NCBI RefSeq assembly: GCF_001676875.1
Contig: NZ_JYKA01000010.1
Coordinates: 1 to 64,000, forward strand
Direction of reading: 5' to 3'
From: Chromobacterium subtsugae
GTDB taxonomy: Bacteria > Pseudomonadota > Gammaproteobacteria > Burkholderiales > Chromobacteriaceae
Length of the DNA: 64,000 bases
In this document: in pieces, positions 1-64,000 of the stretch
Position numbering within the stretch: the stretch's first letter is position 1
How the letters are laid out: the number at the start of each line of letters is the position of its first letter
Translations under genes and position numbers: made by a program
Notes under the pieces: model-generated
Database searches by the model: none
What the model saw: only the letters and a program-made list of their open reading frames with translations
Told to the model about the DNA's origin: nothing

Positions 1-171
1 TTCTGCGTAGACAGGCGCGTCCAGGTGGCCGGCCGGGGCCACCCAGCCTTCGCTGAACCAATCCAGGCCCATGCAGGGCTGGAACGGGCGCCGCTCCAGC
101 GCCGCAGAGAGGGTGGACTGGTCAACGGTGTCGGCCAGACGGTAGAACGACAGCTGTTTGAACCAGGCCAT
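1..171 (-). CDS. rdgC: RdgC recombination-associated protein, N-terminal 57 codons (cut by window start)
   Basis: Reading leftward from an ATG at 171, the frame stays open to the window edge. The protein begins MAWFKQLSFYRL and contains PFQPC and GWVAPAGH, the N-terminal signature of RdgC (W-F-K-N-L-x-x-Y-R-L, F-x-P-C, GWV-P). RdgC is a ring-shaped DNA-binding protein that modulates RecA and is found both in chromosomes and in phage recombination operons. Here it starts 4 bp after the recT stop, so it is the distal gene of the phage recombination operon. The remaining roughly 240 residues lie outside the window. Confidence 0.85.
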   Translation of the reverse strand, partial: MAWFKQLSFYRLADTVDQSTLSAALERRPFQPCMGLDWFSEGWVAPAGHLDAPVYAE

Positions 172-174
172 GGC

Positions 175-1299
175 TTACTCCCCCACCAGCGCGCCGCGGC
201 GCGCCTGGTACATCTGGCTCAGCTCTTCGAAATCCGCGCCGTCAGCGATGCTGCTGAATTCGTCGGCCAGAAGGTCCAGCGTGTCCACGTCCTTGCAGTT
301 GGCGATGCGGGTCTTGAAGCCGGTGAGGTCGAATCCTGAAGCCTGGCCTGCAGGCACCTGCGCCGCCGCTTGCGCGCGGAGTTCTTCAACGCGCAACTGG
401 TAGTGCTCCGCGGCGACTGCGTATTCCTGCTCGCCCAGCTTGCTCGCCAGCTCCTTCGCTGCCTGCATCTGAGCCTTGCCGCCAGCTGTGCTGATAGCCC
501 GCAGAACATCGTCCAGGCTCGGCCCCGGCAGCGCGGTCGGCACCGGCTTCGCGCCGAGCTTCTGCTTGAGCTGGCTGGCGCGGGAGGAAGACGCCGCAGC
601 AGCCGGCGCGCTGTTGGCACGCGGCGTAATGTCGCGCTCCTCTGGCGCAACGACTTCCAGCTCATCAGGCGTGTAGACGCCCAGCAGCACGTCCGAGGCA
701 TAGAGCCTCGACCAGCGCTTCTGCGACAGATAGGCCAGCTGCTGCTTCGGATCATCGGCCCACAGGGTGGAATTGCGAGTTCGAGCCTGCGCGAGCAGCA
801 GCTCCAGAACCCGCGGTTCAGTTTCACCCTTCAACGTTGCCCAAACTCGTACACCCAGGCCTTCCTCGTCCGCGAGCTTCCAACCAGGCACGCGATACTC
901 ACCCTTGTCCCCCTTGCGGATATCGAACTTGCCGATCACCTTGGTCCAATCGCCGAACCACTCAAAGTGGAATCGCCCCGTAGTCACGCCGCTGGTATTG
1001 ATCACGGCGGCCACCAGTTGGGCCTCGTAGCCCAGCGTGCCATTGACGAGGTGGGTCTTCTGCGCCACGGCGAACGGGTTCATCCGCCACTGCATGGACT
1101 GCATCACGACTGCCAAGCAGTCCCCGGAGTTGTTCCGGAGATGCTGAGGAATCGTTGCCTTGCCACTGGCCATAATCTCCGCCAGGCGCATCATGCGGTC
1201 GATGCTGCCGTCGTCCAGCACCAGCGCGGTGGTCGACGTCTGGTGGCCATGGTAGGCCGGCACGTCGGTAATGCTTTCGTGTTCGATAATGGCGCTCAT
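175..1299 (-). CDS. recT: RecT-family single-strand annealing protein
   Basis: 374 aa. It anneals complementary single strands during phage recombination, working on 3' tails made by the adjacent exonuclease. The first 250 residues match the RecT core: early MRLAEIMASGKATIPQHL, QWRMNPFAVAQKTH, GTLGYEAQLVAAVI and, near residue 200, QLAYLSQKRWSRLYA. The C-terminal third is Ala- and Lys-rich and variable, as is usual in the family. The start codon overlaps the exonuclease stop by 4 bp, so the pair is translationally coupled, like RecE/RecT. Confidence 0.9.
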   Translation of the reverse strand: MSAIIEHESITDVPAYHGHQTSTTALVLDDGSIDRMMRLAEIMASGKATIPQHLRNNSGDCLAVVMQSMQWRMNPFAVAQKTHLVNGTLGYEAQLVAAVINTSGVTTGRFHFEWFGDWTKVIGKFDIRKGDKGEYRVPGWKLADEEGLGVRVWATLKGETEPRVLELLLAQARTRNSTLWADDPKQQLAYLSQKRWSRLYASDVLLGVYTPDELEVVAPEERDITPRANSAPAAAASSSRASQLKQKLGAKPVPTALPGPSLDDVLRAISTAGGKAQMQAAKELASKLGEQEYAVAAEHYQLRVEELRAQAAAQVPAGQASGFDLTGFKTRIANCKDVDTLDLLADEFSSIADGADFEELSQMYQARRGALVGE

Positions 1300-2234
1300 G
1301 CGGCCTCCTTGGCTTTCTTGAATCGGAAATCGATATAGGTAACGGGGTCAACGGTGTACGCACCGCGGGTGATCGCCTTGCGGGTGAACTGCGAACCGTC
1401 CGGCAGCTTGCCGATAGCGGCATTGCCCATCAGGTGCAGCAGGTGGTTCTTGGCGCCGGTGGCGATGCTGTCGTACAGCTTGACCTGCTCTTTCGCCTCG
1501 GCCAGCACCTGCTGCCAGTGCAGCGCGCTATCCGGCAGCACGATCTCGCTGCCGTCGGTGCCGGGGTAGAGCTTGGCCAGCAGGTCCGGTGTGGTGTCGT
1601 GGTCGTAGTCCATCTCCGGCGCACTGCCGCTCTGCACGCGCTCCCAAAACTCGCCCTCCTGCTCGATCATTGCGGTGATCAGCTCGTCGTCGCGCTTGAT
1701 CGGGTAGATGCGGAACTCAGGCCCGGACAGCAGGACGGCCAGGTCGATCTGCTCGGCGTCGGTGACTGCCAGGTAGTGCTGGCACTGCGCCATATAGGTC
1801 ATCGGCACTTCGTCGGAGCCGTCCGGCCCCCATGCCGATTTGTCGATGAACCGGCCCAGCGCGGTTTTGCACTCCAGCAGGTGGCGGGTGCGGATCTCGC
1901 CGCGGTGCTGCGGGCGCTTGTCGCCCTCCCAGACCAGGCGGTCCAGATTACCCAGCATGAACGGGTGCTTGGGGTGGCGCAGCGTGGTGGTGCAGCGCTC
2001 GACGCGGCGGCCGGTGCGCCGGCTGTACTCCTGCGCGACGATGTCTTCCAGCACGTTGCCGAAGTGGACGGCTTCCTTCTCGCTGATGTCGTCCGGCTCG
2101 ATCTCGCCGCGCTTCTCCAGATAGAGCTGCAGCGGGGTCTTATACGGGTTCACGTTCAGCACGGTGCCGGCGTCGCTGCCGCCGATGCCGGTATTGCGCA
2201 GCGCGAGCCATTCCTCGCGGGATGTGGCGGTCAT
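1296..2234 (-). CDS. YqaJ-type viral exonuclease (lambda Exo/RecE role)
   Basis: 312 aa. A PD-(D/E)XK nuclease of the YqaJ family that degrades 5' ends of double-stranded DNA to give substrates for RecT. Visible family motifs are EWLALRNTGIGGSDAGTVL at the N-terminus, HFGNVLEDIVAQEY (the catalytic-helix Glu), GNLDRLV (Asp) and LLECKTA (the E-x-K pair). A GGAG ribosome site lies just upstream of the ATG at 2234. The gene overlaps recT by 4 bp. Confidence 0.9.
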   Translation of the reverse strand: MTATSREEWLALRNTGIGGSDAGTVLNVNPYKTPLQLYLEKRGEIEPDDISEKEAVHFGNVLEDIVAQEYSRRTGRRVERCTTTLRHPKHPFMLGNLDRLVWEGDKRPQHRGEIRTRHLLECKTALGRFIDKSAWGPDGSDEVPMTYMAQCQHYLAVTDAEQIDLAVLLSGPEFRIYPIKRDDELITAMIEQEGEFWERVQSGSAPEMDYDHDTTPDLLAKLYPGTDGSEIVLPDSALHWQQVLAEAKEQVKLYDSIATGAKNHLLHLMGNAAIGKLPDGSQFTRKAITRGAYTVDPVTYIDFRFKKAKEAA

Positions 2235-2261
2235 GGTGGTTGCTCCATGAAAAAAGGCCGC

Positions 2262-2459
2262 TCAGGCGGCCTTGTCGTTTATCGGGTCTTCCCCTGCCAG
2301 CTCGCGCGCCATTCGGCGCTGCCAGGCGTCATCACGCCGTCGTTTCTGTTCAGGGGTCAGCTGTTGCTGCGTGCGCGGCAGCGAGCCGAACAGCTCGATC
2401 TCGTTGGAGAGCCGGCGCTGCGCGTAGAGGATGCTGGACAGGGTTGTGGTGGCGCTCAT
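2262..2459 (-). CDS. Small hypothetical phage protein
   Basis: 65 aa, charged, with no recognised domain (MSATTTLSSILYAQRRL...). It belongs to the leftward recombination operon: its ATG overlaps the stop of the upstream 90-aa gene by 4 bp and it ends 27 bp before the exonuclease. Support comes from coupling and position, not homology. Confidence 0.6.
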   Translation of the reverse strand: MSATTTLSSILYAQRRLSNEIELFGSLPRTQQQLTPEQKRRRDDAWQRRMARELAGEDPINDKAA

Positions 2460-2728
2460 GCTGCCGGCCCTTTCACAGCGGCGATGGCGGCCTTGGCATT
2501 GGCGAACCAGTCGTCCAGATCGTCCGCCACGGCCTCGGCCACTGCGCGCTCCAGTGCCGCCAGCAGCTGGTCGCGCTGTTCTGCGGTATTGCGGGCGTGG
2601 ATGATGCTTTGCTCCAGCCTGGACACTGCCTGCTCCGTCTTATGACGAACTTGCCGAGGCAGGCTGCCATAACGAATGCAATCTTGAAGCGCTTCCACCG
2701 CTTGCTCTCTTGCTCCCTTGTGCGCCAT
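2456..2728 (-). CDS. Small hypothetical phage protein, helical
   Basis: 90 aa (MAHKGAREQAVEALQDCIRY...), predicted mostly helical, with an Ala-rich acidic C-terminus. I chose the ATG at 2728 rather than a GTG one codon earlier. The ATG overlaps the upstream stop as TGATG and therefore couples translation. Function unknown; part of the recombination operon. Confidence 0.6.
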   Translation of the reverse strand: MAHKGAREQAVEALQDCIRYGSLPRQVRHKTEQAVSRLEQSIIHARNTAEQRDQLLAALERAVAEAVADDLDDWFANAKAAIAAVKGPAA

Positions 2729-3108
2729 CACGCCGCCTCCCTCTCATCCTCTTCCGGGTCGTCGCTCTCAACCCGCCGATCCAGCGTTGCCGCCGCCGAC
2801 GCATCCACAAACGCCCGCGCCGCGCGCGCCAACTGGTCGTAGTGCGGGCCCAGGTCCGTCCTGTCAAACACCCGGCGCAGCAGCTGCTGGCCCAGGTACA
2901 GATGCAGCTCGCCCATCAGCTCCGCCGGCGCGCCGCTCAGCAGCATGTCCATGAACGACTCGCCCATGCCGCGGCTGCATTCGATGTCGGAGAGCATCAG
3001 ATCGGCCTCATGCTCGACGGCCAGCACCAGCCGCTCATCTCGGTCAGCGCTGGAGAGGTGGCGGCACAGGTCATTCAGCACCGCGCAGGAAAGGTTTTGC
3101 AGGCTCAT
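2728..3108 (-). CDS. Hypothetical phage protein of the recombination operon
   Basis: 126 aa (MSLQNLSCAVLNDLCRHLSS...). Acidic C-terminus (DDPEEDEREAA); no domain recognised. It is coupled at both ends, to the 32-aa membrane peptide upstream (4-bp overlap) and to the 90-aa gene downstream (1-bp overlap). Codon use resembles its neighbours, so it is very likely translated. Confidence 0.65.
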   Translation of the reverse strand: MSLQNLSCAVLNDLCRHLSSADRDERLVLAVEHEADLMLSDIECSRGMGESFMDMLLSGAPAELMGELHLYLGQQLLRRVFDRTDLGPHYDQLARAARAFVDASAAATLDRRVESDDPEEDEREAA

Positions 3109-3203
3109 TTCAGTTGCTCCGCAATTTGCGCCAGCGTCAGCGCAGAAAAGAAAAGGGCGACCATCAGCAGGCCGCCCAGCGTGTTCTTGATGAAGGCTTT
3201 CAC
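3105..3203 (-). CDS. 32-aa membrane peptide
   Basis: A GTG-started frame encodes a peptide with one hydrophobic stretch (LGGLLMVALFFSALTLAQIA), predicted to span the inner membrane. The start overlaps the upstream stop as GTGA and the stop overlaps the next start as ATGA. This tight tiling is the main evidence that so short an ORF is real. Role unknown. Confidence 0.45.
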   Translation of the reverse strand: MKAFIKNTLGGLLMVALFFSALTLAQIAEQLK

Positions 3204-3451
3204 TTCCGCGCCCTCCCCCATCCCGACATGACGTAGCCGGGCATCAGGCCGTCAACACGGTCCAGCGCCTCGCCCATGCTGCGGGCCAGAACGATCAGGC
3301 CGGCGCGCCGCCGGGTGCGCGGTTGCTGGTAATCGACGCGATAACCCGACAGCCGGCGTGTCGCGTAGCTGGCGGAGTTGGCCGCCTGCAGCTGGCAGGT
3401 GTGGACGGTAATCTGTGCGGCGGCCGGCGCCGCGCTAGCGTGGGCGATCAT
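3200..3451 (-). CDS. Small hypothetical phage protein, first gene of the leftward recombination operon
   Basis: 83 aa (MIAHASAAPAAAQITVHTC...). The frame is open further upstream, but the ATG at 3451 has a strong GGAGGT ribosome site six bases before it and follows a terminator-like hairpin, so the longer version was rejected. Basic, with a Tyr/Arg-rich middle (GYRVDYQQPRTRRRAG). No family recognised. Confidence 0.6.
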   Translation of the reverse strand: MIAHASAAPAAAQITVHTCQLQAANSASYATRRLSGYRVDYQQPRTRRRAGLIVLARSMGEALDRVDGLMPGYVMSGWGRARK

Positions 3452-3471
3452 GTTGACCTCCGGGATTGGGC

Positions 3472-3501
3472 AAAAAGAAGCCCGGCGCGGGGGGGCCGGG
3501 C
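3472..3501 (-). terminator. Intrinsic terminator inside the leftward leader
   Basis: On the minus strand GCCCGGC pairs with GCCGGGC around a C-rich loop and is followed by TTCTTTTT. It lies about 690 bp downstream of the candidate pL and about 20 bp before the ribosome site of the first recombination-operon gene. It should therefore stop transcription before that gene unless antiterminated. Confidence 0.65.
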
Positions 3502-4188
3502 AAACGGGGTAGTACGAGGAGAAGGATGCGGGTGCATCCCTGAGCACCCTGCGGGCAAGATGCTCAGGGATGGGCCGCACACGGCGGCCCGGTGTATCAG
3601 CGATTCGGTGCAGGCCCGCCGCGTGCCTGTTTGCTGCTCACACTGAAGCGGGCCGGGCTTGATACCGGCTGCACCCATTCGACAGTCGCGCGTGATCGGT
3701 GCGGGTCCGCGGCTACCTACCCTGCGTGTCCTTCCACGCCGCCGCTTCAATGTGCCGCCTCGTGAGAAGCGGCTTGCCGGTTACGTGTCCGGCGTCGCTT
3801 GGCATGCGACCGCCTCGTTGCCCTTCGCCGCCCGTGCCATTGGGCCGAATTCAATAGGGTGCGGTAGCTGGCATCAAACTGCGCCTTTCCGTGGGCTACG
3901 GCTCACCTCCACCCGTTCGCTTCCTTTGCTCGGTCGCCTGGCCGTGGTCGCCAGCCCATCTACACCACCCGACTCCACTCCCTTCATCTGCATCTTGCGG
4001 CCTTGCCGCTTCCCGCTCGCCCTGCAGGTTTCTATCCCCGCCTGACGCCGCTGGTTGCATCCGATCATGTGCCGGCGCTATCCGCCCTCTTCGCCACTGG
4101 TTGCTGCCAGGTGGTCACGGTGGGCGGTGTGCCGTCTGCTACTGCGGTTTGTTCAAGATCGTTCCGGCGTGCCGGTGGTGTGAGCGAA
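3502..4188 (-). other. Long leader between pL and the first recombination gene
   Basis: About 690 bp with no convincing gene on either strand. It contains a 10-bp perfect inverted repeat (3537-3546 with 3561-3570, TCCCTGAGCA) with no T-run, and the terminator at 3472-3501 at its far end. In lambda this interval would hold the antiterminator N and its RNA site. One Arg-rich frame (3874-4068) is listed separately as a weak candidate. Confidence 0.4.
3874..4068 (-). CDS. Weak candidate: Arg/Lys-rich 64-aa peptide in the pL leader
   Basis: The first ATG-started frame of useful size after the pL promoter. The N-terminal half is strongly basic (RRQAGIETCRASGKRQGRK), as in lambda N-type antiterminators. 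There is no clear ribosome site, and Arg-rich chance frames are common in GC-rich DNA. Listed only because of position and the downstream terminator. Confidence 0.2.
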   Translation of the reverse strand: MIGCNQRRQAGIETCRASGKRQGRKMQMKGVESGGVDGLATTARRPSKGSERVEVSRSPRKGAV

Positions 4189-4217
4189 ATGTAAACCATG
4201 GTTTCCATTAACGTCAA
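4189..4217 (-). promoter_or_regulatory. Leftward promoter pL
   Basis: On the minus strand, -35 TTGACG (4217-4212) and -10 TTACAT (4194-4189) are separated by 17 bp. Two repressor operators overlap the promoter: one lies in the spacer next to the -10 and one overlaps the -35. It would drive the recombination operon. Confidence 0.7.
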
Positions 4218-4248
4218 CCATGGTTTCAATATTTGACTAACTTTGGTT
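4193..4248. promoter_or_regulatory. Operator cluster OL: three repressor sites
   Basis: AAACCATGGTTT at 4193-4204 (perfect palindrome), AACCATGGTT at 4216-4225, and AACTTTGGTT at 4239-4248 (degenerate). Their centres are 22 to 23 bp apart, about two helical turns, which suits cooperative repressor binding. The same core occurs beside the repressor gene at 8209-8267. Confidence 0.75.
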
Positions 4249-4301
4249 TGCATTTATGCAACACCTCCAGTGCTGTAAAATGACAACGTCAAAACTTGGC
4301 G

Positions 4302-4724
4302 ATGATAAAAATGAACAAAAGCTTGGTGATAGCCATCCTTGCCCTGTCAGCTACACCTGCCATGGCTCTTGATGTCCAGTACGACAAAATGGTGGGACTT
4401 GCGGGAACGCTGGTGGAAAGGAAGGGGGTTGACTGCTGCACAAACGGTAAAGAAAAAACCGTGACGTTCCCTGCACTACAACTCGATCAGCCGATCAACG
4501 CATCGTCAGCAAATGCACAGAATCCAGACCCTGATGAAGTTCCGGAGCAAGGAGTTCGGGTGATGCAGCTGGTTCTGAAGGACAAGGCTCAGTGGAGTGC
4601 ATTCAAGCAGTTGAAAGGCAAGAGGGTTCGAGTGGAGTGCACCCTATTCCATGCTGCAACTGGCCACCATCTCACCCCGGTGCTGTGTGATGTTATCGGC
4701 ATTGGCGCACCAGATAGTCTGTAG
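4302..4724 (+). CDS. Secreted DUF4431-like protein
   Basis: 140 aa from this ATG; an ATG at 4311 is equally possible and neither has a strong ribosome site. An N-terminal signal peptide (SLVIAILALSATPAMA) is followed by a periplasmic domain with VMQLVLKDK and, near the end, VRVECTLFHAATGHHLTP. The TGHH-TPV ending resembles DUF4431 proteins, whose function is unknown. It lies just right of OL, so it may be a lysogenic-conversion gene expressed from the prophage. Confidence 0.65.
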   Translation: MIKMNKSLVIAILALSATPAMALDVQYDKMVGLAGTLVERKGVDCCTNGKEKTVTFPALQLDQPINASSANAQNPDPDEVPEQGVRVMQLVLKDKAQWSAFKQLKGKRVRVECTLFHAATGHHLTPVLCDVIGIGAPDSL

Positions 4725-4735
4725 GAGCGGCGGGA

Positions 4736-5191
4736 ATGAGGACAACAATGGTGATCGTGGCGGCCGCGCTGGCGCTGGCCGGCTGCGCTGAGAAACCGAA
4801 GATTGAGGAGTGCTGGTCTGAAGAAGCAAAGACCGTCCTCAAAAAATTGGTTGCAGATGGAGTAATCAAGCAAATTAAAAGCGAAGATCAGACCGGAAGG
4901 CTTGATGAGCAACAGCTCCGCAAAGCTTTGAAAATTGAGTTGGGAGCATTCATGGCCGCCGATCGAAACTCTATCGGGGTGCTTCAATGCGGGGCGGATG
5001 CAACCTCAACGCTCACCCGGGATGATGGATTGGTGCTAAAAGGTGGTCCTTTCCCCTTTACATTCGGGATATATCCTGCCGAAGAGAAGGGGCCGCTCTA
5101 TGTAATCCCCAATGGCCTAGCGTTTAACAGCTTGATTCGGGACATGCAGCAGTCCGCCAGCCGTGGCGGGGAGGCTTCTGGCGCGAAGTAA
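4736..5191 (+). CDS. Putative lipoprotein
   Basis: 151 aa. The N-terminus MVIVAAALALAGCAEK carries a signal peptide with lipobox LAGC, so the mature protein should be lipid-anchored. The rest is soluble and unrecognised. It follows the DUF4431-like gene by 11 bp, so the two are probably one operon of envelope proteins carried by the prophage. Confidence 0.65.
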   Translation: MRTTMVIVAAALALAGCAEKPKIEECWSEEAKTVLKKLVADGVIKQIKSEDQTGRLDEQQLRKALKIELGAFMAADRNSIGVLQCGADATSTLTRDDGLVLKGGPFPFTFGIYPAEEKGPLYVIPNGLAFNSLIRDMQQSASRGGEASGAK

Positions 5192-5273
5192 GAAGGCAGG
5201 AGTCCTACTGACCAGTACCCACTGCAAGCATGGAGGGAGATTGCCGGTGCTATGCCGAGGTAGTGATCCCCAG

Positions 5274-5399
5274 GTGACCGCCGCCAACAATCCGCTCTAC
5301 TACGCCGGCGACGCCGCGGCGCTGGACCCGGCCGGCTGCCGGCTGGTGACGATGCTGCTGGTGCTGGGCGAGTGGGCGTTCTGGTGGGTGGGGAGCTGA
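5274..5399 (+). CDS. Doubtful 41-aa ORF
   Basis: GTG start with no good ribosome site (VTAANNPLYYAGDAAALD...). The C-terminus is hydrophobic. Codon use is phage-like, and a 15-codon frame starting at the ATG at 5230 overlaps its start as GTGA. It could be a remnant or the second half of a frameshifted small gene. Confidence 0.25.
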   Translation: MTAANNPLYYAGDAAALDPAGCRLVTMLLVLGEWAFWWVGS

Positions 5400-5472
5400 G
5401 CAGCTACTGCAGCACCAAAAGCAGCAGGAAAATGACAAAGTCAATTCAGCAGGCTATGCCAGAAAGGGAGAG

Positions 5473-5715
5473 ATGGTTATTACACCTGAGTGCCGTTACG
5501 GCCATGGACAGCTAGAAGAGATGGAGCGGATCCCCGCGCATCACGCGTGGGGCTATATGGGCGTTTTCCTTACAGAAACTGCAGCGGGCCATCCGCAAGG
5601 TAACCCGGCAATCACAACCTCCGTCTCGGGAGGCGTCTTCACGGTCCGCTTATACCGATGCTCCACGTGCGGCTACATTGAAGCGTTCGATGACGTGGTA
5701 GACCACAATGGCTGA
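5473..5715 (+). CDS. 80-aa protein with a C-x-x-C zinc-ribbon-like end
   Basis: MVITPECRYGHGQLEEMERI... ends with YRCSTCGYIEAFDD, a C-x-x-C knuckle; an early C-x-x-x-H may complete a metal site. A GGGAG ribosome site precedes it. It overlaps the next gene by 8 bp, so the two are coupled. Family not recognised. Confidence 0.6.
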   Translation: MVITPECRYGHGQLEEMERIPAHHAWGYMGVFLTETAAGHPQGNPAITTSVSGGVFTVRLYRCSTCGYIEAFDDVVDHNG

Positions 5716-6034
5716 GAGGAAAATCGTTCCCTTCGACTCGAAAAAAACGCGTCCCCTTGAAGACGGGGGCGGCCCACCCCATAATGGAGACATGGAAGCT
5801 CGCGTATCGAAGTTAGAAGCCATCGCAGAAACCACCCGTGACCGCCTAGCGGGGGTTGAGACGCACTTGACCGTCATTGAAAATACGATGGCCACCAAGG
5901 ACGACTTACACCTGCTGAGGGTCGACCTTCACAAGGAGATCAACGCCCAGACTTGGAAGTTGGTTACCTTCGTCTGCGGCTTCGGATCGGCATTAGTCAC
6001 CGCTGTCTACTTCATTGCCAAGAACGTAAGCTAG
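5708..6034 (+). CDS. Coiled-coil membrane-anchored protein
   Basis: 108 aa. A polar N-terminus, then a heptad-rich helix (MEARVSKLEAIAETTRDRLAGVETHL...), then one C-terminal membrane segment (LVTFVCGFGSALVTAVYFIA). This layout is common in small phage proteins of unknown role; the tail-anchored coiled coil may oligomerise at the membrane. Confidence 0.6.
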   Translation: MAERKIVPFDSKKTRPLEDGGGPPHNGDMEARVSKLEAIAETTRDRLAGVETHLTVIENTMATKDDLHLLRVDLHKEINAQTWKLVTFVCGFGSALVTAVYFIAKNVS

Positions 6035-6155
6035 GCGGCAGCCCAACCAGTTTGGCGGGTTTTCCCTTACTTGACCCCGCCGCCGGCCGGCGGCCACACT
6101 ACTCCCAACGTCAGGCCTGACCCACCACGGTTCGGATAAAAACACCTGGCGCCCC

Positions 6156-6178
6156 AGCCCGCCTAGCGCGGGCTTTTT
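6156..6178 (+). terminator. Intrinsic terminator
   Basis: GCCCGC (6157-6162) pairs with GCGGGC (6168-6173), followed by TTTTT. It closes the 5.5 to 6.0 kb operon and separates it from the Xre repressor gene. Confidence 0.7.
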
Positions 6179-6233
6179 CATGGGCGCTACCTGCAAGTTT
6201 ACCGGCACAACCCGAAGCCATACTGGCATCCCG

Positions 6234-6587
6234 ATGGCCGATGATGCTGCAATGAACGGTAGAGGTGCACGAATCCGAGAGGAAAGAATGGCGCGAAAGT
6301 GGTCGCAGACCACCCTGGCGCGCAAGGTCGGCGTCAGCCGCGGAACGATTTCCGACTTGGAAAATGACAACGTACAGGGCACAACGCACATCCTGGACCT
6401 CGCCAAAGCGCTGAACCTGACCCCGCAATACATTGAAGACGGCAAAGGATCGCGCCGCCCGGAGCCTACAGCAAGCGCGCCGTATGTCGCCGCCAGCTCC
6501 CTTGAGGATTTGGCAGAGAAGCTGCTGGACAAAGGGCCTGATGAGGTTTGGCAGCTAATCCAGCTGCTATTAACCACCAAACGCTAA
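6234..6587 (+). CDS. Xre-family repressor (second repressor of the immunity region)
   Basis: 117 aa from this ATG; the ATG at 6252 is also possible. The frame extends further upstream but would run into the terminator. The helix-turn-helix is RGARIREERMARKWSQTTLARKVGVSRGTISDLE in parts: Q (WSQ), LARKVGVS and TISDLEN. The C-terminal tail YVAASSLEDLAEKL..KGPDEVW is a clear paralogue of the tail of the CI-type repressor at 7840-8205. No peptidase domain, so it is not SOS-cleavable. It sits 67 bp before the LuxR-type gene and may regulate it. Confidence 0.75.
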   Translation: MADDAAMNGRGARIREERMARKWSQTTLARKVGVSRGTISDLENDNVQGTTHILDLAKALNLTPQYIEDGKGSRRPEPTASAPYVAASSLEDLAEKLLDKGPDEVWQLIQLLLTTKR

Positions 6588-6654
6588 AAAATCATTAGCG
6601 CAGGATATTGCTGCGCCCTGAAATGGCCTAACCTGAACTATCGGGGAGGCCATA

Positions 6655-7410
6655 ATGACTAAATCCATCAGCAATCTGCCGGAGGTCCTGGAGCTGTTCC
6701 AGACCAAGCCCGGCTCCGCCGTCTACCTGACGGCCGTTATGCGGCGCATGCTGCTCAAGGTTCGCACGCAACAGGATCTGCACGCCGCGCTGGCGATGAT
6801 CAAGGTCATCTCGGACGCGCCCACCATCCTGGTAGCGTTTTGCGCGGACAGCGGCCTGCAGCCGTCCACCACCATGAACCTCGGCTGGAGTGAGGGGTGG
6901 CTCAGCCGGTATGCCGCGCGGGCCTATCACGAGGTCGACCCCATCGCCTCCGCCCTACCCGGCGTGGCGGTGCCCTGGTCGCACCACCTGATCGGCAAGG
7001 TCAGTCCAAACGAGAAATTCCGGGCGTACTTGCGCGATTGCAGCCGATTCGGCATGGACTACGGCATGTCCTACGTCGCCGAATACAACGATTGCCGCAT
7101 CGTCCTGTCGATGATCGGCAAGCACGTGGAGCAGGATCTGGAGCTGCGCCACACCCTCGAGCTGCTATGCCCCGATGTCACCGACGTCGCCTACCGAGTT
7201 TTGGCCGGCCAGCGGGCTACTTCCAAATTGGAAAAAAATCAGCAAATTCTGATAGACCTGATCTGTAACCAAGGGCTTAAAAAAACCGAGGTCGCAGCCG
7301 CCCTAGGCATGACTAATCGTGGGGTCGACTATCACTTAAAACAGCTGATGACCCTTTACGGGGCGCGGACTGTGGAGCAACTCATGTACAGATTTGGTGC
7401 CTGTGAGTAG
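6655..7410 (+). CDS. LuxR-type quorum-sensing receptor and regulator (phage-encoded, no partner synthase seen)
   Basis: 251 aa, the usual LuxR length. The autoinducer-binding domain (about 30-180) keeps all six residues conserved in acyl-homoserine-lactone receptors. These are W and Y in GWLSRY, D and P in HEVDPIA, W in VPWSHH, and the Gly of the DYGMS stretch. The C-terminal helix-turn-helix (about 195-245) reads KKTEVAAALGMTNRGVDYHL. A GGGGAGG ribosome site lies 7 bp before the ATG. No LuxI gene lies nearby, so it should sense host- or neighbour-made signal. It lies between two repressor genes in the phage immunity region and upstream of a 20-bp palindrome and a small gene, suggesting it ties lysis to cell density. 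Confidence 0.9.
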   Translation: MTKSISNLPEVLELFQTKPGSAVYLTAVMRRMLLKVRTQQDLHAALAMIKVISDAPTILVAFCADSGLQPSTTMNLGWSEGWLSRYAARAYHEVDPIASALPGVAVPWSHHLIGKVSPNEKFRAYLRDCSRFGMDYGMSYVAEYNDCRIVLSMIGKHVEQDLELRHTLELLCPDVTDVAYRVLAGQRATSKLEKNQQILIDLICNQGLKKTEVAAALGMTNRGVDYHLKQLMTLYGARTVEQLMYRFGACE

Positions 7411-7430
7411 CATGAATTTTGCTCATTCTA

Positions 7431-7450
7431 TTTCAATCAATTGATTGAAA
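7431..7450. promoter_or_regulatory. 20-bp perfect palindrome, candidate lux-type box
   Basis: TTTCAATCAATTGATTGAAA is its own reverse complement. It lies 20 bp after the LuxR-type gene and its last six bases (TTGAAA) form the -35 of the promoter at 7445-7473. That puts its centre about 40 bp before the expected start, close to the -42.5 position used by LuxR activators. LuxR sites are typically 18- to 20-bp palindromes. Confidence 0.6.
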
Positions 7451-7473
7451 ACTACGTAGAAATACGCATACAT
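7445..7473 (+). promoter_or_regulatory. Promoter of the 69-aa gene
   Basis: -35 TTGAAA (7445-7450), 17-bp spacer, -10 ATACAT (7468-7473). The weak -10 and the overlapping palindrome fit an activator-dependent promoter. It would give a leader of about 110 bases before the gene at 7592. Confidence 0.5.
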
Positions 7474-7479
7474 CGTTTT

Positions 7480-7496
7480 ACTTCCGATTCGGAAGT
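7480..7496. repeat. 17-bp inverted repeat at the predicted transcription start
   Basis: ACTTCCGA-T-TCGGAAGT is a perfect palindrome around one base. It coincides with the predicted start of transcription from the 7445 promoter, where a repressor could block it; alternatively it forms a 5' hairpin in the mRNA. Confidence 0.5.
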
Positions 7497-7591
7497 GACC
7501 GTTTGTCTAGTCAGTGGGAAAATTTACAGACAACGACATGACGCCCATGCCGGCGCCGGACAAACGCTCGCCACACGAAACGGAGTAGGTT

Positions 7592-7801
7592 ATGAGTTGC
7601 AGCAGCAGTACCGCAGAACCTTGCATTCACACCGAAAATTGCCACCACTACAGGCCCGATGATGCGGCCAGAGGCCCCCGGCGGGCGTTCCTAAGCCTTG
7701 AAATCGATGAGCATGGCAAGCTGAAACTCATCCATTTTGGTGAGGTGCGATCATTGCTGCATGCGCTGAAGGAAGTATTTGCCAGGGATGGCAAGATTTG
7801 A
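7592..7801 (+). CDS. 69-aa protein downstream of the LuxR-type gene (candidate antirepressor)
   Basis: MSCSSSTAEPCIHTENCHHY... has a Cys/His-rich N-terminus (three Cys, three His in 20 residues) and a soluble C-terminal half (AFLSLEIDEHGKLKLIHFGEVRSLLHALKEVF). A GGAG site precedes the ATG. No family recognised. It is the only gene between the lux-box-like palindrome and the terminator facing the repressor gene. By analogy with Qtip of phage VP882, it is a candidate repressor inactivator; this is inference from position only. Confidence 0.6.
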   Translation: MSCSSSTAEPCIHTENCHHYRPDDAARGPRRAFLSLEIDEHGKLKLIHFGEVRSLLHALKEVFARDGKI

Positions 7802-7813
7802 AACGGACGAGAT

Positions 7814-7840
7814 AAAAAGGCGACTGAGAAGTCGCCTTTT
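7814..7840. terminator. Bidirectional terminator between the 69-aa gene and the repressor
   Basis: AAAAGGCGACT and AGTCGCCTTTT form an 11-bp perfect stem with a short loop and T-runs in both directions. It ends the rightward 69-aa transcript and the leftward repressor transcript; the repressor stop codon lies within its edge. Confidence 0.8.
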
Positions 7841-8205
7841 TAGTTGGTGAACTTGTCGCTGTTATCTGCCAAGCCCTTGATCACCTCAAGCACCGCATCC
7901 GGGCCTTTGGCCTTGATCTGTCTTATCAGTTCTTCAACGGAACTGGCTTCCACGTACCCACCTGCAGACGGCTGCATCTCGCCCCGCCCAAACGCAAGCC
8001 ACTCTGCGCTGACATTCAATGCGCGGGCCACTTTGTAGAGGTTTTCACCCTCAATCCCCGCATTCGGATTGTTCATCCACTTGTACGCCGCAGGGCGTGA
8101 CACGCCCACCTGGATCGCCAGCCAGTTGGGTGTTTTTTTGCTTCCGGTTTGCACGCTCAAAGCCTCAAGGGCCTTGCGTATCCGGGTTCCAAGAGTGTTT
8201 TCCAT
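7840..8205 (-). CDS. Short CI-type repressor without a cleavage domain
   Basis: 121 aa from the ATG at 8205. Upstream codons in the frame cross the operators and the divergent promoter, so they were excluded. The N-terminal helix-turn-helix contains NWLAIQVGVSRPAAYKWMN and LYKVARALNVSAEWLAFG. The C-terminal tail (YVEASSVEELIRQI..KGPDAVLEVI) matches that of the Xre protein at 6234-6587. The S24/LexA peptidase domain of lambda CI is absent, so RecA-driven self-cleavage is not expected. It has no ribosome site and probably makes a leaderless or nearly leaderless mRNA, as lambda cI does from pRM. It should bind the AACCATGGTT operators. Confidence 0.85.
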   Translation of the reverse strand: MENTLGTRIRKALEALSVQTGSKKTPNWLAIQVGVSRPAAYKWMNNPNAGIEGENLYKVARALNVSAEWLAFGRGEMQPSAGGYVEASSVEELIRQIKAKGPDAVLEVIKGLADNSDKFTN

Positions 8206-8208
8206 GTC

Positions 8209-8267
8209 AACCAAGGTTAGCGGAATTTTCGCAAACTCAGGATTGCACTTGATGTAAACCATGGTTA
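8209..8267. promoter_or_regulatory. Operator cluster OR between repressor and cro
   Basis: AACCATGGTT at 8257-8266 (perfect) and AACCAAGGTT at 8209-8218 (one mismatch) are centred 48 bp apart. A degenerate third site, AAACTCAGGATT, lies between them at 8233-8244, giving about 24-bp spacing. The core is the same as at OL (4193-4248), which identifies the repressor's targets. Confidence 0.75.
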
Positions 8268-8271
8268 TCAT
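8243..8271 (+). promoter_or_regulatory. Rightward promoter pR
   Basis: -35 TTGCAC (8243-8248), 17-bp spacer, -10 TATCAT (8266-8271). The perfect operator lies across the spacer and the first base of the -10. Transcription should begin near 8278, practically at the cro start codon. Confidence 0.7.
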
Positions 8272-8278
8272 TCCCAGC

Positions 8279-8491
8279 ATGAGAACAGCTATCGTTGTGA
8301 CGTACTTCGGGGATGGCCGTGGGGTCAAGTCCCGAATCGCTAAATCGCTCGGGGTCTCCACAGCGGCAGTTGCCAAGTGGGGAGAGCTAGTGCCTGACGG
8401 AAGTGCGTATCAGCTGATCAGGCGTTTCCCAGAGCTTGACCGCATGGACAAGGAAGACTGGGCAAAGTCCCCTGGTTCGCGGCCTGAGTGA
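8279..8491 (+). CDS. cro: Cro-like repressor
   Basis: 70 aa. MRTAIVVTYFGDGRGVKSRIAKSLGVSTAAVAKWGELVPDGSAYQLIRRF has the YdaS/Cro pattern: short, with the helix-turn-helix KSRIAKSLGVSTAAVAKWG. An in-frame ATG at 8261 lies inside the operator and upstream of the transcription start, so 8279 was chosen. There is no ribosome site, so translation is probably leaderless. Divergent from the CI-type repressor and expected to compete for the same operators. Confidence 0.8.
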   Translation: MRTAIVVTYFGDGRGVKSRIAKSLGVSTAAVAKWGELVPDGSAYQLIRRFPELDRMDKEDWAKSPGSRPE

Positions 8492-8538
8492 AGTATGGCA
8501 AACCCCTTCCCCCGAAAAAATGATCAAAAAGGACTCCC

Positions 8539-8964
8539 ATGCCCATGAACTGGCGGGACGCGGCACACAAGACCGTGCACAGCGCGGGCGGCTCAAAGGT
8601 CATCGCCGAGCGCATGGGCGGCTATGCCGGCGTGATCCGGGCCAAAGCCAACCCGGATGACAACTCCAGATGGTTCGACATGCAGGAGATGGTCGAGCTG
8701 ATGAGCCTGACCAACGATCACAGGATGCTGGAGGCCCTGGCAGATGAGTTCGGCTACATGCTGACCTCGGTGCCTGAGGAGATCGACTCCGCCGACCGCG
8801 GCCTGATGCAGATGATCTCGGACAGCCTCAAGGGACACGACGGCGAGGCGGAGAAGCGCCGCGGCTTGGCCCAGTTGAAGGGGCACGCTGGTGCCGCCCT
8901 GCGCCGGAAGATCAACAAGCTGCAGTCATTCCTGGCCGACCTGGCCCAGTTGACCGATGACTGA
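8539..8964 (+). CDS. CII-like regulator (Phage_CP76 type)
   Basis: 141 aa, third gene position after cI and cro, as in lambda. The N-terminus MNWRDAAHKTVHSAGGSKVIAERMG and the segment ANPDDNSRWFDMQEMVELMSLT match the CII/CP76 family of phage regulatory proteins that activate lysogeny promoters. An AAGGA ribosome site precedes the ATG. It overlaps the methyltransferase gene by 8 bp. Confidence 0.75.
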   Translation: MPMNWRDAAHKTVHSAGGSKVIAERMGGYAGVIRAKANPDDNSRWFDMQEMVELMSLTNDHRMLEALADEFGYMLTSVPEEIDSADRGLMQMISDSLKGHDGEAEKRRGLAQLKGHAGAALRRKINKLQSFLADLAQLTDD

Positions 8965-9487
8965 CGCCGCCATCCACTTCCGCAGTGACCGTGACGACTG
9001 GGAGACGCCGGCAGACCTGTTTGCCGCCCTCAATGCCGAATTCGGCTTCACGGTGGACGTGTGCGCGACGGAGAAGACGGCCAAATGCGCGCGCTTCTAC
9101 ACGCCGGCCGAGAACGGCCTGGCGCAGGACTGGAGCAATGAAACCGTCTGGATGAATCCCCCATTCGGGCATGTCACCAAGCACTGGATGGACAAGGCCA
9201 GGCTCAGCAGCCTACAGGGCGCCACCGTCGTTTGCCTGGTCCCGGCCCGGACGTCGGTTCTTTGGTGGCATCGGAACGTGTTTCTGGCTGCTGAAGTGCG
9301 GTGCCTCCGCCCTCGCCTGCAATTCGTGGGCGCAGCACAGAAGGCTCCGTTCGATGCGGTGCTAGTGGTTTTCCGGCCTGGAGACACCCAGGCCAAGCTG
9401 ATGGCGTACACGCTGCCCGGCGCGCGGAAGCTGAAGCCGGCAACGATTGAGACAGTGGCCGGCCGGCGCCGGCTGAAACAGGTGTAG
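8957..9487 (+). CDS. Phage DNA N6-adenine methyltransferase (Dam family)
   Basis: 176 aa. The domain starts DDWETPADLFAALNAEFGFTVDVCA and carries the catalytic WMNPPFG motif (N-P-P-F). These are the hallmarks of the short phage Dam family (PF05869-like). It probably modifies adenines in phage DNA to evade restriction or control replication. Translated by overlap with the CII-like gene. Confidence 0.88.
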   Translation: MTDAAIHFRSDRDDWETPADLFAALNAEFGFTVDVCATEKTAKCARFYTPAENGLAQDWSNETVWMNPPFGHVTKHWMDKARLSSLQGATVVCLVPARTSVLWWHRNVFLAAEVRCLRPRLQFVGAAQKAPFDAVLVVFRPGDTQAKLMAYTLPGARKLKPATIETVAGRRRLKQV

Positions 9488-9511
9488 TAAGCCGCCCGCG
9501 GCGTCGCGGGA

Positions 9512-9558
9512 AAAAACAAAACCCCCGGTCATCGCCGTTGGCGCGGCTCGCGGGGGTT
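9512..9558 (-). terminator. Terminator of the DUF4145 gene
   Basis: On the minus strand AACCCCCG pairs with CGGGGGTT across a long G/C loop and is followed by TTGTTTTTT. It also lies after the rightward methyltransferase gene, but the T-run is only on the minus strand. Confidence 0.6.
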
Positions 9559-9640
9559 GTTCGGAGGACTTGCGAGGACAAGTATGCACAAGCACAGCGA
9601 ACAGATCAACCCTTCAGATGTGACCTTAGGCCTACCGCCA

Positions 9641-10300
9641 TCAGGTAGCCGCCTTTGCTCCCCCGTCGTGCTCTTGCTGTCGAGCCAACTCGACTTGCTT
9701 GGGCATTGTGTAGAGGTATGTGAGCAAAAACCGGGTGAGTTCATGCATCTGATCGCACAAAGCCTCATCAGCCTCTCCATCCCCATGGATGGCCTCATTA
9801 CCGTCAAGCCGAAGCTGGTGCGCCCACTCTTGCAAGGCTGGAGTGATTTTATTTTCAGAGGCCAGCTTATCGATTCTCTTTTCCAGCGTCCACGCCTCTA
9901 TTTCTGGCGCAAATGCCTTCAAAGCCAATTCCATCGTACGGCGATACCCCGCACAGGCAACCGAGTGCAAGCTCGTCTTGCGAGCGCTTGCAGACTCTTC
10001 AAATGCCCTTGCAACGTTGCCAGGCAGATGCTCTGGAATCTCCAAAATACCGACTTCCGAGAATACCTTTATCGCACGCAAGAAGGAGGCGGCCTCTCGA
10101 CTACGAAGGTTCCCAGGGAAGTCTTTGGGGTTAATCGAGTGCACCCATTCAGCAATCGCGCAAATTGGCCCAGAGCACGATGGGCATTGGAAAAAGATGT
10201 TCCACCACCCTTGGCGCACTTGGTGCAGGCTCGACCCCACTGCAACAAAACCAAGAGACTTACCGAGACAGTGCGGGCAGTCGTGAAGGAGAACAGCCAT
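9641..10300 (-). CDS. DUF4145-domain protein (HEPN-like), antisense moron
   Basis: 219 aa from the ATG at 10300 (GGAG six bases upstream; a TTG at 10312 is in frame). The N-terminus has a C-x-x-C pair (CPHCLG) and a second (CPSCSG), a zinc ribbon. The middle and C-terminus fit DUF4145: YRRTMELALKAFAPE, LEKRIDKLASENKITPALQEWAHQLRLDGNEAIHGDGEA. The R-x-x-x-x-x plus N-x-x-x-H style residues recall HEPN RNases. DUF4145 domains are often fused to or next to anti-phage systems, so superinfection exclusion is a reasonable guess. Transcribed against the replication genes with its own terminator. Confidence 0.75.
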   Translation of the reverse strand: MAVLLHDCPHCLGKSLGFVAVGSSLHQVRQGWWNIFFQCPSCSGPICAIAEWVHSINPKDFPGNLRSREAASFLRAIKVFSEVGILEIPEHLPGNVARAFEESASARKTSLHSVACAGYRRTMELALKAFAPEIEAWTLEKRIDKLASENKITPALQEWAHQLRLDGNEAIHGDGEADEALCDQMHELTRFLLTYLYTMPKQVELARQQEHDGGAKAAT

Positions 10301-10514
10301 GCATAACTCCAATCTGGAAATGATTGTTCAGTATGACGAGGTGATCTCGAATCATATCAAGAACTGGCCCGACCGCGCTCAGGCACTATTGATGCAGCAA
10401 TACCTTCGTGCCGCAAACAAGGAGGCTTTTGTTGCTGCGCTAATTGGCCAGCTGTGTGTCCGGTCCGCCAGGAGTGCAACTCGAACCTCGCAAGACGCGG
10501 AGCAGCAGCCATGA
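10299..10514 (+). CDS. 71-aa protein preceding the O-like replication gene
   Basis: MHNSNLEMIVQYDEVISNHIKNWPDRAQALLMQQYLRAANKEAF... Mostly helical; no family recognised. A GGAG site lies eight bases before the ATG and the stop overlaps the next start as ATGA, so it is coupled to the O-like gene. Its ATG overlaps the oppositely oriented DUF4145 ATG by two bases. Confidence 0.65.
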   Translation: MHNSNLEMIVQYDEVISNHIKNWPDRAQALLMQQYLRAANKEAFVAALIGQLCVRSARSATRTSQDAEQQP

Positions 10515-11350
10515 GCAACCAATGGCTCAGACTCTGGCACGACATGCCGAATGACCCCAAGTGGCGGACGATCGCGCGTATCTCCGGACAACCCATCGCC
10601 CTGGTGCAAGCCGTCTATCTGCACCTGCTCGTTGATGCGTCACGCAATGTCACGCGAGGTCACGTGACAGTCACGGCGGAAGACCTCGCCAGCGCACTCG
10701 ACGTGACAGACGAAGACATCGAGGCCGTTTTGGCTGCCATGCAAGGCCGGGTACTGGATGGCCTGGAGCTGTCTGGCTGGGACAAGCGCCAGCCAAAGCG
10801 CGAGGACCAAGGCAGTGACGAATCCGGCGCAAAGTCAGCTACAGAGCGGAAAAGAGAGCAACGACAGCGTGAGAGAGAAGCGCGTGACGCCGACATGTCA
10901 CGTCAATGTCACGACGAGTCACGCGATGTCACGCTAGATAAAGATAAAGACAAGAATAAACCCACCTCACTACGTTCGGTGGGTGAGCGCACGCGTGACA
11001 CCTCCTCCGGAATCCCCGTCCCTGCAGACCTGCAACCCGACAGAACCAGCCGCCTAAAGGCCGGCGAGCTCCAGCTTGACCCTGACGCCGAGATGGAGCG
11101 ATTCATCGCCCACCACCAGGCCGCCCGCTCCCTGCGCGCAGATGACACTGCCTGGCAAGCCCAGTACCGCAAGTGGCTGCTGGACCAGCGCCAGTTCAAC
11201 GCAGACCGCAACCGCGTGACGGACGCCAAGGTCCAGGCCGCGCAGAAGTCCGGCAACACCATCCACGACCAACGCGCCGCCGCCATGGACACCATCGGCG
11301 TCGGCCAGCAATACCTGACCGGAGGCAAGCATGCAGCACTCGCAAGTTGA
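10511..11350 (+). CDS. O-like replication initiator
   Basis: 279 aa from the ATG at 10511, which overlaps the upstream stop. The N-terminal domain (MSNQWLRLWHDMPNDPKWRTIARISGQP...) is the phage replication-protein fold seen in lambda-O/DnaT-like initiators. Asp/Arg-rich linkers follow. Residues 95-155 are encoded by the iteron and A-rich region described at 10897, so the protein gene contains its own origin, as lambda O does. The C-terminus should contact the P-like helicase loader encoded next. Confidence 0.75.
   Translation: MSNQWLRLWHDMPNDPKWRTIARISGQPIALVQAVYLHLLVDASRNVTRGHVTVTAEDLASALDVTDEDIEAVLAAMQGRVLDGLELSGWDKRQPKREDQGSDESGAKSATERKREQRQREREARDADMSRQCHDESRDVTLDKDKDKNKPTSLRSVGERTRDTSSGIPVPADLQPDRTSRLKAGELQLDPDAEMERFIAHHQAARSLRADDTAWQAQYRKWLLDQRQFNADRNRVTDAKVQAAQKSGNTIHDQRAAAMDTIGVGQQYLTGGKHAALAS
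10639..10675. repeat. First GTCACG array (four copies, 10-11 bp apart)
   Basis: GTCACG begins at 10639, 10649, 10659 and 10670, so copies face the same side of the helix. The third copy is part of the palindrome GTCACGTGAC. It lies inside the O-like gene. Same hexamer as the second array at 10897-10933. Confidence 0.75.
10897..10983. other. Candidate phage replication origin
   Basis: Four GTCACG hexamers begin at 10897, 10908, 10918 and 10928 (10-11 bp phase). An A-rich, easily melted stretch follows at 10935-10960 (AGATAAAGATAAAGAC and on), then an inverted repeat CCCACC/GGTGGG (10961-10966 with 10978-10983). Iterons, then AT-rich DNA, inside the initiator gene is the plan of lambda ori. 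Confidence 0.65.
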
Positions 11351-11918
11351 CCGCGATGTCGTGAACGACATTTTCCGCAGCCTACGCGGCCGCTTCGGCA
11401 ATGCGTTCGTGGACAAATTCCGCTCCGGCGAGCGCGTCCCGAAGGACCAGGGGCTGCCGTACGAGGGCATGGACATCGGGCTGCTGGAAGCCATCGACGT
11501 GTGGGTCCATGAGCTGCGCAACCTGTCTCCGGCCGACATCCGCCACGGGCTGGAGAGCAAATTCCGCTACCCGCCCAGCGCCGACGAGTTCGTCCAGGCC
11601 TGCTGCTCCCGCGATTACGCCCCGCCGGCCAGCGACAGCTACGACGCTCTGCCGGCGCCAACGATGAGCCGCGAAGAAGCCGAGGTTCACATCGCCCAGG
11701 TGCACCAGGCGGCCAAGGGCATGCAGTTCCCCAGCGGCCACGGCCAGCGCATGGACAACTGGCTCAAGATCGCCGATGAGGTAGCCCGCGGCGTGTACAA
11801 GGGCGGGACGATCGGCAAGCGCTACGCGGCCGAGGCCCTGGCCAAAGCCGGCCGCCCCGTCCCCGAGGCCCTGCAAGCCTACCTGCCGAAAACAAACCCC
11901 ATGGAGGACGCAGCATGA
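11331..11918 (+). CDS. P-like replication protein (helicase loader)
   Basis: 195 aa, following and overlapping the O-like gene by 20 bp. The features FRSLRGRFGNAFVDKFRSG, AIDVWVHELRNLSPADIRHGLE and RYPPSADEFVQAC resemble the lambda P family (short helical replication proteins that deliver host DnaB). The position after O is the other support. Its stop overlaps the start of a small membrane-peptide gene. Confidence 0.7.
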   Translation: MQHSQVDRDVVNDIFRSLRGRFGNAFVDKFRSGERVPKDQGLPYEGMDIGLLEAIDVWVHELRNLSPADIRHGLESKFRYPPSADEFVQACCSRDYAPPASDSYDALPAPTMSREEAEVHIAQVHQAAKGMQFPSGHGQRMDNWLKIADEVARGVYKGGTIGKRYAAEALAKAGRPVPEALQAYLPKTNPMEDAA

Positions 11919-12034
11919 AACGCATCTCGACCTGGCGCCGCGCCATCGCCGGCGCGCTACTCGTCGCCGCTCTGCTGGCGACCTCCCCGCTGTGGCTGCT
12001 GGCTTTGATCCAGCTGAAGCTGGGGGCGCAATGA
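11915..12034 (+). CDS. 39-aa membrane peptide
   Basis: A basic N-terminus (MKRISTWRR) is followed by one hydrophobic span (AIAGALLVAALLATSPLWLL). Both ends overlap neighbouring genes as ATGA, which supports translation. Function unknown. Confidence 0.5.
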   Translation: MKRISTWRRAIAGALLVAALLATSPLWLLALIQLKLGAQ

Positions 12035-12258
12035 AACATGGCGTTTGGATTGGCCGCATACCGGCTGAAACTAAATCGGCCTGGGCACACATGCCGTTCG
12101 TCGGCCGGCACTGCCTGGCCCACCACTGGACTCGCCTCGATGGCGGCGTGATTCAAAGCGCGTGCGGCCTCGGTGCCGTGGAGACGAATGGAGTCGGTCT
12201 GATCCAGGCCCAGGGCGCCGATCGCTGCAGGAACTGCCAGAGGAAAATCAAGAAATGA
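12031..12258 (+). CDS. 75-aa zinc-finger-like protein
   Basis: MKHGVWIGRIPAETKSAWAH... has HCLAHH, SACG and a final CRNCQRKIKK, enough Cys/His to form a small zinc site. Start chosen at 12031, overlapping the upstream stop; longer versions of the frame lack a ribosome site. Overlaps rusA by 4 bp. Family not recognised; small Cys-knuckle proteins are common beside rusA in phages. Confidence 0.6.
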   Translation: MKHGVWIGRIPAETKSAWAHMPFVGRHCLAHHWTRLDGGVIQSACGLGAVETNGVGLIQAQGADRCRNCQRKIKK

Positions 12259-12698
12259 CCGCGATCCGCTTCACCGTACCCGGTACGCCTGTCGGCAAAG
12301 GCCGGCCGAAAGTGTCTACGCGCGGCGGCAAATTCGCGCGCATGTACACCCCCGAGAAAACCGCCAGCTATGAGGGGATGATCGCCCTCGCCGCCCAGGC
12401 AGCCATGGCCGGCCGCGCACCGCTGACCGGACCCGCGGACGTCACCATCCACATGGTGCTGCCGATCCCGACCAGCTGGAGCAAACGGAAACAGGCAGCG
12501 GCCCTCACCAACCAGGTATACCCGACCAAAAAGCCGGACGCCGACAACGTGGTCAAGGCGCTGTTTGACGGCATGAACGGCGTGGTGTGGGTGGATGACG
12601 TCCAGGCCTGCGACATCGTGGTGCGCAAGCGGTACGGCGCCACGCCGGGAGTGACAGTGCAGGTCCAGGAAATCCAGGGCGCGCTGTTCGCGGCCTGA
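12255..12698 (+). CDS. rusA: RusA-type Holliday junction resolvase
   Basis: 147 aa from the ATG at 12255. The N-terminus IRFTVPGTPVGKGRPKV and the catalytic region KKPDADNVVKALFDGMNGVVWVDD carry the conserved Asp residues (P-D-x-D-N and the later D-D) and Lys of RusA. It resolves branched DNA produced by phage recombination and replication. Coupled to the zinc-finger-like gene by a 4-bp overlap. Confidence 0.9.
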   Translation: MTAIRFTVPGTPVGKGRPKVSTRGGKFARMYTPEKTASYEGMIALAAQAAMAGRAPLTGPADVTIHMVLPIPTSWSKRKQAAALTNQVYPTKKPDADNVVKALFDGMNGVVWVDDVQACDIVVRKRYGATPGVTVQVQEIQGALFAA

Positions 12699-12729
12699 GC
12701 AGAAGATTCAACGAAACAGGGGGGGTGAT

Positions 12730-13218
12730 ATGCAGTTTTCCACGGTTCGCGCGCTGGTGGGCTGGGCGTTTCAGATCGAGACCACCAGCATGGTCAAGGT
12801 GCAAAAATTCGGCGAGGCCGTGGCGCCGGCGTTTGATGGCCTGTCACCCCACGACCTCAAGGCGCAGTCGGCGATGGTCATGGCCAAGATCAGCCGGCTG
12901 CCGTTCGAGCAGCGCGCCGTGCTGTGGGCACTGCACGTCCAGCGCGAGACCGAGATGGTCTACCTGACCACGCACACCCCGGGCAAGTACGGCTACAAGA
13001 CCGACCTGGACATCATCCGCACGTGGGCCACCGGTGAGGGGCCAGGCTGCCGCGATCTGGGCGACCGGCACGGCCTCAGCCACATGACGCTGCACCGCTA
13101 CGGTAAAGGCGTCGTGGCTCAGCTGGAGCGCATGATGAATCAGGCTTATGCGGCGCTGGAAGGGCCGATGGCGGAGGTGCTGGATAGGCTGTGCTATGTG
13201 GAGCGGAGGACGGCCTGA
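12730..13218 (+). CDS. Putative late-gene regulator at the Q position
   Basis: 162 aa with a strong poly-G ribosome site. The N-terminal half is helical. The C-terminal part GCRDLGDRHGLSHMTLHRYGKGVVAQLERM looks like a helix-turn-helix related to region 4 of sigma factors or phage Q/RinA-type activators. In lambdoid maps the gene after rusA is the late antiterminator Q, which matches its place before the late genes. Family assignment is uncertain. Confidence 0.5.
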   Translation: MQFSTVRALVGWAFQIETTSMVKVQKFGEAVAPAFDGLSPHDLKAQSAMVMAKISRLPFEQRAVLWALHVQRETEMVYLTTHTPGKYGYKTDLDIIRTWATGEGPGCRDLGDRHGLSHMTLHRYGKGVVAQLERMMNQAYAALEGPMAEVLDRLCYVERRTA

Positions 13219-13226
13219 TGACGCCG

Positions 13227-13691
13227 CTACAGGGCCGAGCAGTCTCGCCCAGCAACACCTAGCCGGCCCGCGCGAATCGATATTGCCTCAGCAGAGCGTC
13301 CTGGCAATTGGGATACCAGGCCGACGGCGCCCACCACTGCATAGTGGGCGCAAATGATCTGGTCCTCAGCCAGGGACCACCGCGCCAATCGCGCATTGCC
13401 TGGTCGGCGGCTGCCGGCGAGGTTCGCGAGGCGCAGCAGGATCAGTACTCTATCCCGCGTACTGAGCGCGCGGTGGGTGGCGAGGCCGGGTGCTGTCCGC
13501 CATGACTCGGCGGTGTTCTGCGACACCATGGCCACCTCGGCCAGCTGGGCATTGGTCAGCGGCGCGCCGGTGCGGTGCATAAACCAGACCCGCAGGCCGT
13601 CGAGGAATTCCATCTGCCCGAACGCGGCGGCACTCTCTGGGGTGGGGGGTGGCAGGTGGGCATGCCAGTTCCAGCCGCTGTTATTCCCCAT
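13227..13691 (-). CDS. DNA-binding protein with HTH and Myb/SANT-like segments, antisense operon
   Basis: 154 aa from the ATG at 13691 (MGNNSGWNWHAHLPPP...). Residues about 48-75 (LTNAQLAEVAMVSQNTAESWR) form a helix-turn-helix. Residues about 112-148 (RWSLAEDQIICAHYAVVG...LPGRSAEAISIRAGRLGV) resemble a Myb/SANT or GcrA-like DNA-binding helix set. Third gene of a leftward operon running toward the Q-position gene. It overlaps the previous gene by 11 bp. A regulator of late genes or a moron is plausible. Confidence 0.55.
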   Translation of the reverse strand: MGNNSGWNWHAHLPPPTPESAAAFGQMEFLDGLRVWFMHRTGAPLTNAQLAEVAMVSQNTAESWRTAPGLATHRALSTRDRVLILLRLANLAGSRRPGNARLARWSLAEDQIICAHYAVVGAVGLVSQLPGRSAEAISIRAGRLGVAGRDCSAL

Positions 13692-13881
13692 CGAGCCCAG
13701 CCTCTGCCTCTCGTGCAGCGCGAATGATGGCGCGGACGCGGGCGGCGCCCACGTCCTGACACCACTTTTTGTCATCTGGCGTCATCGCGATGGAATGGGG
13801 GACAAGGCCGATCGCTCCATCCTCGGCCTTGCGGCCGGCACCCTTGCGAGCGCCGCCGCGGTTGTCTTTCTGCTCATTCAT
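13681..13881 (-). CDS. Small GGARKGAGRK-motif protein
   Basis: 66 aa. The N-terminal motif GGARKGAGRK is a frequent glycine/arginine patch in small phage proteins, probably for nucleic acid binding. The C-terminus (VRAIIRAAREAEAGLD) is helical. Middle gene of the leftward operon, overlapping both neighbours. The ATG at 13881 lies in the last codons of the preceding gene. Confidence 0.55.
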   Translation of the reverse strand: MNEQKDNRGGARKGAGRKAEDGAIGLVPHSIAMTPDDKKWCQDVGAARVRAIIRAAREAEAGLDGE

Positions 13882-14035
13882 TCTCGGGGCCAAACGCTTG
13901 AACTTGCAGAGCCACCTTGTCTTCGGTGCTCATTGCATTGAACTCTTCTTCGGTCATTTCAGCAGCGGTGTCAAAGTACTCTCCCCACAGTTGGAAGTCG
14001 GAGGCGATTTGTTCGTAGGTGTGGTTGGCAGACAT
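13874..14035 (-). CDS. 53-aa acidic protein, first gene of the antisense operon
   Basis: MSANHTYEQIASDFQLWGEY... is strongly acidic (EMTEEEFNAMSTEDK). A GGAG ribosome site lies ideally before the ATG and the promoter at 14079-14107 points to it. Acidic small phage proteins often mimic DNA or bind regulators; no family is recognised here. Confidence 0.6.
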   Translation of the reverse strand: MSANHTYEQIASDFQLWGEYFDTAAEMTEEEFNAMSTEDKVALQVQAFGPENE

Positions 14036-14078
14036 CTCTTTTCTCCGGTTGGTTGCTGTTTCGTCCTGCTATGTTTGA

Positions 14079-14107
14079 ATAATATATCAATCAAAATGGC
14101 ATAGCAA
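14079..14107 (-). promoter_or_regulatory. Leftward promoter of the antisense operon
   Basis: On the minus strand, -35 TTGCTA (14107-14102) and -10 TATTAT (14084-14079) are 17 bp apart in an AT-rich gap, 44 bp before the 53-aa gene. No repressor operator of the AACCATGGTT type is seen, so it may be active in the lysogen. Confidence 0.6.
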
Positions 14108-14152
14108 GCCGGTTTTGCAGAGAATCACCGGACTGTGGTTTTTACGTAGCGC

Positions 14153-14182
14153 TTGACATGCCGGATGTTACAGAACTACCAT
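14153..14182 (+). promoter_or_regulatory. Rightward promoter, candidate late promoter
   Basis: -35 TTGACA (14153-14158), 18-bp spacer, -10 TACCAT (14177-14182). Two terminator-like hairpins follow within 70 bp. A promoter followed at once by terminators is the arrangement used by Q-dependent lambda pR', where an antiterminator lets polymerase pass into the late genes. Confidence 0.5.
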
Positions 14183-14190
14183 TTTTGCAG

Positions 14191-14252
14191 CAGCCCGAAC
14201 TACGTCCAGAGTTCGGGCTGTTTCCATTTCCGGCCCCGCCACTGCGCGGGGC
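14191..14252 (+). terminator. Two consecutive terminator-like hairpins
   Basis: CAGCCCGAACT/AGTTCGGGCTG (11-bp perfect stem, 14191-14201 with 14210-14220) is followed by TTT. GCCCCGC/GCGGGGC (14233-14239 with 14246-14252) is followed by TTTG. Both precede the first late-region gene. Confidence 0.55.
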
Positions 14253-14274
14253 TTTGTCGTTTCCGGAGCCCACC

Positions 14275-14475
14275 ATGCACATGGAACACGCCCGCGCCGT
14301 CCTCGACGCCTGCCACCTGCGCGAAGGCCAGCATGTGCTGATGGCCTCCGGGCGCGCCGCCAGAGTAGGAGAAATCGGACCTACTACCATCCGCTTCGAT
14401 TACTTCGAGCGGCTGAGCAAGGAAGACTACATCATCATCCCCCGCCACCGCGTGCCGGAGATGGTCCGGGTGTAG
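14275..14475 (+). CDS. 66-aa hypothetical phage protein
   Basis: MHMEHARAVLDACHLREGQHVLMASGRAARVGEIGPTTIRFDYF... A GGAG site lies before the ATG. The middle looks like a small beta-barrel (EGQHVLM..ARVGEIGPTTIRFDYF). The frame is open further upstream through the hairpins, so the shorter start was chosen. Unrecognised family. Confidence 0.55.
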   Translation: MHMEHARAVLDACHLREGQHVLMASGRAARVGEIGPTTIRFDYFERLSKEDYIIIPRHRVPEMVRV

Positions 14476-14476
14476 A

Positions 14477-14701
14477 TCAGCCCAGGAACGTCTCCAGCGA
14501 GCCCAGCACCACAACGGCCAGCGTGCTGAACTCGAACGCCAGGGTGCGGTAGCGCTTGCGCATGTGCATCGGGTACTCCATCAGCGCCATGCGGTGGTCG
14601 ACGTAGAACGCCGCGAAGGCGCCGACCGCGCAGGCAATCAGCAGCAGCGCGCCCAGGCGAATGAATGACAGAACGAATGGCGTAACATCGAGCAGGTCCA
14701 T
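14477..14701 (-). CDS. 74-aa two-span membrane protein, antisense
   Basis: MDLLDVTPFVLSFIRLGALLLIACAV... with a second hydrophobic stretch at the C-terminus (FSTLAVVVLGSLETFLG). GGAG precedes the ATG at 14701. It faces the 66-aa gene tail to tail with one base between. A holin-like role is possible by shape, but the lysis cassette is elsewhere and the gene is antisense, so a superinfection-exclusion membrane protein is as likely. Confidence 0.55.
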   Translation of the reverse strand: MDLLDVTPFVLSFIRLGALLLIACAVGAFAAFYVDHRMALMEYPMHMRKRYRTLAFEFSTLAVVVLGSLETFLG

Positions 14702-14793
14702 ATCGGCTCCAGGTTGTTTAGCCAGAGCGTAGCAGTCCGCCGCCCTACCCAACCCCGTCCGACGGGACAGCTCTTACGGCACTCAGAACAAAC

Positions 14794-15480
14794 ATGCCTA
14801 CCCCTTTCATCTCCGTAAGTTCGAATGCCAAAGCTTTGCGCAGGAAACTGACGTTGATGCAGCGCGACCAGCTGCCATTCGCTACAGCACAGGCCTTGAC
14901 CGTAGTTGCCAAGACCGTTCAGGCCGCCGAATCCAAACAGATCGCCAGCAAGTTCAAGAACCCCACTCCATTTACCCGCAATAGTGTCGGAGTGCGCGCG
15001 GCGCGAAAGAGCAATCAAGAGGCGATGGTTTTTATCAAGGACCAAGCCGCTCGATATCTGGCACCGTATGAGTCCGGCGGCGAACACGTGCTGAACAGCA
15101 AAGCGCTACTGAACCCGAAGGACATCAAGAAGAACGCTTACGGCCAGCTGTCACGGGGCACCTTGGCGCGACTAAGAGCCAGACCAGACATTTTCATTGG
15201 CAAGGTCAAGACTAGGCGCGGCATCGTCGATGGCGTGTGGCAGCGACCAGTTGATCCCCGGCGCGTGACGCTACTTAACGGCAAACGCAAGAAGCTGCGC
15301 GGTCTGAACGAAGTGATGGATGACAAGCGCGGTCACCTGAAACTGCTGATCCGATTCGGCGATGCGCTGCCGGTGGACATCCATCTGGGCTACCACGAAC
15401 TGGCCATCGCCCAGGTCAACAGGCACTTCAACCGCGAGATGGGGCACGCGCTGGCCAGGGCCCTGGCGTCGGCTCGGTAG
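14794..15480 (+). CDS. Putative minor tail/neck protein (gpZ-like)
   Basis: 228 aa. The opening KALRRKLTLMQRDQLPFATAQALTVVAKTVQAAE resembles prophage minor tail protein Z/neck proteins. The rest is basic (RRGIVDGVW, NGKRKKLRGLNEVM). Such a gene normally sits among the head-tail joining genes, but here it precedes the small terminase. The family call is by recollection of the N-terminal pattern and is moderately uncertain. Confidence 0.45.
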   Translation: MPTPFISVSSNAKALRRKLTLMQRDQLPFATAQALTVVAKTVQAAESKQIASKFKNPTPFTRNSVGVRAARKSNQEAMVFIKDQAARYLAPYESGGEHVLNSKALLNPKDIKKNAYGQLSRGTLARLRARPDIFIGKVKTRRGIVDGVWQRPVDPRRVTLLNGKRKKLRGLNEVMDDKRGHLKLLIRFGDALPVDIHLGYHELAIAQVNRHFNREMGHALARALASAR

Positions 15481-15574
15481 GCCCCGGGCGGGTCCTTCCG
15501 TAGGGGTGGAGTTCCACGGGCATTGCGCACCGCGATTCTCCCCCAGCTATAGGTCCTGAAAGGTGTTCGCACCC

Positions 15575-16162
15575 ATGTCTGAACTGATTTCGCTGAGAGA
15601 GTTTGCGCGACGAGAAAATTGCTCCGACACACTGGTACGCCGTGCCGTAAAACAAGGCAGGCTGGTGCTTTCGGACGGGGGGAAGATAGATGCGGGACTG
15701 GTGGGCACAGCATGGCGCGAGGCCAACGCAAAGGGTGCGAACACTGCGAACACAAGTGCGAACAGTTCGCAGGGTGTTCGCAGTTCGCAGTTCGCATCGG
15801 ATGGCAACGTACACCAGTCCCTTGAGGAAACCGCCCGCAGCATGATTGCCGGCGGCGCGGTGCCGGATCGCGACTATGCCGAGGCGTTGCGTATCAAGGA
15901 AAACTATCTCGCCCTGCTCCGCCAGTTGGAATACGAGCAGAAGTCCGGGCAGCTGATTGAAATAGAAGTGGCCAAGGGGGTGCTTTTTGAGTGTGCCCGG
16001 GCGGCGCGCGATGCCTGGCTGAACTGGCCGGCGCGCGTCGGCCCCTTGGTTGCCGCCGACCTCGGACTCGAGGCCGATCGTGTAACTGAGGTACTGACCG
16101 AGCATGCGCACAAGCACATTCAACAGCTCGGTGACCCTGAGGGGGACTTCGGCCAAGGCTGA
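15575..16162 (+). CDS. Terminase small subunit (Nu1-like)
   Basis: 195 aa from the ATG at 15575. An N-terminal winged helix (MSELISLREFARRENCSDTLVRRAVKQGRL) recognises the packaging site. A Thr/Asn/Ser-rich linker and a helical region (KENYLALLRQLEYEQKSGQLIEIEVAKGVLFE) follow; the latter is typical of Nu1 proteins and contacts the large subunit. The 3' end overlaps the large subunit gene by 59 bp. Confidence 0.85.
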   Translation: MSELISLREFARRENCSDTLVRRAVKQGRLVLSDGGKIDAGLVGTAWREANAKGANTANTSANSSQGVRSSQFASDGNVHQSLEETARSMIAGGAVPDRDYAEALRIKENYLALLRQLEYEQKSGQLIEIEVAKGVLFECARAARDAWLNWPARVGPLVAADLGLEADRVTEVLTEHAHKHIQQLGDPEGDFGQG

Positions 16163-18170
16163 GTTACTCCGCGCGTCCTTTGTTCGCGGGTGGACGCCGC
16201 CTCCTCGCATCAGCGTGCCGACCTGGGCTGACAGATACCGCAAACTGGCGCGGGAGGCCGGCAGCACTTCCGGCAACTGGGAGACCGCTACGGTCGAAGT
16301 TGCCCGCGGCCCGATGCTCGCAGTCACAGAGCCCGGCGTGCACATCATCACCACGATGTGCTGTACCCAATTGATGAAAACGGCGCTGATCGAGAATGTG
16401 TTCGGCTATTTCGCGCACTTGGACCCCTGCCCCATCTTGCTGCTGCAGCCTAAGGATGAAGCCGCTGAGCAGTTCTCCAAGGAGCGGATCTCCCCGCTGA
16501 TCCGTGTTACGCCGGCGCTGCGCGATCTGATCGGCTCCAGCAAGACAAGAAATGCAGACGAGACCCTGCTGTATAAGTCATTCCCTGGCGGATTCTTGGC
16601 GCTGGCCGGCGCCGGTAGTCCTGACAACCTGGCTCGGCGCCCCATTCGCGTTCTGCTGTCCGACGAGGTCGACAAATACCCGGTCACGCGCGAGGGCGAC
16701 CCAATCACGCTGGCTGAAGAACGGACTGCGACATTCGGTGTCAACTGGCTTTCAGTTCGAGCCTGCTCCCCCACTCTGGAGGATGAAAGCCGGATCGCCG
16801 ACAGCTATGGAGAGTCCGATCAACGGCGGGCTTCGGTTGAGTGCCCGCATTGCGGCGAGCGCGTATTCCTGGACTTTTTCAAGCACGTCAACTGGGACAA
16901 GCCTGACGGTCGGCACGATCCAAAGACTGCGCGAATCTACTGCGACTGCTGCGGATCAGGCTGGTCTGAGGGTGAGCGCCTGCGCGCGCTACGCACCACC
17001 CGGTGGCATCAGACAAGGCCCTTTGACTGCTGCGGGCATCGGCACTCTCCTCTGGACTTGTATGAACAGGCGAAGCAGGCCGGCGGAGACTCAGTCGCAG
17101 CAGTCTGGGACTGGTGGGATGGTGAACGGCACGCGGTATACCGCGCCAAGTGCCCGGAATGTGGTGAATGGGGAGTCGACAACTCACATGCGGGATACCA
17201 GGCCAGCAAACTCTTCAGCCCCTGGCAAAAGGACAAGCCGGCCGATATCGCCAGGAAGTACTTGGCGGCAAAAGGCGACGCCGACAAAGAGCAGGCATGG
17301 TGGAACACCCAGATGGGATTGCCGCACCGCCCACACTCTGGCAAGGAACTGCGCCTGGAGTCGCTGGTAGCGCGCTGCGAGGTTTGGCCAGGCGAAGTGC
17401 CGGACGGCGTTGCTGTTCTTACCGTTGGCATTGACGTACAGGACTATCGGTTGGAGATGGAGGTCGTAGGCTGGGGGCGCAATGAAGAGTCCTGGTCCAT
17501 CGACTACCACGTGATCGATGGGGAAATGAGCGAGCCCGAAACTCAGAAACAACTGGACGAGTACCTGAAGCGGATATGGCGGCGGGACGATGGTCGTGGC
17601 TTTAGTGCAATGGCCGCGTGTATCGACTCGGGCGGCCACCATACCCAGGCAGTGTACGAATTCGCCAAAGCCCGCCTCGGGCGAAAAGTTTGGGCCATCA
17701 AGGGAGAGTCGGCACGGAGTGGGCAACGAAACCCCGTCTGGCCGACTAAACGACCGCGATCGCGAACCAAAGCGACTTTCCGTCCCATTATCTTGGGCGT
17801 GAATGCCGCCAAGGACACCATCAGAAATCGACTGCACCTGGAGGTGCCGGGCCCTGGCTACATGCACTTCCCTACCGACCGAGACATCAACTATTTCGCC
17901 CAGATAACAGCAGAGCGAATTGTGGTGAAAGAAACCGGCGGCGTCCGCTACCGGGTATGGGAGCAACCATCCGGCAAGGCCAACGAGGCGAGCGATTGCC
18001 GAGTCTACGCCTATGGCGCGCTGTGTGGCTTGCTGCACTTCGGATTGAAATTAAACCAACTTTCGACATCAACCGCGGTGAAAGTTGAGCAGGCAGCCCA
18101 TTCAAATGCTTTGCCCGAAGAGGCGAAGCTGCCGGCCGCCAAGCGCTCTCTCGTCCGTCGCATGGCATAG
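16104..18170 (+). CDS. Terminase large subunit (lambda GpA family)
   Basis: 688 aa, close to GpA length. ATP-driven packaging motor and DNA cutter. Visible: WADRYRKL and GNWETATVEVARGPM near the start (GpA N-terminus), the Walker-B-like VLLSDEVDKYP, LAEERTATF, and three zinc-type pairs (CPHCG, CDCCG, CPECG) in the middle. A nuclease region VLTVGIDVQDYRLEMEVVGWG with later CIDSGGHHTQAVYEF completes it. Confidence 0.92.
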   Translation: MRTSTFNSSVTLRGTSAKAELLRASFVRGWTPPPRISVPTWADRYRKLAREAGSTSGNWETATVEVARGPMLAVTEPGVHIITTMCCTQLMKTALIENVFGYFAHLDPCPILLLQPKDEAAEQFSKERISPLIRVTPALRDLIGSSKTRNADETLLYKSFPGGFLALAGAGSPDNLARRPIRVLLSDEVDKYPVTREGDPITLAEERTATFGVNWLSVRACSPTLEDESRIADSYGESDQRRASVECPHCGERVFLDFFKHVNWDKPDGRHDPKTARIYCDCCGSGWSEGERLRALRTTRWHQTRPFDCCGHRHSPLDLYEQAKQAGGDSVAAVWDWWDGERHAVYRAKCPECGEWGVDNSHAGYQASKLFSPWQKDKPADIARKYLAAKGDADKEQAWWNTQMGLPHRPHSGKELRLESLVARCEVWPGEVPDGVAVLTVGIDVQDYRLEMEVVGWGRNEESWSIDYHVIDGEMSEPETQKQLDEYLKRIWRRDDGRGFSAMAACIDSGGHHTQAVYEFAKARLGRKVWAIKGESARSGQRNPVWPTKRPRSRTKATFRPIILGVNAAKDTIRNRLHLEVPGPGYMHFPTDRDINYFAQITAERIVVKETGGVRYRVWEQPSGKANEASDCRVYAYGALCGLLHFGLKLNQLSTSTAVKVEQAAHSNALPEEAKLPAAKRSLVRRMA

Positions 18171-18181
18171 GAGCCCACGTC

Positions 18182-18436
18182 GTGTTCACGCCGCAAACCA
18201 ACAACTTCACCGGCATCCCGCAGGCCACGCTGCAGCAATGGCTGACGGAGGCGCAGCTGGCGCTCCACCGGCTGAGTACCGGCGGCCTGGGTGAGTCGTA
18301 CTCGTACACGCAGGGCGACGGCACCAAATCCGTAACCTATACCCGCGCCAACCTGGCCCAGCTGCAGCAGCACATCAACTCGTTGATGTACGCGCTGGGG
18401 ATGAGGAGGCGCAGGCCAATCCGACCGGTGTTCTGA
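18182..18436 (+). CDS. gpW-like head-tail connector
   Basis: 84 aa, GTG start with AGGAG upstream. The motif TPQ..L..WLTEAQLALHRLSTGG and the SYSYTQGDGTKSVTYTRANLAQLQQHINSL segment match gpW/gp25-like small connectors that stabilise packaged DNA and accept gpFII. It lies between terminase and portal exactly as in lambda; the stop overlaps the portal start (TGATG). Confidence 0.85.
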   Translation: MFTPQTNNFTGIPQATLQQWLTEAQLALHRLSTGGLGESYSYTQGDGTKSVTYTRANLAQLQQHINSLMYALGMRRRRPIRPVF

Positions 18437-20097
18437 TGGAAAACCAAATCACTTTGCTGGGGTCGGATGGCCGCCCGCTGCCGCCGGCGCGCGCTTCGTT
18501 CGGCGACTCAACGGTCAGAACGGAAGGCCTTCCGCTGGCTGGTTCATCGGTGTTTCCGTATGACGCCTCCAGCTGGTCGACGCAGGAAATGGGCGACTGG
18601 CTGCCGTTTATCCGCTCGCCGGATGCGGAAATCAACCAGTTCCGCGACCGGATGGTGGCACGCAGCCGCGATCTGGTGCGCAACGATGGTCTGGCCCAGG
18701 GCGCGGTCACCCGCATTCTGGACAACACCGTCGGCGTGTCGATGCGCCTGTCGTCGATGCCGGATTACCGCGCGCTGGCCACGATGACGGGTATCAGGGA
18801 ATTCGACGCGGTATGGGCCAACGAATTCCAGCAGGTGGTGGAAGCGTTGTGGCGAGGGTTTGCCGACGACATCGGCCGCTACAACGACTTGTCGCGCCAG
18901 TTGACGGTGTCGCAGCAGCTTCGCCTGGGGCTGCGGCACAAGCTGGTAGACGGCGACAGCTTGATCGTCAACTACTGGAAGCCGGACAGGGTCTATCCCG
19001 GCGCCGCTCGCTATGCAACCTGTTACTTGGTGGTGGACCCGGACAGGCTGTCCAACCCGTGGCAGATGGTGGACACCAAATACCTGCGCAATGGGGTGGA
19101 AATCGACGACGACGGCGTGCCCATCGCCTACCACATCCGCAAAGCCCACCAGAACGACTGGTACAACGCGATCGAGTCCAACGAGTGGGAGCGGATAGAA
19201 CGCGAGGATGACGACGGCTGGGTGCGCGTCATCCACGATTTCGAGCGGGATCGTGCCGGGCAGAACCGCGGCATCGGCATTTTCACGTCGGTGCTCAGCC
19301 GGTTCAAGATGCTGGCGCGCTACTACGGCGTGGAGCTACAGGCCGCCACCATCGCCTCTTCGTTCGGCACCTACATCACCAGCCCGTTCGATTCCGCTCA
19401 GGTGGAGGAGGCGATCAATGGTAGTGATGAGCTGTCGGCATACCAGGACCTTCGGGCCGATTTCCATGAGGCGCGGCCGGTCATGCTCAACGGCGCGCGC
19501 ATCCCGACGCTGGCGCCGGGCGAATCCATCGAGACCGTGGCCGCCGCCCATCCGCATAGTGGATTCGGCGAGTTCGTCCGCGCCATGCAACTGACGTTCG
19601 CCGCCGCCTCCGGCATTTCGGCGGAGCAGATCACGCAGGACTGGTCCCGCACCAACTACTCGTCAGCGCGCGCCGCGCTGCTGGAGAGCTGGAAAACGCT
19701 GGAGCGGCGCCGCGCCGAATTCAAGATCGGCACGGCCTCGCCCATGTACGCCACCTGGCTGCATGAGGCGATGGACAACGGTGACCTGCCGCTGCCGCGC
19801 AATGCGCCGGATTTCCTTGAATTCCGGACGCAATATGCGCGGTGCGAATGGCTCAGCGTCGGCCGAGGCTGGGTGGATCCGGTCAAGGAGCCTCAGGGGT
19901 CCGTCTTGAAGATGGACGCCGGCCTATCAACGCTGAAGCGCGAGTGCGCGGAGCAAGGCCTCGACTATGAGGAAGCCATCGATCAGCGCGCGCTGGAAGT
20001 TCGGAAATTCAAGGAAGCCGGCCTGAAACTGCCTGATTGGTATGGAGCCCCGGCCACCGAGGCCTCAACCCCTGAAGAAAGCCCAACCCCGCAATGA
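18436..20097 (+). CDS. Portal protein (lambda gpB family)
   Basis: 553 aa. The dodecameric portal through which DNA enters the head. Typical features: NDGLAQGAVTRILDNTVG, DGDSLIVNYWKPDR, AYHIRKAHQNDWYN, HDFERDRAGQNRGIGIFTSVLSRFKML in separate blocks, and ISAEQITQDWSRTNYSSARAALLESWK near residue 400. Overlaps the protease gene by 4 bp. Confidence 0.93.
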   Translation: MENQITLLGSDGRPLPPARASFGDSTVRTEGLPLAGSSVFPYDASSWSTQEMGDWLPFIRSPDAEINQFRDRMVARSRDLVRNDGLAQGAVTRILDNTVGVSMRLSSMPDYRALATMTGIREFDAVWANEFQQVVEALWRGFADDIGRYNDLSRQLTVSQQLRLGLRHKLVDGDSLIVNYWKPDRVYPGAARYATCYLVVDPDRLSNPWQMVDTKYLRNGVEIDDDGVPIAYHIRKAHQNDWYNAIESNEWERIEREDDDGWVRVIHDFERDRAGQNRGIGIFTSVLSRFKMLARYYGVELQAATIASSFGTYITSPFDSAQVEEAINGSDELSAYQDLRADFHEARPVMLNGARIPTLAPGESIETVAAAHPHSGFGEFVRAMQLTFAAASGISAEQITQDWSRTNYSSARAALLESWKTLERRRAEFKIGTASPMYATWLHEAMDNGDLPLPRNAPDFLEFRTQYARCEWLSVGRGWVDPVKEPQGSVLKMDAGLSTLKRECAEQGLDYEEAIDQRALEVRKFKEAGLKLPDWYGAPATEASTPEESPTPQ

Positions 20098-20957
20098 TCA
20101 ACTACCCACATCTGGCTCAGCGGCTGTTCAACGTGCCGCTGGCCATCACCCCGCAAAAAGCGGAGGTGGTGATGGCGGCGCTGGCCGATCGCTTCGGCTT
20201 GGCGCGTCTGTTCCATGCGAATGGCCGCGTGGTAGCGCTGGACGACTGGGATGGTGATGTCGGCGCGCCGGCTGAGACCAAACCATATCAGGTGGTCGCC
20301 GGCGTGGCCGTCATCCCGGTCAGCGGCACGCTGGTGCAGAAACTGGGCACCATGCAGCCGTATTCCGGCATGACGGGCTATGACGGCATCCGCGCCAACC
20401 TCAGCCTGGCGCTGGCGGATGACTCGGTGCATGGCATCGTGTTCGACATCGATTCGCCGGGCGGTGAAGTGGCGGGCTGTTTCGATCTGGCCGACGCCAT
20501 CTACGCCGCGCGTGGCGAGAAGCCGATCTGGTCCATCCTGACGGAAAACGCCTACAGCGCCGCCTACGCGCTGGCCAGCGCTACCGATCGCATCATCGTG
20601 CCGCGCACTGGCGGCACCGGCAGCGTGGGCGTGATCTGCATGCACGTCGACATGTCCAAGGCGCTCGGCGCCGCCGGCGTCAACGTCACCATCATCCACT
20701 ACGGCGACAAGAAGGCGAACGGCAGCGATGTGCGGCCACTCTCCTCCGAGGCGCTGGCTGATTTCCAGGCTGATGTGGATGAGATGGGCGAGCTGTTCGT
20801 CGACACCGTCGCCCGCAACCGGGGCATTTCTGCCCGCGCTGTTCGCAGCACCCAGGCTGGCACCTTCATGGGGGCCGCCGGCGTCAAAATCGGCTTTGCT
20901 GACGCCGTGATGGCGCCGGATGCCGCATTCCGTTCCCTGCTGGCCAAGCTGGGCTAA
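20094..20957 (+). CDS. Prohead protease, S49 family (gpC-like)
   Basis: 287 aa. A SppA/ClpP-fold serine protease that matures the prohead. Catalytic Ser lies in TENAYSAAYALAS and the Lys general base in GDKKANGSD. GIVFDIDSPGGEVAG is the oxyanion strand. Unlike lambda gpC, the scaffold-bearing tail is not fused: translation stops and a separate scaffold-like gene starts 17 bp on. Confidence 0.9.
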   Translation: MINYPHLAQRLFNVPLAITPQKAEVVMAALADRFGLARLFHANGRVVALDDWDGDVGAPAETKPYQVVAGVAVIPVSGTLVQKLGTMQPYSGMTGYDGIRANLSLALADDSVHGIVFDIDSPGGEVAGCFDLADAIYAARGEKPIWSILTENAYSAAYALASATDRIIVPRTGGTGSVGVICMHVDMSKALGAAGVNVTIIHYGDKKANGSDVRPLSSEALADFQADVDEMGELFVDTVARNRGISARAVRSTQAGTFMGAAGVKIGFADAVMAPDAAFRSLLAKLG

Positions 20958-20973
20958 CCCTCTGGAGATATCC

Positions 20974-21648
20974 ATGTCTTTTCTTAGCAGCCTGTCGGGC
21001 AAGCTGTCTTTTGCCCATCTCGCCGGCGTGTCCGGCTCCCGCGGCAGTCGCGCCGATTCCGGCCAGGACGATGACGACGACGGCAAGCGCAGCCGCCGCG
21101 CCGAGGACGATGATCTGGACGATGATGACCGCAAAAACAGTCGGCGCGCCGAAGGCGATGATCCGGACGACGATGACGACGACGGCAAGCGCAGCCGTCG
21201 CGCCGAGGGCGACGATCCGGACGACGATGACCGCGATGGCGGCAAAGGCAAGCGCGGCAAGAAGGCCAAGCGTGCCGAAGAGCCGGATGCGGACGAGGAC
21301 GAGGACCGCGACAACGATCCGGACGCCGAGGACGACGAGGACGAAATGCACGGCAAGAGCGCCTGCGCCCGTGCCCGCCGGCGCGAACGCGCTCGCTGCG
21401 CCGCCATCTTCGGCAGCAAGGCGGCCGCCCGCAACCCGGTGTTGGCCGCCAACCTGGCATTCAACAGCTCGATGACGCGCAGCGAAGCGCTGGCGGTGTT
21501 GCGCGATACGCCGGCTGGCGCTCCGGCTGGCAACGCCGGTCGCGCCGCGCGTAACCCGCAGTTGGGTGCTACCGATGGCGTGCCGCCCAGCGGCAAAGCT
21601 CAGCAGGCCAGCGCGTGGGACAAGGTCTTCGCCAAGGCCCGTCGATAA
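20974..21648 (+). CDS. Scaffold-like capsid assembly protein with acidic repeats
   Basis: 224 aa from the ATG at 20974 (GGAG upstream). Residues about 30-125 are a low-complexity run of Asp-rich blocks punctuated by KRSRRAE, repeated about four times. The C-terminal 90 residues (RARCAAIFGSKAAARNPVLA, MTRSEALAVLRDTP) look like the C-terminal part of phage S49 protease/scaffold fusions. It lies where Nu3 lies in lambda, so it probably scaffolds the head and is degraded afterwards. Confidence 0.7.
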   Translation: MSFLSSLSGKLSFAHLAGVSGSRGSRADSGQDDDDDGKRSRRAEDDDLDDDDRKNSRRAEGDDPDDDDDDGKRSRRAEGDDPDDDDRDGGKGKRGKKAKRAEEPDADEDEDRDNDPDAEDDEDEMHGKSACARARRRERARCAAIFGSKAAARNPVLAANLAFNSSMTRSEALAVLRDTPAGAPAGNAGRAARNPQLGATDGVPPSGKAQQASAWDKVFAKARR

Positions 21649-21674
21649 CCTATTCCGATCAAGAGGACTGATAT

Positions 21675-22346
21675 ATGGGTAACCCTACTGTCGCCCCGCT
21701 GCAAGAGTGGTGGCATAACGGTGGCTTCCTGGTTTCCGAAGCCTCCGGGCATCAATCGCGCGACCAGATCCTGCTGACTGGTGGCCAAATGGTCCTGGCC
21801 GGCACCGTCTTGGGTCAGATTTCGGCCAGCAATGCCGCGCCGGTCGCCAGCGCTGCGGCTGGCGCAGCCAACGTCGGCAACGGCACGCTCACCATCGGCA
21901 CGCAGCCGCAAGCTGGTTTCACCCCGGCGGGCCTGTTCACCATCACGCTGACGGCGCCGACTGTGTTCAGCATCACCGGGCCGGGCAATTTCAACAACGT
22001 GGACCTGCCTGTCGGCACCGCGCTGGACGCCGATGGCATGGTGTTCACTGTAGCGGCCGGCAGCACGCCGTTCGCGGTTGGTGATTCGTTCACCATCACC
22101 GTCACGTCGCCGGGCACTGCTGGCCAGTGGCGCCCGCTGAATCCGGCGGCGACGGATGGTTCGCAAGTGGCCGCCGGTGTGCTTTTCGCCTCCAAAGACG
22201 TGACCACCGGGCCGAAGCCGGCGCTGGCGGTCACCCGCCTGGCGGAGGTGAATGGTTCCGAACTGCTGTGGCCGCCTGGCATCACGCCCGCGCAGCAGGC
22301 GGTCGCCATTTCCCAACTGGCGCAACCCCACATCCTCGTCCGCTGA
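21675..22346 (+). CDS. Head decoration protein (gpD-like, enlarged)
   Basis: 223 aa, twice the size of lambda gpD. The start GHQSRDQILLTGGQMVLAGTVLG and the end VTRLAEVNGSELLWPPGITPAQQAVAISQL are the gpD-family elements. A Gly/Thr/Ala-rich insert of about 100 residues (TLTIGTQPQAGFTPAG...) separates them and may form an exposed beta domain. Decoration trimers stabilise the packed head. Confidence 0.8.
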   Translation: MGNPTVAPLQEWWHNGGFLVSEASGHQSRDQILLTGGQMVLAGTVLGQISASNAAPVASAAAGAANVGNGTLTIGTQPQAGFTPAGLFTITLTAPTVFSITGPGNFNNVDLPVGTALDADGMVFTVAAGSTPFAVGDSFTITVTSPGTAGQWRPLNPAATDGSQVAAGVLFASKDVTTGPKPALAVTRLAEVNGSELLWPPGITPAQQAVAISQLAQPHILVR

Positions 22347-22368
22347 TACCGCCAGCACCCATCCAGAA

Positions 22369-22392
22369 AAACCGCCTCCGGGCGGTTTTTTT
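22369..22392 (+). terminator. Hairpin between decoration and capsid genes
   Basis: AACCGCC-TCCG-GGCGGTT followed by TTTTT. A strong intrinsic terminator inside the late operon. It would need antitermination or partial read-through, and could set the ratio of decoration to capsid transcripts. Confidence 0.75.
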
Positions 22393-22411
22393 ATTCCCGA
22401 AAGGCTGATCC

Positions 22412-23458
22412 ATGCCCGCCAATATCCTCGACATCTTTCATCAGGATGCGTTCTCGGCCATCACGCTGACCGATGCAGTCCAGCGCAACCCGTACCAACC
22501 GAACGGTCTGGGTGAGCTCAACATTTTCGACCCCAACCCGATCCGCACCAAAGCGCTGGCGGTTGAGGAGCGGCAAGGCAAGCTGGTGCTGATCCCGTTC
22601 AGCGAGCGCGGCGGAGAAGGCACCCAGCGCACCACCGAGAAGCGCAAAATGCGATACTTCGACGTGCCGCGGCTGATGCATGACGACACCGTCTACGCCG
22701 AGGAGCTGCAAGGCATTCGCGAATTCGGCCAGGAATCCGTGCTGATGCAGGTGATGGAAGAGGTGGAGCGCCGCCTTTCCGGCCCCACTGGCCTGCTGGC
22801 TTCGGTGGAGTACACCAAGGAATACCTGCGGCTGGCCGCCGTGCAAGGTCTGTGTCTGAATCCCGGTGATGGCAGCGTGCTGTACAACTGGTTCGACGAA
22901 TTCGGAATCAAGCAGGCGCCGGAGGTGGGGTTCAATCTCGCCGCCGGCGTCGCCAACACCTTGCGCCCGATCTGCAATGGCATCACTCGCGCGATGGCGC
23001 GCGCTGCGCAAGGCTCGTTCACCTCCAGCACCCGCGTCCATGCGTTGTGTGGCGACGGTTTCTACGACCTGTTTTCCAATCACCCGGACGTGATCCGCAC
23101 CTTCCTGAACTGGAGCGATGCGGCCGAGTTGCGGAATAACGGTCAAGGGGGTGCCTTCGACTCCTTCGAGTTCGGCGGCATCCGCTGGTGGAACTACCGC
23201 GGCTCGGATGACAACGCCACGATCAAAATCCCGGACGACAAGGTCAAGTTCTTCCCGGTTGGCGCCCCTGGCATCTTCCGCGAAGCCAACGCGCCTGGCG
23301 AAACCGTAGACTGGGTCAACACCCCGGGCAAGCCGGTGTACGTACTGCCGATCTTCGATACCGTGCGCCGCATGTGGTGGAAGATGGAGACCTACTCCTA
23401 CCCGCTGTTCATCTGCACCCGTCCCGAGGTGTTGATGTCCGGCCGCGCGGAGTCCTGA
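22412..23458 (+). CDS. Major capsid protein (gpE family)
   Basis: 348 aa, the same length class as lambda gpE (341). Recognisable by DIFHQDAFSAITLTDAVQRN, IPFSERGGEG, the helix-rich middle (YAEELQGIREFG), RVHALCGDGFYDLFSNHPDV and the ending METYSYPLFICTRPEVL. HK97-fold shell subunit. Confidence 0.92.
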   Translation: MPANILDIFHQDAFSAITLTDAVQRNPYQPNGLGELNIFDPNPIRTKALAVEERQGKLVLIPFSERGGEGTQRTTEKRKMRYFDVPRLMHDDTVYAEELQGIREFGQESVLMQVMEEVERRLSGPTGLLASVEYTKEYLRLAAVQGLCLNPGDGSVLYNWFDEFGIKQAPEVGFNLAAGVANTLRPICNGITRAMARAAQGSFTSSTRVHALCGDGFYDLFSNHPDVIRTFLNWSDAAELRNNGQGGAFDSFEFGGIRWWNYRGSDDNATIKIPDDKVKFFPVGAPGIFREANAPGETVDWVNTPGKPVYVLPIFDTVRRMWWKMETYSYPLFICTRPEVLMSGRAES

Positions 23459-23460
23459 CC

Positions 23461-23787
23461 GTGATCGACTGGGACGCCGCAGTCCTCGCGCCGCTGGAGG
23501 GGGTGTTTGGCGAGCCGGTGACGTACACCACGACCACCGGCCAGTCGATTTCCATCTCCGGCGTGTTCGACGAGGCATACCGCGCTGTCGACGGATTGGG
23601 CGGGTCGATCTACACCTCCACCTCCCAGCCGGTGCTGGGTATCCGGGCGGCCGCGCTGCCGTTCCCGCCGCAGTCAGGCGACGTAGTCGCCATCCTGCGG
23701 ACGGGCATCGTCTACTCGGTGGCGGATGTTCACCCTGACGGCCACGGCGCCATCAAGCTGATGCTCAACTACGTGTCCGGAGGTTGA
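23461..23787 (+). CDS. Head-tail joining protein (gpFII-like)
   Basis: 108 aa with GTG start two bases after the capsid stop (VIDWDAAVLAPLEGVFGEPVTY...). The beta-rich sequence with GIRAAALPFPPQSGDVV and YSVADVHPDGHG fits the gpFII/ATP-binding sugar-transporter-like head-tail adaptor family. A longer ATG-started version would overlap the capsid gene heavily and was rejected. Confidence 0.75.
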   Translation: MIDWDAAVLAPLEGVFGEPVTYTTTTGQSISISGVFDEAYRAVDGLGGSIYTSTSQPVLGIRAAALPFPPQSGDVVAILRTGIVYSVADVHPDGHGAIKLMLNYVSGG

Positions 23788-23788
23788 C

Positions 23789-24325
23789 ATGCTGTTCCGC
23801 ACCCAACTCCGAAGCGCGGTGGTGGCGGCGCTGCAGGCGGCCAACACGCTGGCCGGCCAGAAGGTCTATGTGCCGCGCGACCTCCCCACCACACCTCCCG
23901 GCATGCCGCTGATCCTGGTGCAGACCCCAATGGAGCGCAAGCAGGGCCGTGGCCCGCTGGGCGCTCCCCAGTTCTTAACCACAGCTACGGTAGCGGTCAA
24001 TGCCAGGGTGGTTGGCGCCAGCGCCGGTGAGGCCGAGTCGCTGCTGGACACCCTCTGCGATCAGATCGAAAACGCCGTACTCACCAACTACACCGTGCTG
24101 CGCATGGTGCAGCAGGTGCTGGCGGTGGAAACCGAGATCGAGGTGACTGGCCAGCAGCGTGAGCATCTGGGCGAGGCCTGGCTGCGATTCGACTTCGAAT
24201 ACCCCGAGGTGTTCGAGCCTTCTATCAATCAGCCGCTCATCGATGTCCACGGTGCGGTGTCGGCTACCGTCGGCACGGCAAGTGCCCCGCCGGTCGAGTT
24301 CGATTTCTCCATTCATCAGGAGTGA
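23789..24325 (+). CDS. Tail terminator/completion protein
   Basis: 178 aa. The alternating beta/alpha pattern with LRSAVVAALQAANTLAGQKVYVPRDLP, PLILVQTPMERKQ and AWLRFDFEYPEVFEP matches the family of tail-terminator proteins found between head-joining genes and tail sheath in Mu-like myophages. It should cap the tail tube and dock to the head. Confidence 0.65.
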   Translation: MLFRTQLRSAVVAALQAANTLAGQKVYVPRDLPTTPPGMPLILVQTPMERKQGRGPLGAPQFLTTATVAVNARVVGASAGEAESLLDTLCDQIENAVLTNYTVLRMVQQVLAVETEIEVTGQQREHLGEAWLRFDFEYPEVFEPSINQPLIDVHGAVSATVGTASAPPVEFDFSIHQE

Positions 24326-24328
24326 CCC

Positions 24329-24520
24329 ATGTATGTCAAACCCAAGGCTGGGTTCGCTATCCGCGACCCCGACCTGCTCGACCTATTGCCCGCCGCCGGC
24401 CGCGAGGTTCCCGATACCGATTACTGGCTGCGCCGGCTCCGCGATGGCGATGTTGAGCAGGTAGCGCTGGCTGTGTCCGTGGACGCCACCGACACGGCCA
24501 AGAAAGGCGGTGATAAATGA
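24329..24520 (+). CDS. DUF2635 protein (Mu gp38-like)
   Basis: 63 aa. The sequence MYVKPKAGFAIRDPDLLDLLPAAGREVPDTDYWLRRLRDGDV is the DUF2635 pattern. The gene always precedes the sheath in Mu-like phages; its function is unknown. The stop overlaps the sheath start by 4 bp. Confidence 0.85.
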   Translation: MYVKPKAGFAIRDPDLLDLLPAAGREVPDTDYWLRRLRDGDVEQVALAVSVDATDTAKKGGDK

Positions 24521-26013
24521 CCATTCCCTTCAAGACCATTCCGCAGGCCCTGCGCGTCGGGCTGTTCTACGCAGAGATGGACAACAGCCGAGCCAACACC
24601 GCGCAGGCCAGCCAGCGCGCGCTGATCATCGGCCAGGCGACCGCCGCCGCCATCGTGATGGGAACGGTGCCGAATGTGCCCGTCATCAGCCAGGGCGTCG
24701 CGGATGCCCAGACCGTGGGCGGCCCCAACTCCATGCTGGCGCTGCTGACCGCGTGGTATCGCAAAAACGACCAGTTCGGCGAGGTGTGGTATCTGCCGCT
24801 GGCCGATGATCCCGGCGCCACGCCGGCTGCCGGCAGCATCACCATCGCCAGCGCGCCGACGGCGGCGGGGACGTTCTATCTGTACGTGGCCGGCATCCGC
24901 TACGCCATCCCGGTACTGCCGACGCAGCAACCGGCGCAGATCGCGGCCTATATCGCCAGCGTGCTGTCGGCCGACGCCGGCTGCCCGCTGCTGGCCACCA
25001 ACGCCGCCAACAGCGCGGTGGTGACGCTGACGGCGGTCAACAAAGGGCCGTGCGGCAACGACATCGATCTGCGGCTGAACTACCTGGGCCCGACCGGCGG
25101 GGAAACCATGCCGGCCGGCCTGGGTGTTCAGATCGCCGCCATGTCCGGCGGCGCGACGGCGCCCAGCTTGGCGACAGCGCTGGCGAACCTGGGGGACCAG
25201 CCGTTCGATTTCATCGTCTGCCCGTTCAACGACACCACCAGCCTCAACGCGCTGCAGCAGTTCATGAACGACCAGACCGGCCGCTGGAGCTACGCCAAGC
25301 AACTTTACGGCCACGTGTTCACCGCGCTGCGCGGCACGCTGGGCGCGCTGACGACCTTCGGTGTCACGCGCAACAACCAGCACGAAACGGTGATGGGCTT
25401 CTACGACAGCCCGACGCCGGCGTGGCTGTGGGCCGCGGCTACCGCCGCCGCCACGGCCGTCAGCGTGCGCGCCGACCCGGCCCAGCCGCTGCAGACCGTG
25501 CCGCTGATCGGCGTGCTGGCGCCGCCGGTGCAGAGCCGTTTCCAGCTGACCGATCGCAACACCCTGCTGTACGACGGCATCAGCACCTTCACAGTGGCGC
25601 AGGACGGCACCGTGGCGATCGAGAACCTGATCACCACCTACCAGAAAAACGCGTTCGGCAATGCGGACAACAGCTATCTGGAGGTGGAGACGATGTTCAC
25701 CCTGGCCTATGTGGTGCGGTTCCTGCGCACCCGGGTCACCAGCAAGTTCGCGCGCGTGAAGCTGGCCGCAGACGGCACCAAATTCGCGCCGGGCTCCAAC
25801 ATCGTCACCCCGTCGACAATCCGCGGGGAGTTGGTGGCCGCGTATGGCGAGCTGGAGCACGCCGGCATCGTGCAGAAAAGCGCCGCATTCAAGGCTGCGC
25901 TGATCGTCGAACTGGATGCCAGCAACCCCGGCCGCGTCAATGTTTTGTTCGCGCCGACGCTGGTCAATCAGCTCCGTATTTTCGCGCTGCTCAACCAATT
26001 CCGGTTGATGTAA
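24517..26013 (+). CDS. Contractile tail sheath protein (Mu gpL family)
   Basis: 498 aa. Recognised by the N-terminal IPFKTIPQALRVGLFYAEMDNSRA, the central WGAAT-like AWLWAAATAAATAVSVRADPAQPLQTVPLIGV, and LTDRNTLLYDGISTFTV with VRFLRTRVTSKFARVKLA. Polymerises around the tube and contracts at injection, proving that this phage is a myovirus even though its head genes are lambda-like. Confidence 0.92.
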   Translation: MTIPFKTIPQALRVGLFYAEMDNSRANTAQASQRALIIGQATAAAIVMGTVPNVPVISQGVADAQTVGGPNSMLALLTAWYRKNDQFGEVWYLPLADDPGATPAAGSITIASAPTAAGTFYLYVAGIRYAIPVLPTQQPAQIAAYIASVLSADAGCPLLATNAANSAVVTLTAVNKGPCGNDIDLRLNYLGPTGGETMPAGLGVQIAAMSGGATAPSLATALANLGDQPFDFIVCPFNDTTSLNALQQFMNDQTGRWSYAKQLYGHVFTALRGTLGALTTFGVTRNNQHETVMGFYDSPTPAWLWAAATAAATAVSVRADPAQPLQTVPLIGVLAPPVQSRFQLTDRNTLLYDGISTFTVAQDGTVAIENLITTYQKNAFGNADNSYLEVETMFTLAYVVRFLRTRVTSKFARVKLAADGTKFAPGSNIVTPSTIRGELVAAYGELEHAGIVQKSAAFKAALIVELDASNPGRVNVLFAPTLVNQLRIFALLNQFRLM

Positions 26014-26028
26014 GCCGTCACCCACAGA

Positions 26029-26053
26029 AACGCCGCCTTCGGGCGGCGTTTTG
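26029..26053 (+). terminator. Hairpin between sheath and tube genes
   Basis: AACGCCGCC-TTCG-GGCGGCGTT followed by TT. A strong UUCG tetraloop hairpin; the T-run is short, so it may act more as an mRNA stability element than a full terminator. Confidence 0.5.
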
Positions 26054-26070
26054 CATTTCTGGGAGCCAAC

Positions 26071-26442
26071 ATGGCAGTAGACAACACTTACCTGCTCGCA
26101 GGCACCTGCCAGCTGAGCGTCAATGGCACCTCGTACATGGTGGCCGGCGATTTCGGTTACAGCCCGGCCAAGGTCAAGCGGGAGACCAAAGCCGGCCGCG
26201 ACGGCGTGCACGGTTATTCGGAGACGCCGATTCCTGGATTCATCAAGGCCAAGCTGCGCGACAGCGGCAACCTGACCGTGGCCGAGCTGAGCACGATGAC
26301 CAACGTCACCGTCACCCTGCAGCTTGCCAACGGCAAAACCGTGGTCGGCCGCAACATGTGGACGGTGGAATCCCCGGAAGTTGACTCGGTCGAGGCCGAG
26401 ATCGACGTTCGCTGGGAAGGCATGAGCGTGGAGGAAGCATGA
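26071..26442 (+). CDS. Tail tube protein (Mu gpM family)
   Basis: 123 aa. The pattern TYLLAGTCQLSVNGTSYMVAGDFGYSP followed by GRDGVHGYSETPIPGFIKAKL and LANGKTVVGRNMWTVESPEVDSVEAEIDVRWEG is the phage-tube family (PF10618 type). Forms the inner tube of the contractile tail. Confidence 0.9.
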   Translation: MAVDNTYLLAGTCQLSVNGTSYMVAGDFGYSPAKVKRETKAGRDGVHGYSETPIPGFIKAKLRDSGNLTVAELSTMTNVTVTLQLANGKTVVGRNMWTVESPEVDSVEAEIDVRWEGMSVEEA

Positions 26443-26717
26443 TGAGCGAAGCCCAAAAAACGGAAGTCGCCGATGAGCTGACCCTGGAACTGCGCAAGCC
26501 CGTTGGACTGGGCGATGAGCAGTTCCACGTTCTGGAATTGCGGGAGCCGCTGGTGGACGAGCTGGAGAAATTCCACGAGCAGCTGGAAAAGAAAACGCCG
26601 ATCTTCGCCACGAAATTCCTGATCTCCCTGGTCAGCGGCGTTCCAGTTGCTGCAATCGGCCGCCTGGGCGCCCGCGACTTCAAGGCGGCTGAGGCATATC
26701 TGGCCAATTTTTTCTGA
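26439..26717 (+). CDS. Tail assembly chaperone, short form (Mu gp41-like)
   Basis: 92 aa. The sequence LELRKPVGLGDEQFHVLELREPLVDELEKF matches the Mu gp41/Phage_TAC_7 family. The gene ends with the slippery heptamer TTTTTTC immediately followed by the TGA stop (26708-26717), which allows a -1 shift into the extension at 26714-26875. The chaperones bind the tape measure and control tail length. Confidence 0.85.
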   Translation: MMSEAQKTEVADELTLELRKPVGLGDEQFHVLELREPLVDELEKFHEQLEKKTPIFATKFLISLVSGVPVAAIGRLGARDFKAAEAYLANFF

Positions 26718-26875
26718 CCCAGCCAGCCGGCCAGCTGCCGGCCGACTGGCAGGACATCGTGGCAGACGTGACCAAGTTTTACAGTTGGGGGCCTCATGAC
26801 GCCGGCGGCCTGACCTGGGCGCGGCTGGCGCGATGGCACCGGCAAATGCTGAGGATGTGCAATGGCGGCAGCTGA
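26714..26875 (+). CDS. -1 frameshift extension of the tail assembly chaperone (gp41/42 long form)
   Basis: After slipping on T-TTT-TTC, ribosomes read CTG ACC CAG and continue for 53 codons to a TGA at 26873. The extension contains ADWQDIVADVTKFYSWGPHD and LARWHRQMLRMCNG, the Trp/Tyr-rich pattern of gpT/gpE'-type extensions. No start codon or ribosome site serves this frame alone. The tape measure ATG at 26862 lies inside it, as in other phages. Confidence 0.75.
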   Translation: MTQPAGQLPADWQDIVADVTKFYSWGPHDAGGLTWARLARWHRQMLRMCNGGS

Positions 26876-29030
26876 CAATCAATTCCGGATCCGGATCACG
26901 GCGCAAGACCAGGCTGGACCCATCGTCCAGAAGCTGGAGGCGCGACTGGGCAAGTTCGCTACCCGGCTGGCGCTAGGGAAGAAAGTCGACGACCTGTCGA
27001 AATCCCAGCTGGAGCAGCGCGTCACCCAGCGTTTCGACGGGTTGGCCAAAAAAATCCAGGGCATCGGCACCGCGCTGGGCAGTACCGCCAGCAACCTGTC
27101 CGCCCCGGTATCCGCCATTGCCGGCGGCGCCATCATCGCCGGCATCACCGCTTCCGCCACCAGCTGGGCCAGCTATGGCAATTCCGTGCTGCGCACGGCG
27201 CAGATGACGGGTGTTGGCACGGACGAATTGCAGAAGCTGCGCGGCGCCGCGAAGCTGGCGGGCGTCGAAGCGGAGCAGCTCGATGGCGGCATCAGCGCGC
27301 TGGGCAGCACCCTCAACGATGCCGCCAACGGCCGGAACATGGCGGCGCTGGCCATGCTCAACCGGCTGGGCATCAGCATCCACCGCACCAAGGACGGCGC
27401 GGTGGACACGTCGGCAGCGTTGAAGGACCTGGCGCAGGTGATGGTCAGCCCCAAGATGTCGGCGCAGACCAAGTCAATGATCGCCGGGCAGTTTGGCGTT
27501 CAGGGCCTGATGCCCATGCTGATGGATGGCCGCAAGAAGCTGGAAGACGACATGGCCAAGACCAAGGCCATGGGCGCGGTGCAAACCCCGGAGCAGCTGA
27601 AAGCGGCCGACCAGGCCAAGCGCCACGAACGCGAAGCCGGGCTGGGCCACCAGCGCGCCAGCAACTGGTTGGGCGATTTCGTCGGCCCGATCTACAGCAA
27701 GCTGATGGAGAGCGCTGCCAAGATGCTGTCCGAGCATCCAGGCGCGACGCTGGCTGGCGGCGCCGCTGTCGGCTTGGGCGGCTCGTGGCTGCTGCGGAAG
27801 GGGCTGTCCGCCATCAGTAACCGGATGATCGAATCCGTGGTCAAGCAGGTCAGCCAGGAGCTGGCCGGCGGCGCGGCGAAGGTCGCCGGCCAGGCTGCTG
27901 CATCAGAGGCGGCTGCCGCCGCCAGCGCCGGCGTCAAACAGCTCAGCCGCGTCACGTTGCCATTTTTTGGCGAGTTGGCCAGCCGCCTGTCGCTGGGGCT
28001 GGGGCTGCTGCTGGAGTCGCCGGAGCTGAACCGCGGCGAGAACGAGTTCGTGCGCGCGCAGCAGCAGCGAAACGGAACAGCATCGAGCCGCTGGCATGGC
28101 CTGGACATGAACGGCAAGGCGTTTGCCGACCTGAAGGACAAGGCCAAGGCGGCCTATCAGCCCTGGTACGAGTTTGGCGACGAGAACGCGCTGCAGTACA
28201 TGAGCCGTTACATCAAGGAAAATCCGCAGGCCAAGCCGACCGGTTGGACCGACGCGGCGCAGGCCGCGCCAGCGGCTGGCCAGCGGCTGGCCCAGGCAGC
28301 CCAGTCGGAGTTGCCGCAAAAGGCGCAGTCTGCCAAGGCGCTGCCCCGCGGTGTCCGCAACAATAATCCCGGCAATCTGCAGTTCGTTGGCCAGGCTGGC
28401 GCGGTGAAAGAAGCCGGCGCCGGCGGGCGGTTCGCCGTTTTCGACACACCGGAAGCGGGGCTGAACGCCATGGCCAAGCAACTCAAACGCTATTCGAACT
28501 CCGGGCTCACCTCTGTTCAGTCCATCATTCAGAAGTGGGCTCCAAAGTCGGAAAACAATACTGCAGCGTATGTGGCGGCCGTCGCCAAGCGCATGGGGGT
28601 TGATAGCAATCAGCGACTGAACCTGGGAAGCACCGATGTGATGCGCTCTCTGATGGACGCCATGATCGTCCGCGAGAACGGCCACAACCCTTACTCCGCA
28701 CAGATGCTTGATGCTTCTGCAGCGGTCGGAGTGAACTACAAAGGAAAATCGCGTGCCGCCGGCACGGTCTCTCCAAGGAGTGCCTCAGCCCCCTCTTCCG
28801 CAGCCACTCGTTCGGAATCATCGTCGGTTGCTCTGGATCCGGCGCAGAAGATGCTGATCGACCAGCTGCGCTCGCTGCAGGATGCGGTGGCCAAGCTCTC
28901 GGATGCCAAAATCCACATCGCGGTTAGCGGCCTGCCGGCTGGCGCGCGCGCTACTGCGTCCGGCGGACAGGCCACGGTGAGCAGCGCATCCAAGTACAAC
29001 TACTCAATGCCGGAGATGATCTCGCCGTAG
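26862..29030 (+). CDS. Tape measure protein with C-terminal muralytic domain
   Basis: 722 aa. The N-terminal half has the tape measure signature: helical coiled coil, then SAPVSAIAGGAIIAGITASATSWA-like hydrophobic region, MTGVGTDELQKLRGAAKLAGV and QFGVQGLMPMLMDG in separate blocks. From about residue 490 a globular domain starts GVRNNNPGNLQFVGQAGA and includes FDTPEAGLNAMAKQL. This is the N-N-P-G-N-L signature of phage structural peptidoglycan hydrolases (P5-like). It would open a hole in the wall during injection. Confidence 0.88.
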   Translation: MAAADNQFRIRITAQDQAGPIVQKLEARLGKFATRLALGKKVDDLSKSQLEQRVTQRFDGLAKKIQGIGTALGSTASNLSAPVSAIAGGAIIAGITASATSWASYGNSVLRTAQMTGVGTDELQKLRGAAKLAGVEAEQLDGGISALGSTLNDAANGRNMAALAMLNRLGISIHRTKDGAVDTSAALKDLAQVMVSPKMSAQTKSMIAGQFGVQGLMPMLMDGRKKLEDDMAKTKAMGAVQTPEQLKAADQAKRHEREAGLGHQRASNWLGDFVGPIYSKLMESAAKMLSEHPGATLAGGAAVGLGGSWLLRKGLSAISNRMIESVVKQVSQELAGGAAKVAGQAAASEAAAAASAGVKQLSRVTLPFFGELASRLSLGLGLLLESPELNRGENEFVRAQQQRNGTASSRWHGLDMNGKAFADLKDKAKAAYQPWYEFGDENALQYMSRYIKENPQAKPTGWTDAAQAAPAAGQRLAQAAQSELPQKAQSAKALPRGVRNNNPGNLQFVGQAGAVKEAGAGGRFAVFDTPEAGLNAMAKQLKRYSNSGLTSVQSIIQKWAPKSENNTAAYVAAVAKRMGVDSNQRLNLGSTDVMRSLMDAMIVRENGHNPYSAQMLDASAAVGVNYKGKSRAAGTVSPRSASAPSSAATRSESSSVALDPAQKMLIDQLRSLQDAVAKLSDAKIHIAVSGLPAGARATASGGQATVSSASKYNYSMPEMISP

Positions 29031-29360
29031 GCATGCACGACGGCTGACCGAGCCGATCCACGCACGTGGCAATCGATCAAGTTCTGCGTGCCTTCGACGA
29101 TACTAGGATGAACTCGCTCACGAAAAAAACGGTCAAATCTATTGCATTCCGTCATCGCCGAATTTTTCGCGCTCGACTTTCGAGATGCTTGGCGCGTGAT
29201 GCGTTGTAGGCTTGCAAAATTCTCGCAAGATTTTTCACCACCTTTTTTCGTGAGCACATACAATACGTACGTACATACGCATGTACGTACACACGCATGA
29301 TTTCGGACAGCTCATCGCAAGTCGTGAAATTTGGCAAGCGTTCGTTCATAGGGAATCATC
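29031..29360. other. Non-coding gap with an operator-like inverted repeat
   Basis: 330 bp upstream of the Doc module with no supported gene. It holds a perfect inverted repeat, GTACGTACAT (29267-29276) and ATGTACGTAC (29281-29290) around ACGC. A partial further copy of the GTAC/CGCATG pattern extends to about 29300. The position 70 bp before the antitoxin gene suggests the module's autoregulatory operator. Confidence 0.5.
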
Positions 29361-29576
29361 ATGGAAAAGTCCAAACAAAGCATCGTCGTCGAGTCCAGCA
29401 GCAAACGGGATACGGTAGCGCACAACGTGACTCGCAACACATACGGGATCGACATCAAGAAGCGTACCGCTGTTAAGCCAGTAGCTGCTTGCACGTCGAC
29501 AGAGTCGGTCGTTTCTTCCGCTAAAAAAGTGATCGTTGAACACAGCAAAGTGATAAAGGCCCTTGCCGATCGCTAA
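29361..29576 (+). CDS. Putative antitoxin of a Doc module
   Basis: 71 aa (MEKSKQSIVVESSSKRDTVAHNVTRNTYGIDIKKR...), Ser/Lys-rich, likely partly unstructured. It overlaps the doc gene by 14 bp in the usual antitoxin-first order. No Phd motif is obvious, so the antitoxin family is unassigned. A DNA-binding role would be expected at the inverted repeat upstream. Confidence 0.55.
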   Translation: MEKSKQSIVVESSSKRDTVAHNVTRNTYGIDIKKRTAVKPVAACTSTESVVSSAKKVIVEHSKVIKALADR

Positions 29577-29958
29577 CAGGGCCATTTCGCCTGGGCAAGT
29601 TCAAGAAATCCACGATCTGATCTTGGCGGATGAACCCGGTCTTGCTGGCCGGGCTGACATGGGCAAATTGGAAGGTGCCCTAGAACGGGTTGAGAACCTA
29701 AAGCTGTACGTTGAGATCGACGACGTTTTTGATCATGCTGCCATGTACGCCATCAGCCTGGCCAGAGGTCACGTTTTCACTGATGCCAACAAACGTACGG
29801 CTCTTGTCACCGCCCTGACCTACCTTAAGCAGCAAGGATTCACTGTTGAACGGAATCCAGAGCTTGAGCAGATCATGGTTGACGTTGCTAAAGGAAGTAT
29901 CGAACGCAGCGATCTGGCCGACCTTCTGTTCTCACTGGCCCACAGACAGCCAAATTAG
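29563..29958 (+). CDS. doc: Doc-type toxin (Fic/Doc fold)
   Basis: 131 aa. The motif HVFTDANKRTALV is the Doc version of the Fic catalytic loop (H-x-F-x-D-A-N-K-R). In phage P1, Doc phosphorylates elongation factor Tu and stops translation. The start is a TTG with AAAGG five bases upstream, because ATG codons come too late in the domain. The module may keep the prophage in the population or block other phages. Confidence 0.88.
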   Translation: MPIANRAISPGQVQEIHDLILADEPGLAGRADMGKLEGALERVENLKLYVEIDDVFDHAAMYAISLARGHVFTDANKRTALVTALTYLKQQGFTVERNPELEQIMVDVAKGSIERSDLADLLFSLAHRQPN

Positions 29959-29961
29959 CTC

Positions 29962-29988
29962 AAAAAGCCCCGCCACCGCGGGGCTTTT
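29962..29988. terminator. Bidirectional terminator after doc
   Basis: AAAAA-GCCCCGC-CACC-GCGGGGC-TTTT. It serves doc on the plus strand and the secreted-protein gene at 30005-30292 on the minus strand. Confidence 0.8.
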
Positions 29989-30004
29989 GCTTTCCGAGAC
30001 CGAA

Positions 30005-30292
30005 CTATACGTTGCCGGCCAGCCGCTGCCGGTACTCGTTGACCATCTCCTTCGTCACATCCTTTTCGTAGCAGATGGGGGCCTCACCACCTGGCCGGCT
30101 GTACGCGCTACGGCGCCCGCATGAGCTGCCGTTGCGGGCGGTGTTGTAGGGGCATGGACAGTTACCGGAGTAGGAATCGATCGACTCCTTGATGATGGCC
30201 CGTTTGATCTGCTGGTCAGTCATCTGCTTGGCTTCTACGGCGCCAACGGAAATGAGCGCAACAGCAAGAGCGAGTGTGATTTTCCTGAGCAT
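30005..30292 (-). CDS. Small secreted Cys-rich protein
   Basis: 95 aa from the ATG at 30292 (GGAG upstream). Signal peptide MLRKITLALAVALISVGAVEA, then a short domain with SYSGNCPCPYNTARNGSSCG and GEAPICYEKDVT: four Cys likely in disulfides. I recognise this as a small, widely scattered secreted family without a known role. A lysogenic-conversion gene. Confidence 0.65.
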   Translation of the reverse strand: MLRKITLALAVALISVGAVEAKQMTDQQIKRAIIKESIDSYSGNCPCPYNTARNGSSCGRRSAYSRPGGEAPICYEKDVTKEMVNEYRQRLAGNV

Positions 30293-30390
30293 TATTTTCT
30301 CCTCTTTCATGGGAAGGTAGAGCTTCATGCTGGAGCCGACACATTGTCAATGTCATAATGCTTGCTCCTTGATGAAACTGGACCACAACC

Positions 30391-30555
30391 ATGAAAAAAG
30401 CTCTCTTGCTGATCGCCGCCCTCTCCCTAGCCCTCCCGGCAGTCTCCTTCGCCGGCAAGCACGGCGGTGGCCACTACGCCGGCGGCAAAGGCTCCTCGCA
30501 CAAGGGCGGCCACTACAAGAACAAAGCAACGAATGACCACTATCGCAAGCGCTAA
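30391..30555 (+). CDS. 54-aa secreted Gly/His/Lys-rich peptide
   Basis: Signal peptide MKKALLLIAALSLALPAVSFA followed by a mature part of about 33 residues rich in Gly, His and Lys (GKHGGGHYAGGKGSSHKGGH...). No ribosome site stronger than weak A-rich bases. Such His-rich peptides may bind metal. Followed by a terminator. Confidence 0.5.
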   Translation: MKKALLLIAALSLALPAVSFAGKHGGGHYAGGKGSSHKGGHYKNKATNDHYRKR

Positions 30556-30574
30556 GCCAGCAACGGCTTAAAGT

Positions 30575-30604
30575 AAAAGGCCCCGCAACCGCGGGGCTTT
30601 GTCT
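30575..30604 (+). terminator. Intrinsic terminator after the secreted peptide
   Basis: GCCCCGC-AACC-GCGGGGC followed by TTTGTCTTT, on the plus strand; A-rich upstream. Confidence 0.7.
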
Positions 30605-30731
30605 TTGCCAGCCTCACGTTTCGACGTGGGGCTTTTTTTCGTCCACGGCTAGGGAACGCGACCCGAAAAGCGGGGTGTACACCTGCCCTGCCTGCCGCTG
30701 GACTCCCCTTCCCAGGTGTTAGGAGCGTGAC

Positions 30732-31247
30732 ATGAACGAACTGATTGTTTCGAACTTCAACGACTTCGTAATGCTGGCCGGCGACAAGATCGTGACCGAT
30801 AGCCGGCGCGTGGCCAAGGCCTTTGGCAAGCGGCACGACAACGTGTTGCGCGCCGTACGCCAACTTGCCGCAGAGTCGGGCGCATGGGGTCTACTCAATT
30901 TTGAGGAGGCCACCTACCTGGATGAACAGAACGGCCAGCGGTACGACTGCTACCAGATGACCAAGGACGGATTCGTGTTGTTGGTGATGGGCTTCACCGG
31001 CCGGAAGGCGCTGGACGTCAAGATCGGCTACATCAACGCCTTCAACGCCATGGCCGAACAGTTGAAGCGCCGCGACCTGGGCCTGTGGCAACAGATGCAG
31101 GAGCTGATCGCGCGCGAAGTGGAATCGAAGGTGCGAGCCTCGTTCGGCTCGCGCCTGATGCTGGAGAGGAAGCGCGAGATCCCGAGGCTGGAGTCGGAGC
31201 GGTTCCTGCTGGAAGGTGCGATCCAGCCCTCGCTGCTGCTGAACTGA
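30732..31247 (+). CDS. Rha-family phage antirepressor/regulator
   Basis: 171 aa. The N-terminal Rha domain reads TDSRRVAKAFGKRHDNVLRAVRQL and YQMTKDGFVLLVMGFTGRKALDVKIGYINAFNAME-like in separate blocks, the definitive Rha pattern. The C-terminal part is helical and basic. Rha proteins interfere with prophage regulation and may act as antirepressors. It sits at the edge of an Arc/Mnt-type regulatory region. Confidence 0.88.
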   Translation: MNELIVSNFNDFVMLAGDKIVTDSRRVAKAFGKRHDNVLRAVRQLAAESGAWGLLNFEEATYLDEQNGQRYDCYQMTKDGFVLLVMGFTGRKALDVKIGYINAFNAMAEQLKRRDLGLWQQMQELIAREVESKVRASFGSRLMLERKREIPRLESERFLLEGAIQPSLLLN

Positions 31248-31256
31248 TCGACGAAA

Positions 31257-31727
31257 CTATGGCTTAATCGGGTCTCTTGATATGACATAGTCGGGTACGC
31301 CGTCTTCTGCATATTTCTGCATGAGTGCACGCACCTGGGATAGCTGTGATTCTGTGATGTCAATTGAAGATTCTGATACGAACTCTGCCATGCTTGCCGT
31401 ACCCTCTAGAAACCTAGCCATGCTGGGCGCGAGAGCCCCATCGCTAATTCCGTCACGTAGTAACAGAACAGACTTGGCAAGGATTTGGGCTGTCTTTATA
31501 TAGGAAATTGCAACACTGTCCGAATAGGAAACGCGCTCCTCCATCTTGCTTAGTGTCTTTGCAAGATCATTAACGATCTTGTCATCGGACCTATTGAATG
31601 ACATGTCCAGTCTTTCGACGATTTCAGCGTTTTTGGACTTGCTTGTCGCCTTTGCTGACTCAGTGAGCCTCTCATCAAGCGGAGTCGGGATGCGGAGGGT
31701 GATCCGCGTGTATCCGTCATCAGACAT
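31257..31727 (-). CDS. Arc-family ribbon-helix-helix repressor
   Basis: 156 aa from the ATG at 31727. Residues about 5-45 form the Arc fold (YTRITLRIPTPLDERLTESAKATSKSKNAEIVERL). The remaining 110 residues are helical and unlike Arc (53 aa), perhaps an oligomerisation domain. Divergent from another Arc-like gene at 31824, with operators between. It ends 9 bp after the Rha gene, tail to tail. Confidence 0.8.
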   Translation of the reverse strand: MSDDGYTRITLRIPTPLDERLTESAKATSKSKNAEIVERLDMSFNRSDDKIVNDLAKTLSKMEERVSYSDSVAISYIKTAQILAKSVLLLRDGISDGALAPSMARFLEGTASMAEFVSESSIDITESQLSQVRALMQKYAEDGVPDYVISRDPIKP

Positions 31728-31741
31728 ACGGCACCATTTTC

Positions 31742-31808
31742 GTGTCAAAAGTTATTGACACCATTATAGTGCCGCACTACCATAGAGTCACGACACCAAA
31801 ATAGTGTC
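31742..31808. promoter_or_regulatory. Divergent promoters and operators of an immI-like switch
   Basis: Rightward promoter: TTGACA (31755-31760), 17 bp, TACCAT (31778-31783). Leftward -10: TATAAT (31768-31763 on the minus strand). Operators: GTGTCAA/TTGACAC (31742-31748 with 31755-31761) and GACAC/GTGTC (31792-31796 with 31804-31808). The interlocked promoters should be mutually exclusive. Confidence 0.65.
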
Positions 31809-31823
31809 AAAACATGGGAGGAC

Positions 31824-32000
31824 ATGGTGAAAGAAGAGCTGAACTACGTATGGAGGACTCAGATCCGCTTCCCCAAGAAGGCGGAGGATTGGGTCAAGAA
31901 CCGAGCAGCAAGTCAGTATCGTAGCGCGAACTCGGTACTACTTGATCTGGTTATGAAGGAGATTCAACGAGAGGAGGAGCAACTTGACAAGGCAGCCTGA
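31824..32000 (+). CDS. 58-aa Arc/Mnt-like repressor
   Basis: MVKEELNYVWRTQIRFPKKAEDWVKNRA... is almost exactly Arc-sized. The strand TQIRFP followed by two helices (EDWVKNRAAS; SANSVLLDLVMKEIQ) is the ribbon-helix-helix pattern. GGGAGG lies upstream of the ATG. It opens the rightward operon that includes the KilA-type antirepressor at 32507. Confidence 0.75.
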   Translation: MVKEELNYVWRTQIRFPKKAEDWVKNRAASQYRSANSVLLDLVMKEIQREEEQLDKAA

Positions 32001-32094
32001 AGCGACCGGCCCAGAAATGGTTGAAGCCCCAACAGCGGGAACTGTTGAGGCTTCGGTATCGAACATCCTGAACGCAATTCAAGGAAAATTCGCT

Positions 32095-32334
32095 ATGAAA
32101 TCTAGCACACTCACCTCGCCTGTTCAAGTTCTGGCGGACAGTGTCGAGTCCCTCGACCTCATCACCGTCCAACTGGACGATCTGCGCACCCTGATGAGCG
32201 CCATCGCCCGCCTCTCTGCTGACGATGCCGACATCCGCGGCATCGCGATCCACGCCAAGGGGATCGCCGGGGGCCTGCACAACGACGCAGACGTACTGCG
32301 CGAGCAGATCCAAAACCACATTTTGGCCGCGTGA
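32095..32334 (+). CDS. 79-aa hypothetical protein
   Basis: MKSSTLTSPVQVLADSVESLDL... with an AAGGA ribosome site. Helical (TVQLDDLRTLMSAIARL). The same frame is open back to a TTG at 31984 inside the Arc-like gene, so a 116-aa form coupled to it is possible. Family unknown. Confidence 0.5.
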   Translation: MKSSTLTSPVQVLADSVESLDLITVQLDDLRTLMSAIARLSADDADIRGIAIHAKGIAGGLHNDADVLREQIQNHILAA

Positions 32335-32345
32335 GGAGAGGGATC

Positions 32346-32510
32346 ATGAACCACGAACAGGAACTCAAGCCCGTGGCAGCCTCTATCACGGTGAAGCTCT
32401 TCGATGACGGGACTTGCTCCCTGCAGTACTCCGGCGAGACCAATCGGCTATTGCTCGGCCTGCAACTCGCACTGAAAAACATGGAACGTAGCGAGGGGGA
32501 TGCCACATGA
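32346..32510 (+). CDS. 54-aa hypothetical protein
   Basis: MNHEQELKPVAASITVKLFDDGTCSL... starts 11 bp after the previous gene and its stop overlaps the next ATG by 4 bp. Beta-strand-like middle, helical end (NRLLLGLQLALKNMERS). Coupling to the antirepressor gene is the main evidence that it is real. Confidence 0.55.
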   Translation: MNHEQELKPVAASITVKLFDDGTCSLQYSGETNRLLLGLQLALKNMERSEGDAT

Positions 32511-33250
32511 ACCTGGTAACCATGAATGGCCAGCCCATGACCATGAGCAGCCGTGAGATCGCCGAGCTGTGCGAGAAAGAGCACAAGAACGTGATCCGTG
32601 ATATCCGTGTCATGCTTGATGAGCTGGGGGGTGGCTCAGATTTGAGCCATGTCCAGGAGAGCAAGGATCTACGCGGATATACATCCTCAATCAGCCTTCC
32701 CAAAGACCTTACCCTGACACTGATCGCCGGCTACAACGTCAGGCTGCGCAAACGTATCATTGACCGCTGGATGGAATTGGAACAGAAGGTGGCAGCCCCA
32801 GTCCTCCCCGACTTCCAAGACCCGGTGGCCGCGGCGCGCGCCTGGGCCGACCAGTTGGAGGGTCGGCAGATCGCCGAGCAGCAAAAAGTACTGCTGGAGC
32901 ACAAGGTCGCTGAACAGGCGCCCAAGGTGCAGTTCCACGATGACGTTGCCAACACCATCAACTGCCAGACCATGGACGAAGTTGCCAAGGAGTTGGGCAC
33001 GGGCCGCAACCGCCTCTATGCCTTCCTGAGGGAGAAAGGAGTGCTGATGCAAAGCAATGAGCCCTACCAGCGCTTCATAGATCAAGGCTACTTCCGTGTG
33101 ATCCCCTCTCCCTGGAGGAAGCGCGGCGAGCTTCAGATGGGGCAGAAAACCGTGGTCACCGGCAAAGGCATGACCTACATCCACAGGCTGATCAACAACC
33201 TCGCGGTTGAGCTGCCTGCAAATGATCGACTGGCGGAGAGGTCAGCATGA
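32507..33250 (+). CDS. Antirepressor with Rha-type N-terminus and KilA-C/ANT C-terminus
   Basis: 247 aa. N-terminal MTMSSREIAELCEKEHKNVIRDIRVML is the Rha/AntA-like DNA-contact part. The C-terminal ANT (KilAC) domain contains QFHDDVANTINCQTMDEVAKELGTGRNRLYAFLREKGVLM and GYFRVIPSPWRKRGELQMGQKTVVTGKGMTYIHRLI in two blocks. ANT proteins bind and inactivate phage repressors, as Ant of P22 does. Under the Arc-type operator region, so normally silent in the lysogen. Confidence 0.88.
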   Translation: MNLVTMNGQPMTMSSREIAELCEKEHKNVIRDIRVMLDELGGGSDLSHVQESKDLRGYTSSISLPKDLTLTLIAGYNVRLRKRIIDRWMELEQKVAAPVLPDFQDPVAAARAWADQLEGRQIAEQQKVLLEHKVAEQAPKVQFHDDVANTINCQTMDEVAKELGTGRNRLYAFLREKGVLMQSNEPYQRFIDQGYFRVIPSPWRKRGELQMGQKTVVTGKGMTYIHRLINNLAVELPANDRLAERSA

Positions 33251-33513
33251 GCAACGTGACTACTCTGTTTGAGACCAAGATCGTTCCTGCGCATGTGATC
33301 CATGCAGCAAGTCTTCCTCAGGAACTGAAGGACAAGATCTTCAACCAGGCATTCTACATTTCCGTCCTGCACGGAAATGGTGACTTGGCTCCCCAAGACG
33401 GGATCAGTGCCGAAGCCAACAAAGCACTGGATGACCTTGCCGAGCTGATGCGGAAAGCTGAACACTTTGCAGTCATCGAAGAGCGTCCAATTCGAACAGG
33501 GAGATCGCGATGA
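33247..33513 (+). CDS. 88-aa hypothetical protein
   Basis: MSNVTTLFETKIVPAHVIHAASLPQELKDKIFNQAFYISVLHG... overlaps the antirepressor stop and the next start by 4 bp each. No domain recognised; the C-terminus is helical (KALDDLAELMRKAEHF). Probably a partner or passenger of the antirepressor operon. Confidence 0.6.
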   Translation: MSNVTTLFETKIVPAHVIHAASLPQELKDKIFNQAFYISVLHGNGDLAPQDGISAEANKALDDLAELMRKAEHFAVIEERPIRTGRSR

Positions 33514-33833
33514 CCGGGCACCGTGTTGAGGTGGCCGGATTCCGGTCTGGTCTGATGCGGGCCGCAGAGGGAATGGCCGACAATTACGGCATGGAGGATG
33601 ACGAATCCTACAGCGCCGGCAACGCAGAGGGAGAGTTGGCCTTCGCGGTGGCAGCAGCACTTGCCAACCGCTCGGAGGATCCTCTTCCTTACCTGGTCAG
33701 GCTGTTGCAAAGCGCCCTACTCCTACGCCTGGGCTTGAGTCCGGAGAGAATACCCCCGGATCAGGATCGGCTGAAAGGCTGGATCGTTGGGATGTTCGGA
33801 CTGCTTCAAGAGGCGGTCGTAGAGCAAAAATGA
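33510..33833 (+). CDS. 107-aa hypothetical protein
   Basis: MTGHRVEVAGFRSGLMRAAEGMADNYGMEDDES... Helical C-terminal half (DPLPYLVRLLQSALLLRLGL). Last gene of the antirepressor operon, followed by a terminator. Unrecognised. Confidence 0.55.
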   Translation: MTGHRVEVAGFRSGLMRAAEGMADNYGMEDDESYSAGNAEGELAFAVAAALANRSEDPLPYLVRLLQSALLLRLGLSPERIPPDQDRLKGWIVGMFGLLQEAVVEQK

Positions 33834-33836
33834 CAG

Positions 33837-33859
33837 AACCCCGCTCCGGCGGGGTTCAA
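33837..33859 (+). terminator. Terminator of the antirepressor operon
   Basis: ACCCCGC-TCCG-GCGGGGT followed by a short TCAAAA. The stem is strong but the T-run is poor. The next 150 bp (to 34004) are AT-rich and contain no gene. Confidence 0.5.
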
Positions 33860-34004
33860 AATGCCACGCTCTTTAGTTATGTATACAGATATTCTCGACT
33901 ACTGAAATCTGTCATCTTCACGTTTCACTCATGGCAATGATACCTTTTCATATCGGCAAGGTTCGGTCTGTCGATATGAGAAAATCCATATGAGGGAAGT
34001 CTCC

Positions 34005-34268
34005 ATGCCAAACGATCCGCGCAAAAAAGTAACACAACCACCGGCAGCTACTGCAGCCGCCAAAACACTGACGAGTAAATCTACCAGCCCAGCATCAAAA
34101 GCTGCGGCAGGTAGCGCTCTTTCTCAGACCAAAGCACCTGGAAAAGTTACCTCTCCCCCCGCGGCAACCCAAGCCTCCAAGGTGCTGAGAAGTAACAACA
34201 CCGGAAGCAATGCAAAAGCCGCAGCAGGCTCTACGCTGGCTCAAAAGCCACCAGCAAAGAAAAAGTAA
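34005..34268 (+). CDS. 87-aa low-complexity protein with two direct repeats
   Basis: MPNDPRKKVTQPPAATAAAKTLTSK... The pattern P-P-A-A-T-x-A-x-K-x-L-x-S then K-A-A-A-G-S-x-L-x-Q occurs twice (residues about 11-42 and 50-80). Rich in Ala, Ser, Thr and Lys, with a KKK end. A GAGG site precedes the ATG. I recall similar repeat peptides in unrelated prophages but no function. Faces the AT-rich membrane gene. Confidence 0.6.
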   Translation: MPNDPRKKVTQPPAATAAAKTLTSKSTSPASKAAAGSALSQTKAPGKVTSPPAATQASKVLRSNNTGSNAKAAAGSTLAQKPPAKKK

Positions 34269-34284
34269 TCACTCTGAAATATTT

Positions 34285-34309
34285 AACCCCGCTTCTGCGG
34301 GGTTTTTTA
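34285..34309. terminator. Terminator between the repeat protein and the membrane protein
   Basis: AACCCCGC-TTCT-GCGGGGTT followed by TTTT. Serves the plus-strand gene and lies immediately after the stop of the convergent minus-strand gene. Confidence 0.8.
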
Positions 34310-34310
34310 T

Positions 34311-34757
34311 TCACAAATACTTTTTGAATGCTTTTATTTTTCTCTCTAGCCGTCCAAGCTCTTTTTCTTTGTCAAGCGCATAAATTAATCCCTCAGTGGT
34401 TTCTGCCTTCCTGCCTTCTTTTATTTCATAAGCCAGCAGAGATATACCAGACTCCAACGATTCGATCTTATCAACATAAGACTGCTTGGCTTTTTGAGTA
34501 ATAGCCGCAGAGACAACACCTCCGCCAAGAGCCCCAAGAGACAAGGACGTCACAGCAATTGCCTCTTTAATATCAACCCCTTTAGGAAGTCGACCTTTAA
34601 GTTGAACAAATTCAAGCACGGCTCCGACCTGATAAGCGAAGATGCAAATTGCAATCCCCGCAATAAGCATTAAAAGCGGGTAGCGATATAGTGGCCACTC
34701 AAATACAACATAAAGCATAAAAATAAATATTATCGGCAGCGCCAACCATTCAGACAT
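34311..34757 (-). CDS. AT-rich membrane protein with cytoplasmic coiled coil (moron)
   Basis: 148 aa from the ATG at 34757 (GGAG nine bases upstream). Two N-terminal spans (LALPIIFIFMLYVVF and PLLMLIAGIAICIFAYQVG), a further hydrophobic Gly-rich segment (ITSLSLGALGGGVVSAAI-like), then a charged coiled coil (KIESLESGISLLAYEIKEGRK...). Its low GC content contrasts with both neighbours, a sign of recent acquisition. The architecture resembles membrane effectors of anti-phage or exclusion systems, but no family is assigned. Confidence 0.65.
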   Translation of the reverse strand: MSEWLALPIIFIFMLYVVFEWPLYRYPLLMLIAGIAICIFAYQVGAVLEFVQLKGRLPKGVDIKEAIAVTSLSLGALGGGVVSAAITQKAKQSYVDKIESLESGISLLAYEIKEGRKAETTEGLIYALDKEKELGRLERKIKAFKKYL

Positions 34758-34815
34758 AACAATAAGCTCCAAATTAAATCTCAAAGCGATTCTACTCACT
34801 TCCATAAGGTATGCA

Positions 34816-36258
34816 ATGAGCTTCCAAGACGTATTGAACACCGCCACCCGCACCGCGGGCGCACTGGATGGCGTGGTGTCTGCGGCCGGTCAGCTGACGG
34901 ATGCGCTGGGCCTGGGCGGCGCCACCTTTTGGGACCAGTTGCGGCCGGCCAGCTACCGCGGCATCCCGTTCGCCGTGCTGGCATCCGATGGTGAATTCGG
35001 CCGTCGGCTGGCTGAGCACGAGTACCCGAACCGGGATGTGCTGTGGGTGGAGGATATGGGCCGGCGCGGGCGGCGCATCAACTTGATCGGCTTCCTGGTT
35101 GGCGACGACGTCATCAGTCAGATGCAGCAGATGATCGCCGCGGCTGAGCAGGAGGGGCGCGGCGAGCTGGTGCATCCCACGCTGGGCACGCTCTACGTCA
35201 GCCTGGGGCCGATGCGCGTGTCCGAGCGCTGGGACCAGGGGCGCTACGTTGAGCTGTCGATGCAGTTTGTCGAGTCCGGCGACCGCGAGTTTCCGGACGA
35301 GCAGCAAGACACTTCCAGCTGGTTATCCAATCTGGCCGACGAGGCCGGCCTGTCTGTTGAGGCGGATTTTGTCGCCGGTCTCATCGGCCAGGTCAAGCAA
35401 GGGGTCGCTGTGGTGCAGTCGGTGGTGAGCACTGCGGCGCAGTGGGCCAGCCGCATCAATCAGGTAGTGAGCGCGGCCAAGGGGATTTACAACTCAGTGG
35501 CCGGCGTCGCTGGCCAGCTGCAGACGCTGGACAGCTTCGCCAATCGCTACGGCGACCCGCGCGGCGTGGCCGCGCCCAGCACCCCTACGCCATCGCCCAC
35601 GCGGCGGGCCGTCGCCGCCAGCGCTATTCAACGCCAAGCGGTAACGGCCTCGGCGGCGGCGGTGTCGGCGGCGGCCGGCCAGCTTGGCGCCCAGGCTGCC
35701 GCCATTCAGCCGTTGCCGGCGGCCGTGTCGCAATCGGTGGCCGCCCTGGTCGCGGCGAGCGCCAGTCCCATGGACGCCATCAACGCATTGACTGCGCTCA
35801 GCCAGCTGCCCATGCCTCAGGGCGTGGATACCTCGCCCATGGGCGTGGCCATGACCACTGCGCAGCAACAGACGGTAGCGATGATGCGGCGCGCGGCGGT
35901 GATCGGCGTTTGCCGCGCTGTATCGGCCTACCAGCCGACCAGCTATGACGACGCTGCCTCATTGAGGAGCCGGGTGTCGCAGTTGGTAGAGCGGGAGGCG
36001 GTTGCCGCGGCAGACGCCGGGAGTATGGCGAGCTATCAGGCGTTGCGTGATCTGCGCACCGCGGTGGTGGCCGACCTGACGGCCCGCGGCGGTTCGCTGG
36101 CGCGCATGATGCCGGTCTCCATTCCGCAGCCCATGCCGTCCATGGTGCTGGCGCAGCGGCTCTATCGCGATCCGTCGCGCGCGGGTGAGTTGGCGCAGCA
36201 GGCCGGCGCCATCCACCCGCTGTTCATGCCTACGCAGTTCAATGCGCTGGCTCAGTAG
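34816..36258 (+). CDS. DNA circularisation/tail protein (Mu gp43/N-like)
   Basis: 480 aa. The N-terminal 160 residues form the DNA_circ_N domain: WDQLRPASYRGIPFAVLASDGEFGRRLAEHEYPNRD in two blocks, then GRRINLIGFLVGDDV and LVHPTLGTLYVSLGPMRVSE. The rest is Ala-rich helix, as in gp43 of Mu-like phages. It is a tail baseplate-region protein. The tail order resumes here after the cargo block. Confidence 0.85.
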   Translation: MSFQDVLNTATRTAGALDGVVSAAGQLTDALGLGGATFWDQLRPASYRGIPFAVLASDGEFGRRLAEHEYPNRDVLWVEDMGRRGRRINLIGFLVGDDVISQMQQMIAAAEQEGRGELVHPTLGTLYVSLGPMRVSERWDQGRYVELSMQFVESGDREFPDEQQDTSSWLSNLADEAGLSVEADFVAGLIGQVKQGVAVVQSVVSTAAQWASRINQVVSAAKGIYNSVAGVAGQLQTLDSFANRYGDPRGVAAPSTPTPSPTRRAVAASAIQRQAVTASAAAVSAAAGQLGAQAAAIQPLPAAVSQSVAALVAASASPMDAINALTALSQLPMPQGVDTSPMGVAMTTAQQQTVAMMRRAAVIGVCRAVSAYQPTSYDDAASLRSRVSQLVEREAVAAADAGSMASYQALRDLRTAVVADLTARGGSLARMMPVSIPQPMPSMVLAQRLYRDPSRAGELAQQAGAIHPLFMPTQFNALAQ

Positions 36259-36553
36259 ATGCTGAGAATGGGTCCTCCGGCATGGTGTAGGTGATGTTCT
36301 TGTACTTCTCCGCCTGCTGCTTGGCCCATTTCTCGCGCATCTGCGGCGTGATGCCGGCTTCGCTCCACTGCTGGCCCTTCGGCACCGCCTTTTTCTGGCA
36401 GTAAAACGTCGACGGGTGACCGATGTTGTTGTTGTGGAGCACCCACCGGGGGCCGGCCTGCAGGCAGTCCTCGGCAGTCTTATAGATGCCTTGCGGCACA
36501 ACGCCGCCTTGCCAGCCATCCGACATCACCATCACAAGCAAAAAGCCAATCAT
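36239..36553 (-). CDS. 104-aa small exported protein, antisense moron
   Basis: From the ATG at 36553 (GGAG upstream). N-terminal hydrophobic leader (MIGFLLVMVMSDGWQGG), then TAEDCLQAGPRWVLHNNNIG, STFYCQKKAVPKGQQW and a charged end. Two Cys could pair. It lies antisense between gp43 and gp44 and overlaps the end of gp43 by 20 bp. Possibly expressed in the lysogen; unknown family. Confidence 0.5.
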   Translation of the reverse strand: MIGFLLVMVMSDGWQGGVVPQGIYKTAEDCLQAGPRWVLHNNNIGHPSTFYCQKKAVPKGQQWSEAGITPQMREKWAKQQAEKYKNITYTMPEDPFSASTEPAH

Positions 36554-36584
36554 TGCCCACTCCTCATGACATTGAGCTGACATT

Positions 36585-37670
36585 ATGGATGACCTCACCC
36601 TTGTTACCAACGGCCAGCGTATTTCCGGTTGGACCACCGTCAATGTTGTGCGCGGAATTGAGCGCTTCCCATCCGGCTTCCAGATCGGCATGACCGAGCA
36701 CTACCCGAAAGAATTTGGGCGCTTTTTGCTGAATCCGGGCGACCCCGTCCAGGTGCTTCTGGGCAGCGATATCGTAGTGACGGGCTACGTGGATGATTTC
36801 ACTCCCGCACTGTCCTCCGGGGCGCACTCCATAGCTGTCAGCGGCCGCGGCAAATGCCAGGACCTGGTCGACTGCAGCCACTTTTTCAACGGCTGCCAGA
36901 TGACCAACATCACCCCGCTGGCCATGGCCATCCAGTTGGCCACGCCCTATGGCATCGATGTGGTGTCGGATGTCGGCGCCGGCGAGGTGGTGCCGGTATG
37001 GCAGCTGCCGTGGGGGGAGACCCCTTACAACATCCTGGAGCCTGTGGCGCGCAACAGCCAGATGCTGGTCTACGAAAATCCGGATGGCTCGTTGAGGCTG
37101 TCGCAGGCGATGCGGGCCTCTGCCGGCGTTCGCTACCCGGTGGTGGCGGAGGGGGTCAACATCGAGTCCATCACCATGCGCTGGTCCATGGCGCAGCGCT
37201 TCAGCCAGTACATCGGCCGGAGCTTGCCAATGGACATGATGAGCGACGTGGGGGTCGGTCCTGACGTTGTGGCAGTGGTGAATGACCCCGGCGTGCCGCG
37301 ACTGCGCGTACGCAGCATCATCGCTGAGACAGGAGACACATCTGATTTCCAGATCACCAAGGCGCGTGTCAACTGGGAAGCCGTCCGCCGTGCTGGTCGC
37401 AGTTCACAGGCAAACGTAACCGTGGATAGCTGGCGAGACGAGGCCGGCAACCTGTGGCAGCCCAACACGCTGGTGACGCTGGTGGCGCCGACGGTGCATG
37501 TGCCGCGCGCGAACTGGCTGATTTCTGAGGTGGCCTACCGCCGTGACGAGACCGGCACGCATGCCGACCTGACGCTGATGCCGCCGGAGGCATTCGCCGT
37601 CCAGCCCGTCAACCTGTTCCCGACCATGCGCGACGTTGTCGCCGGCGCTGCCCAAGGAGGCAATGGATGA
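36585..37670 (+). CDS. Baseplate hub protein (Mu gp44/gpP-like)
   Basis: 361 aa. N-terminal LVTNGQRISGWTTVNVVRGIERFPSGFQIGMTE in two parts, VTGYVDDFTPALSSGAHSI and SGRGKCQDLVDCS are the gp44/phage late control D-like pattern. VARNSQMLVYENPDGSLRL continues it. Forms the hub onto which the spike is built. Confidence 0.88.
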   Translation: MDDLTLVTNGQRISGWTTVNVVRGIERFPSGFQIGMTEHYPKEFGRFLLNPGDPVQVLLGSDIVVTGYVDDFTPALSSGAHSIAVSGRGKCQDLVDCSHFFNGCQMTNITPLAMAIQLATPYGIDVVSDVGAGEVVPVWQLPWGETPYNILEPVARNSQMLVYENPDGSLRLSQAMRASAGVRYPVVAEGVNIESITMRWSMAQRFSQYIGRSLPMDMMSDVGVGPDVVAVVNDPGVPRLRVRSIIAETGDTSDFQITKARVNWEAVRRAGRSSQANVTVDSWRDEAGNLWQPNTLVTLVAPTVHVPRANWLISEVAYRRDETGTHADLTLMPPEAFAVQPVNLFPTMRDVVAGAAQGGNG

Positions 37671-38275
37671 TTCAGCAGATAGAGCGACTGGCGCGGCGTG
37701 TCTGGATGCTGCTGGGCCGCGGGCGCATTACGGCGCCGGCCAGCGATGGCGGCCCGGTGCAGGTGCTGCAGGTCCAGATGGGCCGCGACGAGACTCGCGA
37801 CCACCTGCGCCGGCTGGCGGATTACGGGTTCACCAGCCACCCGCCGGTGGGATCCGACGCCGTCGTGCTGTTCCCGCTGGGCGACCGCAACAACGGCGTG
37901 GTGGTGGCCACCAACCACCAGGGCAGCCGGATGACAGGTTTGAAGCCGGGTGAGGTGGCGATTTTCGATAACCGCGGCCAGTCGGTGTATCTCACCGCCG
38001 GCGGCATCGTCGTCAATGGCGCCGGCTTGCCGCTCACGGTCAACAACACCCCCACGGTGACGGTCAACGCCAGCGCCGGCGTGAAGCTCAACACGCCCGA
38101 GTTGGATGTGAGCGGGCTGATCAAGGCCGGCGGCGACATCATCGACAACGCCGGCAGCAATGCCCACTCCATGGCGCAGATGCGTGGCATCTTCAACGGC
38201 CACAACCACGCGGTGCAAGGCGTTCAGGGCGGCAGCTCGACCGTCACCACGCAACAGCCCAACCAGCAGGAATAG
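37667..38275 (+). CDS. Baseplate spike protein (Mu gp45 / gpV-like)
   Basis: 202 aa. The OB-fold region (RDHLRRLADYGFTSHPPVGSDAVVLFPLGDRNNGVVVATNH) is followed by a repetitive beta-helix (LPLTVNNTPTVTVNASAGVKLNTPELDVSG). Its FNGHNHAVQG tip carries the H-x-H metal site that binds iron in such spikes. Pierces the outer membrane. Confidence 0.88.
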   Translation: MIQQIERLARRVWMLLGRGRITAPASDGGPVQVLQVQMGRDETRDHLRRLADYGFTSHPPVGSDAVVLFPLGDRNNGVVVATNHQGSRMTGLKPGEVAIFDNRGQSVYLTAGGIVVNGAGLPLTVNNTPTVTVNASAGVKLNTPELDVSGLIKAGGDIIDNAGSNAHSMAQMRGIFNGHNHAVQGVQGGSSTVTTQQPNQQE

Positions 38276-38278
38276 CGC

Positions 38279-38716
38279 ATGGACATTTCCACCGTTTGGG
38301 TGGCCGGCACGCATGGCGACTGGGTGCTGGCCGGTTCTGAATTGTTGGCCGGCAATGACTTGCAATCCGCCATTTTGCTCAGCCTGGGCACTGACCGCGA
38401 GGCCGGCCCGGACGACGTCATTCCCGATGGCAGCGGCGACCCGCGCGGGTGGTGCCTGGATGACACCGCGCGCCCGATCGGCTCGCGCCTGTGGTTGCTG
38501 GCGCGTGCCAAACAGACCCGGGAGACCGCCAACCGCGCCCGCGATTACATCGCCGAGGCCTTGCAGTGGCTGATCGACGACGGCGTGGTAGCCAAATTCG
38601 ACATCACCACGCAGTGGGTGGCGCCCTCCACGCTGGGCGCGCAGGTTGTGTCATACAGCACGGCCGGCGCGCGCAGCGCCGTGCAATTCAAGTGGGCCTG
38701 GAATGGAGTGAACTGA
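38279..38716 (+). CDS. Baseplate wedge-type protein (Mu gp46-like)
   Basis: 145 aa. The family pattern GD ... LLSLGTDREAGPDDVIPDGSGDPRGWCLD and RLWLLARAKQTRETANRARDYIAEALQWLIDDGVV (two blocks) is GP46/gpW-like. The stop overlaps the gp47 start as TGATG. Confidence 0.85.
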   Translation: MDISTVWVAGTHGDWVLAGSELLAGNDLQSAILLSLGTDREAGPDDVIPDGSGDPRGWCLDDTARPIGSRLWLLARAKQTRETANRARDYIAEALQWLIDDGVVAKFDITTQWVAPSTLGAQVVSYSTAGARSAVQFKWAWNGVN

Positions 38717-39852
38717 TGCCCTATGCAACACCAACCCTTACCGCGCTGCGTCAGCAAGTCGCGCAGGACATTGCCGCCAATGTGCCAGGCGGCGACGGCC
38801 TGCTGCGGTTCAGCAATCTGGGCGTGATGGCGTCCGCTCAGGCGGCCATGGCGTATGGCCATTACGACTACATCGATTTTGTAGCGAAGCAATCCACGCC
38901 CTGGACGGCTACTGGCGAGTTTTTGCAGGGCTGGGGCGCGATGAAGGGCGTTTACATCAAGCCTGCTACCCCGGCCGCTGGCGCAGCCACTTTTCCCGGT
39001 CAGGTCAATGCTCAATTGCCATCCGGTGCGCTGATCACCCGTGGCGATGGGCAGCAGTACATCGTCACAGCGGCTGGCGTGGTAGGGGCGAACAGCTCCG
39101 TGACTGTGCCTATCTCTGCCGTGCCGGATCCTATTGGGCTGGTGGGGGCGGCAGGCAATTCACCTGCAGGTACGGTGTTATCCCTGGCGCAGTCGCTGCC
39201 CGGTATCCAGGCGTCCGGGGTGGCCGCCACGGCGCTGACTGGTGGCGCGGACCTGGAGGGCGACGAGCCCTATCGCTCGCGAGTGCTATCCGCTTTTCAG
39301 TCCACGCCGCAGGGCGGCGCGCAGAAAGACTACATCACCTGGGCCATGGCGGTGCCCGGCGTTTCCCGCGCCTGGTGCGCGCCGAACGGCTTCGGGCCGG
39401 GGACGGTGGTGGTGTATGTGATGCTGGACGGCGCTGAGTCCGCCAACGGCGGCTTCCCGGTCGGCAGCAATGGCGTGTCGCAGTTCGACCAGGGCCCGGG
39501 CGGCGTGCCGCGCGGCGTGGTGGCGACGGGGGATCAGCTGACCGTTGCCAATGCCATCGCCCCCCTTCAGCCGGTCACGGCGCTGGTCTATGTGGTCTCC
39601 CCCATCAGCAACCCGGTGCCATTCACCATCAAGGGCGTGCCGGTGGCCAGCCAGGCGGCGGTTGCATTGGCCATTGCCGGCGTGTTTTTCCAGTATGGCC
39701 AGCCGGGCGGCAGCATCTCCTTGCAGCTGATCTGGTCGGCGATCGCCACGGTTGCCGGCGTGAGCGACTTCATCGTGGTTTCTCCGTCGGGCGCCGACAT
39801 CACCAGCCCCACCGGCTATCTGCCGGTGCTGGGCCCTATTACCTGGCAGTGA
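38716..39852 (+). CDS. Baseplate J-like protein (Mu gp47)
   Basis: 378 aa from the ATG at 38716; a longer frame reads through gp46 and is artefactual. GWGAMKGVYIKPATPAAGAATFPG, ITRGDGQQYIVTAAG, GDEPYRSRVLSAFQSTPQGGAQKDYITWAM in parts and VYVMLDGAESANGGFP mark the baseplate J family. Forms the wedge around the hub. Confidence 0.9.
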   Translation: MPYATPTLTALRQQVAQDIAANVPGGDGLLRFSNLGVMASAQAAMAYGHYDYIDFVAKQSTPWTATGEFLQGWGAMKGVYIKPATPAAGAATFPGQVNAQLPSGALITRGDGQQYIVTAAGVVGANSSVTVPISAVPDPIGLVGAAGNSPAGTVLSLAQSLPGIQASGVAATALTGGADLEGDEPYRSRVLSAFQSTPQGGAQKDYITWAMAVPGVSRAWCAPNGFGPGTVVVYVMLDGAESANGGFPVGSNGVSQFDQGPGGVPRGVVATGDQLTVANAIAPLQPVTALVYVVSPISNPVPFTIKGVPVASQAAVALAIAGVFFQYGQPGGSISLQLIWSAIATVAGVSDFIVVSPSGADITSPTGYLPVLGPITWQ

Positions 39853-39858
39853 GGTCCT

Positions 39859-40455
39859 ATGCCGCTCCCGAACTACACCGCCCTGGACTACCAGGGCGCG
39901 CTGCAGCGCTTGCTGCCGCGCGGGCGAGTGTGGCCGCGCGAGCCTGACGCCGTCCAGTCCAAGGTAGCGCTGGCGCTGGCGCAGGTGTATGGCCGCACGC
40001 ATGCGCGGGCCAACAACCTGCTGGTGGACGCGTTCCCGGCGACTGCATATGAGTTGCTGCCCGAATGGGAGTCCACGCTGGGTTTGCCGGATCCAGTATT
40101 GGGGCCGGCGACGACGCTGCAGGGCCGGCGCGGCCAGGTTGTGGCGCAGCTGACGGCGGTTGGCGGCCAGTCTGCGGCGTACTTCGTGCAGGTGGCGGCC
40201 CGCCTCGGCTACACCATCAGCATCACGAATTTTGCGCCGTTCCGGATGGGGCAGTCGGCGATGGGTGGCCAGCTTGGCGGCCCGGAGTGGGCGCACACCT
40301 GGGCGGTCCACGCCCCTCTTGAGACGGTGATTTCGTGGCGGATGGGGCAATCCGCAATGGGCGAGCCGCTCAACAGCTGGGGGAATGCCCCGCTGCAGCA
40401 GGTTTTGAGCCGGCTGGTGCCGGCGCACGCCATCCTACAGTTCAACTACGCCTGA
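39859..40455 (+). CDS. Tail protein (Mu gp48, DUF2313)
   Basis: 198 aa. LPNYTALDYQGALQRLLPRGRVWPRE and LLPEWESTLGLPDP are the DUF2313/YmfQ signature. An internal duplication is visible: RMGQSAMGGQLGG and RMGQSAMGEPLNSWG. It connects baseplate and tail fibres. Confidence 0.88.
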   Translation: MPLPNYTALDYQGALQRLLPRGRVWPREPDAVQSKVALALAQVYGRTHARANNLLVDAFPATAYELLPEWESTLGLPDPVLGPATTLQGRRGQVVAQLTAVGGQSAAYFVQVAARLGYTISITNFAPFRMGQSAMGGQLGGPEWAHTWAVHAPLETVISWRMGQSAMGEPLNSWGNAPLQQVLSRLVPAHAILQFNYA

Positions 40456-40462
40456 GGAAAAC

Positions 40463-41746
40463 ATGTACCAATACGACGATCCAACTGCCGTTTCGCAAAT
40501 GCCGCCGCCGGGCGCTGCTGGCACGGCCGGCTATTTCACCGATGGCAATCCTGCGTCCGGTCAGCCGGCAACGTTGCTGCGCGCTGATTTCATGAACACG
40601 CTCATGATGGAGCTGGTGAATGCGATCCAGGCTGGCGGCCTAGTGCCGACCAAGGGCAAAAACAACCAGCTTGCCCAGGTGTTGGGCGGACTGGCGCCGG
40701 TTGGCATCAACGTCCAGTTCATCCAGAAAAGCGGGCCGGTCAAGCTTCCCGCGCACAGCTTCTTCGAGTTCAATGGCACCGTAGACTGCACAGCTACCCT
40801 ACCGGATCCCACTCAGTCCATCCCCGTCCTGGCCTATTTCTGGAATGGATCCACCTCCAACCAGCTGACTCTGGCGACGGCCGTAGGGGCATTTTTCGGT
40901 CAGGGCATTCCGGCGAATGGCGCGACATTCAACCTGCCCCCGGGCTACGGCGCGCTGGTCTGTGGCGACACCCACAACTACATCGTACTGCTGTCCTGCT
41001 ACAGCAAAAATCCGCCGGTTGGCGATAGCTCCAACCTCAATGCCACCACGAACTGGACGCAAAATACCCTCTCCGCCGCGATCAGCGCGCTGAACCTGGG
41101 GCAGTACGCTACCAGTAATGCGCTGGCGAACGCTGTCGCGCCGCTGGCGCAGGCCTCGCGCATCGGCAGCAACGCGGGCGCGGTCCTCTACCAGGCGGCG
41201 GCCACGCAGCCGCTGTCCGACATCGGCAAATTGGTGGAGTTGAGTGGCAGCTTCACGCTGAACACGCCAAGTTTCAACGGTGTGCCGGCTGGTGCCGCGA
41301 TGGAATACATCAACACCGGCAATGGCCCGGTTACGATTTCCGGTAATGGCGCATCGTTTTTCTATAACAGTGCGAGCGTTGCATCCGTCACCTTGCAATC
41401 CGGTCAATCTGCCAGGTGTGTTTTCGACGGGACCAGTATTGTAGTTACCGGCGGTTTCGGCGCGGCCAGCATTGGATCGAACGGATATCAGAAACTACCG
41501 AGCGGCCTGATTTTTCAGTGGGGGGCGGCGAGCGTGGCATCTGCATCTGACACGCTGGTAACGCTCCCCATCGCCTTTCCGAATCAACTGGGTCAGGTGC
41601 TGCTCGGGGAGGCGTATAACCTCGGATCCTCAGTCGCCATTTACGGTAGTTGGTCCATCAATACCGCCAGCCCCAAAACGTCTTTCTACCTACGAAACAG
41701 CTCAGCATCCGGGAATGCCGTGTCCTGGTTCGCCATCGGGAACTAA
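40463..41746 (+). CDS. Tail fibre protein
   Basis: 427 aa. The N-terminus (PGTAGYFTDGNP-like AAGTAGYFTDGNPASGQPATLLRADFMN) is the baseplate-attachment module of myophage fibres. The C-terminal 90 residues start GYQKLPSGLIFQWGAASVASASDTLVTLP, the receptor-binding knob seen in gpH-type fibres, and end with SWFAIGN. It determines host range with the adjacent assembly protein. Confidence 0.88.
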   Translation: MYQYDDPTAVSQMPPPGAAGTAGYFTDGNPASGQPATLLRADFMNTLMMELVNAIQAGGLVPTKGKNNQLAQVLGGLAPVGINVQFIQKSGPVKLPAHSFFEFNGTVDCTATLPDPTQSIPVLAYFWNGSTSNQLTLATAVGAFFGQGIPANGATFNLPPGYGALVCGDTHNYIVLLSCYSKNPPVGDSSNLNATTNWTQNTLSAAISALNLGQYATSNALANAVAPLAQASRIGSNAGAVLYQAAATQPLSDIGKLVELSGSFTLNTPSFNGVPAGAAMEYINTGNGPVTISGNGASFFYNSASVASVTLQSGQSARCVFDGTSIVVTGGFGAASIGSNGYQKLPSGLIFQWGAASVASASDTLVTLPIAFPNQLGQVLLGEAYNLGSSVAIYGSWSINTASPKTSFYLRNSSASGNAVSWFAIGN

Positions 41747-41749
41747 TCC

Positions 41750-42304
41750 ATGATCTATTACGCAAAATCCACCGGCGGGTTCTACGACCCGGAAATCCAT
41801 GGCGCGGCCATGCCATCGGATGCGGTCCAAATCACCGACGCGCAGCACGAGGCACTATTGGCCGGGCAGGCCGCCGGACAGATCATCACCAGTGACAGCG
41901 GCGGCAACCCGGTGCTGACCGCGCCGCCGGCGCCGACGCTGGCCCAGGTGCAGGCGGCCCAGGTTGCGCAGCTTCAGGCCGGCTGCCAGGCGGCAATCAC
42001 GGCCGGCTTCACCTCCTCGGCCCTCGGCGCACCGCACCAGTACCCCAGCCAGCCTACCGACCAGGCCAATCTGGCCAGTGACGTCGCCGCCGCGCCGACG
42101 GCGCCAGCCGGCTGGACGTCCGGCATCTGGTGCGCCGCCAACGGCGCGTGGTCGCTGCAGCAGCACACCGCGGCCCAACTCGCCCAGGTCAACGCCGACT
42201 GGGTGGCGGCGCGCGGCGCGCTGCAGCAGAAATACGCCAACCTGATGATCAAAGTCCAAGCCGCTACCACCGTCGCCGCGGTGCAGGCCATCACCTGGAG
42301 CTGA
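41750..42304 (+). CDS. Tail fibre assembly chaperone
   Basis: 184 aa. The start MIYYAKSTGGFYDPEIHGAAMPSDAVQITDAQHEALLAGQAAGQ (two blocks) is the tail-fibre-assembly family. A DUF4376-like C-terminus (SALGAPHQYPSQPTDQANL) follows. Helps the fibre trimerise. Always beside its cognate fibre. Confidence 0.88.
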   Translation: MIYYAKSTGGFYDPEIHGAAMPSDAVQITDAQHEALLAGQAAGQIITSDSGGNPVLTAPPAPTLAQVQAAQVAQLQAGCQAAITAGFTSSALGAPHQYPSQPTDQANLASDVAAAPTAPAGWTSGIWCAANGAWSLQQHTAAQLAQVNADWVAARGALQQKYANLMIKVQAATTVAAVQAITWS

Positions 42305-42371
42305 TCCACCACCAGCAGTACCAAACCAACAACCCGCCGCGCGCGGGAATTTTTTTGCCAAAGGGGATTGA

Positions 42372-42644
42372 ATGAGCCAGGCCGAATTGATGCTGACGGC
42401 GCTGACCGGCGTGCTGTCGCTGTTCTCCGCCGCCCTGGGCTGGTGGCTGATCAGCCTGCATAACCGGCATGAGCGGCTGCGCGCCGACCATGAGGACCTA
42501 CGAGTCCGCGTGGCCGACGAATACTGCCGGCGCGTGGACCTGCGCGACATGGTCGACGACATGAAGCAGGACATCCACCAAGCCATCGCCGCCCTGCGCG
42601 AGGACATGCGCGCCAGCATGAGCCGAATGAACGCCGGCCGATAA
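42372..42644 (+). CDS. Membrane-anchored coiled-coil protein of the lysis region
   Basis: 90 aa. One N-terminal span (LTGVLSLFSAALGWWLISL) then a long charged helix (HNRHERLRADHEDLRVRVADEYCRR...). Shape suggests a holin regulator or spanin-like accessory; no family recognised. Preceded by a CG-rich hairpin with a T-run (about 42332-42357). Confidence 0.6.
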   Translation: MSQAELMLTALTGVLSLFSAALGWWLISLHNRHERLRADHEDLRVRVADEYCRRVDLRDMVDDMKQDIHQAIAALREDMRASMSRMNAGR

Positions 42645-42711
42645 CAGCAAGAAACCCACCCCACTGACACCCGCCACCCGGCGGGTGTTTTCGTTTCTGG
42701 AGACAATCCAC

Positions 42712-43326
42712 ATGACCGAGAAGCAACACCTGGCCGTCGCCGGCGCGCCGGCCAACGAACACGCCCACCACGACACCCTGGCCGAGGACGTGTTCTATCC
42801 GGACCATCCGCCGCGCACCGAGTCGGCCACCTTCCGCCACACCAAGGCGGCCGGCCACGCCGCCCGGCTGCCGTGCGCCATCAGCGGCCACACCGAGGGC
42901 GCCGAGTACCACCACCTGCTCTGCGAGTGGGCATTCAGCGGCGCCGTCGACTGGCGCACCGTGCGCGGCGTGGCGCTGGGCGAGATCACCCAACTGCCGG
43001 TGCTGGACCTGCTGACCGATCAGCCGATCCCCGGCCAGTTTTTCTCGGCTGAGCATTCGCTGCTGTGGGCGCTGTGCAAGCTGGCCGAGGCCAAGGGCTT
43101 CGACTGGCGCGCCTTCGACCCGGCGCGGCCGGAGCTGTTCGTCGACTCGATGGCCAACATGCTGGTGCTGCACAGCAAATTCCACCGCCACCGCGACCAC
43201 GGCATCCACGAAATGAGCCTGCCGGAGTGGATTTTCCAGGCCTTCCCGCGCGTGAAGGGCTTCGTCTTCACCCCCGACGAAATGCCCGCACCGCCGGCAT
43301 TCCCCCACGACCTCAAAGCCGCATAA
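42712..43326 (+). CDS. HNH-like protein in the lysis region
   Basis: 204 aa from the ATG at 42712 (GGAG upstream). The segment LPCAISGHTEGAEYHHLLCEW looks like the first half of an HNH nuclease (C-x-I-S-G...E-x-H-H). LHSKFHRHRDHGIHEMSLPEW further on provides the second His cluster. The 70 residues between them are unusual. Either a degenerate HNH nuclease or a metal-binding protein; position between the fibre and holin genes does not decide. Confidence 0.5.
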   Translation: MTEKQHLAVAGAPANEHAHHDTLAEDVFYPDHPPRTESATFRHTKAAGHAARLPCAISGHTEGAEYHHLLCEWAFSGAVDWRTVRGVALGEITQLPVLDLLTDQPIPGQFFSAEHSLLWALCKLAEAKGFDWRAFDPARPELFVDSMANMLVLHSKFHRHRDHGIHEMSLPEWIFQAFPRVKGFVFTPDEMPAPPAFPHDLKAA

Positions 43327-43335
43327 GGACCGCGC

Positions 43336-43548
43336 ATGAGCAGATTGACCGAGATGCTGACCGACGATGACGGCCAGCTTGAGCCCGCCTACATCTGGGG
43401 TGGCGTCGCCACCGCTATCGGCCTTGGGTTGCAGGTGTACTGCACCATCCAGGGCAAACCGTTCGACCTGCAGGGCTATGGCATCGGCGCTGGCGCGCTG
43501 ATCGCCGGCCTGGGGGTGGGCAAAAAAATGGGAGCAAAACCGCAATGA
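43336..43548 (+). CDS. Holin
   Basis: 70 aa with two hydrophobic spans (YIWGGVATAIGLGLQVYCTI and GYGIGAGALIAGLGVG) and a short charged tail. It directly precedes and overlaps (4 bp) the lysozyme gene. Size, topology and position are those of a class II holin that opens the inner membrane for the lysozyme. Confidence 0.75.
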   Translation: MSRLTEMLTDDDGQLEPAYIWGGVATAIGLGLQVYCTIQGKPFDLQGYGIGAGALIAGLGVGKKMGAKPQ

Positions 43549-43979
43549 AAACCAACGCAGAAGGCATCGCCCTGATCCAGCAGTTCGAAGGCCTGCGCCT
43601 GCAGGCCTACCAAGACGTCGTCGGCGTCTGGACCATCGGCTACGGCCACACCGGGCCGGACGTGCGCGCCGGACTGACCATCACCCAGGCGCAGGCCACC
43701 CAGCTGCTGGCGGCTGACCTGGCACGATTCGAGGCCGGCGTCGGCCGGCTGGTGAGCGTGCCGCTGAACGGCAATCAGTTCTCGGCGCTGGTCAGCTTTA
43801 CCTACAACCTGGGCCTGGGCTCGCTGCAGTCCTCCACCCTGCTGCGGCTGCTGAATACTGGTGACTACGCCGGCGCCGCTGGCCAGTTCCCGCGCTGGGA
43901 CCGCGCCGGTGGCCAGCAGTTGCCCGGCCTGCTCAAGCGCCGCCTGGCGGAACAGGCACTTTTTCAGGAGCCCTGCTGA
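43545..43979 (+). CDS. Endolysin, GH24 lysozyme
   Basis: 144 aa. The catalytic E-8aa-D-5aa-T arrangement of phage lysozymes is visible: the Glu in IQQFEGLRLQAYQD, the following Asp, and the Thr in VWTIGYGHT. No signal peptide, so release depends on the holin. The C-terminus (GLLKRRLAEQALF) is the standard end of the family. Confidence 0.92.
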   Translation: MKTNAEGIALIQQFEGLRLQAYQDVVGVWTIGYGHTGPDVRAGLTITQAQATQLLAADLARFEAGVGRLVSVPLNGNQFSALVSFTYNLGLGSLQSSTLLRLLNTGDYAGAAGQFPRWDRAGGQQLPGLLKRRLAEQALFQEPC

Positions 43980-44464
43980 TGCTGGCGCTGCTGAAATACT
44001 GGCGCGAGGCGCTGCTGCTGGTGGTGATCGTCGCCCTGCTGGCGCTGGGCTGGGAAATGCGGGCCGTGATCGCCCAGCGCGACGCCGCGGTGGCGCGCGC
44101 CAGCCAGGCCCAGCAGCAGGCAGCGGCCACCCAGGCGGCCCGGGCGCGCGAGCACCAGGCGGCAGTAGATGATGCGGCCACGGCGGCCGCCTACGAAAAG
44201 GATCTGGAAAATGGACAACTCGAACTGCAAGCCGCTCTGGCTCGCCATGCTGCTGCTCTCCGGCTGCGCCAGCAGCAACCCGCCGCCGGGCGCGGCGATC
44301 TGCCCGCAATTGCCGCCGGCGCCGGCCAGCGTGATGGTGCCGCGGGAGGCGACTTTTCTGCAGCGTATGGAGACGATGCTCTCCGGCTCGCCGCCGAGGC
44401 AGATGACGTCGTCCGGCAGCTCAACGCCTGCCAAAAAATACTGAGGACTGACCGATCTCAATAG
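43979..44464 (+). CDS. Rz-like inner-membrane spanin
   Basis: 161 aa. N-terminal anchor (ALLLVVIVALLALGWEMRAVIA), then an Ala/Gln-rich periplasmic coiled coil, ending QLNACQKILRTDRSQ with the Cys typical for spanins. Together with the embedded Rz1 it fuses inner and outer membranes to finish lysis. Start overlaps the lysozyme stop. Confidence 0.85.
   Translation: MLALLKYWREALLLVVIVALLALGWEMRAVIAQRDAAVARASQAQQQAAATQAARAREHQAAVDDAATAAAYEKDLENGQLELQAALARHAAALRLRQQQPAAGRGDLPAIAAGAGQRDGAAGGDFSAAYGDDALRLAAEADDVVRQLNACQKILRTDRSQ
44211..44444 (+). CDS. Rz1-like outer-membrane spanin lipoprotein (embedded in Rz)
   Basis: 77 aa in the +1 frame fully inside the Rz gene. MDNSNCKPLWLAMLLLSGCASSNPPPG carries a signal peptide and lipobox LLSGC, with the Pro-rich mature start expected of Rz1. 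Nested Rz/Rz1 is the classic lambda arrangement. Confidence 0.82.
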   Translation: MDNSNCKPLWLAMLLLSGCASSNPPPGAAICPQLPPAPASVMVPREATFLQRMETMLSGSPPRQMTSSGSSTPAKKY

Positions 44465-44608
44465 TTTTCTGTCTCTAGGCATTAGTCAATAGCACGCATA
44501 GATGGGCGGCAATCTATTGACTATGCTTTACTCGCGGTCACAAGCGGTTTGCAATAAATACGTGCAAATGCTTATTTTTGCAAATTAAAAATATCGCGAG
44601 GTAACAAA

Positions 44609-44851
44609 ATGAATAACGCTTACTTGATACTGGAAAACGGCACTTTTCTATTCAGTAGCTATGTTGAGTTCTCAAGGCTACCTAATATTGACGAGTACAT
44701 TTACATACCGGGGGAGACTTATCAGGTTCTTGGAGTACTCCATTTTTGGGTCAATGAAGGTGATACACCAATTGCTCAGATTACGATAAGACTTGTGAAT
44801 AATGCTGCCTCCTTGAACAACAATCTGGAAGCCACGGCCCCAAAAAAATAA
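44609..44851 (+). CDS. 80-aa AT-rich hypothetical protein (moron)
   Basis: MNNAYLILENGTFLFSSYVEFSRLPNIDEYIYIPGETYQVLGVLHF... Beta-rich with no domain recognised. A GAGGT site precedes the ATG. Lower GC than its surroundings. The 145-bp upstream gap contains an inverted repeat AGTCAATA/TATTGACT (44484-44491 with 44515-44522), which may be its operator. Confidence 0.6.
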   Translation: MNNAYLILENGTFLFSSYVEFSRLPNIDEYIYIPGETYQVLGVLHFWVNEGDTPIAQITIRLVNNAASLNNNLEATAPKK

Positions 44852-44862
44852 AGATTTAAATT

Positions 44863-45222
44863 TCATCGGAACGAAATCCCACCAGGGCGCCCCGCTGCGG
44901 CCTCATCCAGCGAGTAGCGCAGCGCGGTGTCCAGGCATGGGACATCGCGCATCCGGGTTTTCGGCGACACGCCAATCTCGCGGAAGCGGTCGAGCGCCAG
45001 CTCCAGCTCCTGAACGACCAGCAGCCGGCCGGCGACGGTTTGCTCACAGCCCTCATGGGCCGGCAGCAGATCGCGAGTCTGGTCGATGAAAACCTCCCGG
45101 TATCGCTGGGTCAGTTGCTTGGCTTCCCACAGGGTCGGCTGCCCAGATTTGAGCGCGCGGATCACCATGTCGAGCTCGTCGCTCAGTAGGTCGAGGGTAT
45201 AGGGGGTGCGGTTGGGTTCCAT
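44863..45222 (-). CDS. 119-aa hypothetical protein at the phage right end
   Basis: MEPNRTPYTLDLLSDELDMVIRALKSGQPTLWEAKQLTQRYRE... Mostly helical; no family recognised. The ATG at 45222 begins clean coding sequence; codons further upstream run through the attachment site and are not credible. Leftward, facing the AT-rich gene. Last phage gene before the attachment site. Confidence 0.55.
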   Translation of the reverse strand: MEPNRTPYTLDLLSDELDMVIRALKSGQPTLWEAKQLTQRYREVFIDQTRDLLPAHEGCEQTVAGRLLVVQELELALDRFREIGVSPKTRMRDVPCLDTALRYSLDEAAAGRPGGISFR

Positions 45223-45412
45223 GATGGTCTGCAATTTGAATTCGTACGTTTTCAAACTACAGCCAGGGGAGCGTCGCCGGCAAGTGGCATCCGACGAGCG
45301 GTGAAGGTATGCTAGATGAGGTGGTTGCGGCATGGGGATTGATGGGTTGCCCCAAATACGCCCCAAGTTAATAGCCAACGCCGCGAAACCCGCATGGATG
45401 CTGGATTGTTCC

Positions 45413-45440
45413 GCGGGTTCGAATCCCACAGCCTCCGCCA
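45413..45440. other. Right attachment site: copy of a tRNA-Ser 3' end
   Basis: GCGGGTTCGAATCCCACAGC and then CTCCGCCA form the T-loop, T-stem 3' side, acceptor 3' strand and CCA of a tRNA-Ser (discriminator G before CCA). The upstream DNA does not continue as a tRNA, so only the 3' end is present. Phage integrases often leave such a copy at one end of the prophage. The matching left site and the intact tRNA gene should be outside the window. Confidence 0.6.
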
Positions 45441-45605
45441 AATAGCAGCAAGAAGCCGTCAGCGGTAGTAAGCGAAACCCTTGAGTTTGCTTGCTATGAC
45501 TGGCGGCTTTTTCATTTCCGGCAAGCGGCAATCAGCACACATCAATCTGTTTTGACGGTAGCCTTGTTCGTATAAGCTTGCGCCGTGACGGTACGGGATC
45601 CCAAC

Positions 45606-45844
45606 ATGCCAAAACTCGTTGCTCCACTTACCACGGCCAGGATTAACCCCGCCAAACCTGGTCTTGCCGTTATCAAGCTGTCTGATGGTGGCAGGTTGGC
45701 TGTGTGGGTGATCCCCACGGCAAGAAAGCGTGGCGCCTACAGTACTGCCGACCGGCAGACGGCAAGCAAGATACCGTCACAATCGGAAATTACCCGGACG
45801 TCTTGCTTGCATCGGCAAGAGAGGCACGAAGCGCTTCGGACTGA
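45606..45844 (+). pseudogene. P4-type integrase remnant, frameshifted and truncated
   Basis: The frame starts MPKLVAPLTTARINPAKPG and reads LSDGGRLAVWVIPTA, then the family sequence resumes in the next frame as KKAWRLQYCRPADGKQDTVT and IGNYPDVLLASAREARS. One G is missing near 45721. This is the N-terminal DUF4102 domain of P4-like tyrosine recombinases; the sequence then hits a stop and the other 300 residues are gone. It starts 166 bp after the tRNA-Ser end, the usual place for an integrase gene. Confidence 0.8.
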
Positions 45845-45847
45845 CTT

Positions 45848-46054
45848 GACGGCCCAGATCGCTCCCAGCAGACCGATCACAATGCCGCCGGCCAACGCCT
45901 TCAGCACAGCATCCGCTACGCCATCTACTCTCGTGGCTAGCTTCACCGCATACTCGACGCCCGCCTCATCAAACGCTTGGCGCGCGCCAGCCTTGGCCGC
46001 CGCCTCCAGCAGTGCCCGGAAATTCTCCCGCGGCAGCACGACTTCATCACCCAT
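45848..46054 (-). pseudogene. 5' part of a small phage membrane protein gene, truncated by rearrangement
   Basis: MGDEVVLPRENFRALLEAAAKAGARQAFDEAG... with a hydrophobic segment (VLKALAGGIVIGLLGAIWAVKS). Its natural end is lost where the frame runs into the oppositely oriented integrase remnant near 45845. It looks like a holin-type or DUF6127-type phage protein; exact family unsure. Confidence 0.5.
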
Positions 46055-46058
46055 CCCC

Positions 46059-46180
46059 TACTCCCCAAAGTAAGCGCGATACTTGCCACTCCGCACGACC
46101 GTCACGTTCCTCACATGCGTATTGGGAATATCAGCAAACGATTGCCCATAGCCGGCATGCCGAGCCTCAGACTGCGCGCA
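46059..46180 (-). pseudogene. 3' end of a second degraded gene
   Basis: Reading leftward, an open stretch without a start (EARHAGYGQSFADIPNTHV... ending GKYRAYFGE) stops at 46059, five bases before the next ATG. The compact arrangement suggests the tail of a phage operon. No family recognised. Confidence 0.35.
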
Positions 46181-46338
46181 TCAAGGGCAAAGCCTTGGAC
46201 GTCTTGCTGTATTTGCATTTATTTATCTTCCTTACAACTGTCACAAGTAACAAGGCATAACAACTGAATTAATGCAAAATTAGTTATGAGTGAATTAACA
46301 TCACTCATTTCACACTTACTTACCGTTAGGAGTTTCAT

Positions 46339-46938
46339 ATGAATTCGCCCGAAATCGTGAAGCAAATCCTGAACGCTGGATCCGCCAGATTGATCGTTAC
46401 CACAATCTCCAACTACCTACATGACCCGATCTACACCGACAAAGGAACCGGCTCCGCCAAGGATGTCAGCATCTGGCGTCCGGCTCCGACGAATCCCAAC
46501 CAGTACATCATTGGCGATCATGCCCAGGGAGATCACGGCAAATCAGGGAGTGGGGCAATCCAGGTGGTAGAGGTGGAAAATGACGATGGCTCTGCCCCTT
46601 TGCTGGCACTGCCGATAGACTACACTCTGATATGGACCGACAAAGGAAGCGGCGGCAGCAGCGATGGCTCCATCTGGCTGCCGAATGCTCCGGCAGGCTA
46701 TGTAGCCATTGGCTCGGTAGCGCAGAGCGATTACAGCAAGCCCTACATTCCCAACTACCGCTGCATCCGCAGGGACCTCGTCTCGGAGACCTCCGCAGGA
46801 GACCTCATCTGGAATGATGAGAAATCTGGCGCCGAGCTAGATGTTTCCCTTTACGCTATCGCCTCAGCCCCGGGCGCATTCTATGCCAACAAAGGTTATG
46901 GCCGGCCTAGCGGCCCCTTCTACTGCATCAAACTCTAA
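46339..46938 (+). CDS. Vps62-like (DUF946-type) beta-rich protein
   Basis: 199 aa. Two similar halves with DKGTGSAKDVSIWRPAPTNPNQYIIGDHAQ and DKGSGGSSDGSIWLPNAPAGYVAIGSVAQS (shown in part) match the Vps62/DUF946 repeat pattern (D-x-G-S-G-x-x-x-D-x-S-I-W-x-P). No signal peptide. Function of bacterial members is unclear; some fungal and plant homologues are linked to pore-forming or trafficking proteins. Lies in the scar between attachment site and chromosome. Confidence 0.65.
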   Translation: MNSPEIVKQILNAGSARLIVTTISNYLHDPIYTDKGTGSAKDVSIWRPAPTNPNQYIIGDHAQGDHGKSGSGAIQVVEVENDDGSAPLLALPIDYTLIWTDKGSGGSSDGSIWLPNAPAGYVAIGSVAQSDYSKPYIPNYRCIRRDLVSETSAGDLIWNDEKSGAELDVSLYAIASAPGAFYANKGYGRPSGPFYCIKL

Positions 46939-46953
46939 CCGGTAGGTGCATGC

Positions 46954-46984
46954 AAAACGGCAAGCAATATGCTTGCCGTTTTGC
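46954..46984 (+). terminator. Terminator of the Vps62-like gene
   Basis: AAAACGGCAAGC and GCTTGCCGTTTT form a 12-bp perfect stem with a 5-base loop; T-rich end. Works for both strands. Confidence 0.75.
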
Positions 46985-46996
46985 CGTAAAACTCAC

Positions 46997-47221
46997 CTAA
47001 CCAGCATCAAACACCTGCTCAAACGTACACGTCAACGATACTGACCCCGCCACCGGATCAGTTCGCTTCCATGGCTTCTGGCAAGTCACCTTGACCATGT
47101 TGCCATCCGCGCCGGCAAACCAAAACCAAGACACGCCACGCTGTTTTGCCAGAAACGCGCATGGCCTGCCCCTGGACTGCCCCGGCTCCTGTAGGCAAAC
47201 CATGCCCCATGACTTGAGCAT
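46997..47221 (-). pseudogene. Remnant of a phage protein gene (C-terminal part)
   Basis: Minus-strand frame with phage-like ending AGADGNMVKVTCQKPWKRTDP then SVSLTCTFEQVFDAG. The N-terminal part is missing and the few residues before it look like random reading. I recognise the style of the C-terminus from phage tail-region proteins but cannot name the family. Supports an older degraded prophage here. Confidence 0.4.
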
Positions 47222-47309
47222 TTGAATCCTGGTCGATCCCGATCAACTCGCCGGGCTATGTCTACCGGGCTAATTTGAAGGTACGCTGACAGTCGCCAAC
47301 GGAGAAAAA

Positions 47310-47723
47310 ATGCTGACCCCGGCGCTTTCCGCAAAGCCGGTGGCATCCGCGCCCCGAATCGCCGACGCCGCGCAGGCATCCGGATTTGTCCGAATGCTGA
47401 CCGAAGCGCAGTCGGATGCGCCCGCTCCCAAAGCGGCCGGCAAGCTGAACTTGGAGAACCTCTCCACGGACTAAGCCCACGATGTGATGACGAGCATGCT
47501 CGACTCCGGCAAGCTGACGCCCGAGGAGTACCAAAACATGGCGGCGGTGCTTCATATCCGTCCGCTGAATCAAAACCTGGGCTATCCCGTGCCTGCCCGC
47601 TTCAACCTGCTATCCGGCATTCAGGCTCTGATCGGGAACAGCAGGATGATTTGCCGCCATGATCAAGTCCGCGCAGAAACCCACGGATTGCAAGTGCTGA
47701 AGGCATACCAGGCCCACGCCTGA
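47310..47723 (+). pseudogene. Hypothetical gene split by an in-frame TAA
   Basis: A strong GGAG site precedes the ATG at 47310. The frame reads 54 codons (MLTPALSAKPVASAPRIADA ... LENLSTD), meets TAA at 47472, and continues in the same frame for 82 more codons (HDVMTSMLDSGKLTPEEYQN ... VLKAYQAHA). The sequence looks continuous across the stop, so a single point mutation may have cut a 137-aa gene. A GTG/ATG restart at 47484 could still make the second half. Confidence 0.55.
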
Positions 47724-47901
47724 GCAAGGGCGGCCATGCCGCCCGTCTCCCGCCCCATGCCGCGCCTGCGGCTTTTTTTCATCTCCCCCCTTGCGAGCAG
47801 ACTGCCGCGCCAGCCTTCCGGACAGGCTTGCGGCCGCGGCTGGTCCATTGCGCAAAATGTACTAACCTAAATCAAATTAGCGCCACGGCAAGGGTCGGAT
47901 C

Positions 47902-49788
47902 ATGAAAATAGCTCACAAAGCGGGACTCATCTCGGCGCTGGTCCTGGCCGTCACCGTGTCCACGCTGTCCTGGATCCAGTACCGCAGCATCGCCGACAGC
48001 GTCAGGCGCGACAAGCAGCAGGAGATCGCCCAAACCGGCCAAGTGCTGGCAGCGCAGATTGAAAACTGGCTGAACGGCAAGCTCAAACAGATAGATTTGA
48101 TGGCGCAGCTGATAGACTCCGGCTTCAGCGCGGAGCGCATTCAGGAAGTGTTCGACCGCCCTCAGCACAAGCAGGAGTTTCTGCTGATCTTCGGCGGACT
48201 GGACACCGACGGCAAAAGAATCACCAACGATCCCAAATGGAACCCGCCGCCCGACTGGGACGCGCGCAAACGCCCGTGGTATCCGGTGGCCAAGAACGCC
48301 AACGGCGCCGCGCTGACCGATCCCTACCCCGACGCCGCCTCCGGCGAGATATTGATCTCGGCGGTGGCCAAGCTCACTGACAAGGGCGCGGTCAAGGGCG
48401 CGTTTGGCGGCGACCTCAGCCTGAAAACCGTGTCCGAAGCGCTGAACACCGTCAATTTCAACGGCGCGGGGTATGCCTTTTTGCTGTCGGCCGACGGCAA
48501 GATCATCAGCCACCCCGACGGCAAGCTGAACGGCAAATCGGTGGCCGACTTGTTCGGCGGACAAGCGCCGGCCTTGAGCAAGGATCTGCAAGACATCGAC
48601 GTGAACGGCAAAAAGCTGATGGTGGCCTTCCAGCCGCTGGACAAGCTGCAAAACGCCAAATGGCTGGTAGGCATCGTCCTGGACACCGACAAGGTAATGG
48701 CCAACGTCCGCTCGCTGGGCCAGCAGGCGATGATAGGCGCGGTGATAGGCGTAATCCTGAGCATGCTGGCGCTCAGCAGCCTGATGGGGCGGCTGATGCA
48801 GGCGCCGCTGCTGCAGCTGAAGTCATCGCTGGCGCAAATCAATAGCGGCAACGGCGATCTGACGCGCCGGATAGACGATTCCGCCAGCGATGAATTCGGC
48901 GAGGTGGCCCACGAACTCAACACCTTCCTCGCCTACCTGCAGCAACTGGTCGGCGACATCCAGCGGATTTCGCATTCGGTGCACGACAGCACCGAGCAAA
49001 GCGCCAACGAAGCCCGCCAAAGCCGCAACGAGGCCGCCCGCCTGCAGCAGGAGCTGGACGGCCTGGCATCGGCAATCCAGGAAATGGCCGACACCACCGG
49101 GGAAATCAACAATAATGCCAGCGCCGTGGCCGCCGCGGCGAAGCAGGCGCATGAGGAAACCGATGGCCGGGTGAAACAGGTGGCCCAATCCGCCCAGTCC
49201 ATCTGCAAACTGGCGCAGACCATGGAGGAAACTTCGCAATCGATGGGCGAGCTGGCCGCCTTCAGCAAAAATATCGAATCCATCGTCCAAGTGATTACCG
49301 GCGTGGCGGAGCAGACCAATCTGCTGGCGCTCAACGCCGCCATCGAGGCCGCGCGGGCGGGCGAGCTGGGGCGCGGCTTCGCGGTGGTCGCCGACGAAGT
49401 GCGCAAGCTGGCGTCGCAAACCCAGAGCGCCACCCAGGAGATACGCAGCACGATAGAGCAGCTGCAACGCGGGGTGGGGCAAGCGCACCAGAAAATGGAG
49501 GAAAGCCGCGAGCGCGCCGGCCACACCGTGGCCGAGGCGGAACAGACCAGCGAAATGCTGCTGCGCATCCAGGACGTGATCGCCGACATCAACCGCAAAA
49601 ACAGCGAAATCGCCAGCACCATCCAGCGTCAAAGCGGCATGGCGCAGGACATCAGCCACAGCGCCGGCAATATCCAGCAGATAGGCCAGCAAGTGGCCGA
49701 TGTCGCCGAGGTGCAATTGCAGCATTGCAATGAAACGTCGGAAAAAGTCGCGCGCCAGGATACGCTGATCAGCCGTTTCCGCATCTAG
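47902..49788 (+). CDS. Methyl-accepting chemotaxis protein
   Basis: 628 aa. First span at about 8-28, a large periplasmic dCache-type sensor ([68 protein letters not shown]), second span about 270-295. HAMP follows and then the signalling hairpin with [19 protein letters not shown] and [17 protein letters not shown] in turn. The W-Y-P / GG-D pattern in the sensor is typical of amino acid or small-acid receptors. No CheB/CheR tail motif at the C-terminus. Chromosomal gene. Confidence 0.93.
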
Positions 49789-50078
49789 CGCCAAAACCCA
49801 CGCCATCAACCGCGCGCTTGCCTGCCCTATCGCAGCCAAGCGCGCATGGCATTGGCCCGCATGCCTCCCTCCGTCCTTTCCACCCGCTCCAGCGACAGCT
49901 CCAATCCATCGGCGACGTCCGCGATTGCCAAAATTGCGACATGCTCATAAAATAAATGACATAGTCATTTTAAAATATCCGGCCGCGCAGTTTCAATAGC
50001 GACAGCCCGGACACCCCGCACCGCTCGACAAACGCGTCATTCGACCAACCGCAACAAGCACGCCAAGATCATCATTCC
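49789..50078. other. Intergenic region before the repeat protein
   Basis: 290 bp without a gene. It contains the inverted repeat AAATGAC-ATA-GTCATTT (49954-49970) in a short AT-rich patch about 110 bp before the repeat-protein start, a candidate operator or promoter element. Confidence 0.4.
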
Positions 50079-50954
50079 ATGACAAACAAGACACTGTTCC
50101 GTATCGCCGCAGCAGCGCTGCTGGCCGGCGCCGCCTGCGCCAATGCCGCCTCCGCCGCACAGCCCGCCAACCCTCAAACCGCGCGCTTCGCGCCGTTGTA
50201 TTACGGCCAAACGCTATGGATCATGCTGGGCTCGCCGGTTCCCGATGGCTGGGTCATCACCCGCAGCAGCGGCAACCAGAACGAAATCACCGACACCCAC
50301 GGCGCTTCCTACACTCAGCAGCTGTCGGTCATGCTGGGCTCTCCGATTCCCAAAGACTGGGTGGTGATCCGCTCTACCGGCACCACTAACGTCATCTACT
50401 ACAGCAAAGGCGCGTCGCTGGGAACCGAAATCGCGGTAATGCTGGGCTCGCCGACGCCGGACGGCTGGGTGATCGTTCGCGGCGACGGCAAAATGAACGT
50501 GCTGCATAATCTCAACGGTTCCAGCTATGGCAGCGAAATCACCGTGATGCTGGGCTCTCCCATCCCCGCCGACTGGGTAGTGGTGCGCGCCAATGGCAAC
50601 AGCAATGTCATCCGCTACACCAAGGGCGCGGCGCCGGGAACGGAAATCTCGGTGATGCTGGGCTCGCCGATACCGGACGGCTGGGCAATCGTGCGCGGCG
50701 ACGGCAATATGAACACGCTGCGCAATCTGAATGGCTCCAGCTATGGCAACGAGATTACCGTTATGCTGGGCTCGCCCATTCCCGCCGACTGGGTAGTGGT
50801 GCGCGCCAATGGCAACAGCAATGTCATCCGCTATACCAAGGGCGCCGCGCCGGGGACGGAAATCACGGTGATGCTGGGCTCGCCGATTCCGGCAGGCTGG
50901 GTGGTGGTGCGCAGCTCCGGCAATATGAACGTGATCCGTTACATGGGACGTTAA
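50079..50954 (+). CDS. Secreted protein of seven 36-residue tandem repeats
   Basis: 291 aa. A signal peptide (RIAAAALLAGAACANAASA) is followed from residue about 47 by seven repeats. Their core is V-M-L-G-S-P-I-P-x-x-W-V-V-V-R-x-x-G-N-x-N-V-I-R-Y, with period 36. The repeats alternate between two types; repeats 4 and 6 are nearly identical, also in DNA. No known family is recognised. Regular W, G and N spacing suggests a beta-propeller or beta-solenoid. Monocistronic, ended by a terminator. Confidence 0.8.
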   Translation: MTNKTLFRIAAAALLAGAACANAASAAQPANPQTARFAPLYYGQTLWIMLGSPVPDGWVITRSSGNQNEITDTHGASYTQQLSVMLGSPIPKDWVVIRSTGTTNVIYYSKGASLGTEIAVMLGSPTPDGWVIVRGDGKMNVLHNLNGSSYGSEITVMLGSPIPADWVVVRANGNSNVIRYTKGAAPGTEISVMLGSPIPDGWAIVRGDGNMNTLRNLNGSSYGNEITVMLGSPIPADWVVVRANGNSNVIRYTKGAAPGTEITVMLGSPIPAGWVVVRSSGNMNVIRYMGR

Positions 50955-50976
50955 ACGCGCAATCTCGCGGCGCGGG

Positions 50977-51061
50977 AAAGCCTGCCCAAGGGGCAGGCTT
51001 TTCTCATCCGGCCAGCGCGGGCACGCGCATGAAAAAACCCGCCGGGAATCCGGCGGGTTTA
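50977..51061. terminator. Two facing terminators between the repeat protein and the thiolase
   Basis: AAGCCTGCCC/GGGCAGGCTTTT (50979-51002) ends the rightward repeat-protein transcript. AAACCCGCCGG/CCGGCGGGTTTTTTC on the minus strand (51060-51032) ends the leftward thiolase transcript. Confidence 0.8.
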
Positions 51062-51086
51062 TCGCGGGTAGCGGAAGGTAGCTGGC

Positions 51087-52289
51087 TTACAGCACTTCGA
51101 TGATGCCGGCGGCACCCATGCCGGTGCCGATGCACATCGTCACCATGCCGTGGCCCTTCAGGCCGGCGTCGCGCATGCCGTGCACCAGCGTGGCGGTGCG
51201 GATGGCACCGGTCGCGCCCAGCGGGTGGCCCAGGGCGATCGCGCCGCCGTGCGGGTTGACCTTGGACATGTCCAGCTCCAGATCGCGCGCCACCGCCAGC
51301 GCCTGGGCGGCGAAGGCTTCGTTCAGTTCGATCCATTTCAGGTCGTCCTGCTTCAAGCCGGCTTGGGCCAGCGCGGCCGGGATGGCTTCCTTCGGACCGA
51401 TGCCCATGATTTCCGGCGGCACGCCCTTGACCGAGAAGGTCACGTAGCGGGCCAGCGGCACCAGGTTGAACTCCTTGAGCACGCGCTCGGACACCAGGAT
51501 CACCGCGCCGGCACCGTCGGACATCTGCGAAGAGTTGCCGGCGGTGACCGAACCCTTGGCGTCGAACACGGTTTTCAGCTTGGCCAGGCCTTCCAGCGTG
51601 GTTTCGCGGCGCGGGCCCTCGTCGGTGTCCAGCACGCGGGTCTTGCTCACCACTTCGCCGGTTTCCAGGTTCGGCGTGCGGTAAGTCACTTCCAGCGGGG
51701 TGATCTCGCTCTTGAACTTGCCGCCGTCGATGGCGGCCAGCGCGCGGCGGTGGGATTCCACCGCGAACGCGTCCTGGTCTTCGCGCGACACGCCCCACTG
51801 CTGCGCCACTTTTTCAGCGGTCAGGCCCATGCCGTAGGCGATGCCGTAGTTCTCGTCCTTGGCGAAGATTTCCGGGTTCAGCGACACCTTGTTGCCCATC
51901 ATCGGCACCAGCGACATCGATTCGGAACCGGCCGCGATCACCACGTCGGCTTCGCCCAGGCGGATGCGGTCGGCGGCCATCTGCACGGCGTTGATGCCGG
52001 ACGAGCAGTAGCGGTTGATGGTGATGCCGCCCACGGTGTTGGGCAGGCCGGCCAGCAGCACGCCGATGCGCGCCATGTTCAGGCCCTGCTCCGCTTCCGG
52101 GAAGGCGCAGCCGACCACGCAGTCGGAAATCAGTTTCGGGTCCAGGGTCGGCACCTGGGCCAGCGCGCCGGTGATCACATGCGCCAGCATGTCGTCCGGG
52201 CGCACATGGCGCATCATGCCGCGCGGCGCCTTGCCCACCGGGGTGCGGGTGGCGGCGACGATGTAAGCTTCTTGTACTTGTTTGCTCAT
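51087..52289 (-). CDS. fadA: Acetyl-CoA C-acyltransferase (3-ketoacyl-CoA thiolase)
   Basis: 400 aa from the ATG at 52289 (AGGAG upstream). Last step of beta-oxidation. The acyl-binding Cys is in INRYCSSGINAVQMAADRI; the C-terminal catalytic His and Cys are in NPHGGAIALGHPLGATGAIR and MCIGTGMGAAGI. Transcribed after the FadB-like gene, as subunit or partner. Confidence 0.93.
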   Translation of the reverse strand: MSKQVQEAYIVAATRTPVGKAPRGMMRHVRPDDMLAHVITGALAQVPTLDPKLISDCVVGCAFPEAEQGLNMARIGVLLAGLPNTVGGITINRYCSSGINAVQMAADRIRLGEADVVIAAGSESMSLVPMMGNKVSLNPEIFAKDENYGIAYGMGLTAEKVAQQWGVSREDQDAFAVESHRRALAAIDGGKFKSEITPLEVTYRTPNLETGEVVSKTRVLDTDEGPRRETTLEGLAKLKTVFDAKGSVTAGNSSQMSDGAGAVILVSERVLKEFNLVPLARYVTFSVKGVPPEIMGIGPKEAIPAALAQAGLKQDDLKWIELNEAFAAQALAVARDLELDMSKVNPHGGAIALGHPLGATGAIRTATLVHGMRDAGLKGHGMVTMCIGTGMGAAGIIEVL

Positions 52290-52482
52290 TTTCGATTCTC
52301 CTGTCGGCCGGCTGATCCAAGCGGTAGAAATCAACCGACCTATCATCTGGCTATTGGCCGTGCTTGCGGGAGGATTCGCAGCGAGCGGGCCGAGGTCAAG
52401 GCGAGAAGCGCAGCCGTACAAGTGGTACGGCGAGCATCACAGCCTTGAGATCGGCACGCGCAGCAGAATCATCCCCAAGCAC
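52290..52482. other. Gap between thiolase and FadB-like genes with a hairpin
   Basis: 193 bp with GCCGTAC-AAGTG-(G)TACGGC (52414-52432) in a stretch (52385-52460) that looks like an interspersed repeat. No gene. It could be an mRNA processing or stability element between the two fad genes. Confidence 0.35.
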
Positions 52483-54858
52483 TTAGTTGCGCAGCGGCTT
52501 GCCGGTGGTCAGCATGTTCGCGATGCGGTCCTGGGTCTTGGAGTTTTTCAGCAGGGTCATGAAAGCCTTGCGCTCCAGGTCCAGAATCCATTGCTCGTTA
52601 ACCAGGGTGCCGGCCTCCACATCGCCGCCAGTCATCACGTCGGCGATCTGCGAAGCGATGAAGAAGTCGTGCTGGCTGATGAAGTTGCCTTCCAGCATGT
52701 TCACCAGTTGGCCCTTGATCGACGCGGCGCCGGAACGGCCAGCCACCGGGAAGCCCTTCACCTTCAGCGGCGGACGGTAGCCGGATTCTGCCAGCACCAG
52801 CGCCTGCTTCTTGGCCACGTACAGCAGCTCATAGGCGTTGAACACCACCGGATCGCCCTTGCGGAAGAAGCCCAGCTCCTGCGCCTCGACGCCGCTGGTG
52901 GCGACCTTGGCGGTGGCGATGTTCATGAAGTAGTCCTTCAGCGCCGCCAGCACGTCGCCGCGGGCCTCCTGCGAAGCGCGCAGCGCGAATTCCTTGCAGC
53001 CGCCGCCGCCCGGCAGCAGGCCCACGCCCACTTCCACCAGACCGACATAGGACTCCAGCGCCGCCACGGTCTTGTCGCAGTGCATCGCGAATTCGCAGCC
53101 GCCGCCGAATACATAGCCCTGGGTAGCGGCCACGGTCGGGATCTGGCTGTAGCGCAGGCGCAAGGCGGTGGTCTGGAAGCGGCCGATCATCGAATCGATG
53201 GCGTCCCAATCGCCCATCATGAAGGCCGGCATCATCGACTGCAGGTCGGCGCCGACCGAGAACGGCTCTTCGGTCTGCCAGATCACCAGGCCCTTGAAGC
53301 GGTCTTCGGCGATGTCGATGGCGGTGTTCAGGCCTTCCAGCACGGCCGGGCCGATGGCGTGGGCCTTGGACTTGAACGACACCACCAGCACATCGTCGCC
53401 GGTGGTGAAGGCGCGCACGCCCTCGTTTTCAAACACGGTTTCGCCCAGCGGCGCCACGGCTTCGCCCAGCACCTTGGCCGGCGCCAGCTGACGCTGGTAA
53501 ACATCCAGCGCGGAGCGGCCAATCAGCTTCTTGTCGGCGGCGTTGAACGAGCCTTCGGCGAAATGCACGCCGGCGCGATCACTCTCCAGCACCCAGGCCG
53601 GCAGTTCGGCGGCGGTCAGGGCCTTGCCGGCCTTGACGTCTTCCTGCAGCCATTTCGCAACTTGCTGCCAGCCGGCGGATTGCCAGGTCTCGAACGGACC
53701 GGCGCTCCAACCGAAGCCCCAGCGGATGGCGAAATCGACATCGCGCGCGCAATTGGCGATATCGCCCAGGTGGTAGGAGATGTAGTGGAACACGTCGCGG
53801 AAACATGCCCACAGGAATTGCGCCTGCGGATGCTCGCTGTCGCGCAGCTTCTGGAATTTCTCCGCCGGATCGGCGATCTTCAGGATGTCCTTGACCGCGT
53901 CGTCGCCCTTCTCGCCGGAGCCGACATACTCGCCCTTGGCCGGGTCGAGCACCAGCATGCGCTTGCCGTCTTTCTTGTAGATGCCGGCCTTGGTCTTGGC
54001 GCCCAGCGCGCCGGCGGCGATCAGCTTCTGCATCCAGTCCGGAGTCTGGAACAGGCCGTGCCACGGATCTTGCGGCAGGGTGTCCTGCATGGTCTTCACC
54101 ACGTGGGCGAAGGTGTCCAGGCCCACCACGTCGGCGGTGCGGAAGGTGGCGGACTTCGGACGGCCCAGACGCGGGCCGGTCAGGTCGTCGACCACGTCGA
54201 AGCGGATGCCGTACTTGGCGGCGTTGGCGATGGTGGCCAGCATCGAGAACACGCCGATGCGGTTGGCGACGAAGTTCGGGGTGTCTTTCGCGCGTACCAC
54301 GCCCTTGCCCAGCGTGGACACCAGGAAGCGTTCCAGGTTGTCCAGGATGTGGGCGTCGGAGGTCACGCAGGGAATGATTTCAACCAGGTGCATGTAGCGC
54401 GGCGGGTTGAAGAAATGCACGCCGCAGAAGCGCGGGCGCACCGAATCCGGGCAGCCTTCGGCCAGCTTGTTGATCGACAGGCCGGAGGTGTTGGTGGCGA
54501 AGATGGTGTGCTCGCCCAGATGCGGGGCCACCTTGTGGTACAGGTCCACCTTCCAGTCCATGCGCTCGGCGATGGCCTCGATCACCAGGTCGCAATCCTT
54601 CAGCAGGTGCAGATGGTCGTCGTAGTTGGCCGGCTGGATGTGGGCCACCACATCGCTGCCCGCCAGCGGAGAGGGTTTCAGCTTTTTCAGACCGTCGATG
54701 GCCTTCAGCGCGATGCCGTTCTTGTCGCCTTCCTTGGCCGGAAGATCAAACAGGATGGTCGGGACTTTGGCGTTTACCAGATGAGCGGCGATCTGCGCCC
54801 CCATCACGCCGGCACCGAGCACGGCTACCTTGCGCACATTGAATTTGGTTTGAGACAT
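52483..54858 (-). CDS. 3-hydroxyacyl-CoA dehydrogenase/enoyl-CoA hydratase fusion
   Basis: 791 aa from the ATG at 54858 (GAGGAAA upstream). Unlike E. coli FadB, the NAD-binding dehydrogenase comes first (KVAVLGAGVMGAQIAAHLVNAKV; FATNTSGLSI; GVHFFNPPRYMHLVEII). The hydratase domain is C-terminal (oxyanion Gly region YVFGGGCEFAMHCD, catalytic-loop VEVGVGLLPGGGG). Carries out hydration and oxidation steps of beta-oxidation and pairs with the downstream thiolase. Confidence 0.92.
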   Translation of the reverse strand: MSQTKFNVRKVAVLGAGVMGAQIAAHLVNAKVPTILFDLPAKEGDKNGIALKAIDGLKKLKPSPLAGSDVVAHIQPANYDDHLHLLKDCDLVIEAIAERMDWKVDLYHKVAPHLGEHTIFATNTSGLSINKLAEGCPDSVRPRFCGVHFFNPPRYMHLVEIIPCVTSDAHILDNLERFLVSTLGKGVVRAKDTPNFVANRIGVFSMLATIANAAKYGIRFDVVDDLTGPRLGRPKSATFRTADVVGLDTFAHVVKTMQDTLPQDPWHGLFQTPDWMQKLIAAGALGAKTKAGIYKKDGKRMLVLDPAKGEYVGSGEKGDDAVKDILKIADPAEKFQKLRDSEHPQAQFLWACFRDVFHYISYHLGDIANCARDVDFAIRWGFGWSAGPFETWQSAGWQQVAKWLQEDVKAGKALTAAELPAWVLESDRAGVHFAEGSFNAADKKLIGRSALDVYQRQLAPAKVLGEAVAPLGETVFENEGVRAFTTGDDVLVVSFKSKAHAIGPAVLEGLNTAIDIAEDRFKGLVIWQTEEPFSVGADLQSMMPAFMMGDWDAIDSMIGRFQTTALRLRYSQIPTVAATQGYVFGGGCEFAMHCDKTVAALESYVGLVEVGVGLLPGGGGCKEFALRASQEARGDVLAALKDYFMNIATAKVATSGVEAQELGFFRKGDPVVFNAYELLYVAKKQALVLAESGYRPPLKVKGFPVAGRSGAASIKGQLVNMLEGNFISQHDFFIASQIADVMTGGDVEAGTLVNEQWILDLERKAFMTLLKNSKTQDRIANMLTTGKPLRN

Positions 54859-55135
54859 GGTTTCCTCGATTTGTTGAAACACACATGAGACAGGCCCCTC
54901 TCAACCTGTCCAGCTTGCTTCAAGGACGAGCGTTGAATCGTCCTTGCCCTGCGCCCGCTCCGCCAGAGGCTGGAGCGGCGCAGGCGGGTACTACTTGATA
55001 GCGTGGCCGGCGATATTCGCTATTCTTCCGGTCCGTCACCACTCGCGGCCCGTTGCCGGACCCGCTTTGTAGACCATTCGGACGGCCCGCGCGCCGCGGA
55101 ATCGTCCTGCAGATCGGCCAGCGTCGATAAAATAT

Positions 55136-55152
55136 CAAACACTCGCTTTTAT
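55136..55152. promoter_or_regulatory. Candidate PsrA-type operator before the FadB-like gene
   Basis: CAAACACTCGCTTTTAT matches the two better boxes (56923, 60728) at 13 of 17 positions against the first. It lies in the promoter-sized gap upstream of the FadB-like/thiolase operon, 278 bp before the start codon. The gap (54859-55317) also holds the fadL terminator-like stem at 55262-55290. Confidence 0.4.
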
Positions 55153-55317
55153 GTCGGATTAGTCTAACCCATTTTGGGCAAAATCAAAGCAGCTTTTGTA
55201 AAAAAACTGCATGCGGCGCTGGCGCGGCCGCAACAAAGCCGCCCACTGTGCCGGAACGACAACAGGGCAGACGCTGCGCGCCTGCCCTGTCGGGAGTTTC
55301 AAGCCATTAAAGACGGC

Positions 55318-56799
55318 TTAGAAGCGGTAGTTGTACTGCAGGCCGAGCAGTTGCAGATAGGTCTTGTAGCTGCCATTGACCGTGCCGCCGTTGCCGGTAC
55401 ATGCGCCGTTATTGCCGGTCGGGTTGCAAGTATCCGAGTAGTTGACGTTAGCGCTCTTGAAGTCGATGAAACTGTACGCCATATCGATCGAGCTTTGCTT
55501 GTTGATCTTGAAGTTGGCGCCCAGCGACAGCCAGATGCGGTCGCTATCCGGAATCGCCGGATGGCGCTGGTCATCCGACTTCACCGGAGACTGCTCCCAG
55601 GCCAAGCCGCCGCGCAGCATCCAGGCATCGCTCAGCTGGTAGTTGGAGCCGACCGACACGCGCCAGGTATCTTTCCAGTTCTGATGCAACACCAGATCGC
55701 CCTGCACCACGCCGTTAACGGTCGACTGCTTGATGTCGATCTGCTGCAGACGCGAGTTGCGCACCCAGGTCACATCGCCCATCAACGCAATTTTCGGATT
55801 CAGCTGATGGAAGAAGTTGGCCGATGCCGTCTCCGGCGTGCTGACATCGACAGACGCGGAAGCATCCGGGTGCGCAAGCTTGGCCGCGACAGCGGCAGGC
55901 AGCGTCACCCCGCCGATGGTCACATTGCCTTGGACGTTATTGAACGTCCAAGTAGAAGAGCCTTGCAACGATTGCTTCACAGTGGAGCGGTAGGCCAGGC
56001 CGAAGCGAGTGTTTTCATTCAACTGGAACATGTAGCCGATATTCCAGCCGAATCCCCAGTCATTACCCTCAACGTGAGCCAGACCATCGCCGCCAATGCC
56101 GCCAGCCCGCATTACAGCGGAGATCTGCGCCGGATTGGTCAAGGTAACGGTCGCCCCCCCCGGACCATACGGACCGGTGATGCCGCCAGCTGCGGCCGCC
56201 TTCATGGCGAGGCCGGACGTGGCATCAGCCATCTGCTCCAGGGTGGCGTCCATGTACTGAGCCGAAATTCCGAAACCCAAAGAATTGCGCTCATCCAACT
56301 TGAAGGCGATGGACGGGTTGATGTTCAGCGACTGCAGGTCGATGCTCTTCAGCGCGTAGCGGCCGGCCCAGTTGAAGCCGTAGTCCAGCTTGGCGCCGTA
56401 GGGCACGTACATGCCGATGCCGGCGGTGATTCTGTCGTTGATCTTGCTGGACAGGTAGAAGGTCGGCGCCGCCACCGCCTTCGGCGCGAAAGTGCCGCCG
56501 TTGTCGCCGCCGGTGGGCTGGCCCAACACATTCTTGGAGCCGTTGTCAGTGTATTCGGAGTGCGGCACCACCAGGGTGACGCCAGTGGAGAGCTGGGTGC
56601 CGTCCAGCCTGGTCAGGCCGGCCGGGTTGGAGAAGATGGTGGACGGATCGTTGGCTTCCGCGCCGTTGGCATGGGCGGTGCCCTGGCCGGAGACGCTTTG
56701 CGAACCGAACTGATAACCCGAGGCAGCCGCCTGAGTGGACGCCAGGCCGAGCGCAGTGCCCATGATCATCACGGACAGGCTAAGATGCTTGAGCTTCAT
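55318..56799 (-). CDS. fadL: FadL/OmpP1 outer-membrane fatty acid transporter
   Basis: 493 aa. A signal peptide (LSVMIMGTALGLASTQAAA) is followed by the hatch domain signature SGYQFGSQSVSGQGTAHAN and DPSTIFSNPAGLTRL (the NPA motif). Alternating beta strands follow, ending in LLGLQYNYRF with terminal Phe. Imports long-chain fatty acids for the neighbouring beta-oxidation enzymes. Confidence 0.93.
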   Translation of the reverse strand: MKLKHLSLSVMIMGTALGLASTQAAASGYQFGSQSVSGQGTAHANGAEANDPSTIFSNPAGLTRLDGTQLSTGVTLVVPHSEYTDNGSKNVLGQPTGGDNGGTFAPKAVAAPTFYLSSKINDRITAGIGMYVPYGAKLDYGFNWAGRYALKSIDLQSLNINPSIAFKLDERNSLGFGISAQYMDATLEQMADATSGLAMKAAAAGGITGPYGPGGATVTLTNPAQISAVMRAGGIGGDGLAHVEGNDWGFGWNIGYMFQLNENTRFGLAYRSTVKQSLQGSSTWTFNNVQGNVTIGGVTLPAAVAAKLAHPDASASVDVSTPETASANFFHQLNPKIALMGDVTWVRNSRLQQIDIKQSTVNGVVQGDLVLHQNWKDTWRVSVGSNYQLSDAWMLRGGLAWEQSPVKSDDQRHPAIPDSDRIWLSLGANFKINKQSSIDMAYSFIDFKSANVNYSDTCNPTGNNGACTGNGGTVNGSYKTYLQLLGLQYNYRF

Positions 56800-56922
56800 G
56801 CTTCCCTCTCTGATATTTCTTGAGTAGATATTTTCATTAACGATGACCCAATCATGGCGTGAGTCATAATCGATGCTACCAGAGAATTAGAGCAATCCCA
56901 CCAAACCGCAGAGCTTTTGTTC

Positions 56923-56939
56923 CAAACGTTCGTTTTAAT
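56923..56939. promoter_or_regulatory. Candidate PsrA-type operator before fadL
   Basis: CAAACGTTCGTTTTAAT, with inverted CAAAC/GTTTT arms, lies 124 bp before the fadL start. It is nearly the same as the box before the TetR gene at 60728. Confidence 0.55.
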
Positions 56940-56981
56940 GCAACATTTCCACAACAATCGGGAAATACGGCAACACTTTCC

Positions 56982-57359
56982 TCAATCCTGGCCCAGCAGG
57001 CGCGACTTGCCATCGCGGTCGATAGCGACATAGGTGGCGATCACCTCGGTCACGCGCACGTGCGAGCCGTCCATCCGCTCCGCCTCCACCGAAATCTTCA
57101 GCGTGATGGACTTCTGCCCTATCCGCAGCCGTTCCACATACATGTCCACCACGTCGCCCAGCATGATGGGCGCGGCGAACTGGAAGGCGTTGACCGCCAC
57201 CGTGGTGACCGGACCGCGCGACAGCCGTTCGGCGTCCAGACTGCCGGCCATGTCGATCTGGCTCATCAGCCAGCCGGCCTGCACCCTGCCGTAGGCATTG
57301 GTGCTGGTGGGCAGGGCCCTGACTCGCAAGACCGGAATCCGTTGCTCCTGCTGCTCCAT
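56982..57359 (-). CDS. Acyl-CoA thioesterase (YciA-like hotdog)
   Basis: 125 aa from the ATG at 57359 (AGGAG upstream). Hotdog fold: LPTSTNAYGRVQAGWLMSQIDMAGSLDAERLS in parts, with the catalytic Asp in the GWLMSQIDMA helix. GDVVDMYVERLRIGQKSITLKISVEAER follows. Hydrolyses acyl-CoA, probably balancing the CoA pool in fatty acid degradation. Follows fadE on the same strand. Confidence 0.85.
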   Translation of the reverse strand: MEQQEQRIPVLRVRALPTSTNAYGRVQAGWLMSQIDMAGSLDAERLSRGPVTTVAVNAFQFAAPIMLGDVVDMYVERLRIGQKSITLKISVEAERMDGSHVRVTEVIATYVAIDRDGKSRLLGQD

Positions 57360-57388
57360 TGCTTGAACTCCTGCCCGCCGGGCGCTAA

Positions 57389-57460
57389 GCGTTGACGAAA
57401 ACGGCCGCAATCGCGTCGCAGCCGTTTTCGTCAACGCCGGACACGTCGCGCGTGTCCGGC
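57389..57460. repeat. Two adjacent perfect stem-loops between fadE and the thioesterase
   Basis: First: GCGTTGACGAAAACGGC (57389-57405) with GCCGTTTTCGTCAACGC (57421-57437), 17 bp, loop 15. Second: GCCGGACACG (57436-57445) with CGTGTCCGGC (57451-57460), 10 bp, loop 5. No T-run on either side. The arms overlap by two bases, so the stems may stack or compete. Confidence 0.85.
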
Positions 57461-57481
57461 GATAGTACCACTTTGCCGATC

Positions 57482-59935
57482 TTAGAAAATCAGGCGCTGC
57501 AGCATTTTGTCATCATGCTGCTCCAGCTTCATGTCGAAGTCGTCCACCATGATCACGTCGCGCTTCAGCTTGCGGGCGCGGGCGACGGCGTCGAACTCGG
57601 CTTGCGTGATCAGGCCGGTCTGCAGCGCTTCGGCCAGGCGCTCGCGGGCGGTGATGGTGCGGAACTTGCCGTCGCGGGCCAGCTTGCGCAGCTTCTGCTC
57701 CACCGGCTCGGTCGCCAGCACGGCCTCCAGCGCGTGGCCCAGCACGCCGACCGCGTCGTTTTCATCCTTGGACACGTACATGCCGCGGGTAAGGCGGTCG
57801 CGGGTGGCGCCGGGCTCCATCAGCGCGCGCGCCACCTTGGTGCCGACGCGGTCGGACGCCGGCTTCAACGTCAGGCCCCACGGGAAGATGATGCGGCGCA
57901 GAATCCACGCCAGCGCGCGGTTGGGCAGGTTGGCCAGAAAGCCGTCCATCGCCACTTGCACGTCGTACAGCGCGTTTTCCACCGCCCAGCTCATCACCGC
58001 GATGTCTTCCTTCGGCGCGCCGTCGCGCTCGAAGCGCTTCAGGCAGGCGGTGGCGATGTACAGGCCGGACAGCATGTCGCCGAGGCGGGCCGACAGCTTC
58101 TCGCGGAACTTCAGCGAGCCGCCCAGGCTGAACATGGCCATGTCGGACAGCAGCGCGAAGGCGCTGGACAGGCGGGTGGTCTGTTTGTAGTAGCGCGCGG
58201 TGACGCCGCCCTTCGGGCTGCCGGCGAAGCAGGCGCCGGTCAGGCCCAGCCAGAAGGCGCGCACCTTGTTGCTGATCACGAAGTTGATGTGGCCGGTGAT
58301 CGCCTTGTCGAACTCGGCGCCGTCGTTGGCCATCGCGGCTTTCATTTCGCGCAGCACGAAGGGATGGCAGCGGATGGCGCCCTGGCCGTAGATGATCATC
58401 GAACGGGTCAGGATGTTGGCGCCTTCGACGGTGATGCCGATCGGAATCGCCTGGTAGCCGCGCGCCAGGTAGTTGCGCGGGCCCAGCACCACTGCCTTGC
58501 CGCCATGCACGTCCATCGCGTCGTTCAGGGTTTTGCGCATGCGCTCGGTGTTGTGGTACTTCAGGATGGCGGACAGCACCGACGGCTTCTCGCCGTTATC
58601 CAGCGCGGTCAGCGCCAGATCCTGCGACGCCTCCATCTGGTAGGTGAAGCCGCCGATGCGGGCCATCGCCTCATCCACGCCTTCGAACTTGCCGATGGGC
58701 AGGCCGAACTGGTCGCGGATGCGGGCATAGGCGCCGGTGGTCCAGGTAGTCAGCTTGCCGCAGGCCACCGACATCGCCGGCAGCGAGATGCAGCGGCCTA
58801 CCGACAGGCACTCAACCAGCATGCGCCAGCCCTGGCCGGCGAAATCGCGGCCGCCGATGATCCAGTCCAGCGGAATGAACACGTCCTTGCCCCAGGTCGG
58901 GCCGTTCATGAAGGCGGCGCCGCCCGGGAAATGGCGACGGCCGATTTCCACGCCGGCGTGCTCGGTCGGCACCAGCGCGCAGGTGATGCCGATGTCTTCC
59001 TTGTCGCCCAGCAGGTGGTCGGGGTCGTACATCTTGAACGCCAGGCCCAAGATGGTGGCCACCGGCGCCAGGGTGATCCAGCGCTTTTCCCAGCTCACGC
59101 GCACGCCCAGCACGTTTTCGAAGTGCTCGCCGGTGCGCGGGTGGGTGTAGGAGCCGCGGCATACCACGCCGAAGTCGGGAATGCTGCCGGCGTCGGAGCC
59201 GGCGTACGGGCTGGTCAGCGCGAAGCAAGGCACTTCCTGGCCCTTGGCCAGGCGCGGCAGATAGTAGTCCTTCTGCGCTTCAGTACCGTAGTGCTGCAGC
59301 AGCTCGCCCGGGCCGAGCGAGTTGGGCACCATCACCGATACGGCGGCGGAGCCGCCGCGGGTGGCGATCTTGGTCACCACCTTGGCATGGGCGTAGTTGG
59401 AGAACTCCAGGCCGCCGTATTTCTTCTTGACGATCATGCCCAGGAAGCCGTTGTCCTTGATGAACTGCCATACTTCCGGCGGCAGGTCCTTCAGCTCGTG
59501 GGTGATCTTCCAGTCGTCGATCATGCCGCACAGCTGTTCGGTCGGGCCGTCGATGAAGGCCTGCTCTTCAGCCGTCAGCTTCGGATCCGGAAAAGACAGC
59601 AGGCGCTGATAGTCCGGCTTGCCGGAGAACAGATCGCGGTCCCACCATACGGTGCCGGCGTTGATCGCTTCCTGTTCGGTCTGCGACATCGCCGGAGTGA
59701 TTTTCTTGAAGATGCCGAATACCGGGCCGGTGAACACCGCGCGGCGCAGCGGCACGATATTGAGCACCGCGGCGACAACGGCGAACACCGCCCAGACGGC
59801 GACGGACGGCGGACAATGGAAAACGAACTGGAGCGCGGCGAGCCAGGCGGCGATGCCCACAGTCCAGGCCAGCACCGGCGCGGCGAAATACGCCAGCGCG
59901 CCGAGCAGCGCGATCAGAAGAATGGCAGCAATCAT
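57482..59935 (-). CDS. fadE: Acyl-CoA dehydrogenase FadE
   Basis: 817 aa, the length of E. coli FadE. Two N-terminal membrane spans (ILLIALLGALAYFAAPVLAW; LNIVPLRRAV region), then the dehydrogenase domains: PEVWQFIKDNGFLGMIVKKKYGG, ALTSPYAGSDAGSIPDFG, VEGANILTRSMIIYGQGAIR. The C-terminal DUF1974-type domain is present. First oxidation of acyl-CoA, FAD-dependent. Starts 80 bp after the psrA-like gene on the same strand, so co-transcription is possible. Confidence 0.94.
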   Translation of the reverse strand: MIAAILLIALLGALAYFAAPVLAWTVGIAAWLAALQFVFHCPPSVAVWAVFAVVAAVLNIVPLRRAVFTGPVFGIFKKITPAMSQTEQEAINAGTVWWDRDLFSGKPDYQRLLSFPDPKLTAEEQAFIDGPTEQLCGMIDDWKITHELKDLPPEVWQFIKDNGFLGMIVKKKYGGLEFSNYAHAKVVTKIATRGGSAAVSVMVPNSLGPGELLQHYGTEAQKDYYLPRLAKGQEVPCFALTSPYAGSDAGSIPDFGVVCRGSYTHPRTGEHFENVLGVRVSWEKRWITLAPVATILGLAFKMYDPDHLLGDKEDIGITCALVPTEHAGVEIGRRHFPGGAAFMNGPTWGKDVFIPLDWIIGGRDFAGQGWRMLVECLSVGRCISLPAMSVACGKLTTWTTGAYARIRDQFGLPIGKFEGVDEAMARIGGFTYQMEASQDLALTALDNGEKPSVLSAILKYHNTERMRKTLNDAMDVHGGKAVVLGPRNYLARGYQAIPIGITVEGANILTRSMIIYGQGAIRCHPFVLREMKAAMANDGAEFDKAITGHINFVISNKVRAFWLGLTGACFAGSPKGGVTARYYKQTTRLSSAFALLSDMAMFSLGGSLKFREKLSARLGDMLSGLYIATACLKRFERDGAPKEDIAVMSWAVENALYDVQVAMDGFLANLPNRALAWILRRIIFPWGLTLKPASDRVGTKVARALMEPGATRDRLTRGMYVSKDENDAVGVLGHALEAVLATEPVEQKLRKLARDGKFRTITARERLAEALQTGLITQAEFDAVARARKLKRDVIMVDDFDMKLEQHDDKMLQRLIF

Positions 59936-60015
59936 TGTGTATTACCCTCGTGTTGACCCCTCACTCCCGCAAACCGCTGCCTTGCTTTTGTCATACTCCG
60001 GCAGGCGGCGCGGAA

Positions 60016-60657
60016 TCAGCCTTCGACAGGCGAAACCAAACCGGCAATCACGAAAGGCACCAGATATTTGACGATCATGTCCGGATCCCGGGCGGTGACG
60101 ATCTGGCTGCGCGTGAAGATTTTCAGCACATCGTTACCGGCGAAGGCGTTGAACATGACGCTGAAGGCGAGGTGCATGCGCCAGGCCAACTGCTCCGGCT
60201 CCAGATGGGGCAGCGCCTTCTGGAAGGCGCTGGTATAGCGTTGCACGAATACGCTGTATTGCTGGGAGATGGTCTCGCGCAGCAGCCGGTGGTTTTCCAC
60301 CAGCGTGCGCGACAGCAGGCGCACGAACATCGCGCCGCCGCGGGACGGGTCCTTGGACAGCGCCAGGCAGGGTCGGATGAACGACAATACCAGCTGATCC
60401 AGGGGCAACTCGCCCTCTTCCGCTTCCAGCTTGTCGAGTTCTAGCAGGCAGCCCTCCAGCAGCGGGGCCAGCCGGCGCATGAACACGGATTCGAACAATG
60501 CGTCCTTGGAGCCGAAGTGATAGTTCACCGCGGCCAGATTCACCTCGGCCTGCTGGGTGATCATGCGCAGCGAAGTCGCCTCGAAACCGTGCTCCACGAA
60601 CAGACGTTCTGCAACATCCAGAATGCGGGTAGCGGTGTCGGGACGGCTTGCCTCCAT
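60016..60657 (-). CDS. psrA: TetR-family regulator, PsrA-like
   Basis: 213 aa from the ATG at 60657 (GGAG six bases upstream); an ATG at 60705 would add 16 poorly conserved residues. The DNA-binding domain TATRILDVAERLFVEHGFEATSLRMITQQAEVNLAAVNYHFGSK (in parts) is almost that of Pseudomonas PsrA, which represses fatty acid oxidation genes and is released by long-chain acyl-CoA or oleate. The matching boxes upstream of itself and of fad genes support this role. Confidence 0.82.
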   Translation of the reverse strand: MEASRPDTATRILDVAERLFVEHGFEATSLRMITQQAEVNLAAVNYHFGSKDALFESVFMRRLAPLLEGCLLELDKLEAEEGELPLDQLVLSFIRPCLALSKDPSRGGAMFVRLLSRTLVENHRLLRETISQQYSVFVQRYTSAFQKALPHLEPEQLAWRMHLAFSVMFNAFAGNDVLKIFTRSQIVTARDPDMIVKYLVPFVIAGLVSPVEG

Positions 60658-60727
60658 GTTCTCCAGTGCCTTTATTGTATTTGCTTGTGGTTTAGTCTTG
60701 CTCATCTCAGCTTTCGAACAAGCGTTT

Positions 60728-60744
60728 CAAACTTACGTTTTAAT
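60728..60744. promoter_or_regulatory. Candidate PsrA autoregulatory operator
   Basis: CAAACTTACGTTTTAAT, 71 bp before the regulator's start, with CAAAC/GTTT inverted arms spaced by 4. Fits the known C/G-AAAC-(N2-4)-GTTT-G/C PsrA motif and the fadL box. Confidence 0.6.
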
Positions 60745-60802
60745 TTGATCAATGTCAAGGCAAGACCATGCCCGCGACATTCACCGACTCAGGGCAATAC
60801 AA

Positions 60803-60832
60803 AAACGGCAGTCCAATTTTAGACTGCCGTTT
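60803..60832 (-). terminator. Terminator of metZ
   Basis: AAACGGCAGTC and GACTGCCGTTT form an 11-bp perfect stem; on the minus strand it is followed by TTGT. It separates metZ from the fatty acid cluster. Confidence 0.8.
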
Positions 60833-60856
60833 GAATGAAACACGCGTTAAAAGGGC

Positions 60857-62038
60857 TTAGTCAAGGCCTCGCAACAGATCTTGTTTAAGGTCGGCCACAT
60901 TTTCCAGACCGACGCTGACGCGCAACAGCCCTTCGACGATGCCCGCCCGGTCGCGCGCCTCCTGGCTGACCCGCGCGTGCGTGGTGCTGGCCGGGTGGGT
61001 GATGGTGGACTTCACATCCCCCAGATTGGCGGTGCGGGAGATCACCTGCGCGGCATCGACCACCCGCCAGGCCGCCTCGCGGCCGCCCTTCACCACGAAG
61101 GACACCACCGCGCCGCCGCTTTTTTGCTGGCGCCGCGCCAATTCATGCTGCGGATGGCTTTCCAGCCCGGGGTAGTACACCCGCTCCACCTGCGGCAGGC
61201 TCTCCAGCCAGCGCGCCAGCTCCAGCGCGTTGGCGCTGTGCTTTTCCATCCGCAGGTGCAGGGTTTCCATGCCCGACAACAGCGTCCAGGCGTTGAACGG
61301 CGACAGCGACGGCCCGGCCGCGCGCACATGCAGATAGATTTGTTCGATCAGCGCGTCGCTGCCCACCACCGCGCCGCCCATCACCCGGCCATGGCCATCG
61401 AGGAATTTGGTGGCCGAATGCATCACCAGGTCGGCGCCCAGCGCCAGCGGCTGCTGCAGCGCCGGCGAACAGAAACTGTTATCCACCACCAGCAGCGCGC
61501 CATGCTCATGGGCGATGGCGGCGATGGCGGCCACGTCGGCCACCTCGGTCAGCGGATTGGACGGTGTCTCCAGGAACAACAGCCGGGTTTCCGGCGTGAT
61601 CGCCGCGCGCCAGGCGGCCAGATCCCTGGCGTCGACGAAACGGGTGGCCACGCCGAATTTCGACAGCTGGCCGGCGAACAGATTGGTGGTGGAGCCGAAC
61701 AGGCTTTGCGACGATACGATGTGGTCGCCCGCCTTCAGCAGCGTCATCATGATCGCCTGGATCGCCGCCATGCCGGTGGCGGTGGCGATGGCGCGCTCGC
61801 CGCCCTCCATCGCCGCCAGCCGCTGCTGGAAAGCCGCCACGGTGGGGTTGGTGAAACGGGAATAGGTGTAGCCCTCCACTTCGCCCAGGAACATCGCGGC
61901 GGCCTGGGCCGCGGACTCGTAGGTGAAGCTGGAGGTCAGATACAGGGCCTGGCTGTGTTCGCCGAATTCACTGACGGTGCGGCCGGCTCGAATGGCCTGC
62001 GTTTCCGGGTGCAGGGAGGATGGTTGCAGGTCGGACAT
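60857..62038 (-). CDS. metZ: O-succinylhomoserine sulfhydrylase
   Basis: 393 aa. PLP enzyme of methionine synthesis that makes homocysteine from O-succinylhomoserine and sulfide. Family features: TSSFTYESAAQAAAMFLGEVEGYTYSRFTNPTV (in parts), SSQSLFGSTTNLF, LFLETPSNPLTEVADV, the PLP Lys in MHSATKFLDGHGRVMGG and the C-terminal ISRTANLGDVKSTITHPASTTH. The GEVEGYTYSR segment is typical of MetZ rather than MetB. GAGAG site before the ATG. Confidence 0.9.
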   Translation of the reverse strand: MSDLQPSSLHPETQAIRAGRTVSEFGEHSQALYLTSSFTYESAAQAAAMFLGEVEGYTYSRFTNPTVAAFQQRLAAMEGGERAIATATGMAAIQAIMMTLLKAGDHIVSSQSLFGSTTNLFAGQLSKFGVATRFVDARDLAAWRAAITPETRLLFLETPSNPLTEVADVAAIAAIAHEHGALLVVDNSFCSPALQQPLALGADLVMHSATKFLDGHGRVMGGAVVGSDALIEQIYLHVRAAGPSLSPFNAWTLLSGMETLHLRMEKHSANALELARWLESLPQVERVYYPGLESHPQHELARRQQKSGGAVVSFVVKGGREAAWRVVDAAQVISRTANLGDVKSTITHPASTTHARVSQEARDRAGIVEGLLRVSVGLENVADLKQDLLRGLD

Positions 62039-62176
62039 GCGCTTCTCTCTTTCTCATCATCCGGCCGAAGCCGGTTGTCATTACCCATCCATCTTGCCTG
62101 AAAACCGCCCGCTTGCTAAATGCCATCCGGCGCTATCGTCGTGCCCGGCGCGGCATTTGGCGGGAAAAACAGGAAA

Positions 62177-62202
62177 AACCCGCCATCCTGCGATGGCGGG
62201 TT
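62177..62202 (-). terminator. Terminator of the alcohol dehydrogenase gene
   Basis: AACCCGCCAT and ATGGCGGGTT form a 10-bp stem; on the minus strand TTTTTCC follows. Lies 25 bp after the stop. Confidence 0.8.
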
Positions 62203-62226
62203 GCGAGGCGAGAGGCCGTGCGCGGC

Positions 62227-63360
62227 CTACAGCGCGGCGCGGAAGATCGCGCAGATTTCTTCGTGGCTGGCCTTGCGCGGATTGGTCAAACCGCAGGCGT
62301 CGTTCAGCGCATTGCCCGCCAATAACGGAATATCAGCGTCCTTCACGCCCAATTGCGCCAGCCCGGCCGGGATGCCGACATCGGCCGCCAGCCGCCTTAT
62401 CGCCGCGATGGCGGCTTCCGGACTGCGCGCCTCCTCGCCCAGCGCGACGGCCACATCGCCCAGCCGGCCTCCGGCCGCCTCGGCATTGAAAGCCTGCACA
62501 TGCGGCAGCAGCACCGCGTTGCACACGCCGTGCGGCAAGTCGTAGAAACCGCCCAGCTGGTGCGCCATCGCGTGCACATACCCCAAGGACGCGTTATTGA
62601 AGGCCATGCCGGCCAGGAATTGCGCGTAAGCCATCTGCTCACGCGCTTCCATGTCCTTGCCATCCTTCACCGCGCGGCGCAGGAAACCGGCGATCAGCTC
62701 CACCGCCTTCAAGGCGCAGGCATCGGTGATGGGGGTGGCGATGGTGGACACATAGGCCTCCACCGCGTGGGTCAGCGCGTCCATGCCGGTGGCGGCGGTC
62801 AGCGCGGCCGGCATGCCGGCCATGGTTTCCGGATCGTTGACCGACAGAATCGGCGTGGTGTGCTTGTCGACGATGGCCATCTTGATATGGCGCGACTCGT
62901 CGGTGATGATGCAAAAGCGCGTCATTTCGGACGCGGTACCGGCGGTGGTGTTGATCGCCACCAGCGGCAGTTGCGGCTTGGCCGACTTGTCCACGCCCTC
63001 GTAGTCCTGGATCTTGCCGCCATTCACCGCCACCAGCGCGATGGCCTTGGCGCAGTCGTGCGGCGAGCCGCCGCCCAGCGACACCACCACGTCGCAGCGT
63101 TTTTCCTTGAGCAAGGCCAGGCCGGCATTGACGTTGGCGCAGCTGGGATTGGGATGCACGCCGTCGAAGACCGTCGGCTCGATATCCGCCGCAGCCAGCA
63201 TGTCCACCACCTTGCCGGCCAGCCCGGCCTTGACCAGGCCCTGGTCGGTGACGATCAGCGCCCGGCGGAAGCCGTGGCCGCGCATGGCGTCTATCGCCTG
63301 CCGCAGACAGCCGGCGCCCATCAGGTTGAGCGAGGGGATGAAGAAAGCGCTGGTGCTCAT
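62227..63360 (-). CDS. Iron-containing alcohol dehydrogenase (group III)
   Basis: 377 aa. NAD-binding [13 protein letters not shown] (G-G-G-S motif), [15 protein letters not shown] and the metal ligands in [13 protein letters not shown] (Asp/His) and [27 protein letters not shown] (two His, in parts) mark the family of FucO, YiaY and AdhB. The close match of the ending ([15 protein letters not shown]) suggests an ethanol or short-alcohol dehydrogenase. Single gene with its own terminator. Confidence 0.92.
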
Positions 63361-63466
63361 GGTTTCGTCTCCGTTCAGTGGACCGATGTCATGAACATAG
63401 TCTGCGCCCCGCCGGCCTCCTCCCGCCTTGCCTCAGGTCAACAAAAGCCGCAAGGCGCGGCCCGCG

Positions 63467-64000
63467 TCAGTGGAAGCTGGCGGCATTGTCGCGCAGCCAT
63501 TGCGCCGCCAGCTCGCCGAAGCCGTCCCACATGATCTGCACCCCCAGGCACAGCAGAATGAAGGCCGACAGCCGCAGAAACACCACCGAGCCGGTCTGGC
63601 CCAGGTAGCGCAGCAGCTTGTCGGCGTGGCTGTAGCACAGATACACCAGCACGCTGCAGGCCAGGATGGCGGCGGAGCCCGCCAGCGGCGCCACCGCGTA
63701 ACGGACGATGCCCTTGCCGCTGCCGGTGAGCGTGGCGCCGATGGTGATGGCGACCGAGATGGAGCCCGGCCCCACCGTCAGCGGGAAAGTCAGCGGGTAA
63801 AAGGCGCGCTGCTTGAGCTCGGCCTGGCTGTCGCCGCGCGACGGCTCGGTCGACGGCTGGCTGGCCTCGGCCGGCGTGTCGTTCAACATGCGCCAGGCGG
63901 CGAAGGTGATCAGCAAGCCGCCGGACATCTGCACCACCGGCAGCGACACCCCGAAAAACGACAGCACATAGCCGCCGACATACATGCTGCCCACCAGCAG
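63467..64000 (-). CDS. MarC-family membrane protein, C-terminal part (cut by window end)
   Basis: The frame is open to the window edge. Several spans and the family pattern FYPLTFPLTVGPGSISVAIT, SGGLLITFAAWRML and the final AFILLCLGVQIMWDGF are visible. A hydrophilic Ser/Glu-rich loop (TPAEASQPSTEPSRGD) interrupts the middle. MarC proteins are inner-membrane proteins without a clear function; the early link to antibiotic resistance was not confirmed. Confidence 0.85.
   Translation of the reverse strand: MLVGSMYVGGYVLSFFGVSLPVVQMSGGLLITFAAWRMLNDTPAEASQPSTEPSRGDSQAELKQRAFYPLTFPLTVGPGSISVAITIGATLTGSGKGIVRYAVAPLAGSAAILACSVLVYLCYSHADKLLRYLGQTGSVVFLRLSAFILLCLGVQIMWDGFGELAAQWLRDNAASFH

Follow-up and report, generated by a model that had tools for sequence, protein, structure and literature searches.

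The immunity region of a contractile-tailed prophage

How is a prophage induced when its CI-type repressor lacks a self-cleavage domain, and what part might a LuxR-type receptor gene play beside that repressor? The question arises in a stretch of Chromobacterium subtsugae DNA of 64,000 nucleotides (the window), which codes for the terminase, portal, capsid, tail sheath and baseplate proteins of a contractile-tailed phage. The IMG/VR viral contig holding the window's gene covers 47,474 bases from base 1 of the assembly contig onwards, so that one prophage end is cut off by the contig start and unseen; the location of this viral stretch inside a 129,830-base contig may point to integration. As originally predicted, a LuxR-type gene lies between an XRE/CI-type gene and a convergent short cI, with every part in place. 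XRE1, luxR and the small gene share one direction, and cI converges on them:

6234–6587, + strand: XRE1, Cro/CI-type HTH protein, 117 aa (HTH_3, 5e-13)
6655–7410, + strand: LuxR-type AHL receptor, 251 aa (Autoind_bind, 4.9e-9; six pocket residues)
7431–7450: 20-bp perfect palindrome TTTCAATCAATTGATTGAAA (palindrome scan)
7480–7496: putative LuxR operator ACTTCCGATTCGGAAGT, ACTTCC-N5-GGAAGT (palindrome scan, relatives)
7495–7523, + strand: promoter-like GTGACC-17-GAAAAT (position conserved in LuxR-type relatives)
7592–7801, + strand: gene for the 69-aa small protein (family in relatives, structure model)
7813–7842: terminator-like hairpin in the interval between small gene and cI (folding energy)
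7840–8205, − strand: CI-type repressor, 121 aa, HTH plus helical tail (HTH_3, structure model)
8206–8278: cI/cro intergenic region with AACCAAGGTTA and AACCATGGTTA (read by eye)
8279–8491, + strand: Cro (P22_Cro, 3.3e-10 on 8261–8491)
8539–8964, + strand: CII-like regulator, CP76 family (Phage_CP76, 3.7e-18)

XRE1 homologues begin at 6252, and alignment with CI tails revealed a CI-repressor-like C-terminal tail in this protein. The start of Cro was set at 8279, where its homologue in the related locus L030 begins. The repeats AACCAAGGTTA and AACCATGGTTA, read by eye, are probable CI/Cro operators, and similar repeats occur in L030 and L031. The 121-aa repressor does lack a self-cleavage domain, as had been claimed: HTH_3 was found just above cut-off (24.5 versus 23) with no peptidase domain, S24 peptidase being absent both from this CI and from ten further repressor-position ORFs that were scanned. 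Its structure model has a pLDDT of 82.2, and a search of 50,697 phage records returned six Acinetobacter phage records at ~34%.

Between the small gene and cI, positions 7800–7850 fold at −22.3 kcal/mol (z −6.35). Hairpins were seen by eye between the small gene and the convergent ORF in six of seven relatives; the 7813–7842 hairpin is not in the consensus scanner's list. Read-through of the small-gene transcript into cI was rejected as a mechanism because of the hairpin terminator between the genes. SOS control in the window was also rejected, the one CTGTN8ACAG match (at 37042) comparing with 0.63 expected by chance.

The LuxR-type receptor and host signalling

Autoind_bind scores over its Pfam cut-off in the window LuxR, while GerE reaches 15.4 bits against a cut-off of 23.5, indicating a divergent DNA-binding domain in which the usual Glu of the DNA-binding motif is presumably absent; both points weigh against the proposed induction route. 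All six ligand-pocket residues claimed for the receptor are present (W82, Y86, D95, P96, W108 and G137, at what we take to be the pocket positions of TraR) and are identical across eight aligned LuxRs. The closest solved structure is CviR (3qp5, 9.8e-7), and no match was found in the 50,697 phage records. In a phylogenetic tree, for which seven of 12 further relatives gave a usable ORF and in which ARM81ld forms a long branch, the window-type prophage LuxRs make up a clade of their own (support 99/99); the members of a second prophage LuxR group did not come out together as one clade. A recent capture of a host gene was rejected on the strength of this separate clade; identity between the window LuxR and that of its own host is 23% over 208 aa.

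AHL synthase (PF00765) scored over cut-off in all 19 same-genus genomes searched. The window's own genome has a single match, on contig C4 beside a CviR-like LuxR, so the prophage carries no luxI. The convergent host genes luxI and luxR share an overlap of 80 bp, an arrangement described for csuI/csuR (PMC12114271). This CviI/CviR-type system resembles the prophage LuxR in being the receptor type of an AHL-synthase-bearing genus but belongs to a different clade. We infer that the window LuxR would bind host-made AHL.

A candidate operator ahead of the small gene

The original prediction placed a promoter with a palindrome at the activator position before the small gene. Two palindromes lie there, at 7431–7450 and 7480–7496, with scores equalled in 1/500 shuffles for the best and 1/500 for the second. 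The former is absent at the equivalent place in aligned relatives and was rejected as a LuxR site for this lack of conservation. The latter ends at the −35-like GTGACC (7495–7500), which is followed by 17 bp and GAAAAT (7518–7523), and its centre would fall at about −42 if transcription begins near 7530.

A promoter-like block precedes the small gene in LuxR-type loci, with a dyad just upstream of it that varies with the DNA-binding domain of the LuxR: ACTTCC-N5-GGAAGT in the window, L033 and L082, TTACGATTTCTCGTAA in L032, and no clear dyad upstream of the block in L034. We count this sharing of a dyad by LuxRs with like DNA-binding domains in favour of induction through the receptor. In the second LuxR group, TAGACGAA[A/C]GTCTA stands between luxR and the small ORF in 8/9 contigs, with one base changed in L154. 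The exact ACTTCC-N5-GGAAGT site in the window is the sole one in its own genome, and none was found in 18 other genomes (11 of the genus, a set outside which lies G018, the genome of L033). The putative operator differs from the CsuR box, CTGTCC-N4-GGACAG, as given in PMC12114271.

The 7495–7523 promoter is not in the consensus scanner's list, so the promoter call rests on conservation among relatives; the scanner lists the 7480–7496 dyad as a terminator-like hairpin, which counts against an operator. The dyad could instead be the terminator hairpin of luxR. We prefer the operator on two grounds: L033 and L082 retain the arms around differing spacers, and the dyad directly adjoins the conserved promoter-like block. 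The predicted dyad lies ahead of a plausible promoter, and LuxR may activate the small gene from the 7480–7496 site.

A small-protein family behind exchangeable sensors

The 69-aa protein combines a CxHxxxCHH motif in its N-half, which suggests metal binding, with a C-half predicted to fold as strand–strand–helix (32–38, 44–50 and 52–66). Among relatives, L030 reads CHY, L045 and L091 have a changed motif, and L046, L109 and L111 have none. The structure model (mean pLDDT 72.7, pTM 0.44) is poor in the N-half, with block pLDDT of 87–91 over residues 31–60 and 70 over 61–69. Searches of Pfam, NCBIfam, PHROGs and the 50,697 phage records gave no match to the protein; seven aligned family members gave scattered single-member matches alone, the best being to phrog_14414 (unknown function) at 0.0016. 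None of the 468 weak matches from a fold search reached E ≤ 0.001, and a search with the family profile found no solved structure.

We found 20 LuxR-bearing viral contigs (11 of the window clade and nine of the second group), each with a small ORF and a convergent ORF at the repressor position; many are near-identical, about four distinct clusters being discernible by eye in the first clade and three in the second. In the window clade, the small gene lies downstream in all 11 contigs (weakest in L091, 4.7e-4), and an ORF of 121–199 aa converges at the cI position in 11/11. In the second group, 9/9 contigs carry an ORF of 53–57 aa and a convergent ORF of 133–212 aa; this group includes a member on contig C9 of the window's own genome, to which the other eight are 51–54% identical. 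The small ORF of this group matches the 69-aa family in the C-half alone (hhalign E 1.6e-5; score 30.2, where 100 column shuffles reached no more than 15.1). All 20 contigs have a convergent ORF of 100 aa or more, 13–47 bases from the small-gene stop. Ten convergent ORFs of relatives were scanned, with an HTH family over the Pfam cut-off in four, below it only in another four and none in two, so these ORFs are repressors by position.

The 69-aa family occurs in 13 viral contigs, the window's included. A homology check had been proposed on whether the small protein always travels with the receptor, and it does not: LuxR is upstream in nine, and in the other four an XRE-type protein of 106–132 aa occupies the LuxR slot. 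This shows, at the level of gene order, that the slot in front of the same small-protein family is exchangeable. Among LuxR-type loci, L033, L091 and L089 have no intact XRE1 adjoining luxR, which makes a requirement for XRE1 doubtful.

Whole-genome searches with the small-protein profile, in which the best 14 candidates per genome were scored and weak members may be missed, gave at least 8/61 genomes of the family (G041 and G033 weakly) and at least 2/399 of the order, both of the latter belonging to the window's family. Window-clade LuxRs (>400 bits; next best 194) were found in 3/61 family genomes, all of the window's genus. Genus g7 has an AHL synthase match in 0/10 genomes and the XRE-slot version of the module in one, G041. 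Since Chromobacterium holds both the LuxR and the XRE-slot versions, AHL production alone does not decide the slot. Together, these comparisons of gene content and order show a recurrent module of Chromobacterium prophages, for which no paper was found in the open-licence literature among the matches listed.

Co-variation of the small protein with CI

For Mantel tests, 13 loci were chosen by hand to drop near-identical copies; L108, L113 and L104, in which no convergent CI was found, were left out, and L080 and L077 were used in the CI-swap comparison only. The small-protein C-half co-varied with the CI tail (r 0.753, p 0.0001) and with the CI HTH (r 0.724, p 0.0001). Partial tests gave 0.416 (p 0.0043) for the tail given the HTH and 0.299 (p 0.0106) for the HTH given the tail. 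The N-half tracked the CI tail weakly (r 0.194, p 0.084), and the C-half showed no co-variation with sensor type (r 0.006). Within the eight XRE-slot loci, the C-half correlated at 0.888 with the CI tail and at 0.312 (p 0.048) with the XRE-slot protein; nothing was significant in the five LuxR-type loci alone (C-half versus tail 0.26, p 0.30; versus LuxR −0.55). The nearest neighbour by small protein was also that by CI tail in 9/13 loci, L034, L033, L091 and L109 disagreeing. The CI HTH domains of L032, L077 and L080 differ, yet small protein and CI tail are almost unchanged between these loci.

As the small gene adjoins cI with 3' ends close together, linkage may cause part of this co-variation. 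It may not be the whole cause, since the N-half, which is also near the tail, tracks the tail far less than the C-half tracks the remoter HTH, a contrast to be read with the greater conservation of the N-half in mind. In our reading, the small protein and CI would form a matched output pair. The co-variation also bears on a different role for LuxR and the small gene, such as superinfection exclusion or a moron affecting host behaviour, placed in the immunity region by chance. A 69-aa protein with no family match or known function leaves room for such a role, which we consider very improbable in view of the same position, the convergent ORF and the co-variation over two LuxR groups and the XRE-slot loci.

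A second control region with Ant

The statement that a non-cleavable repressor needs another inducer is reasonable, but the receptor is not the one candidate, as a second control region lies inside the tail genes:

30732–31247, + strand: Rha-like/antirepressor gene (phrog_518, 6e-59)
31257–31748, − strand: Arc-like protein (phrog_7906, 8.5e-6; phrog_3178, 1.3e-5; best phrog_795, 2.4e-9)
32346–32510, + strand: 54-aa ORF akin to the small-protein beta-beta-alpha half (E 0.0029)
32507–33250, + strand: Ant antirepressor (phrog_63, 1.9e-55)

This region comprises the Arc-like protein, the C-half relative and Ant. The best match of the Arc-like protein, phrog_795, is named partition protein; the Arc-like protein itself may be the repressor that governs a second control region of immI type. 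The 54-aa ORF overlaps the ant start, and its E of 0.0029, obtained as a 59-aa ORF among 8759 ORFs, is close in size to the 0.0055 of a weak small-protein match in an unrelated contig (L132). None of 1000 shuffles scored as high.

With Ant and a Rha-like gene in the window, LuxR need not be the sole inducer. Possibly, the small protein targets XRE1 or the Ant region, CI being inactivated mainly by Ant and the LuxR cassette serving as a side input. The presence of Ant and Rha-like genes, the small-protein relative just upstream of ant and the alignable tails of XRE1 and CI would suit such an arrangement. We judge it unlikely, since the C-half showed no co-variation with XRE1 (r 0.10, p 0.22; 11 loci) and the LuxR-type loci L033 and L091 have no intact XRE1 beside luxR.

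Relation to described phage modules and direction of the proposed switch

The original prediction knew of no described system with this set of parts. This was mistaken, as XRE–LuxR–smORF modules that inactivate CI have been published (PMC10432266). In the Aeromonas phages Apop and ARM81ld, according to that report, a small gene is switched on by XRE together with AHL-bound LuxR, and its product inactivates CI, the cue being the AHL C4-HSL; among relatives of these modules luxR is optional, with Shigella phages carrying xre only. The likeness to the window lies in an xre followed by a luxR-type gene, a small gene beside them and CI as the proposed target (PMC10432266). In the window, 6655–7801 places a transcription factor gene next to a small-protein gene, as in TF–smORF modules. 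The window LuxR is 27% identical to that of ARM81ld over 169 aa. No significant homology was found between the XRE proteins of the window and ARM81ld, and none between the small protein and ARM81ld p35, presumably the smORF product.

The arrangement differs as well. The Aeromonas small gene is divergent from xre–luxR (PMC10432266), whereas that of the window is co-directional and converges on cI; in ARM81ld it is far from cI, whereas here it adjoins it. Apop and ARM81ld are described as linear and plasmid-like, cIApop undergoing autoproteolysis on DNA damage (PMC10432266), whereas the window CI is short and has no peptidase. The XRE–LuxR–smORF logic is known already, and the window differs in gene order, repressor type and the sequences of the XRE and small proteins. 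Other phages offer further parallels.

Phage VP882 acts through a small protein, Qtip, that is different from the 69-aa protein. Its phage-encoded receptor VqmA senses a host autoinducer and so brings about lysis, as in our proposal, but receptor family and ligand (DPO) are other than those of the window LuxR (PMC12324486). Phaeobacter inhibens prophages, described in a preprint (PMC13345283), resemble the window in having LuxR and exchangeable modules, with LuxR setting lysis–lysogeny in integrated prophages; they carry their own luxI, which the window prophage lacks, and no small protein–CI pair is known to us for them.

We propose, with a probability of about 0.6, that the locus is a density-sensing induction cassette of the contractile-tailed prophage. 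The Chromobacterium host, with its own LuxI/LuxR, would make AHL and the prophage LuxR would bind it; as the prophage has no luxI of its own, LuxR would read host density. The AHL-bound receptor would then activate the small gene from the dyad at 7480–7496. The small protein would recognise CI, probably at its C-terminal tail, through the beta-beta-alpha half and inactivate it without cleavage, switching on cro and the lytic genes, and the sensor gene would be an exchangeable slot for LuxR or an XRE-type regulator. What we infer here is the binding of AHL, the activation, the contact between the proteins and the outcome in lysis. The route originally drawn from AHL through LuxR and the 69-aa protein to the repressor fits the comparative evidence, with the qualifications that such a set of parts was already published, that the receptor is not constant and that the window has other candidate inducers.

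The direction could also be reversed, with the LuxR-driven small protein, perhaps as a helper of CI or a blocker of Cro or XRE1, stabilising lysogeny and the prophage staying silent in dense populations. The LuxRs of the Phaeobacter prophages promote lysogeny in an AHL-driven manner (PMC13345283), and co-variation with CI would suit a co-repressor as well as an antirepressor. This polarity seems improbable to us, as the Phaeobacter phages carry luxI (PMC13345283) and the window prophage does not, and as the characterised LuxR-adjacent phage small proteins inactivate CI (PMC10432266); the parallel with Apop and ARM81ld counts in favour of induction. A published RNA-seq comparison of C. subtsugae at 9 h and 18 h, in which a prophage operon rises more than 16-fold (log2 >4 in five of nine genes; PMC12114271), is suggestive but confounded by growth phase, and would bear on the module if that prophage carries it.

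If the induction cassette is real, phage eavesdropping on AHL would extend beyond linear plasmid-like Aeromonas phages and be a recurrent prophage trait in a classic AHL-producing genus, and the small-protein family would be big enough for studying repressor recognition and the exchange of phage sensors.

A possible common output for several sensors

More tentatively, and at somewhat less than even odds, the small protein may be a plug-in antirepressor, a CI-matched beta-beta-alpha family that serves as the shared output for whichever sensor is swapped in, be it a LuxR of either group, an XRE-type regulator or, possibly, the Ant region in the same phage. Four such prophages reside in one Chromobacterium strain and would then have separate inputs, two of them AHL receptors; if so, rivalry of co-resident prophages with separate triggers would be directly testable there. 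Chromobacterium haemolyticum has three loci with the small gene, which are all the confirmed ones of eight pattern matches.

Module copies and variant arrangements

The module (sensor gene, small-protein gene and convergent CI-type repressor gene) occurs in differing versions in four prophages of a single strain, located on contigs C2, C9 (locus L150) and C21 (L035/L081) of its own genome and on IMG/VR contig 2843400765_000004 (L111). The sensor slot is occupied by LuxR proteins of different groups in two of these prophages and by an XRE protein in the other two. Among related loci, L033/L082/L083 have a small gene faced by two short CI-like genes in tandem, with no XRE1 (the Cro/CI-type HTH gene) found upstream of luxR. 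Loci L047/L108, L113, and L104 carry XRE1–XRE2 pairs followed by a small ORF of a different kind, which belongs to the VNLDLMED type in L047/L108 and L113; no convergent CI gene was found at these loci, which perhaps represent a further output type.

Repressor domains and a second control region

The cI genes of L032, L077, L080, and L111 encode nearly identical C-terminal tails and unlike HTH domains, with the exception of L077 and L111, whose HTH domains are alike; immunity specificity therefore seems to have been exchanged within the cI gene. Because a C-terminal tail, A.S.E.L...KG.., is common to XRE1 (window 6252–6587) and the CI repressors (window CI 7840–8205), the two could possibly form mixed oligomers.

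Among the tail genes, the window contains a second, immI-like control region (31257–33250), which comprises an Arc-like protein, a short ORF that is also Arc-like, and the antirepressor Ant; the start of the Ant gene is overlapped by an ORF related to the C-terminal half of the small protein.
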